Assembly: GCA_001799995.1 (NCBI GenBank) | Contig: MGUK01000033.1 | Span: 1 to 37,966 of the forward strand | Origin: Elusimicrobia bacterium GWF2_62_30 | GTDB lineage: Bacteria > Elusimicrobiota > Elusimicrobia > Elusimicrobiales > UBA9959 | Length of the DNA stretch: 37,966 bases | Direction of reading: 5' to 3' | Shown: positions 1-37,966 of the stretch, piece after piece | Position numbering within the stretch: position 1 is the stretch's first letter | Layout: every line of letters begins with the position of its first letter | Translations under genes and position numbers: made by a program | The notes under the pieces: generated by a model | What the model saw: the letters and a program-made list of their open reading frames with translations, nothing else | What the model was told of the DNA's origin: nothing | The model's database searches: none

Positions 1-2033
1 TGGCCCTGACCGCGGTGTTCGTGATTTTCGCGCTGATAGTGGTGGCCTACAACGCCTTCGTGGTGGTGGGCGGCGCGCAGATAGCGGTGCTGGAGCGGCG
101 CTGGCTGGGCAGGAACATGCCGCTTGGCCGCGTGGTGGCCATGCCCAACGAAGTGGGCATACAGGCGCGCATACTCCCGCCCGGACTGCATTTCCTTATA
201 CCTTTCCTTTACCGCGTGGAGAAGCACCCCATGGTGGATATCGGCGAGAACGAAGTGGGGCTGGTAGAATCCATCGACGGCGTACCCGTTGAGCCGGGCA
301 AGATCTTCGGCCCGGTCACCGAAGGGCACGATCTCTTCCAGGAAGGCGAGCTGTTCCTGCGCAATAACGGCAGCAAGGGCCCGCAGGTGCAGATCCTGCC
401 CCCCGGTCTTTACCGGATTAACCCGTACCTGTTCAAAGTGCTCAAGACGCCGCTGATCCGCATCCCCAACAACCAGATCGGCATCGTGGTGGCCACCGAC
501 GGCCAGCCGATAGCCCCCGGCAGGCTGCTGGGTAAAAAAGTGGAAGGGCACAACAACTTCCAGAACGGCCAGGGCTTCCTGGAAAAAGGCGGGCAGAAAG
601 GGCCGCAGATAGACATCCTGCTGCCCGGCTCCTACCGCGTGAACTCCAAGCTTTTCAACGTGGTGCTCAGGGAGGCCACCGTGATCCCCACCAAGAAGGT
701 GGGCCTTGTCACCGCGCGCGACGGCGCCCCGCTGCCCATGGGCGAATACGTGGCCCGCAGCATAGAGAGCACCGGCGAATTCCAGGACTCGGCCGCTTTC
801 CTGTCCAACCTGGGCCAGCGCGGCCCGCAGTTCGACTTCCTCAAGCCGGGCACTTATTACATCAACCCGATGATGTTCGACGTCAGCCTCGACGAGGTGC
901 TGTTCGTGCAGCGCGGCGAGGTGGCGGTAATAGTCTCCAACGTGGGCAAGGACCCGGTGTCCGTAATGCCCAAGCCCACTTCAGACGGGACCGTCTCGCC
1001 CGAAATCGTGAAGATGGGCGTGGAGCGCTACGTGGTGGAGCCCGGCTATCGCGGTATCCAGCGCGAGGTGCTCGGGCCCGGTACTTATTACCTTAATAAG
1101 CTGGCCTTCACGCCCCACATCATCCCCACCACCAATATCACCATAGACTGGGCGGAGCAGAAGACGGAAGGCAATATGCCGCTGGTCTTCAACCCGCTGG
1201 CCATCGTGTCGAAGGACGGCTTCGAGATGACCGTAGAGGTGAAGGTGATCCTGCGCGTGCAGCCGCAGCAGGCGCCGCATATGGTGGCCCGCATCGGCAC
1301 CATCCAGAACCTGATAGAGGCCGTCATCCACCCGCTGGTGGACAGCTCGTTCCGAAACCAGGCCTCCTCGTCGGAAGCCATGATGTTCATGCAGGACCGG
1401 CACGAGCAGCAGCGCAAGGCCGAGCAGCACGTGGTGGAGGAGCTGGAGAAGTACCACGTGGAATGCGTCAGCGTCCTTATCTGCCAGATCAAGCTGCCCG
1501 AGCGCCTGATGCAGACGCTGACCAATAAGGTGGTGGCCACGCAACAGAAATCCATGTACGACGCGCAGCAGGAGGCCGAAGGCCGCCGCCGCGAGATGGA
1601 AAAGACCAAGGCGCAGGCCGACCTGCAGCCCAGCCTGGTGAAGGCCGAGATAGACGTGCAGATAGCCACCCAGCAGAAGCAGCAGACCATCACGCTGGCC
1701 GAAGGTAAGGGCGCCAGCACCAAGCTGGAGCAGGAGGGTATCGCCGCCGGTATCGAGGCCGTAGGCCGCGCCGAAGGCGAAAAGATCCGCGCCATCGGCC
1801 AGGCTACCGCCGAGGCCTATACCAAGCAGGCGCAGGCCCTGGGCCAGGCGCCGCTCTCCATGATCGAGATCATGAAGCGCGTCTCGGAAGGCAGGATCAA
1901 GATAACGCCCGATGTCGTGGTGAACGGCGGCGGCGCGGACGGCGGCAATAACATGCTGTCGGCTTTCATCGCCAGCCTGATGGCCAACGGCATGAAGCTG
2001 GTAAAGGAAGACCCGCCCGCGGCCAAGAAATAA
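1..2033 (+). CDS. SPFH/band-7 (flotillin-like) membrane protein with five internal repeats, 5'-truncated
   Basis: The reading frame is open to the left window edge, so the true start lies upstream and the GTG at 15 is not trusted. A hydrophobic N-terminal segment (about the first 20 visible residues) should anchor the protein. Five repeats follow, marked by a G-[PI]-Q ... L-x-PG-x-Y/H-x-[IL]-N signature at nucleotides 156, 378, 600, 822 and 1053; the first four are spaced exactly 222 nt (74 residues). The next part, about 1130-1500, is an SPFH/band-7 core, and then a long Gln/Glu/Ala-rich coiled coil (about 1540-1830) typical of flotillins. Such proteins oligomerise on membranes as scaffolds. 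Repeats followed by an SPFH domain and a helix is also the order found in major vault protein, but that is only an architectural analogy. Family assignment is firm; cellular role unknown. A terminator follows. Confidence 0.85.
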   Translation, partial: ALTAVFVIFALIVVAYNAFVVVGGAQIAVLERRWLGRNMPLGRVVAMPNEVGIQARILPPGLHFLIPFLYRVEKHPMVDIGENEVGLVESIDGVPVEPGKIFGPVTEGHDLFQEGELFLRNNGSKGPQVQILPPGLYRINPYLFKVLKTPLIRIPNNQIGIVVATDGQPIAPGRLLGKKVEGHNNFQNGQGFLEKGGQKGPQIDILLPGSYRVNSKLFNVVLREATVIPTKKVGLVTARDGAPLPMGEYVARSIESTGEFQDSAAFLSNLGQRGPQFDFLKPGTYYINPMMFDVSLDEVLFVQRGEVAVIVSNVGKDPVSVMPKPTSDGTVSPEIVKMGVERYVVEPGYRGIQREVLGPGTYYLNKLAFTPHIIPTTNITIDWAEQKTEGNMPLVFNPLAIVSKDGFEMTVEVKVILRVQPQQAPHMVARIGTIQNLIEAVIHPLVDSSFRNQASSSEAMMFMQDRHEQQRKAEQHVVEELEKYHVECVSVLICQIKLPERLMQTLTNKVVATQQKSMYDAQQEAEGRRREMEKTKAQADLQPSLVKAEIDVQIATQQKQQTITLAEGKGASTKLEQEGIAAGIEAVGRAEGEKIRAIGQATAEAYTKQAQALGQAPLSMIEIMKRVSEGRIKITPDVVVNGGGADGGNNMLSAFIASLMANGMKLVKEDPPAAKK

Positions 2034-2053
2034 CCCGCGCCAATAAGTTAACG

Positions 2054-2086
2054 AAGACCCGGCCCCCAAGCCGGGTCTTTGCTTTT
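2054..2086 (+). terminator. Rho-independent terminator after the SPFH gene
   Basis: A perfect 9-bp stem (AAGACCCGG at 2054-2062 pairing with CCGGGTCTT at 2071-2079) has an 8-nt loop and is followed by a T-rich tail. It sits 20 bases after the SPFH stop codon. Confidence 0.85.
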
Positions 2087-2087
2087 G

Positions 2088-2178
2088 GGGTCAGACCCCA
2101 GGGTCAGACCCCAGGGTCAGACCCCAGGGTCAGACCCCAGGGTCAGACCCCAGGGTCAGACCCCAGGGTCTGACCCCA
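2088..2178. repeat. Tandem array of seven 13-bp palindromic units
   Basis: Six identical copies of GGGTCAGACCCCA run head to tail from 2088 to 2165. A seventh (2166-2178) differs only by A to T at the centre (GGGTCTGACCCCA). Because each unit is GGGGTC-A-GACCCC, the array is a chain of overlapping palindromes, and the last unit is in effect the reverse complement of the others. There are no spacers, so it is not a CRISPR array. Similar GTCAGACC palindromes are scattered in many uncultured-bacterial genomes; their function is unknown to me. Confidence 0.95.
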
Positions 2179-2306
2179 AAGGCTGGAAAAGGACCCGGGG
2201 GCTTCTGGGTCTTTTGGCCCTTAACGAATGGCGGCGGGCAAGATACAATGTATTGCACTGTTTTAGCAATGCGGCACGCGGGATAGCGCGGAGAGCGGAG
2301 AAAAAT

Positions 2307-2768
2307 ATGACGAAAAACCTGATAATAGCGGCGGCGATGTTGATAACCCTGGGAGCGGTGTCCGTACAGGCCGCCCCCGCGGCTCCCGCCTATGAAGCAA
2401 GGCTGGCCGGCTCCGCGGTCTATTCCGACCCCGGCTTCCAGGATTTCGTGGAAACCTCCTACGGCTACCTCAGCCCCCGCAGCAGCCTCACCCTCAGGGA
2501 CGCGGCAGCGGCGCCCGCCCCCGTTAAGCCCGCGGTTAAGGCCCCTAAATACGTTTTCGTCAGCATCATGGTGAAAAGAGGTAATTATGCGGGTTTCCTG
2601 AGCAGGCTCGGCGCTTCCGCCGGCTTTAAAATGTCGGGTGAGAGGGTCTGCCGCTACAAGAATGCCAAGACCACCTGCCTGCTGGGCTGGGTGCGCGCCG
2701 ACAGGCTGTGCCAGGTGCGCAAGAGCCCGATGGTGACCAAAGTGGCGGTAGAAAAAGCCGCGCTCTAA
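2307..2768 (+). CDS. small exported protein of unknown function
   Basis: This 153-residue protein has a clear Sec signal peptide (MTKNLIIAAAMLITLGAVSVQA, probable cleavage after AQA-like VQA). The mature part starts with an Ala/Pro-rich stretch, including an AAPAPVKPAVKAPK linker. The C-terminal third (about residues 80-150) is basic with three cysteines (VCRYKNAKTTC, RLC). The frame is open far upstream through the palindrome array, but ATG 2307 is preferred because GGAG lies 7 bases before it and the signal peptide starts there. I recognise no family. The linker followed by a compact basic domain suggests a periplasmic or surface-attached protein. Confidence 0.7.
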   Translation: MTKNLIIAAAMLITLGAVSVQAAPAAPAYEARLAGSAVYSDPGFQDFVETSYGYLSPRSSLTLRDAAAAPAPVKPAVKAPKYVFVSIMVKRGNYAGFLSRLGASAGFKMSGERVCRYKNAKTTCLLGWVRADRLCQVRKSPMVTKVAVEKAAL

Positions 2769-2852
2769 GATCTAAAGCCGCCCGTCGCAGTCTGTATCGC
2801 CGGCCCTCCTGTAAGATGCTGTTCCCGGCCCGAAGTCCCGCCTGCCTGCCGC

Positions 2853-2882
2853 TTGCTAAAAGACTTTCTCTACCGCTATAAT
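2853..2882 (+). promoter_or_regulatory. sigma-70-like promoter for the TPR protein gene
   Basis: TTGCTA at 2853-2858 and a perfect TATAAT at 2877-2882 are separated by 18 bases. Transcription would start near 2889, about 50 bases before the preferred start codon at 2938. Confidence 0.6.
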
Positions 2883-2937
2883 AACCAAAGCGGCCCTTCG
2901 TGAAAAGAATATGGGGCACGGCTACCGCTGTGAACTG

Positions 2938-3627
2938 ATGAAAAAAACAATATTATTCCTCGCGTTGATAGTGTGTGTCTGCTCGGGTGGGCCGGGTATT
3001 CTGTCCGCCAGCGGCGACGGCCCTCCCGATCAGGAGGGCGGCGGGTGGCAGGATGAAGCGGGGGAGAGGGACGACTCCGGTGGCGGCTATGAGCGGGGAG
3101 AAGGCGCAGGCGAAGGAGAGGGAGAAGGGCCGGGACCGGGAGAGAGGAGCGGCCCCCCCGGGGGGGGCAGGGGGCCCTACGGTCCTCCTCCAGGCAAAAG
3201 AGCGTCCATGCCGGTGTATAAGGACTGCGTGGCGCGCGGGGAGAAGGCTATCTCCCTGAAAAAATATTCAAGCGCAATGAAGGAATTTACTAAGGCCCTG
3301 GTGCCTCTAAAAGGGGAAGACGCCCGCAAAATATATGTATACGAGCGGCTGGGCTGGCTGAATATAAAGTTGAACGACATCGACAGCGCGCAGGGATATT
3401 ATCTTACAGCCACCTACCAGGCTGAAAAGCTGGAACTTTTTGGTAAAGAGGCGCTGAACTCTTATCGCGGCGCGGCATATTGTTTTGAAAAGCGGGGGGA
3501 TAACGCCTCTGCCGCGGAGAACTACGAAAAAGCTTTAAAGATAAGCAGGGACGAGGCGGTAAGGCGCGAGATACAAAAAAAGCTGAAGCTGCTGAAGCCG
3601 GTTCGAAAAATAAATGTCGGGAAATAG
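2938..3627 (+). CDS. exported TPR-repeat protein with Gly/Glu-rich linker
   Basis: The 229-residue product starts with a signal peptide (MKKTILFLALIVCVCSGG...), which is why ATG 2938 is preferred over ATG 2911; neither has a strong ribosome site. Residues of about 30-85 are a low-complexity Gly/Glu/Pro/Arg linker. From about residue 95 onward there are helical TPR-like motifs, for example ARGEKAISLKKYSSAMKEFTKAL and YRGAAYCFEKRGDNASAAENYEKAL, the usual protein-protein interaction fold. The cysteines in the signal region could make it a lipoprotein (VCVCSG), though no clean lipobox is visible. The gene is convergent with the next one, 7 bases away. Partner unknown. Confidence 0.75.
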   Translation: MKKTILFLALIVCVCSGGPGILSASGDGPPDQEGGGWQDEAGERDDSGGGYERGEGAGEGEGEGPGPGERSGPPGGGRGPYGPPPGKRASMPVYKDCVARGEKAISLKKYSSAMKEFTKALVPLKGEDARKIYVYERLGWLNIKLNDIDSAQGYYLTATYQAEKLELFGKEALNSYRGAAYCFEKRGDNASAAENYEKALKISRDEAVRREIQKKLKLLKPVRKINVGK

Positions 3628-3634
3628 CGTCCTG

Positions 3635-4414
3635 TCAAAGCCCCGAGGTGTCCGGGGCCGCGGCCTTAAGCAGGTACAGGAAAAATCCCGCGCCGGAAAC
3701 GGCCAGGGCCGCGCCAAGCTTTAAGAGGAAAGAAGCAGAGTTGGCCGTGCCCGCCACGTAGTCGGCGTGTGCCACGTCCGAAACCTTTTCAACTCCCTGC
3801 CCGAAGAAGCACATCATCGAGGAGCCTTCTTCTCCGGCTTCAAGCTTAAGCAGCTGCTCCAGGAAAGCCGCCGGGATATCCAGCCCGGAATTGCCGCGCA
3901 TGTACCGCATAAAATCGCTGAGCGGGCGCGGCCTCCCGAGAACGGTCACCGTTTCGCCTTCATTTATCACGCTTTCCGTCCTGGTCATGCTGCCGTCGGT
4001 ATCGATAAGACTGTCGTCCTTGACCGTCTCGGGTTTGTTCAGGTCTAGCGTCCCGTAGTGCGGAACTACCAGCGCGGAGCCCGAGCCGTCCTTGACGAAG
4101 AACCCGCCATAGGCTTTTTCGGAAACACGTGATTTGTGGTTATGTCCCATAGAGCCGCTTCTTCCTCCGTGGTCGCGGTGCACCCTGTCCACCACCTCGA
4201 GGTAGAAAACGCAGGATTCGCCGGACACCGGCGCCCTGGTATGCACCGGAGAGGTGGCGGTCCCGGTAATGAAGGCGCGTTCTTCATCCCTGAGCCCCGT
4301 GATCGGGGAGCAGGGTATGGCTTTATATTCGTTGGCGCTGCCGCGCTTTATAAGGCCGAAGATTATCAGGACTATACCGACGAGCAGGGCGCCTAAAGGT
4401 ATAAGAGGGTTCAT
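3635..4414 (-). CDS. GIDE/BAM-domain membrane protein (prokaryotic MULAN-like)
   Basis: From ATG 4414 this is a 259-residue protein with a membrane helix at each end: residues about 2-20 (NPLIPLGALLVGIVLIIFGLI) and a C-terminal one (FLLKLGAALAVSGAGFFLYLL). The middle has the signature of the GIDE/MULAN family: an IPCSPI segment, then GTA-x-SPVHTRAPVSGESCVFY, matching the family's 'SP-(I/V)-SG-x-x-C-V-(F/Y)-Y' pattern. In eukaryotes this domain is part of mitochondrial MULAN; prokaryotic versions ('beside-a-membrane' domain) lack a RING finger, as here, and are predicted to bind ligands or peptides next to a membrane. The frame extends upstream to 4477, but the first helix starts at Met 4414. 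Function in bacteria is not established. Confidence 0.75.
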   Translation of the reverse strand: MNPLIPLGALLVGIVLIIFGLIKRGSANEYKAIPCSPITGLRDEERAFITGTATSPVHTRAPVSGESCVFYLEVVDRVHRDHGGRSGSMGHNHKSRVSEKAYGGFFVKDGSGSALVVPHYGTLDLNKPETVKDDSLIDTDGSMTRTESVINEGETVTVLGRPRPLSDFMRYMRGNSGLDIPAAFLEQLLKLEAGEEGSSMMCFFGQGVEKVSDVAHADYVAGTANSASFLLKLGAALAVSGAGFFLYLLKAAAPDTSGL

Positions 4415-4490
4415 TCCCAGATTGTAGTAAATATTCCGGGCGCAGGTTCGCCGCGATACGGCGCGTTTTTTATACAATCTGAACAGGCCT

Positions 4491-5018
4491 ATGGATGAAA
4501 AAGATACCGAGCTTATAGAAAAAGCGAAAGCCGGCGATACCGCCAGTTTCGAACTGCTGGTGAAGAAATACCAGGAGAAGATCTACGGCCTGGCGCATTA
4601 TGTCTGCGCCGGCCTGCGGTCCGAGGCCGACGACGTTTACCAGGAGACTTTTATCTCGGCCTTCAAGAACATCTCCAAGTTCAAGGGCAACGCCGCTTTC
4701 GGCACCTGGCTGTACCGCATAGCGGCCAACAACTGCTGGATGAAGTTCCGCAAGAAGAAAGCCGAGAAACTGGTAAGCATCGAGGACCTGCGCGAACTGG
4801 GTGATATGGCGCACCCGGACGAATTCGCGAAAAAAGAGCTTTCGGACAGCGTCGCGAAGGCCCTTTCAAAACTTTCAGTGGATTTCCGCCTGGCCATCAC
4901 CCTGGCCGACCTGCAGGGCCTCAGCATGGAAGAGGCGGCCAAAGTGCTGAAGATCACCGTGCCAGCCTTCAAGACCCGCCTCTTCCGCGCCCGCGCCGCC
5001 CTTAAAAAAGACTTCTAA
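4491..5018 (+). CDS. ECF-family RNA polymerase sigma factor
   Basis: The 175-residue protein has sigma region 2 (about residues 10-80, with DDVYQETFISAFKNISKFKG...GTWLYRIAANNC, the core-binding and -10-recognition helices) and region 4 (about 115-170, LQGLSMEEAAKVLKITVPAFKTRLFRARAAL, a helix-turn-helix for the -35 element). The spacing and length are normal for the ECF group. No anti-sigma gene lies next to it: upstream is the divergent GIDE gene and downstream an inverted-repeat element and a convergent thioredoxin-fold gene. The target regulon cannot be read from this sequence. It is a different subtype from the sigma factor at 13322. Confidence 0.93.
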   Translation: MDEKDTELIEKAKAGDTASFELLVKKYQEKIYGLAHYVCAGLRSEADDVYQETFISAFKNISKFKGNAAFGTWLYRIAANNCWMKFRKKKAEKLVSIEDLRELGDMAHPDEFAKKELSDSVAKALSKLSVDFRLAITLADLQGLSMEEAAKVLKITVPAFKTRLFRARAALKKDF

Positions 5019-5097
5019 GGGACGCTGGTAAGTATTTAAGTTTTTATCAACAGTGACTGTAATTGTTAGTAATTCCTTAAATACTTACCAGCGTCCC
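5019..5097. repeat. 79-bp inverted-repeat element with perfect 22-bp arms
   Basis: Arms at 5019-5040 and 5076-5097 are perfect reverse complements (left arm begins GGGACGCTGGTAAG). The AT-rich centre holds a smaller palindrome, ACAGT-G-ACTGT. The element begins on the base after the sigma-factor stop codon. The right end (5081-5102) recurs exactly at 28549-28570, so this is a dispersed repeat, plausibly a non-autonomous REP/MITE-type element. As RNA it could also act as a terminator. Confidence 0.9.
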
Positions 5098-5120
5098 CTG
5101 TATCTAACGTCCCCCTGACC

Positions 5121-5765
5121 TTAGCCGGCTATTGACGCCAGGACGGCGGCGAGCATGGCGGATTCCGGTTGCGCGCCGATTAGCTCGGTCTTCTCATTCA
5201 CCACTATCTTAGGCACGCCTTCCACGCGGTATTTAGTCGCCATCGCCGGGAATTCCGTGGCTTCCACCATCTCCGCCGTTATATTGGGCGAGGCCAGCGC
5301 CAGCCTGTGCGCCAGCACCACGGCCGCCGGGCAATAAGGACAGGTGGGAGTTACGAATACCTTTATATTCACAGGCTTCGTTATGCCCGCCAGGGCGGCC
5401 AGGGTTTCCGGTGAGAGCTCCTGCGCCGCCGCGGCTGAATTCTTCAGGCCTTCCAGCAGCGAGACGAATTCATAGCCGGAGGGTATGCCCAGGAACCTCA
5501 CCCGGGCGCCGTTCGGGCCTTCCAGCACCGCGGAAGGGCTCTCGGTGATGCCGTAAGCCGCGGCCTTCTCCGTGTCGATGACGCGGTTGTAGACCTCCAG
5601 CTTCAGTTTTGGGGACAAAGAAGCCAGTTCTTTGTAAAAGTCTTCGGCGGTGCCGCAGGTCTGGCAGACCACCATCTCCTTGAAGAACACTATCTTCACC
5701 TCCGAGGCGAGCGCCTCGAGGCGGATCTTTACTTCCTTAGCGGTTTCCTCGTTCATGAAAGTCAT
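5121..5765 (-). CDS. glutaredoxin-like protein disulfide oxidoreductase (PDO type)
   Basis: The 214-residue protein has two tandem thioredoxin folds, the layout of the archaeal/thermophile protein disulfide oxidoreductase family, with redox motifs C34-Q-T-C37 and C142-P-Y-C145. The second half has a thioredoxin-type cis-proline motif (VEGVPKIVVNE). No signal peptide is seen, so it should work in the cytoplasm on disulfides or persulfides. ATG 5765 is preferred because GGGGAGG lies 4 bases before it; ATG 5786 upstream has no such site. A TATAAT-like sequence (minus strand, 5786-5791) is a likely -10. The gene is divergent from the sulfur-responsive operon beginning at 5891, so a role in the same thiol/persulfide chemistry is plausible, though inferred. 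Confidence 0.85.
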   Translation of the reverse strand: MTFMNEETAKEVKIRLEALASEVKIVFFKEMVVCQTCGTAEDFYKELASLSPKLKLEVYNRVIDTEKAAAYGITESPSAVLEGPNGARVRFLGIPSGYEFVSLLEGLKNSAAAAQELSPETLAALAGITKPVNIKVFVTPTCPYCPAAVVLAHRLALASPNITAEMVEATEFPAMATKYRVEGVPKIVVNEKTELIGAQPESAMLAAVLASIAG

Positions 5766-5854
5766 ATAGCCTCCCCGTTGCTTCATTATATATTAGATGT
5801 CCGGCGGACCCCAAAGGTTTCACCGCGCCCCGGAAACTGACAGGCGGGCGGGCC

Positions 5855-5884
5855 TTGACAACTGGTTTAGAATATGCTAAACTA
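5855..5884 (+). promoter_or_regulatory. leaderless promoter overlapped by an operator-like dyad
   Basis: A perfect -35 TTGACA (5855-5860) is followed after 17 bases by TAAACT (5878-5883). Transcription would start at about 5890-5891, right on the ATG of the ArsR gene, and no ribosome-binding site precedes that ATG, so the mRNA is probably leaderless. A perfect dyad GTTTAG-N6-CTAAAC (5865-5882), one mismatch longer on each side, covers the -10. That is the usual placement of an ArsR-family autorepression site. Confidence 0.75.
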
Positions 5885-5890
5885 CTATAC

Positions 5891-6193
5891 ATGAACAAAA
5901 CCATGCTCGCAAAAGCCGACGGGATAGCCGGGATGCTGTCCTGCATCGCCCACCCTTTCAGGCTGATGATAATCTGCATGCTGCTCAAGCGCGAAATGTT
6001 CGTGCATGAGCTGATAGAAAAGCTCGGGACGACCAAGGGGAACATCTCCCAGCACCTGCGCGTGCTGGCCGACCGGGGCCTGATCCAGAAGCGCCGGGAC
6101 GGCAACCGCATCTTCTACAGCATAAAAGACCCCAACCTGGCCGACCTTATAGGACGTATAAAGAAGCTTTATTGCCCCAATTTGGAATTTTAG
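5891..6193 (+). CDS. ArsR-family repressor, candidate persulfide sensor (SqrR/BigR-like)
   Basis: This 100-residue winged-helix protein has the ArsR recognition region (KLGTTKGNISQHLRVLADRGLIQKRRDGNRIFYSI). It has three cysteines: C18, C29 and C95. C29 and C95 are 66 residues apart, the same spacing as the sensing pair in SqrR (C41/C107) and BigR (C42/C108), and they sit in similar contexts (IICML in helix 2; KKLYCP near the C-terminus). Those proteins release DNA when the cysteines form a polysulfide link. The metal-binding ELCVCDL motif of classical ArsR is absent. ATG 5891 is chosen because the upstream in-frame TTG (5855) is the -35 box. It is the first gene of the sulfur operon and probably represses it. 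ArsR family is certain; persulfide sensing is inferred. Confidence 0.88.
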   Translation: MNKTMLAKADGIAGMLSCIAHPFRLMIICMLLKREMFVHELIEKLGTTKGNISQHLRVLADRGLIQKRRDGNRIFYSIKDPNLADLIGRIKKLYCPNLEF

Positions 6194-6202
6194 GAGGAAA
6201 CT

Positions 6203-6448
6203 ATGGACCTTACCCAGATAAAAGCTGCAAAAACGGTGGACGCGCGCTCGATGGCCTGCCCGGGGCCGCTGCTGGAAGCCAAGAAAGGCATAGCCGGCGT
6301 TCCCGTAGGCGGCGTGCTGGAAATACAGTCCGGCGATAAGGGCAGCCGCGAAGATATCCCCGCCTGGTGCGGCAAAGTCGGCCACGAATACCTGGGCGTG
6401 CTCGAGCGCGACGGCTATGACAGCCTCTTCGTCACCCGCAAAAAGTAA
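6203..6448 (+). CDS. TusA-family sulfur carrier protein
   Basis: The 81-residue protein has the hallmark SirA/TusA motif, with the sulfur-accepting cysteine C19 in ACPGPLLEAKK, and a second cysteine C56 (PAWCGKVGH) also found in family members linked to energy metabolism. TusA proteins carry a persulfide on the first cysteine and hand it to DsrE-like or other acceptors. It has a strong AGGAGG site just after the ArsR stop, so the two are cotranscribed. In sulfur-oxidising and Hdr-like loci TusA sits beside DsrE proteins, as here (DsrE-like gene at 11812). Confidence 0.93.
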   Translation: MDLTQIKAAKTVDARSMACPGPLLEAKKGIAGVPVGGVLEIQSGDKGSREDIPAWCGKVGHEYLGVLERDGYDSLFVTRKK

Positions 6449-6461
6449 GTTCTGGTCGAGC

Positions 6462-6594
6462 GGCCCGGCGGGGGGATATGGGCCCGGCGGGCACGCTATC
6501 GGCCACACCGTGGCCGCGCTCCCTCTCGGCCTCGGCGCTACGCAAGCCTCGGCCTGCGAGACGGCCCGCCGAACCCATATCCCTCCGTCGGGCC
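6462..6594. repeat. 133-bp imperfect palindromic element between tusA-like and mvhD-like genes
   Basis: Arms at 6462-6492 and 6564-6594 pair over 31 positions with 4 mismatches; both carry the GGGATATGGG block. Inside is a smaller perfect hairpin, CGGCCAC-acc-GTGGCCG (6500-6516), and repeated GCCTCGG motifs. It fills most of the 173-base gap (6449-6621), the only long gap in the operon. It could be a MITE/REP-like insertion, and as RNA it would form a large hairpin that might partly terminate or process the transcript. No protein is supported here. Confidence 0.85.
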
Positions 6595-6621
6595 TAGCGG
6601 GCACTTGATAACTTTTAGCGT

Positions 6622-7002
6622 ATGACTCACCGAAAAATATTAATTATCACCACTAACCACAGCTCTTACCCCGGGGCGGACGCCGTGGGACAGGCCAGGA
6701 TGGGGTACGACGCCAATACCTATATCATACGCGTCCCGGACCCCGTCATGTTCCCGGAGGATTTCTACCTCAACGCTTTCGACAAAGGCATAGGCGGCAT
6801 CATCATCATGTCCTCCGGCTCCGACTGCCCCTACGAAGGTGCCTATGAGCGGCTGTCCAAACGCGTAGCGCGCGTCTACGAGCAGATGAAGGCCAAAGGC
6901 ATTGCGGCCAACCGGCTCAAGCTCACCACCATCTGCACCGTCTGCCGCGCCGCCTTCCTTAAAGAGATCTCCGAAATGCAAAAGGCGGTGGCCTCGGTAT
7001 GA
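6622..7002 (+). CDS. MvhD-like protein (hydrogenase/heterodisulfide reductase iron-sulfur delta subunit family)
   Basis: The 126-residue protein matches the MvhD / QmoB C-terminal family: an NAFDKGIGGIIIMSSGSDCPYEGAYERLSKRVARVYEQMKAKGI core followed by the RLKLTTICTVC segment, with C69, C105 and C108 as likely cluster ligands. In methanogens MvhD passes electrons from hydrogenase to HdrA; in sulfate reducers the domain is fused to the C-terminus of QmoB. Here it is a separate gene, overlapping the next gene by ATGA, so it is probably a subunit of the same complex. The start lacks a strong ribosome site; the preceding palindromic element may matter. There is no hydrogenase gene in the window. 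Confidence 0.85.
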   Translation: MTHRKILIITTNHSSYPGADAVGQARMGYDANTYIIRVPDPVMFPEDFYLNAFDKGIGGIIIMSSGSDCPYEGAYERLSKRVARVYEQMKAKGIAANRLKLTTICTVCRAAFLKEISEMQKAVASV

Positions 7003-8288
7003 GCGATATAGAGAGAATTGAAGCGGACGCGCTCGTGGTGGGCTCCGGCATAGCCGGCCTGCAGGCCGCGCTGGACCTGGCCGACCAGGGTTACAGCGTG
7101 GCCATCGTGGAAAAAGCGCCCAGCATCGGCGGCAAGATGATAAGCCTCAGTAAGGTGTTTCCCACGCTGGACTGCGCCAGCTGCATCACCACCCCGCGCA
7201 TGGCCTCGGTGTCTCATCACCCGCGCATAACGACCCTCACCTACAGCACCGTGGACGCCATCAAGCGCGAGGGTAAAACTTTCACCGCCGCCGTCACCCG
7301 CAAACCGCGCTATATCGACGAAAAAGAATGTATCTCCTGCAAGCGCTGTGAAGAGGCTTGCCCCGTTTTCCTGCCCGACGAGTACGAACAGGGCCTGGGC
7401 GCCAAGAAGACCATCTCCATCCCCTTTACCAACGCCATTCCCCAGCTGCCCGTGATGCATCCCGAGCACTGCATACGCTGCGGCGCCTGCGCCCGCGCCT
7501 GCCCCAAGGACTGCATAGAATTCCTGCAGGAGCCGGCCCCGGTAGAGATCAAAGCCAAGGCCGTGATCCTCGCCACCGGATACGAGACCACGCCGATGAC
7601 CGCCAAGAAGCAGTACGGCCTGGGCAACCTCCCCAATGTCATTTCACCCATGGCCGCCGAGCGCTTGCTGGCGCCGCACGGTCCCTATGGCCGCGTGCTG
7701 CGCCCGTCCGACGGCAAAGTGCCCGGCTCCATCGCCTACGTGCAGTGCGCCGGCTCGCGCGACAAAAGCATCGGCGTGCCGTACTGCAGCCGCGTCTGCT
7801 GCATGTACGCCATCAAGCAGGCCATCCTGCTGTCCGGCTCGCTGCCCATAGCGGACATCACCATCTATTACATGGACATCCGCGCCTTCGGCAAAGGCTA
7901 CGAACAGTTCTACAACAACGCCAGGGCCATGGGTATCAGCTTTGTTAAAGCCAAAGTGGCGCGCGTCACCGAGGACGCGGAGCACAACCCGGTAGTGCGC
8001 ATAGAGCGCCAGGAGGGGACCTCCGCCCCCGAGGAAGTGAAGCACGACCTGGTGGTGCTCTCCCAGGGCCTGCTGCCCGGCTGCGACGTGACGAAGTTCT
8101 CTCTGGGAGTGGAACTCAACGATTTCGGCTTCGTGCAGCTCTCCGACGAGACCATCTCTTCCGCCGTCACCGCCGGTGCGGGCGTGTTCGCCGCCGGCGT
8201 GGTCAAAGGCCCGCGCGACATCCCTGACTCGGTGGTGGACGCGGGTTCCGCCGCCATGGAAGCCGCGGCGTATATAAGGAAACTGTGA
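6999..8288 (+). CDS. HdrA/QmoA-like FAD iron-sulfur protein
   Basis: The 429-residue protein begins with an FAD-binding Rossmann motif (G15-S-G-I-A-G20, then the SIGGKM segment) and has the HdrA-type DCASC motif near residue 61. Two ferredoxin-type [4Fe-4S] motifs follow: C111/C114/C117/C121 and C158/C161/C164/C168. The second half has the HdrA/Qmo YVQCAGSRD...PYCSRVCCMYAIKQA segment. Length fits QmoA (about 410-430 residues) rather than full HdrA (about 650). QmoA is a flavoprotein subunit of the membrane Qmo complex, which exchanges electrons with the quinone pool. The gene overlaps both neighbours by a few bases, so translation is coupled. Family is sure; the QmoA label is by length and context. 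Confidence 0.9.
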   Translation: MSDIERIEADALVVGSGIAGLQAALDLADQGYSVAIVEKAPSIGGKMISLSKVFPTLDCASCITTPRMASVSHHPRITTLTYSTVDAIKREGKTFTAAVTRKPRYIDEKECISCKRCEEACPVFLPDEYEQGLGAKKTISIPFTNAIPQLPVMHPEHCIRCGACARACPKDCIEFLQEPAPVEIKAKAVILATGYETTPMTAKKQYGLGNLPNVISPMAAERLLAPHGPYGRVLRPSDGKVPGSIAYVQCAGSRDKSIGVPYCSRVCCMYAIKQAILLSGSLPIADITIYYMDIRAFGKGYEQFYNNARAMGISFVKAKVARVTEDAEHNPVVRIERQEGTSAPEEVKHDLVVLSQGLLPGCDVTKFSLGVELNDFGFVQLSDETISSAVTAGAGVFAAGVVKGPRDIPDSVVDAGSAAMEAAAYIRKL

Positions 8289-10078
8289 TGGAAGATAAAA
8301 TAAAAGAAGAAGCTTCCAGGGACAATTACCGGCAGGAGCCGAAGGTCGGGGTGTACGTCTGCCATTGCGGCGGCAACATCTCCGACATCATCGACGTCAA
8401 AGCCGTGGCCGCCGCGCTGGCCAAGTACCCCGGCGTGGTCGTGGCTCGCGAGTACGCCTTTATGTGCTCCTCCAACGGGCAGGACCTGATAGCCGACGAC
8501 ATAAAGAACCTGGGCGTAAACCGCACCGTAGTGGCCGCCTGCTCGCCCAGCCTGCACGAACTCACTTTCCGCGGCGTGCTGCAGCGCGCCGGCGTTAACC
8601 CCTACCTGCACGAGCACATCAATATCCGCGAGCAGGCCAGTTGGGTGCACAAGGCCGACCATGCCGGCGCCACCGCTAAAGCCATCAAGCTGGCGCAGGC
8701 CGGCGTAGAAAAAGTTCTCCGCAAGGACGCGCTCAACGCCATCCGCGTGGCGGCCGAGCAGCGCGTGGCCGTGATAGGCGGCGGCGTGGCCGGGATGCGC
8801 GCGGCACTGTCAGCCGCCGGCAAGGGGCTGGAAGCCGTTATCCTGGAGAAGGCGCCGCGCCTGGGCGGCAAGCTGCTGGAGCTCGGGAAGATGTACCCGT
8901 CCGGGGAAGAGGGCCCGGCGGTAGCGGCTAAGCTGGAAGCCCTGGTGCGCGCGGAGAAAAAGATCACCGTGCATACCGGCGCGGGGATAGAATTCGTCAG
9001 CGGCTTCGTAGGGAATTTCGTGGTAAATTTCAAAAACCCCGACGGCCGGATGGAACAGGTGAAGGCCGGCGCCATCGTCATGGCCACAGGCTACGAGCAT
9101 TATAAGCCCCATAACGGAGAGTTCGGCTACGGCGAGGCCGCCAACGTGGTCACCCTGCCAGAATTCCTCGCGTTGATGAAGAAATCTCCCGCCGGCAGGC
9201 TGGCGCTGGCCGGCCAGGAGATAAAGAGCCTGGCCCTGATACACTGCGTGGGCTCGCGGCAGGTGGAGGGCGTGCATAAGCCGCAGGCGGACGGCAAGGT
9301 GAACGATTACTGCTCGCGCGTCTGCTGCTCCTCCGCGCTTTACGCCGCCAACCAGGTGAAAGAAAAATACCCCGGCGTGCGCATCTACGACATCTACCGG
9401 GACATCCGCACCTACGGCATGCAGCATGAGGAGTACTACGACAAGGCCTCGAAAGACGGCGTGCTGTTCTTGCGCCACAACGAGGCCGATCAGCCGGTAG
9501 TGACCTCCGACCGCACCGGCCACTTGGTGAAGGTGAAGGACGTACTGACGTGGGGAGAGGAGCTGGAGCTGAAGGCCGACCTGATCGTGCTGGTCACCGG
9601 CATGATGCCCTCCGATATTTCCCTCATAAGATCCCAGATGAAGCTGCCGGCCAGCGCCGATCGTTTTCTGCAGGAAGTGCATCCTAAGCTGCGCCCCGTG
9701 GAGCTGGCCAATTCCGGCATCTTCGTGGCCGGCACCGCCCAGTACCCCATGGACGTGCCCGAGGCCATGGCCTCCGCCGGCACCGCCGCCGCCAAGGCGG
9801 CCATCCTGCTGGCAGAGCCGGATATCCCGCTGGAGCCTTTCGTGGCCGTGGTGGACGAGCATAAATGCACCGGCTGCGGCCTGTGCCCCGCCGAGTGTTC
9901 CTACGACGGCGCGCTTATGATGACGGAGAAGAACGGAAAAAAACTCGCCCAGGTGAATCCAGCTTTGTGTAAAGGCTGCGGCGCCTGCGTGGCGGTCTGC
10001 CCTACCCGCGCCATCAACGTGGCAGGCTGGACGCTGGACCAGTTCGACGCCATGGTAGCGGCGATAGCCAAGGAATGA
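8288..10078 (+). CDS. HdrA/QmoB-like FAD iron-sulfur protein
   Basis: From ATG 8288 (TGATG overlap with the previous stop) the protein has 596 residues. It has the HdrA N-terminal domain (VCHCGGN at C25/C27, FMCSSNGQ, AACSPSLHE, NIREQASWVH), an FAD motif (G164-G-G-V-A-G169), a CVGSRQ ... YCSRVCCSSAL segment and two C-terminal ferredoxin motifs (C527/C530/C533/C537 and C561/C564/C567/C571). This corresponds to QmoB without its C-terminal MvhD domain, which is instead encoded separately at 6622. Electrons would pass between its FAD and the QmoA- and QmoC-like partners. It might also be called a short HdrA; no HdrB (CCG-domain) gene accompanies it. Confidence 0.92.
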   Translation: MEDKIKEEASRDNYRQEPKVGVYVCHCGGNISDIIDVKAVAAALAKYPGVVVAREYAFMCSSNGQDLIADDIKNLGVNRTVVAACSPSLHELTFRGVLQRAGVNPYLHEHINIREQASWVHKADHAGATAKAIKLAQAGVEKVLRKDALNAIRVAAEQRVAVIGGGVAGMRAALSAAGKGLEAVILEKAPRLGGKLLELGKMYPSGEEGPAVAAKLEALVRAEKKITVHTGAGIEFVSGFVGNFVVNFKNPDGRMEQVKAGAIVMATGYEHYKPHNGEFGYGEAANVVTLPEFLALMKKSPAGRLALAGQEIKSLALIHCVGSRQVEGVHKPQADGKVNDYCSRVCCSSALYAANQVKEKYPGVRIYDIYRDIRTYGMQHEEYYDKASKDGVLFLRHNEADQPVVTSDRTGHLVKVKDVLTWGEELELKADLIVLVTGMMPSDISLIRSQMKLPASADRFLQEVHPKLRPVELANSGIFVAGTAQYPMDVPEAMASAGTAAAKAAILLAEPDIPLEPFVAVVDEHKCTGCGLCPAECSYDGALMMTEKNGKKLAQVNPALCKGCGACVAVCPTRAINVAGWTLDQFDAMVAAIAKE

Positions 10079-10079
10079 T

Positions 10080-10376
10080 ATGGCAAATACAGCTAAACTC
10101 GCCGAACAATTAAAGAAGCTTAACGAGCTGCGCGGCCCGGTGCCGCAGGCTTTGCGCGACCGGGTGGCCGCGCAGAACAAGGCGCAGAAAGCCATCCTGG
10201 ACGCGCTCAAAGAAGGCCCCAAAACGGCGCCGGAGCTGGCGGCGGCCGCGGGCCTGCCGCAGGACAAGGCGCTCTGGTACGTGGCCGCCCTGCGTAAATA
10301 CGGCAAACTCTCCGACGTGGCGGGCCGGGGCGAGTACCCCAAGTATGAGCTGAAGGCCGGGGAGGGGAAACAATGA
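10080..10376 (+). CDS. small winged-helix-like protein within the Hdr/Qmo operon
   Basis: This 98-residue protein has a charged N-terminal helix (KLAEQLKKLNELRGPVPQALRDRVAAQNKAQKAILDAL) and then a winged-helix-like region (EGPKTAPELAAAAGLPQDKALWYVAALRKYGKLSDV...YPKYEL). It starts 1 base after the QmoB-like stop, with AAGGA as ribosome site, and overlaps the QmoC-like gene, so it is made with the complex. It may be a regulator or an assembly/structural factor. It has no cysteine, so it does not carry a cluster. Function not known to me. Confidence 0.8.
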   Translation: MANTAKLAEQLKKLNELRGPVPQALRDRVAAQNKAQKAILDALKEGPKTAPELAAAAGLPQDKALWYVAALRKYGKLSDVAGRGEYPKYELKAGEGKQ

Positions 10377-11473
10377 AGGTGAACCCGGAACTCATAGACG
10401 AGATAAAAAAATACGGCGCCTTCGACATTTCCGCGTGCTTTAACTGCGGCAATTGCACCGCCGTCTGCCCGCTGTCGAAAGAAGACGCCTCCTTTCCGCG
10501 CAAACTGATCCGCGCCGGGCACGTGGGTATGGAAGAGAAGATCGCTTCCGCCATAGAGCCCTGGCACTGCTACTACTGCGGCGAATGCTCTGCCACCTGC
10601 CCGCGCGAGGCCCAGCCCGGCGAGTACATGATGGCCCTGCGCCGCTACCTGATAGCCAAGTACGACATTACCGGCCTGTCCGCGATCTTTTACAAGAACG
10701 GCTGGCTGCAGAGCTGGCTGGCCCTGGGCCTGCTGGCGGCGTTCTACTGGCTCTACAGCTCCTACACCGGGGATTTCGGAGCGCTGGCCGGCAAGATAGA
10801 GCTGGCCTTCCCGGTCTACGTCACCATCGCGCTGGGCGGATACGTGCTGAACATGTACCGCTACGCGATAGTAAAACCGCTGGGCGGCATCAAGGCCTCG
10901 CTCAAGCCGGCGCATATTTACGAGACCTTCGTGCACGGCTTCACGCAGAAGAACTTCAACGGCTGCGAGGAAACCGACTGGACCCGCTGGATAGCGCATT
11001 TGCTCGTCATGAGCGGCTATGTGCTGACCCTCCTTATCTCCAACCTGCACCTGCTCGAACCGCTGAATAAACAATACACGCCGTTCGGTCCCGTAAGCCT
11101 GCTGGTGTGGTACGCCGGCCTCGCCATTATCGTGGGCGGCGGCGTCATGTCGCTGCGCCGGGTGTTCAAGAGCGCGGAGTCGTCCAAATTCTCGCACCCC
11201 AGCGACTGGCTGTTCGTGATCACCATGTTCCTGATAGGCGCCAGCCTGCTGTTCACTCATTATCTGAACGTGGCCTACGGTCCCGCCGACCCGCTGCTCG
11301 ACAAAGTGTACCGCCTCAACATCGCCATCGAGACGGTGTGGATCCTGCTCATCGTGCCGTTCACCAAGTGGATCCACATCTTCTTCCGCCCGCTGGCGGC
11401 CTATTTTCAATACGTAAAAAAGGAGGCTGAGGCCGGCACGGCTTTCAGTCTGCAGCTTGGAGGAACGAAATGA
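10373..11473 (+). CDS. QmoC-like membrane subunit (HdrC-HdrE fusion)
   Basis: The 366-residue protein has an HdrC-like N-terminus with two [4Fe-4S] motifs (C22/C25/C28/C32 and C66/C69/C72/C76), followed by a cytochrome-b-type membrane domain with about six hydrophobic helices (roughly residues 110-350) and several histidines suited to haem or quinone sites, including AHLL, NLHLLEP, THYLN and WIHIFF. This two-part layout and length match QmoC (about 380 residues), the quinone-reactive subunit of Qmo. It would link the cytoplasmic HdrA-like subunits to the menaquinone pool. Overlaps by ATGA with the genes on both sides. Confidence 0.93.
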   Translation: MKVNPELIDEIKKYGAFDISACFNCGNCTAVCPLSKEDASFPRKLIRAGHVGMEEKIASAIEPWHCYYCGECSATCPREAQPGEYMMALRRYLIAKYDITGLSAIFYKNGWLQSWLALGLLAAFYWLYSSYTGDFGALAGKIELAFPVYVTIALGGYVLNMYRYAIVKPLGGIKASLKPAHIYETFVHGFTQKNFNGCEETDWTRWIAHLLVMSGYVLTLLISNLHLLEPLNKQYTPFGPVSLLVWYAGLAIIVGGGVMSLRRVFKSAESSKFSHPSDWLFVITMFLIGASLLFTHYLNVAYGPADPLLDKVYRLNIAIETVWILLIVPFTKWIHIFFRPLAAYFQYVKKEAEAGTAFSLQLGGTK

Positions 11474-11802
11474 AAAAAGCCGGAATAATACGCTGTCAGC
11501 AGACCGAGGATATCTGCCCGGGCACTACGGACTTCAAGTTCGCACAGCTGGGCAAGGGCGCTTTCGCGGAGACCGGGCCGGTGGAGATAACCGCTTTCGT
11601 TTCCTGCGGCGGCTGTCCCGGCAAGCGGGCGGTCGTCCGCGCGGAGGAGATGGTTTCGCGCGGGGTTGAGATTATCGCCCTGGCCTCGTGCATCAAGAAC
11701 GGCAATCCTCTGGGCTTCCCCTGCCCGCACGCGGAAGTAATGAAGGCCGCGATAATAAAGAAGGTCGGCGACAAAGTGAAGATACTCGATTACACGCACT
11801 AA
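11470..11802 (+). CDS. CGGC-domain protein
   Basis: The 110-residue protein has the defining C46-G-G-C49 motif (SCGGCPGKR) and other conserved cysteines: C9 (IIRCQQT), C16 (DICPGT), C74 (ASCIKNG) and C84 (FPCPH). CGGC proteins are small, found mainly in anaerobes, and are predicted to bind a metal or cluster; no reaction is established. Its ATGA overlap with the QmoC-like gene makes it part of the operon. With so many cysteines it could serve as an electron or sulfur relay between the membrane complex and the DsrE-like protein downstream, but this is inference. Confidence 0.85.
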   Translation: MKKAGIIRCQQTEDICPGTTDFKFAQLGKGAFAETGPVEITAFVSCGGCPGKRAVVRAEEMVSRGVEIIALASCIKNGNPLGFPCPHAEVMKAAIIKKVGDKVKILDYTH

Positions 11803-11811
11803 GGAGACCAT

Positions 11812-12363
11812 ATGGCAGACATTAAAGAACTGGAAGCGCAGGTGGCGGCCCTGAAGGCCGACGTGGAGAGCCTGAAGGCCAACGCGCCGCAGGACAAGCT
11901 TTCGATGGTGGTGATGAGCGGGGACATGGATAAGCTCCTGGCTTCTTTCATTATCGCCACCGGCGCGGCGGCGATGTACGAGAAGGTGGTGATGTTCTTT
12001 ACGTTCTGGGCCATCCCGGCGCTGAAAGACCCGAATAAGACCGTCTCAAAAGACGTCGTGTCCAAGATGTTCGAGCTGATGCTGCCCAACGGCGAGGGCG
12101 GCACCAAGCTGAGCAAGATGCACATGGGCGGCATGGGCAAGGCCATGATCAAGTCCATCATGAAGAAGCACAACGTGATGAGCCTGGGCCAGCTTATGAA
12201 GACCGCGGCCGACTCCGGCGTGGAGATCTACGTCTGCCAGATGAGCATGGACCTGATGGGCTACAAGATGGAAGAGATGATAGATTACCCGAACCTCAAG
12301 AGCGCCGGCGTGGGCAAGTTCCTGGCCGAGGCCGGCAGCAGCAAAGCGTCGCTGTTTATATAG
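11812..12363 (+). CDS. DsrE/DsrF/DrsH-like sulfur-transfer family protein
   Basis: The 183-residue protein starts with a short coiled coil (KELEAQVAALKADVESLKAN) and continues with the DsrE2-type fold: LSMVVMSGDMDKLLASFIIATGAAAMYEKVVMFFTFWAIPAL, a GGMGKAMIKSIMKKHNV segment, and the key cysteine C142 in YVCQMSMDLMG. DsrE2 proteins bind persulfide on this cysteine and exchange it with TusA. It has an AGGAG site and is the last gene of the operon, before a terminator. Pairing with the TusA-like gene at 6203 in one operon is typical of sulfane-sulfur handling loci. Confidence 0.92.
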   Translation: MADIKELEAQVAALKADVESLKANAPQDKLSMVVMSGDMDKLLASFIIATGAAAMYEKVVMFFTFWAIPALKDPNKTVSKDVVSKMFELMLPNGEGGTKLSKMHMGGMGKAMIKSIMKKHNVMSLGQLMKTAADSGVEIYVCQMSMDLMGYKMEEMIDYPNLKSAGVGKFLAEAGSSKASLFI

Positions 12364-12379
12364 TGTCTCACGAAAAACC

Positions 12380-12404
12380 CTAATCCCGGCCACAAGCCGG
12401 TTAG
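12380..12404. terminator. bidirectional hairpin between convergent genes
   Basis: CTAA-(TC bulge)-CCGGC at 12380-12390 pairs with GCCGG-TTAG at 12396-12404 around a CACAA loop. It lies between the DsrE-like stop and the stop of the convergent receiver gene. There is no long T run, so termination strength is uncertain. Confidence 0.5.
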
Positions 12405-12764
12405 TTAGGCCAGGAGCCGCTCGGTCTCCAGCAGGAGGGCGTCCAGATCAAATGGCTTCCCGAAGCATTTCTCGAATTTCATTCTCTTAGAGGATGAAAT
12501 AAGGCTTTCATGTTCAGGGTAACTGGTCACAACTATTACACTCGGGCAGTTCCCGCTCTTGTCCGGTAATCTTGAGAAATCTTCCCCGGTGCCATCCCGC
12601 AGCTGGAATTCCGTGATGATAAGGGAGTACGAGGCGGAAACCAGGAACTGCTTCGCCTCAGCGACGCCCGCGGCAATGTCGAAAGCATAACCGTGCCGCG
12701 AAAAAAGATCGTCATACATGCACTGCAGGAACTCGTCGTCCTCGACTATCAGTATCCTTTGCAT
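12405..12764 (-). CDS. stand-alone receiver protein with Glu at the phosphorylation site
   Basis: From ATG 12764 (AAAGGGAAG just before it) this is a 119-residue single receiver domain. Acidic residues E8/D9/D10 (ILIVEDDEF) and the C-terminal Lys (CFGKPF) are present, and Thr lies in VIVVTSY. At the phospho-acceptor position the sequence is IITE52FQL instead of the usual IITD. Asp to Glu at this site often mimics phosphorylation, so the protein may be constitutively active or no longer phosphorylated. There is no output domain and no histidine kinase nearby. It is a tandem paralogue of the next gene, which keeps Asp. Confidence 0.88.
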   Translation of the reverse strand: MQRILIVEDDEFLQCMYDDLFSRHGYAFDIAAGVAEAKQFLVSASYSLIITEFQLRDGTGEDFSRLPDKSGNCPSVIVVTSYPEHESLISSSKRMKFEKCFGKPFDLDALLLETERLLA

Positions 12765-12814
12765 AATGCTTCCCTTTGCGTACTTTACGGGCTTCCGCCC
12801 GCGGAACGCCGCTT

Positions 12815-13177
12815 TCATGCTAGCAGCCCTTTTACTGTCTCAAGGAGGGATTCAGGGTTGAAGGGCTTGCCAAAACACCGGTCCAGGTTGTATTTTTCGG
12901 CGAAAAGCGGGGCTTCCCAGGGCTCGATAGACCCGGAGATTAGGATGAGTTTGGTGGTGCTGCTCTTTTCCGACGCCGCAGCTATGATCTCGGTTCCCGC
13001 CCCGTCCTCGAGCACCAGGTCGGTTATCAGCAGGCTGTAGGAATTGGAAGACAGCAGTTCCCGTGCTTCGGCGACGCTGGCGGCCAGGGTGAACGAATAT
13101 TCCGCGCCGGAAAAAACGCGGTGGTACAAGTCCCGCATATGTTCCTCATCGTCCACGATCAGCAGTGTTTTTGTCAT
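12815..13177 (-). CDS. stand-alone response-regulator receiver protein
   Basis: From ATG 13177, with GGAGGT just upstream, this is a 120-residue receiver domain with a complete active site: D9/D10 (LLIVDDEEH), phospho-acceptor D53 (LLITDLVLEDG), Ser/Thr (LILISGS) and Lys (CFGKPF). No output domain is present, so it acts through protein contacts (CheY/Spo0F-like) or as a phosphate sink. It shares the pattern VAEA(K/R)..L...SYSL(I/L)IT and the CFGKPF end with its neighbour, so the two arose by duplication. It is divergent from an ECF sigma-factor gene, suggesting, without proof, a partner-switching link. Confidence 0.9.
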   Translation of the reverse strand: MTKTLLIVDDEEHMRDLYHRVFSGAEYSFTLAASVAEARELLSSNSYSLLITDLVLEDGAGTEIIAAASEKSSTTKLILISGSIEPWEAPLFAEKYNLDRCFGKPFNPESLLETVKGLLA

Positions 13178-13229
13178 AAAACCTCCGGCTGCCGCTATCG
13201 CCCCCAAATACAGACGCGCTGAACCGCAG

Positions 13230-13277
13230 AAAGGTTTAGCCGGATTCTTTAATATAATTGGTCTGGGATAAACCTTT
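13230..13277. promoter_or_regulatory. inverted repeat around a TATAAT box in the divergent promoter region
   Basis: AAAGGTTTA (13230-13238) and TAAACCTTT (13269-13277) are perfect 9-bp inverted arms flanking 30 bases that include TATAAT (13253-13258). The region separates the receiver gene from the ECF sigma gene. It may be an operator, or an RNA hairpin in the sigma-factor leader. No good -35 was found for the TATAAT. Confidence 0.5.
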
Positions 13278-13321
13278 TGCCGGGTTTGGGCGTCAAGAAT
13301 AGAGTGGAAGAAATAATTGAG

Positions 13322-13888
13322 ATGGAAAAAAAAGAAACCCGCTCCGCCGCGGAGTTTCCCGACGAGATCTCGTTCTCCCGGGTAATAGAGGAGCACCAGC
13401 GGCAGGTGTATGCGCTGGCGCTGCGCCTGACCGGCAACGCCGCGGCGGCGGACGACCTAACCCAGGAAACCTTTATTTCCGCCTGGAAACATCTCAAGAA
13501 TTTCCGCGGGGACAGCTCTTTGAAGACCTGGCTGCTGCGCATAGCGGCCAACAAGGTGCGCTCCTACTGGCGTTGGAAAAAATTGCGGGCCTGGGTAGGG
13601 TTGGGACGCAGGGATGAAGACGGGGAAGAGCCCGCGCTGGAGGAAATTTTGCCCGACGCCCCTTCGGGCCGGCCCGAGCAGGCGGCGCTGGCGGCGGACC
13701 TGGAGCGCCGCGTCCAGGCCGCCATAAGCGCGCTGCCGCCGCGCCAGCGGGAAGTGGCGGCGCTGAAAGCGCAGGGTTTGAGCGGGGAGGAGATAGCGGG
13801 TGTGCTGGGAATGGCGGAAGGAACGGTAAAGGCGCATTGGTTCGAGGCCAGGAAGAAGCTTGAGGCCTCACTTGGGGAATATTTATGA
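13322..13888 (+). CDS. ECF-family RNA polymerase sigma factor
   Basis: The 188-residue protein has region 2 (about 15-80: HQRQVYALALRLTGNAAAADDLTQETFISAWKHLKNFRGDSSLKTWLLRIAANKVRSYWR) and region 4 (about 130-180: LPPRQREVAALKAQGLSGEEIAGVLGMAEGTVKAHWFEARKKL), joined by an acidic linker. ATG 13322 is preferred; a TTG at 13277 in frame gives 15 more residues but has no better support. The stop overlaps the next gene by ATGA, and that gene encodes a small single-helix membrane protein that may be its anti-sigma factor. The following exported proteins are likely regulon members. Confidence 0.92.
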   Translation: MEKKETRSAAEFPDEISFSRVIEEHQRQVYALALRLTGNAAAADDLTQETFISAWKHLKNFRGDSSLKTWLLRIAANKVRSYWRWKKLRAWVGLGRRDEDGEEPALEEILPDAPSGRPEQAALAADLERRVQAAISALPPRQREVAALKAQGLSGEEIAGVLGMAEGTVKAHWFEARKKLEASLGEYL

Positions 13889-14187
13889 ACGACGATGAGA
13901 AAGACAAGAAGCTGCTTTCCCTTCTCGCCGCGCCGCAAAGCGAGGCGTTCTGGACCAGGCAGAAAGAGGCGATAATAGCGGCGACCAGGAGAAAGAGCGG
14001 CCCGGCCCGGGCCTGGCTGCTTGTTCCCGCCGCCGGGCTGGCCGCGCTGCTGGTGGCCGTTTTCGGAAGCCAACTTCAGGGCCCGCGCAGCGACGCCCCG
14101 CAGGCGGTAAGCACCGCGTTCCTCGAGCACCTGGACCTGCTGGACGATATGGACGTGCTGGAAGCGATACCGGAGGAAGAACTATGA
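13885..14187 (+). CDS. putative anti-sigma factor (single-pass membrane protein)
   Basis: The 100-residue protein has a cytoplasmic N-terminal part of about 40 residues (DKKLLSLLAAPQSEAFWTRQKEAIIAATRRK), one membrane helix (about 43-62, AWLLVPAAGLAALLVAVFG) and a short extracytoplasmic tail rich in Leu/Asp (FLEHLDLLDDMDVLEAIPEEEL). Size, topology and ATGA coupling to the sigma gene fit an anti-sigma factor, but there is no zinc-binding HxxxCxxC motif, so assignment rests on context. The acidic 'LDLLDDMDVLE' tail resembles the 'LDFFSDFEMLVNLEILED' segment in the next protein. Confidence 0.7.
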   Translation: MNDDEKDKKLLSLLAAPQSEAFWTRQKEAIIAATRRKSGPARAWLLVPAAGLAALLVAVFGSQLQGPRSDAPQAVSTAFLEHLDLLDDMDVLEAIPEEEL

Positions 14188-14462
14188 GAAGAAAGTTTTT
14201 AGCTTTAGGGCTCTGCGCCGGGCTGGCCGCCGTTGCGCTCGCCGCGGTGTCGGCGCCGGCAGAGGTCCTGAACAATCTTGATTTCTTCAGCGACTTCGAG
14301 ATGCTGGTTAACCTTGAAATATTGGAAGACGAGACGGCCGCGGACAGCCTGGTGGCGGTCTCTACCGCTCCGGCGGTTTCAACCGCGCCCGCAGCGGTCA
14401 CGATCTCCACGGCAATGGTAAAAATTTCTACTTCCACCAGGAGGGCTTATGAAAAGCGTTAA
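14184..14462 (+). CDS. small exported protein of the sigma-factor operon
   Basis: The 92-residue protein has a signal peptide (MRRKFLALGLCAGLAAVALAAVSAPA), a hydrophobic/acidic segment (NNLDFFSDFEMLVNLEILED) and a Ser/Thr/Ala/Val-rich tail. It overlaps the gene before it (ATGA) and the gene after it (14 bases), so translation is coupled. No known family. Similar 'hydrophobic-acidic' small proteins often accompany a sigma/anti-sigma pair and a DUF3106 protein; a role in sensing the envelope is a guess. Confidence 0.7.
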   Translation: MRRKFLALGLCAGLAAVALAAVSAPAEVLNNLDFFSDFEMLVNLEILEDETAADSLVAVSTAPAVSTAPAAVTISTAMVKISTSTRRAYEKR

Positions 14463-14877
14463 ATTAATATTGCTGGCTTTCCTTATGGCGACTGCCGCCG
14501 CGCCGGCTGTTGTCACGGCAGAAAATCCTGAAGCCGCGAAGCAGGCCGCGTGGAATAAACTGCCCGAGGCTGAAAAAGCCAAGGTGCTGGCCAACTATGA
14601 AAAATGGAAAGGACTGGACGCGGCCAAGAAAGAGGAGATAAAGAAAAAATTCGAGACTTTCCGCGCCCTGCCCGGTGAAAGACAGGCGGAACTGCGCTCG
14701 CGCTGGGCCCGCTTCCAGGCCATGCCCGAAGCCGCCAGGGAAAAACTTCTGAAAAAGTTTAAAAAATGGCAGAAACTTTCCCAGGAGCGCCGCGCGGAGC
14801 TGCGCCGCGAATACCAGCAGGACAGGCGGTCGGAACGGCGCCCGGATGCCGGCGGCGGCAGGGGCGGAAGACGCTGA
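14449..14877 (+). CDS. exported DUF3106-like protein
   Basis: The 142-residue protein has a signal peptide (about residues 1-24) and a helical, charged mature region of repeated short units: WNKLPEAEKAKVLANYEKWKGLDAAKKEEIKKKFETFRALPGERQAELRSRWARFQAMPEAAREKLLKKFKKWQKLSQERRAELR. The 'W-x-x-L-x-x-x-(E/R)-(R/K)-x-x-L' rhythm is characteristic of DUF3106. The C-terminus is Arg/Gly-rich. It resembles periplasmic stress proteins with LTxxQ-like helices only loosely. An AGGAGG site precedes ATG 14449. Function unknown; the sigma/anti-sigma setting suggests envelope stress. Confidence 0.8.
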   Translation: MKSVKLILLAFLMATAAAPAVVTAENPEAAKQAAWNKLPEAEKAKVLANYEKWKGLDAAKKEEIKKKFETFRALPGERQAELRSRWARFQAMPEAAREKLLKKFKKWQKLSQERRAELRREYQQDRRSERRPDAGGGRGGRR

Positions 14878-14953
14878 ACCGCGGCTAATCCTTTGTCGGG
14901 GCAGCCGCGTCAGTATCTAAAGCGGCAGAAAGCCGTCTCGACAAGGAGGAGTT

Positions 14954-15481
14954 ATGAAGAACATGATAATGCGTATAGCCGCCCTGGGCCTGGTTTCGGT
15001 TTTCTTTTCAGCGGCCGACATAAAGGCCGGAGATGAGCTGAAGGAACAGAATAGGCTTCAGGCACAGGACAAGGCCGCGTCCGGAGAGAAGATCCAGGTC
15101 CGGGAGCAGGCGGGCGGGCAGGACAAGGCGGGATCCGGGGATAAGCTCCAGGTAAAGGAGCAGCTCCGCCTGAAGGAAGGGAAAAGCTCCGAAAAAGCCG
15201 GCGAAGGAGAAAAGGCGGGCGTGAAACTGCAGGAGAAGGCCCGGACCATGGAGGGGGCGGATAACGCCAAGGGCGAAGCCGTCAGGGAGAAGACCGGGAA
15301 CGCCGGTGAGGAAAAGGCCCTTAAGAACCAGGAAAAGGCCGCTGTCGGCGGAAAGGCGGGGGTGAAGGGCGAAGAAGCCAAAAAAGAAAGGAAGTCCGCC
15401 AGGGAAGCCCGCCGCGAGATGAAAGCCGAACGCCGCGAGGCCCGCTCCGAAAAGCGCGCCTCTAAAAGCGGGAAAAAGTAA
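14954..15481 (+). CDS. exported low-complexity Lys/Glu-rich protein
   Basis: The 175-residue protein has a signal peptide (about residues 1-25, ending near IKAGDE) and a mature part made almost wholly of Lys, Glu, Ala, Gly, Gln and Arg with no cysteine or tryptophan. Short imperfect repeats are visible: DKAASGEKIQVREQ and DKAGSGDKLQVKEQ. The C-terminus (KKERKSAREARREMKAERREARSEKR) is strongly basic. It is likely disordered or a long helix, and could bind anionic envelope polymers. AGGAGG site present. It follows the DUF3106 gene after 76 bases and may be in the same regulon. Confidence 0.7.
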   Translation: MKNMIMRIAALGLVSVFFSAADIKAGDELKEQNRLQAQDKAASGEKIQVREQAGGQDKAGSGDKLQVKEQLRLKEGKSSEKAGEGEKAGVKLQEKARTMEGADNAKGEAVREKTGNAGEEKALKNQEKAAVGGKAGVKGEEAKKERKSAREARREMKAERREARSEKRASKSGKK

Positions 15482-15494
15482 GGCCGCCGTTTGA

Positions 15495-15517
15495 CGCCGC
15501 CGCGCTCCGCGGCGGCG
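15495..15517 (+). other. strong GC hairpin between exported-protein gene and barrel gene
   Basis: Perfect 10-bp stem CGCCGCCGCG / CGCGGCGGCG with a 3-base loop CTC, ending 16 bases before the next start codon. No T run follows ('aaaagggg'), so it is more likely an mRNA-stabilising or attenuating hairpin than a full terminator. Confidence 0.7.
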
Positions 15518-15533
15518 AAAAGGGGAATAGCTT

Positions 15534-16445
15534 ATGCGTTTACAGCCGCTGGCTGTTTTTGTTCTTTTGTGTTTAACGAGTGCTGCCGGAGCCTATACCG
15601 ATATCGGCTCACGCGCCACCTCCGGCCCCGGCTATACGGGGTTCAATATTTTCGGCGAAGCCGGCAACGATAGTTTTTATCTCAGGCCTTCTTTTAATAC
15701 CTATAAAAGCGACGGCGCGGACAGGCGCTCCTCTTATTCCCTGGGGGCCGGGCTGGACGGAGCTTCATTGAGCCTGGGCGCGGAATTCTCCGTTACACCT
15801 GAAACCGGCGGTTACAAGAATTCCTCAGGCTATGCGGACCTTACCTGGAATCCCTTGGGAAGGGCAGAAGAAGACGCCTTGTTCGAGGATATGGGCCTGG
15901 GGCTCTTTGGTTCAATAACTGCGCACGAGGACGCATATTCACTTTCCACTACGACCGTTTCTGGTAGCGGCGGGGGCGGGGGTGGCGGGGGCGGGGGCGG
16001 AGGAGGCGGCAGCGGCGGAAGCATCGTTTCTGTTGCCACGCTCGATGAGTCTTTTAAACTTAAGCAGACCGATTACGGCGTTTCCGCTTCGGTGAAGATC
16101 TACGGCCTGAGGGCCAGCGGCCGCTACGCCAGGACGGTTTACGATAAAGATGTGACGGCCGAGGTCCGCCAGTTACCCGTGGATATCGGCGGGATAGGCA
16201 CCAGCGGGTTCCCGTACACCGCCCTGTCCGCGAGGCTTAGCTGCCCCGGCCTGCCCCTTTCTCCGCGGGCCGGCTACTCCAGGACCACCTACCTGCTGGA
16301 CCAGCCCGCTTCGGAAACCGTCAGCGCCGGCCTTTCGGTGAAAACGGGCCCGGCCGAATTTTCCGCCGGCTGGGAGAACTTCAACCCCGGCGGCGGGGCC
16401 CCCAAAAGCGATTATTACTCGCTCGGGCTGACATTCTCGTTCTAG
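15534..16445 (+). CDS. predicted outer-membrane beta-barrel protein with a 14-glycine tract
   Basis: The 303-residue protein has a signal peptide (MRLQPLAVFVLLCLTSAAGA) and then alternating hydrophobic/polar beta strands (YSLGAGLDGASLSLGAEFSV, YGVSASVKIYGLRASGRYAR, ETVSAGLSVKTGPAEFSAGWENF), ending in YYSLGLTFSF with the C-terminal Phe expected for outer-membrane insertion. Near the middle (about residues 143-160) is an uninterrupted run of 14 Gly inside a Ser/Gly segment, probably a long surface loop. The underlying GGC/GGG codon run (about 15965-16020) could expand or contract by slippage. No substrate can be named. Confidence 0.75.
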   Translation: MRLQPLAVFVLLCLTSAAGAYTDIGSRATSGPGYTGFNIFGEAGNDSFYLRPSFNTYKSDGADRRSSYSLGAGLDGASLSLGAEFSVTPETGGYKNSSGYADLTWNPLGRAEEDALFEDMGLGLFGSITAHEDAYSLSTTTVSGSGGGGGGGGGGGGGGSGGSIVSVATLDESFKLKQTDYGVSASVKIYGLRASGRYARTVYDKDVTAEVRQLPVDIGGIGTSGFPYTALSARLSCPGLPLSPRAGYSRTTYLLDQPASETVSAGLSVKTGPAEFSAGWENFNPGGGAPKSDYYSLGLTFSF

Positions 16446-16460
16446 GCCGTACCGGGTAAA

Positions 16461-16492
16461 GAAAAACTCCGGGAGGCCGGGGTTTTTCTTTT
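16461..16492 (+). terminator. Rho-independent terminator after the barrel gene
   Basis: AAAAAC-T-CCGG pairs with CCGG-GGTTTTT around a short GAG loop and is followed by TTTTTCTTTT. It separates the barrel gene from the NikR-like gene. Confidence 0.8.
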
Positions 16493-16500
16493 GTGCGCTG

Positions 16501-16528
16501 TTCATACTTTAATGTAATATAGTATGAA
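16501..16528 (+). promoter_or_regulatory. operator-like dyad at the start of the NikR-like gene
   Basis: TTCATACT (16501-16508) and AGTATGAA (16521-16528) form a perfect 8-bp dyad with a 12-base spacer, overlapping a candidate -10 TAATAT (16515-16520) and the first ATG (16524). The half-site GTATGA is the same hexamer used by E. coli NikR, but arranged TCATAC-N14-GTATGA rather than GTATGA-N16-TCATAC. Autoregulation by the NikR-like product is likely. Confidence 0.65.
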
Positions 16529-16940
16529 TATGAAAAATACCTCCCTTGACCGTTTCACGGTCTGCCTCGAGAAAGGCCTGCTGGCCCGGCTGGACAAGAT
16601 CTCCGCGGAGCGCGGCTATCCCAGCCGCTCGCAGGCCATGGCGGACTTCATCCGCCGCGCCATCGTCAGGAAAGACTGGAAAGGCGGGCGCGACTGCGCG
16701 GGCACCGTTTCCGTATCCTATCCTCCTTCCGACCCGCGGCCGTGCCGGGCCATCGAAAAGCTGCTTTTCGCCAATGCCCGCAGCGTGGCCGCCGCGCAGA
16801 CCGTGCTGCTCAGGAACGGCCGCTCCATGCTAACCGTCTCCGTCACCGGCAGGCCCGCGGAACTGGAGCGCCTGGCCGACGCCCTCCGCGCCGTCAAAGG
16901 CGTCACACACGGGGCTTTCTCCATCGTCGCGCCGCTCTGA
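16524..16940 (+). CDS. NikR-like ribbon-helix-helix repressor lacking nickel ligands
   Basis: The 138-residue protein has the NikR layout: an N-terminal ribbon-helix-helix (DRFTVCLEKGLLARLDKISAERGYPSRSQAMADFIRRAIVRKDW) and a C-terminal ACT-like domain ending in LADALRAVKGVTHGAFSIV, equivalent to NikR's 'LA..L...KGV.HG'. The nickel site of classical NikR (three His plus the Cys of CLEV) is not seen; the matching region reads LFANARSVAAAQTVLLRNGRSMLTV with no His or Cys. It therefore probably senses something else, or nothing. There are two in-frame ATGs (16524, 16530) and no ribosome site; the dyad overlaps the first. The next gene encodes a transporter-like membrane protein. Confidence 0.85.
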   Translation: MNMKNTSLDRFTVCLEKGLLARLDKISAERGYPSRSQAMADFIRRAIVRKDWKGGRDCAGTVSVSYPPSDPRPCRAIEKLLFANARSVAAAQTVLLRNGRSMLTVSVTGRPAELERLADALRAVKGVTHGAFSIVAPL

Positions 16941-16978
16941 ATTGTCGTTGTGCTCCCTGCGCTGCCAGTTCTGAACTT

Positions 16979-18634
16979 ATGGCGTCACCTCGTGACAACA
17001 GGCTTCTCTGGCGCAAGGCCGCCGTGCTGGGCAGCCTCTGGGCGGCTTCCGAGATCGTGCTGGGCAGTTTCCTGCATAACGCGCGCGTCCCGTTCAAAGG
17101 CCTGCTGCTTACCGGCATAGGCATAGCCGTGATGGCTGCGGGGCACCGCCTGTGGCCCGAGCGCGGGCTGCTTTGGCGGACGGGGCTTGTCTGCGCCCTT
17201 ATGAAGTCGGTTTCTCCCAGCGCGGTAATTTTCGGGCCCATGATAGCCATCTTCATGGAAGGCCTGCTGGCGGAAACGGCCCTGCGGCTGCTGGGCTTTA
17301 ACGCCGCGGGGTACCTGCTGGCCGGCGGCCTGGCCATGGTCTGGCCGCTGGCGCATAAAATAGGGAACCTGCTGATCTTTTACGGCCCGGACACCCTGGC
17401 CGTTTACGCGCGCGGGCTGCAATGGCTGCGGGACCGGGCCGGCATAGGCCCGGAAAATATCTGGCTGCCCGTCATCGTTCTCCTCTGCCTGCATTTTCTA
17501 CTGGGTCTTCCCTGGGCCGTGCTCGGCCTCAGGGCCGCCAGGCCGGGCCCGCTCCTGCCGCCGGCGAAAGAGCGCGCCGGGGGGATCTTTAAGGGCGGAG
17601 GGACAGGGGGGAAGCGCTGGGCGCCGGCCATTTTCATCCACATTCTCCTTCTTGCCGCGGTACTGTCCGCCAACAAGGCGCTGCCGCCGGCCGGCCTGGC
17701 CGCCGCCGCCGTTCTTTACGGCGCCATCTGCGCCCGGCGCTACCCGCGGGCCGCGAAACTGCTGGGCCGGGCCGGGGTCTGGGGCGGGGTACTGGGCTTC
17801 TCCCTTCTGGCCGGCTTCGTCCTGAAGGACCCGCTGGCCGGCTTCTACATGGCCGCCCGGGCTTTCCTGGTCACCATGGGCTTTGCGGCGCTGGGCGAAG
17901 AGCTGCTGAACCCGGCCGTGCGCGGCTTCCTAGAAAAAAAATGCGGGACGGCGCTCTTCGAAACGCTGGAATACGCTTTCGCCTCCCTGCCGCGGATACT
18001 TTCCTCGCTGCCTGCCGGCCGCGACATGCTGCGCCGGCCCGCGGCCTCGCTGCGCTCGGCGGTAGCGCGCGCGCCCGGGCTGCTTAAAGAACGGGACGGG
18101 GCGCCGGTCTTCTTTATTACGGGCAAGCACGGGTGCGGCAAAAGCGAGCTGGTGCTGCGCCTGGCGGAAGGGCTGCGCAAGGCGGGGCTCAGGACGGGGG
18201 GCATCTGCGCCCGCGGCTTCTGGGCTCAGGGCGTGCGTTCAGGCTTCGATATCGCGGATCTTTCCACGGGGCGGGAAGTCCCGCTCTGCCGCCGCGGCCT
18301 TGAAACGGAAATAAAAGCCGGGGAATTCGGGTTTTTCAAAGAAGGAGTGGCCGCCGGGCTGGGCGCTCTTTCGGCGGAAGCGCTGGCCGACGCCGACGCG
18401 GTGTTCATAGACGAGGCCGGGTTCCTGGAACTAGAGGGCGGCGGCTGGGCGGGGCCGCTGGAAAGGCTGCTGGGCGAAAAGCGCGTGCCCCTGGTCATAG
18501 TCGTCAGGGATTACCTGCTCGCAAAAGCCCGGCAGCGCTGGGGGCTGGAGCAAGCTGCCGCCTGGGACGCCGGGGAGGCCGCCTCCTTCGGGGCGCTGCT
18601 GACCGCGCTTGACCCGGACCGCCCAAGTTGTTAA
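16979..18634 (+). CDS. polytopic membrane protein fused to a THEP1-like nucleoside-triphosphatase
   Basis: The 551-residue protein has an N-terminal membrane region of roughly 5-6 helices (about 13-190), a second hydrophobic region (about 220-310), an amphipathic stretch (about 320-375, FETLEYAFASLPRILSSLP...) and a C-terminal NTPase with Walker A G382-KHGCGK-S389, a THEP1-type RTGGICARGF...GFDIADLSTGRE segment and Walker B VFIDEAGFLELE (about 475). Part one looks like an ECF-transporter S component and part two faintly like a T component, though this is weak. ABC signature LSGGQ is absent. Lying after a NikR-like regulator and before DUF134 and NifX-like genes, it may move or process a metal or cofactor. 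The frame is open upstream to 16742, but ATG 16979 is the first start after the previous stop. Confidence 0.75.
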   Translation: MASPRDNRLLWRKAAVLGSLWAASEIVLGSFLHNARVPFKGLLLTGIGIAVMAAGHRLWPERGLLWRTGLVCALMKSVSPSAVIFGPMIAIFMEGLLAETALRLLGFNAAGYLLAGGLAMVWPLAHKIGNLLIFYGPDTLAVYARGLQWLRDRAGIGPENIWLPVIVLLCLHFLLGLPWAVLGLRAARPGPLLPPAKERAGGIFKGGGTGGKRWAPAIFIHILLLAAVLSANKALPPAGLAAAAVLYGAICARRYPRAAKLLGRAGVWGGVLGFSLLAGFVLKDPLAGFYMAARAFLVTMGFAALGEELLNPAVRGFLEKKCGTALFETLEYAFASLPRILSSLPAGRDMLRRPAASLRSAVARAPGLLKERDGAPVFFITGKHGCGKSELVLRLAEGLRKAGLRTGGICARGFWAQGVRSGFDIADLSTGREVPLCRRGLETEIKAGEFGFFKEGVAAGLGALSAEALADADAVFIDEAGFLELEGGGWAGPLERLLGEKRVPLVIVVRDYLLAKARQRWGLEQAAAWDAGEAASFGALLTALDPDRPSC

Positions 18635-18635
18635 G

Positions 18636-18663
18636 ATAGTTATTGGCATAAGCCAATAACTAT
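18636..18663 (+). promoter_or_regulatory. perfect 12-bp inverted repeat over the DUF134 start codon
   Basis: ATAGTTATTGGC (18636-18647) and GCCAATAACTAT (18652-18663) are perfect inverted arms around ATAA. The right arm includes the first two bases of the ATG at 18662. As DNA it is a strong operator candidate for the adjacent helix-turn-helix DUF134 protein; as RNA the hairpin would hide the start codon. Confidence 0.75.
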
Positions 18664-18982
18664 GACCAGGCCTCTCAAACTAAGAAAAGTCTCCGCCAGG
18701 CCGCGCGCCTATTACTTCAAGCCGCGGGCGATCCCGTTGTGCGAACTTATGGAGGTAGCGCTGCAGCTCGACGAGTTCCAGGCGCTCAAATACTCCGAGC
18801 TCGACGGGAAAGACCAGGCCGCGGGCGCTGCCGCCATGAAGATCTCCAGGCAGACTTTCGGGAACATACTCGCTTCCGCCAGGCGGAAGCTGGCCGACGC
18901 CGTCGTCAACGGCAAAGCCCTTAAAATAGAAGGCGGCCCGGTGGAGCTCAGCCGGCCGTATTGCGGAGGAGAGAAAAAATGA
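18662..18982 (+). CDS. DUF134 (UPF0251) family helix-turn-helix protein
   Basis: The 106-residue protein matches UPF0251/DUF134: RPLKLRKVSARPRAYYFKPRAIPLCELMEVALQLDEFQALKYSELDGKDQAAGAAAMKISRQTFGNILASARRKLADAVVNGKALKIEGG. The sigma-region-4-like helix-turn-helix (AAMKISRQTFGNILASARRKLADA) suggests DNA binding. Family members often lie beside NifX/NafY-like genes, as here. No ribosome site is evident, and the start is inside the 28-bp inverted repeat, suggesting autoregulation. Its stop overlaps the next start (ATGA). Confidence 0.88.
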   Translation: MTRPLKLRKVSARPRAYYFKPRAIPLCELMEVALQLDEFQALKYSELDGKDQAAGAAAMKISRQTFGNILASARRKLADAVVNGKALKIEGGPVELSRPYCGGEKK

Positions 18983-19344
18983 ACATCTGCGTACCTGTAG
19001 AGAACAATGACGGCCAGAAATCCAAGGTTTACGGCCATTTCGGCAGCGCCCCGTTCTTCGCCATCTGCGAAGTCGAAAGCGGCAAGGTCGAGTTCCTCGA
19101 CAACGGCAACCAGCACCACGAACACGGGCAGTGCAACCCGCTGGGCGCCATAGCGGGCAAAGCTGTAAGCGCCATACTGGTGGGGGGCATAGGCGCTCGC
19201 GCCCTGCAGCACCTCAACGCCGGCGGCATAAAGGCCTACCGCGCGCCCGAGGGCCCGCTGTCCCAGGCCGTGGAAATGTTCAAGAAACGGGAGCTGCCGG
19301 AGATACTGCCTTCGGACTGCTGCCAGGGACATGGCTGCCATTAG
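18979..19344 (+). CDS. NifX/NafY-like (dinitrogenase iron-molybdenum cofactor family) protein
   Basis: From ATG 18979 (GGAGGAG upstream) this is a 121-residue protein of the family that binds iron-molybdenum-type cofactors: MNICVPVENNDGQKSKVYGHFGSAPFFAICEVESGKVEFLDN...HEHGQCNPLGAI...AILVGGIGARALQHLNAGGIKAYRA. The HGQCNP segment and a C-terminal DCCQGHGCH tail supply many metal-ligand candidates. Such stand-alone proteins occur in many organisms without nitrogenase, and no nif genes are visible here. It sits with DUF134 and an IscU-like scaffold, suggesting a metal-cluster maintenance role. Confidence 0.9.
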   Translation: MNICVPVENNDGQKSKVYGHFGSAPFFAICEVESGKVEFLDNGNQHHEHGQCNPLGAIAGKAVSAILVGGIGARALQHLNAGGIKAYRAPEGPLSQAVEMFKKRELPEILPSDCCQGHGCH

Positions 19345-19735
19345 CCACACCCTTCACAGCCGCTGCATCGCCTGCGGGCAGGATAATCCCGCGGGCCTGC
19401 GGCTGAAATTTAAAAAACAGGCCGACGGCACGGTGAAAGCCGCGGCGTTCTGTTTCGGCGAGCTTTCCGGTTACGACGGGCTTCTGCACGGCGGCGTGGC
19501 GGCGCTCATGCTCGACAGCGCCATGGCCAATTGCCTCTTCGCCTCCGGGATCACCGCCCTTACGGCGGAAATGAAGGTGCGGTACAAGTCGCCGGTGCGG
19601 ATAGGCCGCGCGGTGGAGCTGAGCGCCAGGCTAGACGCCGACCACGACCCGCTTTTCCTCCTGCAGTCGGAACTCCGGCAGGACGGGCAGCTCAAGGTAC
19701 TGGCTGAGGCGAAATTCATGAGGACGGTAGGCTGA
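19331..19735 (+). CDS. PaaI/hotdog-fold thioesterase-like protein
   Basis: The 134-residue protein has the hotdog-thioesterase signature, with the catalytic-loop HGGVAALMLDSAMA after GYDGLLHGG and the strand ALTAEMKVRYKSPVRIG. It starts with HSRCIACGQDNPAGLRLKF, a segment common in this subfamily. It overlaps the NifX-like gene by 14 bases, so translation is coupled. Substrate is unknown; acyl-CoA thioesters are usual for the family. Why it lies in a metal-cluster operon is unclear. Confidence 0.87.
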   Translation: MAAISHTLHSRCIACGQDNPAGLRLKFKKQADGTVKAAAFCFGELSGYDGLLHGGVAALMLDSAMANCLFASGITALTAEMKVRYKSPVRIGRAVELSARLDADHDPLFLLQSELRQDGQLKVLAEAKFMRTVG

Positions 19736-19736
19736 A

Positions 19737-20099
19737 ATGGACGATAGAACCATGTTCTTAGAGGAGGCCGTTAAGAAGTATTCCGGCCGTCTTAACGATC
19801 CCGACGCCTCCGCTTCTGTTACCGGCGCCTGCGGTGATACGATGGAATTTTACCTTAACATCGGCGACAATACGGTAAAAGAAGTTAAGTTCCACGCGGA
19901 CGGCTGCGGCTACACCTCGGCCTGCGGGGCGGTAGCGGCGTTCTACGCCGACGGGCGCGTGCTGGAGGAGGCCCTTTATGTGTCCCCCGGCCTTATCCTG
20001 AAAACCCTGGGCAATGTCCCGGAGGACCACCGGCACTGCGCCATCCTGGCGGCCACCACGCTCTATAAAGCGTTAGCTGACCACCTGCTGAAAGATTAG
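19737..20099 (+). CDS. IscU/NifU-like iron-sulfur cluster scaffold protein
   Basis: The 120-residue protein has the three scaffold cysteines in the expected contexts: C32 with D34 (TGACGDTMEFYL), C57 (ADGCGYTSACGA) and C101 (HRHCAILAATTLYKAL). These match IscU/NifU-N. A typical IscU has about 125 residues, so this is full length. It starts 1 base after the thioesterase stop. There is no cysteine desulfurase gene next to it, so sulfur must come from elsewhere; TusA and DsrE-like carriers are encoded upstream in this window but not adjacent. Confidence 0.88.
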   Translation: MDDRTMFLEEAVKKYSGRLNDPDASASVTGACGDTMEFYLNIGDNTVKEVKFHADGCGYTSACGAVAAFYADGRVLEEALYVSPGLILKTLGNVPEDHRHCAILAATTLYKALADHLLKD

Positions 20100-20126
20100 C
20101 CCCGGCTGGTGCGGGCAAAGCCGGGG
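20100..20126 (+). terminator. hairpin after the IscU-like gene
   Basis: CCCCGGCT (20100-20107) pairs perfectly with AGCCGGGG (20119-20126) directly after the stop codon. It is followed by AAATTG rather than a T run, so it may be a weak terminator. Confidence 0.45.
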
Positions 20127-20144
20127 AAATTGTATAGTATTTTC

Positions 20145-20426
20145 GTGAAACGACCAGACCTCCATAATCTGATGCTCCGCCTTGCGGCGGCCGCCCTGGT
20201 GGGCGGCGCCTGGACGTTCCATGTGGCCGAAGTCCGCCATGCGGCTTCGGAAGACGGCTGTCTCGTCTGCGCCGTTTCGGTTTCTCCCGAATTAAATTCC
20301 GACTGCGGCTGTAGCCTGCTGGCCCAGCCCGAAAGTTTCGTTCTGAAAGCCGCGGCCCTCCCCGGGCCGCTCCCGGAGTCGTACGAAATACCGGCCTTCC
20401 TCGGCCGCGCTCCCCCCGCAGCTTAA
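20145..20426 (+). CDS. small exported Cys-containing protein preceding the zinc-type transporter genes
   Basis: From GTG 20145 this is a 93-residue protein: one N-terminal hydrophobic segment (about 9-20, LMLRLAAAALVGGAWTF), then a short mature part with C-LVC and DCGC motifs and a Pro/Ala-rich tail. A TATAGTAT -10-like sequence lies just upstream. Its layout (signal, C-x2-C, RAPPA-type end) resembles small predicted periplasmic proteins that accompany metal transporters, but I cannot name the family. ATG 20172 is another possible start. A role in periplasmic metal handling is inferred from its neighbours. Confidence 0.6.
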   Translation: MKRPDLHNLMLRLAAAALVGGAWTFHVAEVRHAASEDGCLVCAVSVSPELNSDCGCSLLAQPESFVLKAAALPGPLPESYEIPAFLGRAPPAA

Positions 20427-20437
20427 CCCGGACAACA

Positions 20438-20453
20438 AGGCGCCAGGCGCTTT
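20438..20453 (+). terminator. possible short terminator
   Basis: A GCGC-CAG-GCGC hairpin flanked by AAG and TTTTT lies between the small Cys protein and the barrel gene. The stem is short, so this is tentative. It is followed by an imperfect hairpin CCGCCG...CGGCGG (20462-20491) in the leader of the next gene. Confidence 0.4.
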
Positions 20454-20516
20454 TTACTATTCCGCCGGATGGAAGCTATCCTTTCGGCGGCGGGTCATAT
20501 GCGATAGGGGAGAATT

Positions 20517-21665
20517 ATGAAGAAACTACTATTATTGAGCGCGGCGGTTTTAGTATTCGCCGCGGGAGCTAACGCGCAGGAGTCGGCAGGCACGCCGCCG
20601 CAGGGGATGCGCGGGACGCCGGCAAACCTGCCGGATGTGAGCGCTTTGGGGAATATCACGGGTTACCTCAGCGATGACAGAGCCGATACCGGGCGCAACG
20701 AGCTGGGCATAAACGAAGTGGAAACCGCTTTTCAGGGGTACATATACCCCGAAATGCGCGCTGATCTCATCCTGGCCATCCACAAGCATGACGGCAAGTA
20801 TGAAAGCGAGATCTGCGAGGCCAAGGCGAGCTTCCTCAGGCTGGCCGAGGGCTTGTCGGGGGAAATGGGGAAGATCCACCTCGACTTCGGCCGCATCAAC
20901 AAACTGCACTCGCACCACCTGCCAATGGCGGACAGGCCGCAGGTCCTGGCGAACTTCTTCGGGGACCATGAACTGGCCGGGCAGGGAGGCACGCTGAAGT
21001 ACCTGCTGCCTTTTATCCCTTTCTATACCCAGGTGCAGGCCGGTTTCTGGACCATGGCCGGGCATGAACACGGCGTCAGCGCGGATAATACCGCCGACGT
21101 GCTCGATACCAGCCTGTCCACGGTTACCGTCCCCGCTTTGATCCATGAGGACGCGGATTTTTCCCCGGCCGGGAAAGTATACACGGCGCGGCTGAATTCC
21201 TCTTTCGAGCTGGCGGATAAAACCGAGCTGGAGCTGGGCTTGAGCGGCCTTAAAGGACGCGGCGCTCATTACGAGGAGCATATGGACAATGTGGAAGTTA
21301 CCGGCGTAGACCTTACCCTGCGTCTTTGGCCGTCCGCCTATAAAAGGCTTACCTTCCAGAACGAATGGCTGCATCTTAAAAGGGAGGTGCCGGCCGGCAC
21401 CCTCAACCGGGACGGTTTCTATTCCTTCCTGAATTACCGCGCGGACAAGTACTGGGACTTCGGGGCGCGTTTCGATTACGCCGAGAACGCCTGGCCGGGG
21501 ATAAGCTACGAGCGCGCTCTTTCCGGCATCGTCACCCGGCATCTTACTGAAACCTCCTACTGGCGCCTCCAATACAAGCACCGTAACCTGGACGGAAAGA
21601 ATATAAACGAGGGCTGGCTGCAGGTCTCGTTCGGCATCGGCCCGCACAGTCATGAGCTGGAATAA
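20517..21665 (+). CDS. predicted outer-membrane porin-like protein of the metal-uptake locus
   Basis: The 382-residue protein has a signal peptide (MKKLLLLSAAVLVFAAGANA) and a beta-rich mature part with the pattern of a barrel (LTLRLWPSAYKRLTFQNEWLHLKRE, YWDFGARFDYAENAWPGISYERAL, YWRLQYKHRNL). Histidines are frequent (HKHDGKYE, NKLHSHHLPMAD, GHEHGVS, HYEEHMD, GPHSHELE). It lies just before the ZnuA-like gene, with GGGGAG as ribosome site. The combination suggests an outer-membrane entry route for zinc or another divalent metal. A 16-20-strand porin fold is not provable by eye. There is no TonB-box or plug, so it is not a TonB-dependent receptor. Confidence 0.72.
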   Translation: MKKLLLLSAAVLVFAAGANAQESAGTPPQGMRGTPANLPDVSALGNITGYLSDDRADTGRNELGINEVETAFQGYIYPEMRADLILAIHKHDGKYESEICEAKASFLRLAEGLSGEMGKIHLDFGRINKLHSHHLPMADRPQVLANFFGDHELAGQGGTLKYLLPFIPFYTQVQAGFWTMAGHEHGVSADNTADVLDTSLSTVTVPALIHEDADFSPAGKVYTARLNSSFELADKTELELGLSGLKGRGAHYEEHMDNVEVTGVDLTLRLWPSAYKRLTFQNEWLHLKREVPAGTLNRDGFYSFLNYRADKYWDFGARFDYAENAWPGISYERALSGIVTRHLTETSYWRLQYKHRNLDGKNINEGWLQVSFGIGPHSHELE

Positions 21666-21674
21666 GGCATAACC

Positions 21675-22577
21675 ATGAAAAAATTAATATTAGCCTCCGC
21701 CGCGCTCGCCTTCTGGGCCGGCGCGGCGCGGGCGGAAATAAAAGTGGTCACCGCCTCCAGCGACCTGAGATACATCTGTGAGCGCGTGGGGGGCGCGGAA
21801 GTTAAGGTGGAAAGTCTTTCCTCCGGCGATCAGGACCTGCACATGGTGGAGCCGCGGCCCAGCATGGTGTTCAAGCTGAAGAAAGCTGATATGGTGGTGC
21901 GCGTGGGGCTGGACCTGGATATGTGGATGGACAGCCTGATAAACGCGGCGAAGAACGGGCGGTTGTTCTACGGGCAGCCCGGCTATGTGGACGCCTCGGC
22001 GGGGGTGCCGCTGCTGGAGAAGCCCGAAGGCAAGGTGGACGCCTCCATGGGGGATATCCACATCTACGGCAACCCGCATTACTGGCTGGACCCGGCGAAC
22101 TCAAAAATAATGGCGGGGAATATCCTGGCGGGCCTCAAGCGGGCCGCGCCGGAAAAAGCCGCCGTCTTCGACGCCAACTACGGCGCCTTCGTGCGGGAGC
22201 TGGACGTGAAATTGGCCGGTTGGGAAGCCCGCATGGCGAAATATAAGGGGCTGAAGGTGATAACCTATCACAGTTCCTGGCCCTACTTCGCCAGGCGCTT
22301 CGGCCTGGACGTGGCCGGCCACGTGGAGCCCAAACCCGGTATTCCGCCTTCCGCCTCCCACCTGGACGGCCTAATGAAAAAGATGAAGGCTGAGAACATA
22401 AAGGTGATACTGACGGAGAGCTACTACCCGCGCAAAGGCCCGGACTTCCTGGCCGGCAAGACTGGCGCGGCGGTGGTGACCGCGGCGGTCAGCGCCGGAG
22501 GGGCCAAAGACGTTAAGACCTACTTCGACGTGTTCGACAGGGTTATAGAAGGGTTGGAAAAAGCCGCAGGTAAGTAA
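21675..22577 (+). CDS. ZnuA/TroA-like metal-binding protein of an ABC transporter
   Basis: The 300-residue protein has a signal peptide (about 1-20, ending ARA) and the cluster A-I (ZnuA/TroA) fold: LSSGDQDLH56MVEPRPSMVFKLKKADMVVRVG, H135 in GNPHYWLDP, H199 in ITYHSSWPYF, and a C-terminal carboxylate region (ILTESYYPRKGPD). Three His plus an acidic residue is the standard zinc or manganese site. The His-rich loop found in many zinc-specific ZnuA proteins is absent, so metal choice is open. The gene follows the His-containing barrel gene by 9 bases and precedes the permease gene after a strong hairpin. Confidence 0.88.
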   Translation: MKKLILASAALAFWAGAARAEIKVVTASSDLRYICERVGGAEVKVESLSSGDQDLHMVEPRPSMVFKLKKADMVVRVGLDLDMWMDSLINAAKNGRLFYGQPGYVDASAGVPLLEKPEGKVDASMGDIHIYGNPHYWLDPANSKIMAGNILAGLKRAAPEKAAVFDANYGAFVRELDVKLAGWEARMAKYKGLKVITYHSSWPYFARRFGLDVAGHVEPKPGIPPSASHLDGLMKKMKAENIKVILTESYYPRKGPDFLAGKTGAAVVTAAVSAGGAKDVKTYFDVFDRVIEGLEKAAGK

Positions 22578-22585
22578 GAAAGGAA

Positions 22586-22617
22586 CGCCCCCGGGGCGGC
22601 TGGTCCGCCCCGGGGCG
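22586..22617 (+). other. strong intergenic hairpin between binding-protein and permease genes
   Basis: Arms 22586-22599 and 22605-22617 pair fully apart from one extra C, with a 5-base loop. No T run follows. Such hairpins often lower expression of a permease relative to its binding protein. Confidence 0.75.
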
Positions 22618-22631
22618 CTTCAAAGGAATTT

Positions 22632-23450
22632 ATGCTTGAAATAATGCTTCCCGCTTTTGCCGCGGCGGTAATACTTGTGGGCATACACGCCTACTTGGGC
22701 ATACACATACTCGCCCGCGGGGTGATCTTTGTGGACCTGGCCCTGGCGCAGATAGCCGCGCTGGGCGCCATAACCGGGGTGCTGTTCGGCCTGCAAATGC
22801 ACACCACCGGCTCCTACCTGGCTTCGCTCTGCGCCACGTTCGTGGGCGCGGGCGTGTTCGCTCTGACGCGCGGCAAAAAAACCTCCGGCGCCATGCAGGA
22901 GGCCGCCATCGGCATAGTGTACGTGGTGTCGGCGGCCATGGCCGTTATGGTGCTGGACCGCCTCCCCGGCGAGGCCGAGCACCTGAAGGGGATGCTGGTG
23001 GGCAATATCCTGTTCGTCACGTGGTCGCAGGTGGGTAAGACCGCCTTGCTGTACGCGGGGGTGGGCCTGGCGCATTACCTGCTGCGCGCGCGCTTTACCG
23101 CCATCTCTTTCTGTCCGGCCTCGGCGGCCGATTGCGGCGTGAACGCGCGGTTCTGGGACTTCCTGTTCTACGCCTTGTTCGGCTTTGTGGTTACCAGTTC
23201 CGTGGAATTGGCCGGCGTGCTGCTGGTGTTCACCTTCCTTATAATTCCGGCCGTGTCCGCCGGCCATTTCGCCTCCACGCTCAAGGGGCGTATCTGGCTT
23301 GGCTGGGCGCTGGGGGTGATCACCAGCCTGGCGGGCATAGCCGCCTCTGCCGCCTGGGACCTGCCGACCGGGCCGGCCATAGTCTGCGCCTTCGGGCTGC
23401 TGGCGCTGGGCTCCTTCTCGCTGTCGCGCGTCCGGGGTTATTTGCGGTAG
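22632..23450 (+). CDS. ZnuB-like ABC-3 family metal permease
   Basis: The 272-residue protein has about eight hydrophobic helices and the ABC-3 family patterns HAYLGIHILARGVIFVDLALAQIAALG near the N-terminus, EAAIGIVYVVSAAMAVMVL in the middle and ELAGVLLVFTFLIIPAVSA near residue 200, a typical ZnuB/TroC match. AAGGA precedes the ATG. An ATP-binding ZnuC-like gene would be expected with it but is absent here: the next gene is convergent and encodes a Cys-rich peptide. The ATPase must be elsewhere, or the permease uses another partner. Confidence 0.9.
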   Translation: MLEIMLPAFAAAVILVGIHAYLGIHILARGVIFVDLALAQIAALGAITGVLFGLQMHTTGSYLASLCATFVGAGVFALTRGKKTSGAMQEAAIGIVYVVSAAMAVMVLDRLPGEAEHLKGMLVGNILFVTWSQVGKTALLYAGVGLAHYLLRARFTAISFCPASAADCGVNARFWDFLFYALFGFVVTSSVELAGVLLVFTFLIIPAVSAGHFASTLKGRIWLGWALGVITSLAGIAASAAWDLPTGPAIVCAFGLLALGSFSLSRVRGYLR

Positions 23451-23487
23451 TCCGTCGGGCAGGAAAGGCCGCCCACGCCGAGCTTGG

Positions 23488-23658
23488 TCAGCCGCCGCAG
23501 CAGCAACAGCCCGAACCACAGGAGTTCTCGTCTTCGCCGCAGCCCGCGCTTTTGGCTTCGGCGGCTGCCTTATCCGCCGGCTTTTCCGCCTTGCCTGTTT
23601 CCGCGGCGGATACAGGTTTTACGGTTTTGTTCTCTTTGTCGTTTTTCTCGTTTTTCAT
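23488..23658 (-). CDS. 56-residue cysteine-rich protein
   Basis: From ATG 23658, with a GGAGG site 5 bases upstream, to a TGA ending at 23488. The N-terminal two-thirds are Lys/Glu/Ala/Asp-rich (begins MKNEKNDKENK) and the end is CGEDENSCGSGCCCCGG, with six cysteines, four consecutive. No signal peptide. Such a Cys tail should bind soft metals or a cluster. It follows the DUF2892 gene on the same strand by 13 bases, so it is the last gene of the RND operon, and is convergent with the ZnuB-like gene. Too short for most gene finders. Family unknown to me. Confidence 0.75.
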   Translation of the reverse strand: MKNEKNDKENKTVKPVSAAETGKAEKPADKAAAEAKSAGCGEDENSCGSGCCCCGG

Positions 23659-23671
23659 AATGCCTCCGTTA

Positions 23672-23863
23672 TCAGCAATCTTTAAGCCCCAGCTTCCTGA
23701 AAGCCCATATGGCCGGGCACCACTTGGTGAAGGCCGACTGCAGCAGGTTCGCGCCGACGAAAGCCGTCAGCCACAGGAACCGGGAGTCCACATAAACCGC
23801 AAGCCCTACGCTGGCCAGGGTTATAAGCCCGGCCAATAATCTCAACCCGTCGTTAACGTTCAT
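23672..23863 (-). CDS. DUF2892-type small membrane protein
   Basis: The 63-residue protein has two hydrophobic helices (LRLLAGLITLASVGLAVYV and FLWLTAFVGANLLQSAF) followed by CP-A-I-W-A-FRKLGLKDC. This is the DUF2892 pattern (YgaP C-terminal-like: two helices, then a Thr-x-x-CP motif, here TKWCP). AAGGAG precedes the start. Members often occur beside RND pumps, rhodaneses or sulfur and metal genes. Here it lies 9 bases after the RND stop and before the Cys-rich peptide gene. Confidence 0.85.
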   Translation of the reverse strand: MNVNDGLRLLAGLITLASVGLAVYVDSRFLWLTAFVGANLLQSAFTKWCPAIWAFRKLGLKDC

Positions 23864-23872
23864 AGCTTCTCC

Positions 23873-26800
23873 TTATTCCCCGGTATAGCCCAGCAGCTCT
23901 TCGCTCTCGCCGGCCGGCGCGGCCTTGCGCGCGCGGATCTCGTGCGCCTTGTCCTTGAAGGCCAGGAAATACAGCACAGGCACCGCCACGCGCGACAAGA
24001 GCGTGGCCGCTATCTGCCCCGAGATCAGCGAGATGGCCAGCCCCTGGAAGATGGGGTCGAACAGGATCACCCCTGCCCCGACGATAACGGCCAGGGCGGT
24101 GAGCAGCATGGGCCGGAACCGGACCACGCCGGCCTCTATCACGGCCTCGCGCAGTTCCATGCCCTCGCGCACCTTCAAGTTGATGAAGTCCACCAGTATG
24201 ATCGAGTTCCTGACCACGATGCCGGCCGAGGCGATGAAGCCTATCATCGACGTGGCGGTAAAGAACGCGTTCATGCCCCAGTGCGCCGGGATTATGCCGA
24301 TGAGCGCCATGGGGATGGCCGCCATGATGATGAACGGCGTAATGAAGTCCTCGAACCAGGCCACTACGAGGATATAAATGAGCAACAACACCATGGCGAA
24401 AGCCAGGCCCAGGTCGCGGAACACCTCGTAGGTGATATGCCACTCGCCGTCCCACTTTATGGCGGTTTCGGCTGAGCCGGCGGGCTGGCGCGTGAAATAC
24501 TGGTTGATCTTCACGCCGCGCGCGGCGGCCAGGGCGTCTATGTCCTTTTTTAGGTCGAGCACCGCGTACACGGGGCTTTCGGTGCCTCCGGCGATGTCGG
24601 CCGTAACGTAAATGACGCGCTGCAGGTTCTTGTGGTAGATGGGCTGATTCTCAAGGCCGGTCTCCGCCCGCACGAAGCTGGCCATGGGGATGGCCGTGCC
24701 GTTGGGCGAGAAGAACTTGATCTCCTTGAGCGTGGAGAGCGCGCGGCGCTTCTCCGGCGACAACCGCAGGCGGATGTCCACCGCCTCGCTCTCTTCCTCT
24801 ACGTGGGCCGAGTCGATGTCGGCGCCGGACAGCGACAACGCCGCGGTCTGCACTATCTCCGCGGCCGCCACGCCGTTGAGCGTGGCTTTCTGCCGGTCCA
24901 GCACCAGGCGGGTGATGGGCTGGTCCCCGGGAATGTAGGAGTCCACGTCCACTATGCCCTCCGTCTTGGACAGCAGCGTCTTGATGTCCTCGGCCAGGGC
25001 CTTCTGGTTCCTGGGATTGGGGTCGAACACCTCTATGAGCATGGTGGCCATCACCGGCGGGCCAGGGGGCACTTCGGCCACCTGCACGCGGGCCTTATAG
25101 CTGTCGGCTATCTTTTTGAGCGGCCCGCGCACGGCCAGGGCTATGTCGTGGCTCTGGCGCTTGCGGTCGTGCTTGTCGGAGAGGTTCACCTGGATGTCGG
25201 CCTGGTACGGCGCCTGGCGCAGGAAGTAATGGCGCACCAGCCCGTTGAAGTTGTACGGGGCGCTGGCGCCGGCGTAGACCTGCAGGTCGCGCACCTCGGG
25301 CACGGTGGCCAGGAAGGCCGCCATCTCGCCGGCCGCGCGCTCGGTGCGGGTTATCGACGAGCTTTCCGGCATGTTGATGACCACCTGGAACTCGTTCTTG
25401 TTGTCGAAAGGCAGGGTTTTGAAGATCACCAGCCGCCCGGCCACCATGGCCAGCACGGCCGCCAGCAGGCCGGCGGTGAACAGCAGGAACTTTTTGCCGT
25501 TGGCGGGCTCGTAGATGAGCTTCTTCATCAGCGCGCGGTAGAGGCTGTCCAGGCGCCCTTCCTTGTCGTGGGGGCAATGCTCCGGCGGAAAGCGCTTTAC
25601 CACTTTGGCGTACAGCCAGGGCGTGAAGGCGAAGGCCACGCCGAGCGAGAACAGCATGGCCACGGACGCGCCTATGGGGATAGGGCGCATATACGGGCCC
25701 ATCATGCCGCTGACGAAGGCCATCGGCAGGATGGAGGCGATGACGGTCCAGGTGGCGAGTATCGTCGGGTTGCCTACTTCGTCCACGGCGTTGAGGATAT
25801 TGCGCAGCAGCGACCTGTTGCCGTTGAGCATGCAGTGGCGGTTGATGTTCTCTACTACCACGATGGCGTCGTCGACGAGGATGCCGATGGAGAAGATGAG
25901 GGCGAACAGGGTGATGCGGTTAAGCGTGTAGCCGTAGAGGTAGTAGACCAGCATGGTCAGGGCCAGCGTAACGGGGATGGCCACCAGCACCACGGCCGCT
26001 TCGCGCAGCCCCAGCGTCAGGGCGATGAGCAGCGTCACCGACAGCGTGGCCAGCAGCATGTGGTAGATGAGCTCGTCGGATTTTGCCTTGGCCGTTTCGC
26101 CGTAGTTGCGGGTGACGGTGAGGTTAATGCCGTCGGGGATCTCGTGCCCTGTCATAGCCTCCACCTTGGCCAGCACGGCGCGGGAAACTTCGGTGGCGTT
26201 GGCGCCGCGGCGCTTGGCCACGGACAGCGTGACCGCGGGGTTCTCGCCGGCGGCTTTTACCGCCGAGGCGGGGCCGCTCATCATCCGGACGGAGCGCTCC
26301 TCCTCGTCGGGGCCGTCCTTTACCTTGGCCACTTCGGAGAGCCTTACGGGGCGGCCGTCGTAAACGCCCACCACGATGTTCTCCAGGTCCTGCGCGGTGC
26401 GGATAAAGGCGTCGGTCTCGGCCAGCAGCTTGGTGTCGCCGTCGTTGTACTGCCCGGCCGGCAGGCGGGCGTTGGACATCTTTATCATGCCGGCCAGCAT
26501 CTGCGGCGTCAGGCGGTGGCGCGCGAGGGCGCCCGGGTCGAAATGCACGATGAACTGGCGCTTGTGGCCGCCGATGATGCGCGTCTCGGAGACGTCCTGC
26601 ACGGCGTTGAGCTCGGTCTGGATGCGGGCGGCGGCGCGGCGCAGGCCGTAGGCGTCCCTGCCCTCGCCCCACAGGGTAAGCGCCAGCACCGGCACGTCGT
26701 CGATGGCGCGGAACTTTATCAGCGGTTCGCCGGCCCCGCGCGGGAAGATGTCCTTGTTGTCCAGCGTCTTGGTGTAGATGCGGTTGGCGGCGGCCTCGGG

Positions 26801-27133
26801 CTCAGTGCCCACCTTGAAGCGCACGGTGAACATGGCGAAGTTGGGCTGGGCCATGGAATAGATAAATTCCACGCCGGGGATCTCCCAGAGTTTGCGCTCG
26901 CCCACTTCCACCAGGTGCTTCTCGATTTCCTGCGGGGTGGCGCCGTAGAACGGCACCATGATGTCGAACATGGGCACGTTTATCTGCGGTTCTTCCTCGC
27001 GCGGCAGCTTTATGGTGGAGAAGACCCCCAGCAGGATAAAGGTGATGATTAATATCGGCGTTAGGCGGGAATTGATGAAGGCTTCGGCCATCCTGCCGGC
27101 CATCCCGTATTTTCTGATCTTTTCATTAGTCAT
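23873..27133 (-). CDS. RND-family efflux transporter permease
   Basis: The 1086-residue protein has the full RND layout: an N-terminal helix (LTPILIITFILLGVFSTIKLP), two large periplasmic loops and twelve helices in two sets. The proton-relay pair D421-D422 in TM4 (GILVDDAIVVVENINR) is present. PREEEPQINVP after TM1 is typical of the HAE1/AcrB-related branch. It drives export of an unknown substrate through TolC. The TolC-like gene lies 21 bases upstream in the same operon, but a membrane-fusion (adaptor) gene, normally between or beside these, is missing. Downstream are the DUF2892 and Cys-rich genes, which hints at a metal or sulfur link. Confidence 0.95.
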   Translation of the reverse strand: MTNEKIRKYGMAGRMAEAFINSRLTPILIITFILLGVFSTIKLPREEEPQINVPMFDIMVPFYGATPQEIEKHLVEVGERKLWEIPGVEFIYSMAQPNFAMFTVRFKVGTEPEAAANRIYTKTLDNKDIFPRGAGEPLIKFRAIDDVPVLALTLWGEGRDAYGLRRAAARIQTELNAVQDVSETRIIGGHKRQFIVHFDPGALARHRLTPQMLAGMIKMSNARLPAGQYNDGDTKLLAETDAFIRTAQDLENIVVGVYDGRPVRLSEVAKVKDGPDEEERSVRMMSGPASAVKAAGENPAVTLSVAKRRGANATEVSRAVLAKVEAMTGHEIPDGINLTVTRNYGETAKAKSDELIYHMLLATLSVTLLIALTLGLREAAVVLVAIPVTLALTMLVYYLYGYTLNRITLFALIFSIGILVDDAIVVVENINRHCMLNGNRSLLRNILNAVDEVGNPTILATWTVIASILPMAFVSGMMGPYMRPIPIGASVAMLFSLGVAFAFTPWLYAKVVKRFPPEHCPHDKEGRLDSLYRALMKKLIYEPANGKKFLLFTAGLLAAVLAMVAGRLVIFKTLPFDNKNEFQVVINMPESSSITRTERAAGEMAAFLATVPEVRDLQVYAGASAPYNFNGLVRHYFLRQAPYQADIQVNLSDKHDRKRQSHDIALAVRGPLKKIADSYKARVQVAEVPPGPPVMATMLIEVFDPNPRNQKALAEDIKTLLSKTEGIVDVDSYIPGDQPITRLVLDRQKATLNGVAAAEIVQTAALSLSGADIDSAHVEEESEAVDIRLRLSPEKRRALSTLKEIKFFSPNGTAIPMASFVRAETGLENQPIYHKNLQRVIYVTADIAGGTESPVYAVLDLKKDIDALAAARGVKINQYFTRQPAGSAETAIKWDGEWHITYEVFRDLGLAFAMVLLLIYILVVAWFEDFITPFIIMAAIPMALIGIIPAHWGMNAFFTATSMIGFIASAGIVVRNSIILVDFINLKVREGMELREAVIEAGVVRFRPMLLTALAVIVGAGVILFDPIFQGLAISLISGQIAATLLSRVAVPVLYFLAFKDKAHEIRARKAAPAGESEELLGYTGE

Positions 27134-27154
27134 CGGTCTTCACGTCCTTTCGGG

Positions 27155-28498
27155 TTATTTTAAAGCGAGCTTGGCGGACATTTCCGCCACGGCATTCTCG
27201 TCCAGCAGTTCGGCGGCCAGCAGGGCCTGCGCGTGGTAGAGGTGGAGCTTGTAGAGGGTCTCGTAATAGGCCGCTTCGGCCTGCAGCACCGAGGCTTCGG
27301 CGCGCAGCACTTCCAGCACGCTCTGGCGGCCCTGCCTGTAGAGGGGCCGGAACAGCTCCAGGGACTGGCTGGCTTTTTCCAGGGTCTCTTTGGCAACCGG
27401 CAGGCTTTCCTTGGCGGCCAGGTAGCCGCTTGCGGCCTCCAGCGCTTCGGTGTCCGCCCGGCGGCGGGCCTCGTCCAGCCGGCTCCTGGCCATGGCCGAC
27501 CGTGCGGAGGCCGCGTCCTTCTTCGCGAAATAGGCCGGGTCGCCCAGCAAGACGGTAAGCTTTATCCCCACCAGCCGGCTGCCCCTGAAATCCGACAGGC
27601 TTTCAGAATTGGTCTCCCAGCTGCCAAAGGCTTCCACCACCGGCAGGTACGAGCCCGACTGGACCTTTTCCTCTACTGCGCTTAACTCGGTCATTTTCTG
27701 CATGGCCTTTATGTCGAGCCTGGCATCCCTGACCTCCGAACCTGACGGCAACTCGGTATAGTCCGACTCGGCCAACTTGCCGGCGGCTTCCGGGGCGGCG
27801 GAGGGATCCTGCCCCAGCAGCAGGGCCAGCTTTTCCTTTTCCAGCTTCAGGGCGCTGTCCCAGTTCAGGCTGTAGCCCCTGAGCGTGGAGAGAATAGCCT
27901 CCGCGCCGTAATAGTCGGAGCCCAGCACCATGCCCTTGTCCTTTAGCATCTGCGCCGTTTTGAGCTCTTTGCGGGCCGAGGCCTCGCTGGCGGCGGCAGC
28001 GCGCGCCAGTTCCGAACGCAGCAGGACGGTGAGCCACTGGTAAACCAGTTTAAAGGTGATGCCCGAGCGCGCCCTGCCGCGGCCCGCTTCGGCCGCTGCT
28101 ACGCCGAGGCCGCCCATCTTTATGGCGCCCGCCAGGGAGCCGCCGGTGTACAGGGGAATGCCTGCCTCAATGCCGCCCATGTAATTGCGGGCGGGTCCGG
28201 GATCGTTTATGGAGGCCATCGAGGCCATGCTGAAGGTGCCCTGCTTCATGGCCGTGGCGAAGGCATAGACCGGGTCGGTGCCGTCGGTATACATGCCTTT
28301 GAGCTTCAGCCCGCCGAACCGCGACAGCTTCGCGGCGGCCAGCCCGGCTTGGGCGCCTGTGACGCGCTCGGCCTCTTCTTTAAGGATATTGTCTTCTTTA
28401 AGTCCGGCCTGCACGGCCTGCTCGAGGCTTACCGTGGCCGCCTGCAGCGGTTGGGCCAGCAGCAAAGCTAAAAATATCAGGGTGTTTCTATTGTCCAT
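27155..28498 (-). CDS. TolC-family outer-membrane efflux protein
   Basis: The 447-residue protein has a signal peptide (MDNRNTLIFLALLLAQPLQAATV) and the TolC two-repeat helical/beta pattern: VSLEQAVQAGLKEDNILKEEAERVTGAQAGLAAAKLSRFGGLKLKG, GIEAGIPLYTGGSLAGAIKMG, LVGIKLTVLLGDPAYFAKKDAASARSAM and LYRQGRQSVLEVLRAEASVLQAEAAYYETLYKLHLYHAQAL. GGAGG precedes ATG 28498. First gene of the operon that continues with the RND permease. Its upstream region carries the fragment of the dispersed repeat. Confidence 0.92.
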   Translation of the reverse strand: MDNRNTLIFLALLLAQPLQAATVSLEQAVQAGLKEDNILKEEAERVTGAQAGLAAAKLSRFGGLKLKGMYTDGTDPVYAFATAMKQGTFSMASMASINDPGPARNYMGGIEAGIPLYTGGSLAGAIKMGGLGVAAAEAGRGRARSGITFKLVYQWLTVLLRSELARAAAASEASARKELKTAQMLKDKGMVLGSDYYGAEAILSTLRGYSLNWDSALKLEKEKLALLLGQDPSAAPEAAGKLAESDYTELPSGSEVRDARLDIKAMQKMTELSAVEEKVQSGSYLPVVEAFGSWETNSESLSDFRGSRLVGIKLTVLLGDPAYFAKKDAASARSAMARSRLDEARRRADTEALEAASGYLAAKESLPVAKETLEKASQSLELFRPLYRQGRQSVLEVLRAEASVLQAEAAYYETLYKLHLYHAQALLAAELLDENAVAEMSAKLALK

Positions 28499-28548
28499 TT
28501 GGGTCCTCCGTTAATGAGATGCAGGAAACCCCGAAAAGTTTCAGGGGT

Positions 28549-28570
28549 ATACTTACCAGCGTCCCCTGTA
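28549..28570. repeat. 22-bp exact copy of the end of the 5.0-kb inverted-repeat element
   Basis: Bases 28549-28570 equal 5081-5102 exactly. CAGGGG (28542-28547) and CCCCTG (28563-28568) also make a 6-bp inverted repeat here. A diverged second copy of the GCGTCC-x-CTGTAT part is at about 28588-28601, running into the next gene's start. This is a remnant or relative of the same dispersed element. Confidence 0.85.
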
Positions 28571-28598
28571 ATAAGTAGAATAATCAGGCGTCCACTGT

Positions 28599-30329
28599 AT
28601 GTCCAAGATGAAAATAGCTGTGATCCCTGCCGCCTATGGCGCGGCCCGGCCGCTACTTATGTCCACCAGTGGATCCTTTCGGGAAAGAGCAGCCGCCTGG
28701 CTGGCGAACCCCCACGCGAGGTATCTCGCCGCCGCTTTCCTGGCGGGCGCGGCGTTGCGTTTCTGGGAAGTTGGCGGCGCCATCCTCATCGACGACGAGT
28801 TCCATGCCATAGGCGCGGCCCAGAGCTATACTTTCCTGGGCCTTTTCACTCACTTCGGCGAGGCCGACCACTGCATCCCCCTGGCCATGTGGTATAAGTT
28901 CCTTATCCCCTGGGCCGGCCTGGGCGACTGGAGCGTCAGGCTGCCGATGCTGTTGTCCTCCCTGGTTTTCTGCGCGGCCGTGCCCCTGCTCGTCTATCCC
29001 GCCGTCCGCAGTTCGGCCCTGGGCTGGCTTATCGCCATAGCGCCGTACCACATCTTCTATTCCCGCTATGCGCGTCCCTACAGCATCGCTTTCCTGCTCG
29101 GCTTCCTGTCGGTGCTTGCCTTGTGGCGCGCCATCCGCTCCGCGGACAGGCGCTGGTTCTGCCTGGCGGCGCCCTGCGCGATACTGGCGCCCTGGTTCAG
29201 CCTGTCTTTCCTGCCGCCCCTCGCCGCGGCCGGCGCGGCCGTTTCCGTTTGGGCGTGCACGGCGCGCGGCAGGGCCCTGCGCGCGGCCTGGGCCGCCTCT
29301 TTCTTCACCGTGCTGGGCGGTTGGTGCGTGCTGCTGCTGCCGCCCCTGCTTACGGACAGCGCCGCTTTATATGTGAAAGCCGGTCCCAAGCTGGTGGTGG
29401 CGGCGGCGCTGCCCTGGCTGATGGAGCTGTTTACCGGCGTGTGCGATCTGCGCCTCGGGGTCCTTCTTGTTGCCGCGGCGGCTTTCGGCCTGTTCGTGCT
29501 GCTGCGCCGGGAACCGTGGCTGGGGCTGCTGCTGACGCTGGCCGCCGGCGCGCAATTCACCGCCTCGCTGGCGACCCACCCGGACAACATCGTTACCGCC
29601 GCCATGTTGGGCCGCTACACGCTGTTCATCCACGCTTTGTTCCTGGTATCGCTGGCCGCCGCGGCCGCGCGGGCGGTGGAGGCGTGCACTGGCCGGCTCA
29701 GGAAGCCGGCGGTGGCCGCGTTGGCCCTGCTGTGTCTGGGGTTGTTCCGGGCCGGGCCGCTGCCGCGCCTGCTGGAGCTGCGGCCCGAGTGGCGCAGCCA
29801 TGGCGCCTTCCAGGGCGGTTATGCCTGGGCGAAAGAAGGCGACTTCAGCCGCTACGGCGAAAAATTCAGGTTGAAAGGCTTTCCGCCCTTTTATTCGGCG
29901 CTGAAAAAGCTGCCGCCCGGCTCGGTCAAGCTGCTGGAGGCCCCGTGGCATTACGCGTCCTGGCTCAATCCGCTGCCTTTCTACCAGGCTTATCACCGGC
30001 AGAAGAACGCCATAGCCTTCGTAGGGAAAGTCGCCGGGCGCGGGCGGGGCGGAGAGTGGCCGCTGGAGAACATCAACTCCCGGTTCAGTTATTTTGAAGA
30101 GCTGGGGAGCGCGGGGTTCAATACCCGCGCCCGCGCGGACCTGTTGGTGATACACAAGTCCTGGCCGGCCGAACAGCCCGACATGCCAGGGCTGGCAGGC
30201 GAGAGCGAGGATATGACCCGGGTGCTTTCGTTCTGCCGCGCGCGGTACGGCCCGCCTTCGTACGAGGACGCCCTGCTCTCCGTATTCCCGCTGACCGCCG
30301 CCGCCCGGGCCCTGCCGCTCGCCCCTTGA
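28599..30329 (+). CDS. GT-C type membrane glycosyltransferase (PMT/ArnT-like)
   Basis: The 576-residue protein has about ten membrane helices and the GT-C acidic motif in the first outer loop, D65-D66-E67 (ILIDDEFHAIGAAQSY), followed by SRYARPYSIAFLLG, a pattern of the GT39/GT83-like families that move sugars from polyprenyl phosphates onto proteins or lipids. The C-terminal 150 residues are probably extracytoplasmic. Start uncertain: ATG 28599 has no good ribosome site and lies at the edge of the repeat remnant; ATG 28659 is possible. Acceptor and sugar unknown. Confidence 0.8.
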   Translation: MSKMKIAVIPAAYGAARPLLMSTSGSFRERAAAWLANPHARYLAAAFLAGAALRFWEVGGAILIDDEFHAIGAAQSYTFLGLFTHFGEADHCIPLAMWYKFLIPWAGLGDWSVRLPMLLSSLVFCAAVPLLVYPAVRSSALGWLIAIAPYHIFYSRYARPYSIAFLLGFLSVLALWRAIRSADRRWFCLAAPCAILAPWFSLSFLPPLAAAGAAVSVWACTARGRALRAAWAASFFTVLGGWCVLLLPPLLTDSAALYVKAGPKLVVAAALPWLMELFTGVCDLRLGVLLVAAAAFGLFVLLRREPWLGLLLTLAAGAQFTASLATHPDNIVTAAMLGRYTLFIHALFLVSLAAAAARAVEACTGRLRKPAVAALALLCLGLFRAGPLPRLLELRPEWRSHGAFQGGYAWAKEGDFSRYGEKFRLKGFPPFYSALKKLPPGSVKLLEAPWHYASWLNPLPFYQAYHRQKNAIAFVGKVAGRGRGGEWPLENINSRFSYFEELGSAGFNTRARADLLVIHKSWPAEQPDMPGLAGESEDMTRVLSFCRARYGPPSYEDALLSVFPLTAAARALPLAP

Positions 30330-30430
30330 GGCGCAAAGCGGACGCTCGGCTGCGCCGGGCAATAACACAACGGCAGATATAATTTCCTTAAGTCAGGGAT
30401 GGAGGCGTCCGCCGTGACGGCGGGGTGCCG

Positions 30431-31453
30431 CTACTTGCCGGCCAGCTGGCCGCAGGCGCCGGCTATGTCGTCGCCCAGGCTCTTGCGGATGGTGACTTCC
30501 ACGCCCAGGTTGCCCAGGAGTTCCGCGAAGATGGCGACGCGCTCGCGGGCGGGCGCCCTGTACGGGCCGCCGGTGCGGTTGTAGGTTATCAGGTTGACCG
30601 TGAAATATTTGGGCGCGGCCACGGAGCGCAGCCAGGAGTTGAGCTTGGGGGCCATGCTGCGGCTGTTGTTGATGCCTTCGAGCATGACGTATTCCACGAA
30701 GACGCGGCGCTTGGTGGTGGTGATATAGTCCTTGAGGGCCTTGACCAGCTGGCTGAGCGGGTAGGTGTTGTTGAGCGGCACCAGGTCCGAGCGCAGCTTG
30801 TCGTCCACCGCGTGCAAGGAGATGGCCAGGTTGCACTGCGGGAAATCCTGGGCGAAGCGGCGGATGCCGGGCACGTGGCCGGCGGTGGAAACGGAAACGT
30901 GGCGCTGGCCCAGGCCTATCAGCTCGGCGTCGGTTATGGTCCTGATGGCCTCGGCTAAGGAATCGTAGTTGAGGAACGGCTCGCCCATGCCCATGAAGAT
31001 GACGCTGGAGATCTTCTGCTGCCGGGTGGTCTTTAAATAATGGGCGGCGGCCAGGAACTGGTCGGTGATCTCGTCGGGGGAAAGGTTGCGCTTGAGGCCT
31101 TTGCGGCCGGTGGCGCAGAACGGGCAGCGCACCGGGCAGCCGGCCTGCGTGGAAAGGCAGAGGCTCCACTTCTCCGGCATGAGGTTGAGGAGCACGGACT
31201 CTATCTTCAGGCCGCCCTTGATCTCGAAGCAGAATTTTATGGCGTCGCCCTTTTTGGAGACCTGGGTCTCCAGCGTGTCCAGCGAGTGGATGCGGAATTC
31301 CCGCACCAGCTTGTCGCGCAGCGGCGCCGGCAGCACGGGGATCTCGTCCCAGGTGGCGGCGTAATTCTTGTAAACGGCCTCGCGCACCTGCTTCAGGCGG
31401 AAGGCGGGCACGCCGTTCTCTTTCAGGAAAACGGCGAGTTTTTTAAGGTCCAT
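30431..31453 (-). CDS. rlmN: RlmN, 23S rRNA (adenine-C2)/tRNA methyltransferase
   Basis: The 340-residue radical-SAM enzyme methylates C2 of A2503 in 23S rRNA and A37 in some tRNAs. The [4Fe-4S]-binding motif is C106-x3-C110-x2-C113 (CPVRCPFCATG). The C-terminal catalytic cysteine is C334 (IAGACGQLAGK), and the family motifs ESVLL, MGMGEPFLNYD, VSTAGHVPGI, LAISLHAVDD and YVMLEGINNS are present. Length is normal for the family. The gene ends about 100 bases from the convergent glycosyltransferase gene; the hydrolase gene lies just upstream on the same strand. Confidence 0.97.
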   Translation of the reverse strand: MDLKKLAVFLKENGVPAFRLKQVREAVYKNYAATWDEIPVLPAPLRDKLVREFRIHSLDTLETQVSKKGDAIKFCFEIKGGLKIESVLLNLMPEKWSLCLSTQAGCPVRCPFCATGRKGLKRNLSPDEITDQFLAAAHYLKTTRQQKISSVIFMGMGEPFLNYDSLAEAIRTITDAELIGLGQRHVSVSTAGHVPGIRRFAQDFPQCNLAISLHAVDDKLRSDLVPLNNTYPLSQLVKALKDYITTTKRRVFVEYVMLEGINNSRSMAPKLNSWLRSVAAPKYFTVNLITYNRTGGPYRAPARERVAIFAELLGNLGVEVTIRKSLGDDIAGACGQLAGK

Positions 31454-31471
31454 AGGGCTTTGTAGCGGCGG

Positions 31472-32560
31472 TTATTTCGCCGACGGTTCTTTGAATTCCA
31501 CTACCTGCGGGGCCAGTACCGGGGCGAAGACGGGGATGTAGATCTCTTTCTCCAGGGATTTCAGGAAGGCCCGGTAATCGTAGAAATAGGAACCGTGCCA
31601 GGCGCCGATGCTGCGTATGGTCAGCAGGTCTTTGCGGGCGAGCTTCTTCAGCGGCTTGCTGTGCAGGATCAGGTTTATCAGCTGCGGTTCCAGCTCGGCC
31701 ACCTGGGTATCCACCTGGGTGTTGCTGTCGGCCGCTTTTATCTCGTTGGACATCATGTCGCGCTCGGCCCAGATATTGCGCCACTGCGCCGCTATGCAGG
31801 GCTTGGAGACCACTTTCTCCAGGTGTTCTTTTTTTATGCCGAGCTTTACGAACATCTTCACCACGATATTGCCGGGCATCAGCGGCGAGCCCATGGTTAT
31901 CCAGCGCCCTATCTTCACGTCGGGGCGGCTGCGGCCCAGCTGGTGCAGCGCGGTATGGGAGAGCACGGTGCCCCAGCTGTGCGCCAGGATGTATACCGGC
32001 CTGCCCGAATCTTTATAGGTATCGTAAACTTCGGCGATCTTGGCGGCCAGTTCCGGGATGACGGTCTCGCTGTCGTCCGGGTCGCGGGACCAGCGGAAAG
32101 GGATGACCGTGATCTTATGGTCGGCGTAGCCGGGCAGCTCTTTAAGCTTTTCCTCTATATAATTGTCGGGAACGCGCAGGGCGCGCCCGGCCGGCAGCGT
32201 TTCGCCGTCCTCAAGCATGAAATATTCCTGGTTCATCTCTTCAATGCCGGCGTCCAGGGCGGGTTCGTTCACGTTCTTCTTGGGGAAAAGGAGCTTGAGC
32301 AGCTTGAGGATATACTTGAACTCCAGGGGATCGGGGCCGATTTCGGCGAAGCTCAGGCCGGGCACGGTTATCACTACCGGGTCCGGGCCGGGGTTGTCCA
32401 GGAGGGCGTCCGTCATGGCTTTAACTACGGGAACGGGCATGTCGGCGGTCAGGGCCGGGATGTCGGCCGCCGTCACGGCGTTAAGTTCCAGGGCGTACAC
32501 GGCGGTGTTGAGGGTGAAAATCGCAAAAACGGCGGTAAAGACGGTTTTTATCATTTTCAT
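31472..32560 (-). CDS. exported alpha/beta-hydrolase (lipase-like)
   Basis: The 362-residue protein has a signal peptide (MKMIKTVFTAVFAIFTLNTAVYALE). The nucleophile S195 is in YILAHSWGTVLSHTAL (the G/A-x-S-x-G elbow), with a likely catalytic His H322 in SIGAWHGSYFYDY. An ITVPGLSF oxyanion-loop region precedes it. It resembles secreted lipase or PGAP1-like esterases, but the substrate is unknown. The gene is 18 bases upstream of rlmN on the minus strand. ATG 32560 is preferred; ATG 32554 is an alternative. Confidence 0.8.
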   Translation of the reverse strand: MKMIKTVFTAVFAIFTLNTAVYALELNAVTAADIPALTADMPVPVVKAMTDALLDNPGPDPVVITVPGLSFAEIGPDPLEFKYILKLLKLLFPKKNVNEPALDAGIEEMNQEYFMLEDGETLPAGRALRVPDNYIEEKLKELPGYADHKITVIPFRWSRDPDDSETVIPELAAKIAEVYDTYKDSGRPVYILAHSWGTVLSHTALHQLGRSRPDVKIGRWITMGSPLMPGNIVVKMFVKLGIKKEHLEKVVSKPCIAAQWRNIWAERDMMSNEIKAADSNTQVDTQVAELEPQLINLILHSKPLKKLARKDLLTIRSIGAWHGSYFYDYRAFLKSLEKEIYIPVFAPVLAPQVVEFKEPSAK

Positions 32561-32574
32561 AAATAGGTAGAATC

Positions 32575-32583
32575 ATTATATCA
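32575..32583 (-). promoter_or_regulatory. extended -10 promoter for the hydrolase gene
   Basis: On the minus strand the sequence reads TTGATATAAT, with a perfect TATAAT (32575-32580) and an extended TGn element. Transcription would start about 8-10 bases before the ATG at 32560, giving a very short leader. No good -35 was found. The same decamer precedes metG. Confidence 0.65.
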
Positions 32584-32613
32584 ACTTTTGAGGCGTTTTG
32601 ACTTCTATCAACC

Positions 32614-34431
32614 ATGGCGGATAAAAAAACGGGTTTTAAGCGGCTGGCGGCCTTCCTGGGGCTGAACTTCTGCCTTTCGCTGCTTATCTGTTCCATCTTC
32701 GTCTTCTTTGCCGGCGGCCATCCCCTGGAACTGCTCTATGTCGGCGCCGCGCTGGTCTCCAATACGGTTATCTTGTATCTCGTCCTGGCCCTGCCGGCCG
32801 CGCTGCTGTTCATGTACGCCCCCGGCCGCGCCGTGCTGGCCGTCCTTCTTACCTCTTTCCAGATGGTATTGATAACCGACGTGGCGGTGTTCAAGATCTT
32901 CAAGTTCCACCTCAATTCGATGGTGCTCAATATCCTGACCACCCCCGGCGGCTTCGAATCGCTGGGGCAGACCGCGGCCATGAAGGCTTTCGCCGCCTTC
33001 CTGCTGCTGCTGGTGGCGGCCGCGCAGTGGTTCTTCCTGAAAAAATACGCCGCGCTGGCTGAAAAACTGACCGGCCGGCGCCTGAAACTGGCGGCGGCGC
33101 TGCTGCTGGCCTTCGTACTAACCGACAAAGGGTTGTCGGCCTGGGGCACGCTTTACGATTCGGTCTACATAACGCGCAACCAGCAGCTTTTCCCGCTTTA
33201 CCGGCCGCTGAGCATACGCGGCTTCGCCAGGAAGCATTTTGGGATGAAGCTGGACGAAGAACTAAAGGGCGGCATATACCTGAAATATTCCATGCTGACC
33301 TACCCGCGCGCGCCGCTGGCGGTGGAGCCCCCGGCGCGGCCGCTCAATTTCGTGGTCATAGTGATAGATTCCATGCGCGCCGATACGTTCAACGCAGAAA
33401 ACGCCCCGGAGACCTGGGCCTTTTCCCGGAACGCGGCCGTCTTCAACAGGCATTACAGCGGCGGCAACTGCACGCGCTTCGGCATTTTTTCGGTGTTCTA
33501 CGGGATCTACGGCAATTACTGGTTCGGCATGCTGGGCGAGAACCGGGGGCCGCTGCTGCTGGACGTGCTCAAGCAGCAGGGCTACGACCTGCGGCTTTTC
33601 GCCAGCACCAGGCTGACCTTCCCGGAGTTCAACAAGACCTGTTTCGTGAACGTGCCGCGGGAGGGCATCTACGACCAGCCCAAAGCGGAACAGATAGACG
33701 AGCGGGACAAGGAAATAGCGGGAAAGCTTATAGATTATATCCGCGGCCGCAAGCCGGGCAAGCCCTATTTCGCCTTCCTGTTCTACGACACGGCGCACGG
33801 CAACTACCTTTACCCGCCCGGGTTCGACAGGTTCAAGCCGGTGGAGGATCCCAGCCGGCTGAACCTGACGCTGAAAAACAGCCGGGGGCTCTTCAACAAG
33901 TACCGCAATTCCGTGTATTATGACGATTACCTTACCGGCGGCATACTTAAAGCCATAAAGGAAACCGGCGGCCTGAAAGATACCGTTGTGCTGGTGCTGG
34001 GCGACCACGGCGAGGCGTTCATGGAGCGGGGGCGCTACGGGCACAACCAGACCTATACGCCCGAGGAAGTGCGCGTGCCGCTGGTGCTGTACGTGCCGGG
34101 CCGCGGGCATTCTTCCACGGACGAGCTTACCAGCCACCTGGACATCGTCCCCACGCTGATGCCGCTGGCCGGGGTGAAGAACCCCTCAGCTGATTATTCC
34201 AGCGGCCGCGGCCTGTTCGGGAAAGAGCCGCGGCCTTTTGTGGCTTCGTTCTCCTGGGATACGGCCGCTATAATAAGGAAGGACGGGACGCTGGTCATGC
34301 CCATGGAGGCCTACAAGGGCGGGGTTAAAGCCTATGACGGCGAATTCCGGGAGCTGGACAAGAAAGCGGCGGCGTCTTACGCCCCGCTGATAGCCGATTT
34401 CCAGAAAGAGGCGGGGAAGTTCAGCAAATAG
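32614..34431 (+). CDS. YejM/PbgA-like membrane protein with sulfatase-fold periplasmic domain
   Basis: The 605-residue protein has about five N-terminal membrane helices (residues 1-170), a linker, and a periplasmic sulfatase/alkaline-phosphatase-fold domain from about residue 245: VVIVIDSMRADTF with D252, SGGNCTRFGIFSVFYGIYGNYW with T287 at the nucleophile position, FYDTAHGNYLYPP, and LGDHGEAFME with D464/H465. The GIFSVFYG segment and domain order match YejM/PbgA, which controls lipopolysaccharide synthesis in enterobacteria; other relatives transfer phosphoethanolamine or phosphoglycerol. Here the metal ligands look intact, so it may be catalytically active, unlike YejM. It shares a divergent promoter region of 53 bases with the hydrolase. 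Confidence 0.85.
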   Translation: MADKKTGFKRLAAFLGLNFCLSLLICSIFVFFAGGHPLELLYVGAALVSNTVILYLVLALPAALLFMYAPGRAVLAVLLTSFQMVLITDVAVFKIFKFHLNSMVLNILTTPGGFESLGQTAAMKAFAAFLLLLVAAAQWFFLKKYAALAEKLTGRRLKLAAALLLAFVLTDKGLSAWGTLYDSVYITRNQQLFPLYRPLSIRGFARKHFGMKLDEELKGGIYLKYSMLTYPRAPLAVEPPARPLNFVVIVIDSMRADTFNAENAPETWAFSRNAAVFNRHYSGGNCTRFGIFSVFYGIYGNYWFGMLGENRGPLLLDVLKQQGYDLRLFASTRLTFPEFNKTCFVNVPREGIYDQPKAEQIDERDKEIAGKLIDYIRGRKPGKPYFAFLFYDTAHGNYLYPPGFDRFKPVEDPSRLNLTLKNSRGLFNKYRNSVYYDDYLTGGILKAIKETGGLKDTVVLVLGDHGEAFMERGRYGHNQTYTPEEVRVPLVLYVPGRGHSSTDELTSHLDIVPTLMPLAGVKNPSADYSSGRGLFGKEPRPFVASFSWDTAAIIRKDGTLVMPMEAYKGGVKAYDGEFRELDKKAAASYAPLIADFQKEAGKFSK

Positions 34432-34494
34432 CGGAACACTTGCGCAGCGCATATCGCTGCGGGCGACCGCGGCGCGGACGCGACAGGGAGCAGG

Positions 34495-36318
34495 ATGAAG
34501 GGAACTTTGGGCCGGGACCTCCCGGCGGGAAAGAGGTTGACCGGGTTATTCGCTTCAAAATGGGCCATGGCGGCCCTGCCCCTGCTGCTGGGGGCCGGCT
34601 TCTGCCTGCTCAATTTACGCGGAGCGGAAGCGATAGCGGACTATATCGCCGGCATGGACCTGGAGAGTTCCAGGAGCTTTCTGCTGGCCGGCGTGCCGGG
34701 CTGCACGGCCATCAACCTGCCCCTGTTCGGTACCGTCCTGTCCGCGGCCCTCAACCTGGGCCTTACCCCCGGAGCCATCTTCGTCATTTCCCACCTGCTG
34801 CTCTTCGCGCTCGTTTTTTTCTTCGGCTGCCTGCTGCGCGGCTATTGGGCCGGCATCTTTTCCCTTGCGGCGGCCGGGCTGCTGGGCGCCGCCGGCGCGT
34901 ATAAATACGATCCCGAACAGTCGTTCTACGCCTTCTTCCTGCTGCTGGCCATGGCGTTGCTGTTTTTCAGGGAGAGGGAAAAAACGCTGAAGGCTGACCT
35001 CCTGGCCGGCCTGGCGATAGGCGCGTCCCTGCTGGTGCGCTCGCCGCTGTTCCTGTTCCCGCCCGTGCTGGTGGCCTGCGGCTGGTTTTGGGGCGAGCGC
35101 TCCCGGGCGTTCGCCGTGCGGTCCCTGGTTTTCCTGGCGGCTTCCTATGTGCTGCTCGTTCCCTGGGGCGTTTTCAGCTATTCGGTGGCGGGGCATTTCG
35201 ATCTCTTCGATTCCAAGAGGGCGGAAGACAATCTTATCAGCGCCGCCCTGGGCAGCGTCTATACCATGGAGGGGGACGCCCGGCGCCTGGCCGGTTTGCG
35301 GGAGGGCGAGGACGCGCTGGGGTTTTATGTCCGGGAGGCGGCCAGGGCCCCGTTCGCCTATATCGCCACCGTCCTTAAAAGGCTCTGGCATATTTTCCGG
35401 TTCGACCCGCTGCTGCCGGGGCTTTTCCTGCTCGCCCTTTTTCTGAACAAGGACAAGGGCCGGCGGTTCGTCCTGGCCCTGCCGGTCTACCTGGTCTTTA
35501 CCCACTCCCTGCTGTCCATAGAAAAACGCTATTTCTACCCGCTACTGTATATCCTGCCGCCCGTCATAGCCTGGAACCTGTTCCCGCGCCGCGCGGAGGG
35601 GGCAGCCGCCCGCCGAAATTTTTCAGGGAAGGCGGTGGCCGGGCTCTTCTTCCTGTCGCTGCTGACCGTCGCGGCCATGGAGGCCCTGATAGCGGCCTAT
35701 CCTTTCAGGGCCGCGCGCAACGGCAGCGGCGAAGGCGCGCTCCTGCCGGCTTTGGAACGTTTTCCTAAAGACAAGACCCTGCAGGAGCTGAAATGCCGGA
35801 AGCTGCTGGAGCTGGCGGACTTCTCGGACGACAGCCGGTACAAGGGCGATTATTCCGGGTACTATAAATGCCGCGCCGGCTATGCGGCGGCGTTCGGCGA
35901 CGATTTCAATAAATACTTCGTGCAGCTGTCGGCGTCCCGCGCGCCGGAGAAGCTGGCTTTCCCGCCGGGAGAGCAGTGGCAGGTCAAGAGCTGCCTGATA
36001 GCGAAAATGCTCAGGGAGTACGAGCTGGGGGATACAGCCGCGGCCCTGCGCGCTTACGGCGAGGCTTACGCGCTTTACAGCGCCGGCTGGAACCTGCTGC
36101 GCGGGACGCCCTACGAGAAAGACAGAAAATTGCAGGTCCGGCTGAAGCAGGAGACCGGCCGCTTCTGGGTGGTGCATGTCAGCGTGGTGCTCAGGATGTG
36201 GCCGCTGGCGCGCAGGGCGGCCATACTGTCCCGGCTGGAAAAAAATTTCGAGCTGCCGCTGGAATTTAAAAAGCTTGTGAACCCCCCGGCGTATTCCGGG
36301 GGCGATAGATTGATATAA
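34495..36318 (+). CDS. GT-C-like membrane glycosyltransferase with C-terminal helical domain
   Basis: The 607-residue protein has about ten membrane helices in residues 20-410 (for example IFVISHLLLFALVFFFGCLLR and FYAFFLLLAMALLFF) with an acidic GMDLESSRSF motif in the first outer loop, a candidate for the GT-C catalytic acid. RSPLFLFPPVLV and a LVPWGVFSY segment follow. The last 190 residues are soluble and helical, with TPR-like spacing (YELGDTAAALRAYGEAYALY). AGGGAG precedes the ATG. It follows the YejM-like gene by 63 bases and probably belongs to the same envelope-glycan pathway. Confidence 0.75.
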   Translation: MKGTLGRDLPAGKRLTGLFASKWAMAALPLLLGAGFCLLNLRGAEAIADYIAGMDLESSRSFLLAGVPGCTAINLPLFGTVLSAALNLGLTPGAIFVISHLLLFALVFFFGCLLRGYWAGIFSLAAAGLLGAAGAYKYDPEQSFYAFFLLLAMALLFFREREKTLKADLLAGLAIGASLLVRSPLFLFPPVLVACGWFWGERSRAFAVRSLVFLAASYVLLVPWGVFSYSVAGHFDLFDSKRAEDNLISAALGSVYTMEGDARRLAGLREGEDALGFYVREAARAPFAYIATVLKRLWHIFRFDPLLPGLFLLALFLNKDKGRRFVLALPVYLVFTHSLLSIEKRYFYPLLYILPPVIAWNLFPRRAEGAAARRNFSGKAVAGLFFLSLLTVAAMEALIAAYPFRAARNGSGEGALLPALERFPKDKTLQELKCRKLLELADFSDDSRYKGDYSGYYKCRAGYAAAFGDDFNKYFVQLSASRAPEKLAFPPGEQWQVKSCLIAKMLREYELGDTAAALRAYGEAYALYSAGWNLLRGTPYEKDRKLQVRLKQETGRFWVVHVSVVLRMWPLARRAAILSRLEKNFELPLEFKKLVNPPAYSGGDRLI

Positions 36319-36332
36319 TTGTGTCAACACAA
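36310..36332 (+). promoter_or_regulatory. extended -10 promoter and palindrome before metG
   Basis: TTGATATAAT (36310-36319) contains an extended -10 (TGATATAAT). Directly after it is a perfect 14-bp palindrome TTGTGTCAACACAA (36319-36332), covering the expected transcription start, then AAAGGCGG as ribosome site. The promoter overlaps the last codons and stop of the previous gene. Confidence 0.65.
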
Positions 36333-36342
36333 AGGCGGTACC

Positions 36343-37966
36343 ATGTCTAAATATCTCATCACCAGCGCTCTGCCCTACGCCAACGGGCCCATCCATTTCG
36401 GGCACATAGCCGGCGCCTACCTGCCGGCGGATATTTTCAACAGGTTCCTGCGCCAGAACGGCGAGGACGTCATCTACATCTGCGGCACCGACGAGTACGG
36501 CGTGGCCATAACCATCAACGCCGAGAAGGCGGGGATCCCTTACAAGGAATACGTGGACAAGCACCATGCCACCATCAAGGCGTTCTTCGACAAGCTCAAT
36601 ATCCGCTTCGACCATTTTTCCCGCACCACCATCGAGGAGCATAAGCCCATCTCGCAGGAGTTCTTCCTGACGCTGCACAAGAAAGGTTTCATCCAGGCGG
36701 CCGTGGAACCGCAGTTCTACTGCGCCAAGTGCGCCCGCTTCCTGGCCGACCGCTACGTGTCCGGCTCCTGCCCCAAGTGCGGCGCCGACAACGTGCGCGG
36801 CGACGAGTGCACCAAGTGCGGCGAATGGCTGGACCCGTCGAAGATAGTGAACCCCAGTTGCAAGGTCTGCGGCAGCAAGCCGGAGGTCAAAGATACCACG
36901 CAGTACTTCATGGACCTGAAGGCCTTTGCGCCGCAGCTCAAGGCCTGGCTGGAGACCAAGACCGACTGGAAGCCCAACGTTAAGAACAAGGCGCTGTCTC
37001 TCATCGAGGAAGGCCTGGTGAAGCGCTCCATCACCCGCGACATCAGCTGGGGCGTGCCGGTGCCGCTCGACGAGGCCAAGGGCAAGGTGCTCTATGTCTG
37101 GTTCGAAGCGCCCATAGGTTATATTTCGGCCACTATGGAGTGGGCCAAGCAGAACGGCAAGCCCGAGGCCTGGAAGGACTGGTGGTTCGACAAGGAAACC
37201 AAGCTGGTGCATTTTATCGGCAAGGACAATATTATTTTCCACACCATCATCTGGCCGGCCATGCTGATGGGCCAGGACAAGCCGTATATCCTGCCCGACA
37301 ATGTGCCGGGCAACGAGTTCTACAACCTGGAGGGCAGGCAGTTCTCCAAGTCGGACGGCTGGTACATCGACACGGACGATTTCTTCACCAAGTACGGCGT
37401 GGACGCGCTGCGCTACGCCATCGCCTCCAACTCGCCGGAGACGTCGGACTCGCAGTTCACCTGGGAAGATTTCGCGGCCCGCAATAACGAGATAGCCGAC
37501 ACGCTGGGCAATTTGGTGAACAGGTGTTTCTCGTTCATGAAGAAGAACTTCGAGGGAAAGATCCCGGCCGCGGGCGAGCTTAAGCCCGAGGACAAGGCGC
37601 TGCTCGACAGCTTCGCGCCGGTGTTCGCCGAGGTGGGTAAGTCCTACCGCGCCTACCGGGTGCGCCAGGCGCTTACGCAGACCATGGCGCTGGCCATCAC
37701 GGCCAACAAGTACGTCAACGACACCGCCCCCTGGACGCTGCGCAAGACGGACATAGTTCGCTGCGGCACGGTGCTTAACGTGGCCTCGCGCGCCATCATC
37801 GACCTGGCCATCCTGCTTTACCCGGTCATCCCGGAGACGGCGCTGAAGATCCTGGAGAAGGCCGGGCTGGCGCAGGACGGTAAAGCCCCGGCGTTCAAAC
37901 CTTACGAAGGCAGTCTGGACAACCAGGCCCTGGGCGCCGACAACACCCTGCTCTTCGCCAAGATCC
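36343..37966 (+). CDS. metG: methionyl-tRNA synthetase, 3'-truncated by the window
   Basis: 541 codons are visible and the frame is open at the right edge. Class-I synthetase motifs are present: HIGH-like H18-F-G-H21 (SALPYANGPIHFGHIAGAY) and KMSKS-like F334-S-K-S337 (GRQFSKSDGW). The zinc knuckle region has four CxxC pairs: C127/C130, C143/C146, C156/C159 and C173/C176, the two-zinc form. The anticodon-binding helical domain begins at about residue 380. It charges tRNA-Met with methionine, essential for initiation. Full-length enzymes have about 550-700 residues, so little to about 150 residues is missing. Confidence 0.97.
   Translation, partial: MSKYLITSALPYANGPIHFGHIAGAYLPADIFNRFLRQNGEDVIYICGTDEYGVAITINAEKAGIPYKEYVDKHHATIKAFFDKLNIRFDHFSRTTIEEHKPISQEFFLTLHKKGFIQAAVEPQFYCAKCARFLADRYVSGSCPKCGADNVRGDECTKCGEWLDPSKIVNPSCKVCGSKPEVKDTTQYFMDLKAFAPQLKAWLETKTDWKPNVKNKALSLIEEGLVKRSITRDISWGVPVPLDEAKGKVLYVWFEAPIGYISATMEWAKQNGKPEAWKDWWFDKETKLVHFIGKDNIIFHTIIWPAMLMGQDKPYILPDNVPGNEFYNLEGRQFSKSDGWYIDTDDFFTKYGVDALRYAIASNSPETSDSQFTWEDFAARNNEIADTLGNLVNRCFSFMKKNFEGKIPAAGELKPEDKALLDSFAPVFAEVGKSYRAYRVRQALTQTMALAITANKYVNDTAPWTLRKTDIVRCGTVLNVASRAIIDLAILLYPVIPETALKILEKAGLAQDGKAPAFKPYEGSLDNQALGADNTLLFAKI

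What the first reader, a model, noticed from the sequence alone, without database searches (positions are those of the whole stretch)
5891..12363. Persulfide-regulated Qmo/Hdr-like module with TusA, DsrE-like and CGGC proteins
One operon links an ArsR repressor, TusA, an MvhD-like protein, QmoA-, QmoB- and QmoC-like subunits, a winged-helix protein, a CGGC protein and a DsrE2-type protein. Qmo normally works with AprAB in sulfate reduction, and sHdr systems use HdrB and lipoate-binding protein. Here none of those partners is present, but both sulfur carriers are. I infer a quinone-coupled complex that oxidises or reduces protein-bound sulfane sulfur, a hybrid of the two known systems. This is my best candidate for an undescribed system.
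Basis: partly seen in the sequence, partly recalled or inferred. Interest (0 to 1): 0.85.

Follow-up and report, generated by a model that had tools for sequence, protein, structure and literature searches.

The report
Persulfide-controlled Qmo-like operon with sulfur carriers
In poorly known bacteria (Elusimicrobia and some other lineages) a conserved block of genes joins two small sulfur-carrying proteins to an electron-transfer complex related to one used in sulfate reduction, which suggests a so far undescribed way to move electrons to or from protein-bound sulfur.

Summary
The operon is real and where stated: ArsR-TusA-MvhD-QmoA-QmoB-wHTH-QmoC-CGGC-DsrE2. The seven core genes are complete, in this order, in 21 of 25 Elusimicrobiota family-f1 genomes; 3 are cut by contig ends, 1 has a broken DsrE2; CGGC is in 12 of 25. 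Fifteen loci of other lineages hold the same seven. aprA and dsrA: 0 of 25 over cut-off. ArsR resembles persulfide sensors BigR/SqrR, both cysteines aligned; a palindrome inside its promoter is conserved. Three aprA-bearing genomes carry this cassette besides a canonical-type qmoABC, so it is a separate system. TusA-DsrE2 kin are fused to CoA-disulfide reductase-rhodanese in 30 of 30 loci sorted there, and sit beside DsrMK-like genes in 4 of 4 Spirochaetota loci. I read it as a persulfide-induced redox module, most likely a reductase, for sulfur on TusA/DsrE2. 'Quinone-coupled' is doubtful in this lineage: menD 0 of 22, MqnA/D 2 of 22, HemB 5 of 25, and a QmoC histidine replaced by Asn. New variant of the Qmo/Hdr kind; function untested.

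The parts
5855..5884 (+). promoter TTGACA-17-TAAACT (with TG) holding a palindrome, the likely ArsR operator (5863-5884)
   Evidence: 10 of 12 promoter match; one site, none expected in 100 shuffles; core GTTTAG-N6-CTAAAC exact upstream of ArsR in 20 of 22 f1 loci (L036 and L055 differ) and in L095 and L085; not seen in the 8 other loci tested there (L082, L089, L099, L106, L107, L119, L129, L156)
5891..6193 (+). ArsR/SmtB repressor of BigR/SqrR (persulfide sensor) type
   Evidence: best PDB matches BigR 3pqj and SqrR 6o8k, both sensor Cys aligned; below the NCBIfam BigR cut-off
6203..6448 (+). TusA sulfur carrier (CPGP motif)
   Evidence: PF01206 6.8e-18; CPGPLL in 25 of 25 rows
6622..7002 (+). 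stand-alone MvhD/FlpD-like protein with a different cysteine set (C69, C105-x2-C108)
   Evidence: PF02662 2e-18; C105/C108 in 25 of 25 cassette rows, 0 of 2 hydrogenase-linked rows
6999..8288 (+). QmoA/HdrA-like FAD and 4Fe-4S subunit
   Evidence: HdrA2 model 8e-135; the only two matches to it in the own genome lie in this operon
8285..10078 (+). QmoB/HdrA-like subunit, 597 aa, without the fused MvhD tail of canonical QmoB
   Evidence: canonical rows 713-752 aa; tree
10080..10376 (+). small winged-helix protein between QmoB and QmoC
   Evidence: model and fold search
10373..11473 (+). QmoC-like: HdrC-type Fe-S domain plus cytochrome-b-like membrane domain; H209 and H335 kept, Asn at 316
   Evidence: NF038018 1e-38; 37-row alignment
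11470..11802 (+). CGGC-domain protein, optional member
   Evidence: PF08821 2.9e-27; found in 12 of 25 f1 loci
11812..12363 (+). DsrE2-family sulfurtransferase, Cys142 in CQMSMDLMG
   Evidence: PF13686 3.6e-45; Cys142 invariant in 11 rows of A1

Best explanation
A persulfide-induced redox module for protein-bound sulfane sulfur. ArsR senses excess persulfide through two cysteines and leaves its operator (inferred from homology and the conserved palindrome). Sulfane sulfur is loaded on TusA (CPGP cysteine) and exchanged with DsrE2 (Cys142) (inferred from the families). The QmoA-QmoB-MvhD flavin/Fe-S core, tied to the membrane by QmoC, then most likely reduces the carrier-bound persulfide to sulfide, the job that a fused CoA-disulfide reductase-rhodanese probably does for the same TusA-DsrE2 pair in Clostridia and Anaerolineae. 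Electrons could come from ferredoxin or NAD(P)H (one clade has a GltD-like NAD(P)H module inserted in QmoA) and, where quinone and haem are made, from quinol. In most Elusimicrobiota the quinone link is lost or rests on salvaged cofactors. Shown: gene content, order, conservation, palindrome, no AprA or DsrA over cut-off in 25 genomes. Inferred: substrate, direction, donor, operator function.
For: Seven core genes complete in 21 of 25 f1 genomes and together in 15 loci of other lineages; BigR/SqrR-like ArsR with both Cys aligned and conserved palindrome in the promoter; aprA 0/25, dsrA 0/25 over cut-off; coexistence with canonical-type qmoABC in G349, G351, G361; CoADR-rhodanese-TusA-DsrE2 in one open frame in 30 of 30 loci L110, L112-L140, and DsrE2-TusA-DsrM-like-DsrK-like in 4 of 4 Spirochaetota loci; CoADR-rhodanese gene near the Bacteroidota cassette L101 (Pfam) and thioredoxin-, thioredoxin-reductase- and OsmC-like neighbours in L097/L099 (named by eye); Fer4_20 plus Pyr_redox_2 module in QmoA of L087 (Pfam), same split-hit pattern in L088, L091, L094, L096 and L156.
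Against: No HdrB-type subunit, so no known site for persulfide reduction; direction cannot be read from sequence; DsrMK-like modules serve either direction in other organisms (recalled); quinone and haem synthesis genes lacking in most f1 hosts; sensor Cys pair kept in only 11 of 15 ArsR rows; in the QmoC tree the cassette is not one group, and its QmoB group has only 76/61 support, with long-branch warnings; G361 cassette has a small DsrE, not DsrE2, beside it; patchy presence, 18 of 32 genus genomes.
Confidence: 0.5

Rival explanations
1. Oxidative use: TusA/DsrE2 hand sulfane sulfur to the Qmo-like complex, which oxidises it toward sulfite and passes electrons to a quinone pool, as sHdr is thought to do.
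For: TusA and DsrE proteins feed sHdr and rDsr in sulfur oxidisers (recalled; passages of PMC13293266, report TusA to DsrE transfer in vitro); rows of other lineages and L055 keep the QmoC His.
Against: No HdrB match in the own genome; quinone and haem synthesis genes missing in most f1 hosts; a fused partner of the same carriers is a CoA-disulfide reductase. lbpA and terminal oxidases were not searched.
Confidence: 0.2
2. A cytoplasmic, membrane-docked flavin-based electron bifurcase (ferredoxin, NAD(P)H, persulfide) with no quinone or haem role at all in Elusimicrobiota.
For: HemB 5/25, MqnA/D 2/22, menD 0/22 over cut-off; Asn for His in 14 rows of one clade; QmoC membrane part under purifying selection in one pair; NAD(P)H module in a sister clade.
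Against: H209 and H335 are invariant in 37 of 37 QmoC rows, which suggests at least one haem; f1 row L055 keeps the third His; UbiA-family genes in 24 of 25.
Confidence: 0.15
3. Sulfur supply for biosynthesis: TusA/DsrE2 provide sulfur for tRNA, cofactors or Fe-S clusters and the Qmo-like complex supplies electrons for that.
For: TusA has such a role in E. coli (recalled); no AprA or DsrA in these genomes.
Against: Persulfide-sensor-type repressor and palindrome; patchy presence, 18 of 32 genus genomes, is odd for a housekeeping supply.
Confidence: 0.12
4. Ordinary Qmo of a sulfate or APS pathway whose AprAB is missing from the assemblies.
For: QmoABC-like architecture; own genome 84.5% complete.
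Against: aprA 0 of 25 over cut-off, 17 of the 25 at least 90% complete and at most 5% contaminated; coexistence with canonical-type qmoABC; different MvhD cysteines.
Confidence: 0.03

Closest known systems
QmoABC (quinone-interacting complex of APS reductase)
   Same: QmoA-QmoB-QmoC order, HdrA-type flavin subunits, QmoC with HdrC plus cytochrome-b-like part
   Different: no AprA; window QmoA 33-36% and QmoB about 29% identical to the three canonical-type sets; QmoB without fused MvhD; extra TusA, DsrE2, wHTH and ArsR; QmoC below the NF038018 cut-off
Type II Qmo of Neukirchen et al. 2023 (PMC10504309)
   Same: HdrA-like QmoAB with QmoC, reported also in organisms without Apr/Dsr, role stated as open (passages)
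   Different: the passages seen do not mention a TusA/DsrE2/wHTH link; whether this cassette falls in that clade was not tested
sHdr sulfur oxidation system
   Same: HdrA-like subunit with TusA and DsrE family carriers (recalled)
   Different: no HdrB; a QmoC-like membrane subunit instead
YTD cluster of sulfur disproportionators
   Same: tusA and a dsrE gene together
   Different: has yedE and chp genes, the latter read as DsrEFH type II in PMC13293266, and no Qmo gene is named in it (passages of PMC9751629, PMC12998232, PMC13293266)
CoADR-rhodanese-TusA-DsrE2 fusion (Bacteroides fragilis BF638R_0572 type)
   Same: same TusA-DsrE2 pair, with an ArsR gene within the stretch in 18 of 30 loci; loss raises diamide sensitivity in B. 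fragilis (PMC6158253, passages)
   Different: electron module is a CoA-disulfide reductase instead of Qmo/Hdr

Membership tests
QmoABC (canonical) | AprAB partner in the genome | tested here: not met
   aprA TIGR02061 0 of 25 over cut-off; aprB not searched
QmoABC (canonical) | QmoB with fused MvhD-like tail | tested here: not met
   597 aa against 713-752 aa; MvhD is a separate gene
QmoABC (canonical) | QmoC over NF038018 cut-off | tested here: not met
   133.8 against 300 bits
QmoABC (canonical) | groups with canonical QmoB and QmoC | tested here: not met
   3 canonical-type rows form one group at 100/100 in both trees, apart from the cassette; root by midpoint, long-branch warnings
Type II Qmo (PMC10504309) | QmoAB closer to HdrA than to canonical QmoAB | tested here: inconclusive
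   HdrA2 model is the best hit, but no tree with type II references
sHdr | HdrB subunits | tested here: not met
   own genome no match; 0 of 25 over cut-off, strong sub-cut-off match in G149
sHdr | lipoate-binding protein LbpA | not tested
Persulfide-sensing ArsR (BigR/SqrR) | two sensor cysteines | tested here: met
   both aligned in the window protein; pair kept in 11 of 15 rows
Persulfide-sensing ArsR (BigR/SqrR) | over the NCBIfam BigR cut-off | tested here: not met
   77.4 against 155 bits
YTD cluster | yedE gene beside tusA/dsrE | tested here: not met
   no such domain among the operon proteins; rest of the genome not searched
DsrE2 | DrsE_2 domain and conserved Cys | tested here: met
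   154 bits over the cut-off of 25, Cys142 invariant; NCBIfam SulfCarrDsrE2 56 bits, under its cut-off of 210

The most novel reading that the evidence does not exclude
A separate, widely shared class of Qmo/Hdr complex whose substrate is protein-bound sulfane sulfur on TusA/DsrE2, persulfide-induced, with a re-made MvhD cysteine set and, in most Elusimicrobiota, working in hosts that make neither quinone nor haem themselves, perhaps as a flavin-based bifurcating persulfide reductase. It would give a function to part of the Qmo complexes found without AprAB.
Probability: 0.3. Interest if true: 0.85.

Novelty: new variant of a known kind. Interest (0 to 1): 0.68.

Why it matters
Qmo-like complexes in organisms without sulfate-reduction genes are a stated open question (PMC10504309, passages). 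A conserved cassette with sulfur carriers, a persulfide-type repressor and a promoter palindrome turns that into a testable proposal, in bins titled Elusimicrobia, Margulisbacteria, Armatimonadota/Fimbriimonadales, Silvanigrella, Acidobacteria, Bacteroidales/Paludibacter and Deltaproteobacteria (bin names may be wrong in places). It also warns that a Qmo annotation alone should not be read as sulfate reduction, and shows one carrier pair linked to three different electron modules.

Tried and rejected
Canonical sulfate reduction set aside. YTD cluster considered and set aside. Viral origin: a scan of viral contigs with DsrE2 found no relative; 62 plasmid records match DsrE2, all under 60% identity, some annotated as CoA-disulfide reductase. 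The wHTH search of PDB sequences gave only weak hits. A first context script missed nearly all DsrE2 genes because they lie in longer fused frames; redone with tblastn. The protein disulfide oxidoreductase gene 5121-5786, divergent from ArsR, gave no match in the f1 stretches, so it is not counted as a part. sat, aprB, dsrB, DsrC, YedE, lbpA, PF02754, hydrogenases and terminal oxidases were not searched in the genomes. Literature: 10 of 10 searches used. Qmo-like + TusA + heterodisulfide reductase: 0 papers; persulfide + ArsR + TusA + Qmo: 0; QmoABC + TusA + DsrE: 18 papers, of which I saw passages of 5 (PMC9751629, PMC12998232, PMC10504309, PMC13293266, PMC13047784). Passages of PMC6158253 were seen too. 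All other papers were seen in listings only. So 'not described' means: not found in these searches of an open library that lacks most subscription papers and preprints.

The CPGPLLE count was mended to CPGPLL, and the palindrome counts now tell the misses.
Full report
What is there. TusA has a CPGP motif; DsrE2 has Cys142, invariant in 11 aligned rows; the 98-aa protein is a winged helix by model. The own genome (2.91 Mb, 84.5% complete; the window is its contig 33) has two matches to the window QmoA at E up to 1e-10, both in this operon.

Conservation. QmoC-like matches at E up to 1e-20 occur in 29 of 340 phylum genomes: 25 in family f1 (18 of 32 of the own genus) and 4 in more distant families of the class. 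Some of these matches were flagged with one stop codon; a check of the frames finds QmoC open over its length in all 25 f1 loci. The order ArsR-TusA-MvhD-QmoA-QmoB-wHTH-QmoC-(CGGC)-DsrE2 has its seven core genes complete in 21 of 25; L039, L043 and L058 are cut by contig ends and agree as far as they go; L055 has a fragmentary DsrE2 and its ArsR-like genes further off. CGGC is found in 12 of 25. The 4 class-level loci show QmoC-QmoA-QmoB, with MvhD seen in 2, and no TusA or DsrE2 match.

Other lineages. A genome-contig scan with the DsrE2 alignment found 261 relatives and kept the best 80, so rarer or more distant arrangements are not sampled. My sorting of the 80: 23 of the Elusimicrobiota group (15 of them, L061-L075, not re-run for synteny); 15 loci of other lineages with all seven core genes (L082, L084, L086-L090, L094-L097, L099-L101, L111; DsrE2 of L100 is cut by the contig end; L097, L099 and L101 have DsrE2 first; L089 has MvhD before TusA; L111 is titled a Planctomycete and may be misbinned); 3 cut by contig ends (L083, L091, L098); 4 Spirochaetota loci with DsrM/DsrK-like genes; 30 loci with one open frame CoADR-rhodanese-TusA-DsrE2; and 5 others without a visible Qmo module (L085, L092, L103, L104, L109; L103 ends just after TusA).

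Separate from canonical Qmo. aprA is over cut-off in 0 of 25 f1 genomes, with one sub-cut-off match; dsrA in 0 of 25, with two. Among 23 genomes of other loci aprA is over cut-off in 3, G349, G351 and G361. All three hold a canonical-type qmoABC: G349 and G351 on the aprA contig (judged by position and by tree; not run against the qmoC model), G361 on another contig with QmoC over the model cut-off (423.8 bits). They also hold the cassette: L094, L096 and L156. In G361 the gene after QmoC is a small DsrE, and the DsrE2 (48% identical) lies elsewhere (L109). Canonical QmoB is 713-752 aa with a fused MvhD-like tail; cassette QmoB is 571-613 aa apart from one of 646 aa and one row entered in part. 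In the QmoB tree the 26 cassette rows form one group with weak support (76/61) and the 3 canonical rows one at 100/100. In the QmoC tree the 4 class-level rows nest among the cassette rows, so the cassette is not one group there. MvhD of the cassette lacks the N-terminal cysteines of the 2 hydrogenase-linked MvhD rows and has C105-x2-C108 in 25 of 25 rows against 0 of 2.

Regulation. The ArsR is nearest to BigR and SqrR among solved structures, with both sensor cysteines aligned; it scores below the BigR equivalog cut-off. The pair is kept in 11 of 15 ArsR rows; L156, L087 and L099 lack both and L082 lacks one. The palindrome core GTTTAG-N6-CTAAAC is exact upstream of ArsR in 20 of 22 f1 loci, and in L095 and L085; it was not seen in the 8 other loci tested. 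In the window it lies within the promoter match. Binding is inferred.

Partners of the carrier pair. In all 30 loci L110 and L112-L140, TusA and DsrE2 end a CoA-disulfide reductase-rhodanese frame; B. fragilis has the same four-domain protein (passages). In 4 of 4 Spirochaetota loci they sit before a NarI/DsrM-like and a CCG/DsrK-like gene, 2 of them with an ArsR gene near. QmoA of L087 carries an inserted GltD-like module (Fer4_20, Pyr_redox_2), with the same split-hit pattern in L088, L091, L094, L096 and L156. The common denominator is electron exchange with sulfur on TusA/DsrE2; the fused partner is a reductase by family, while DsrMK-type modules can serve both directions (recalled).

Cofactor problem. 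Of 22 cassette-bearing f1 genomes searched (G129, G139 and G145 were left out), menD is over cut-off in 0 (12 of the 28 genomes in that call, the own one included, have sub-cut-off matches, probably other ThDP enzymes) and MqnA/D in 2, G140 and G149. HemB is found in 5 of 25, not in the own genome. UbiA-family genes are over cut-off in 24 of 25; in G107 the protein is closest to DHNA prenyltransferase models but below their cut-offs, and in G107 and the own genome it sits beside a polyprenyl synthase (2 of 4 fetched loci annotated). In 37 QmoC rows His209 and His335 are invariant; the place of window Asn316 is His in 23 rows, among them f1 row L055, and Asn in 14: 12 Elusimicrobiota-group rows, L082 and L111. 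That these histidines bind haem is inferred from the NarI-type pattern (recalled). So the quinone link may be lost, or rest on salvage.

Literature. YTD clusters as described have no Qmo genes (passages). Neukirchen et al. report type II Qmo also without Apr and Dsr and call its role open (passages). The searches listed under Tried and rejected found no paper that describes this cassette.

Verdict. A real, conserved cassette with a persulfide-sensor-type repressor; a new variant of Qmo/Hdr complexes; most likely a reductase for carrier-bound sulfane sulfur, with substrate and direction unproven.

Noticed in passing
L046 9001-16515 and L047 1802-9265 (class-level Elusimicrobia G212, G186): QmoC-QmoA-QmoB-MvhD followed by [NiFe] hydrogenase small and large subunit genes (PF01058, PF00374): a Qmo-hydrogenase set without TusA/DsrE2 nearby. 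The other two class-level loci were not annotated.
   Followed up: partly
L167 7339-9146 (own genome contig 84) and L169 6954-8742: Polyprenyl synthase next to a UbiA-family (MenA-like in G107) prenyltransferase in genomes without MenD over cut-off or MqnA/D: possible salvage of a naphthoquinone precursor.
   Followed up: partly
L087 1827-4535; same pattern in L088, L091, L094, L096, L156: QmoA with an inserted GltD-like NAD(P)H module; small extra DsrE genes and, in 4 loci, a cytidylate-kinase-like gene between QmoC and DsrE2.
   Followed up: partly
window 5121-5786: Protein disulfide oxidoreductase (TIGR02187, over cut-off) divergent from the ArsR gene; no match beside the cassette in the f1 stretches.
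   Followed up: partly
L105-L108 (Rectinema subterraneum and other Spirochaetota): DsrE2-TusA-DsrM-like-DsrK-like genes, in Rectinema (titled a strain, not a MAG) behind an ArsR gene: a parallel system that may be culturable.
   Followed up: partly
window 23876-28498: RND efflux pump and outer membrane channel genes, ordinary.
   Followed up: no
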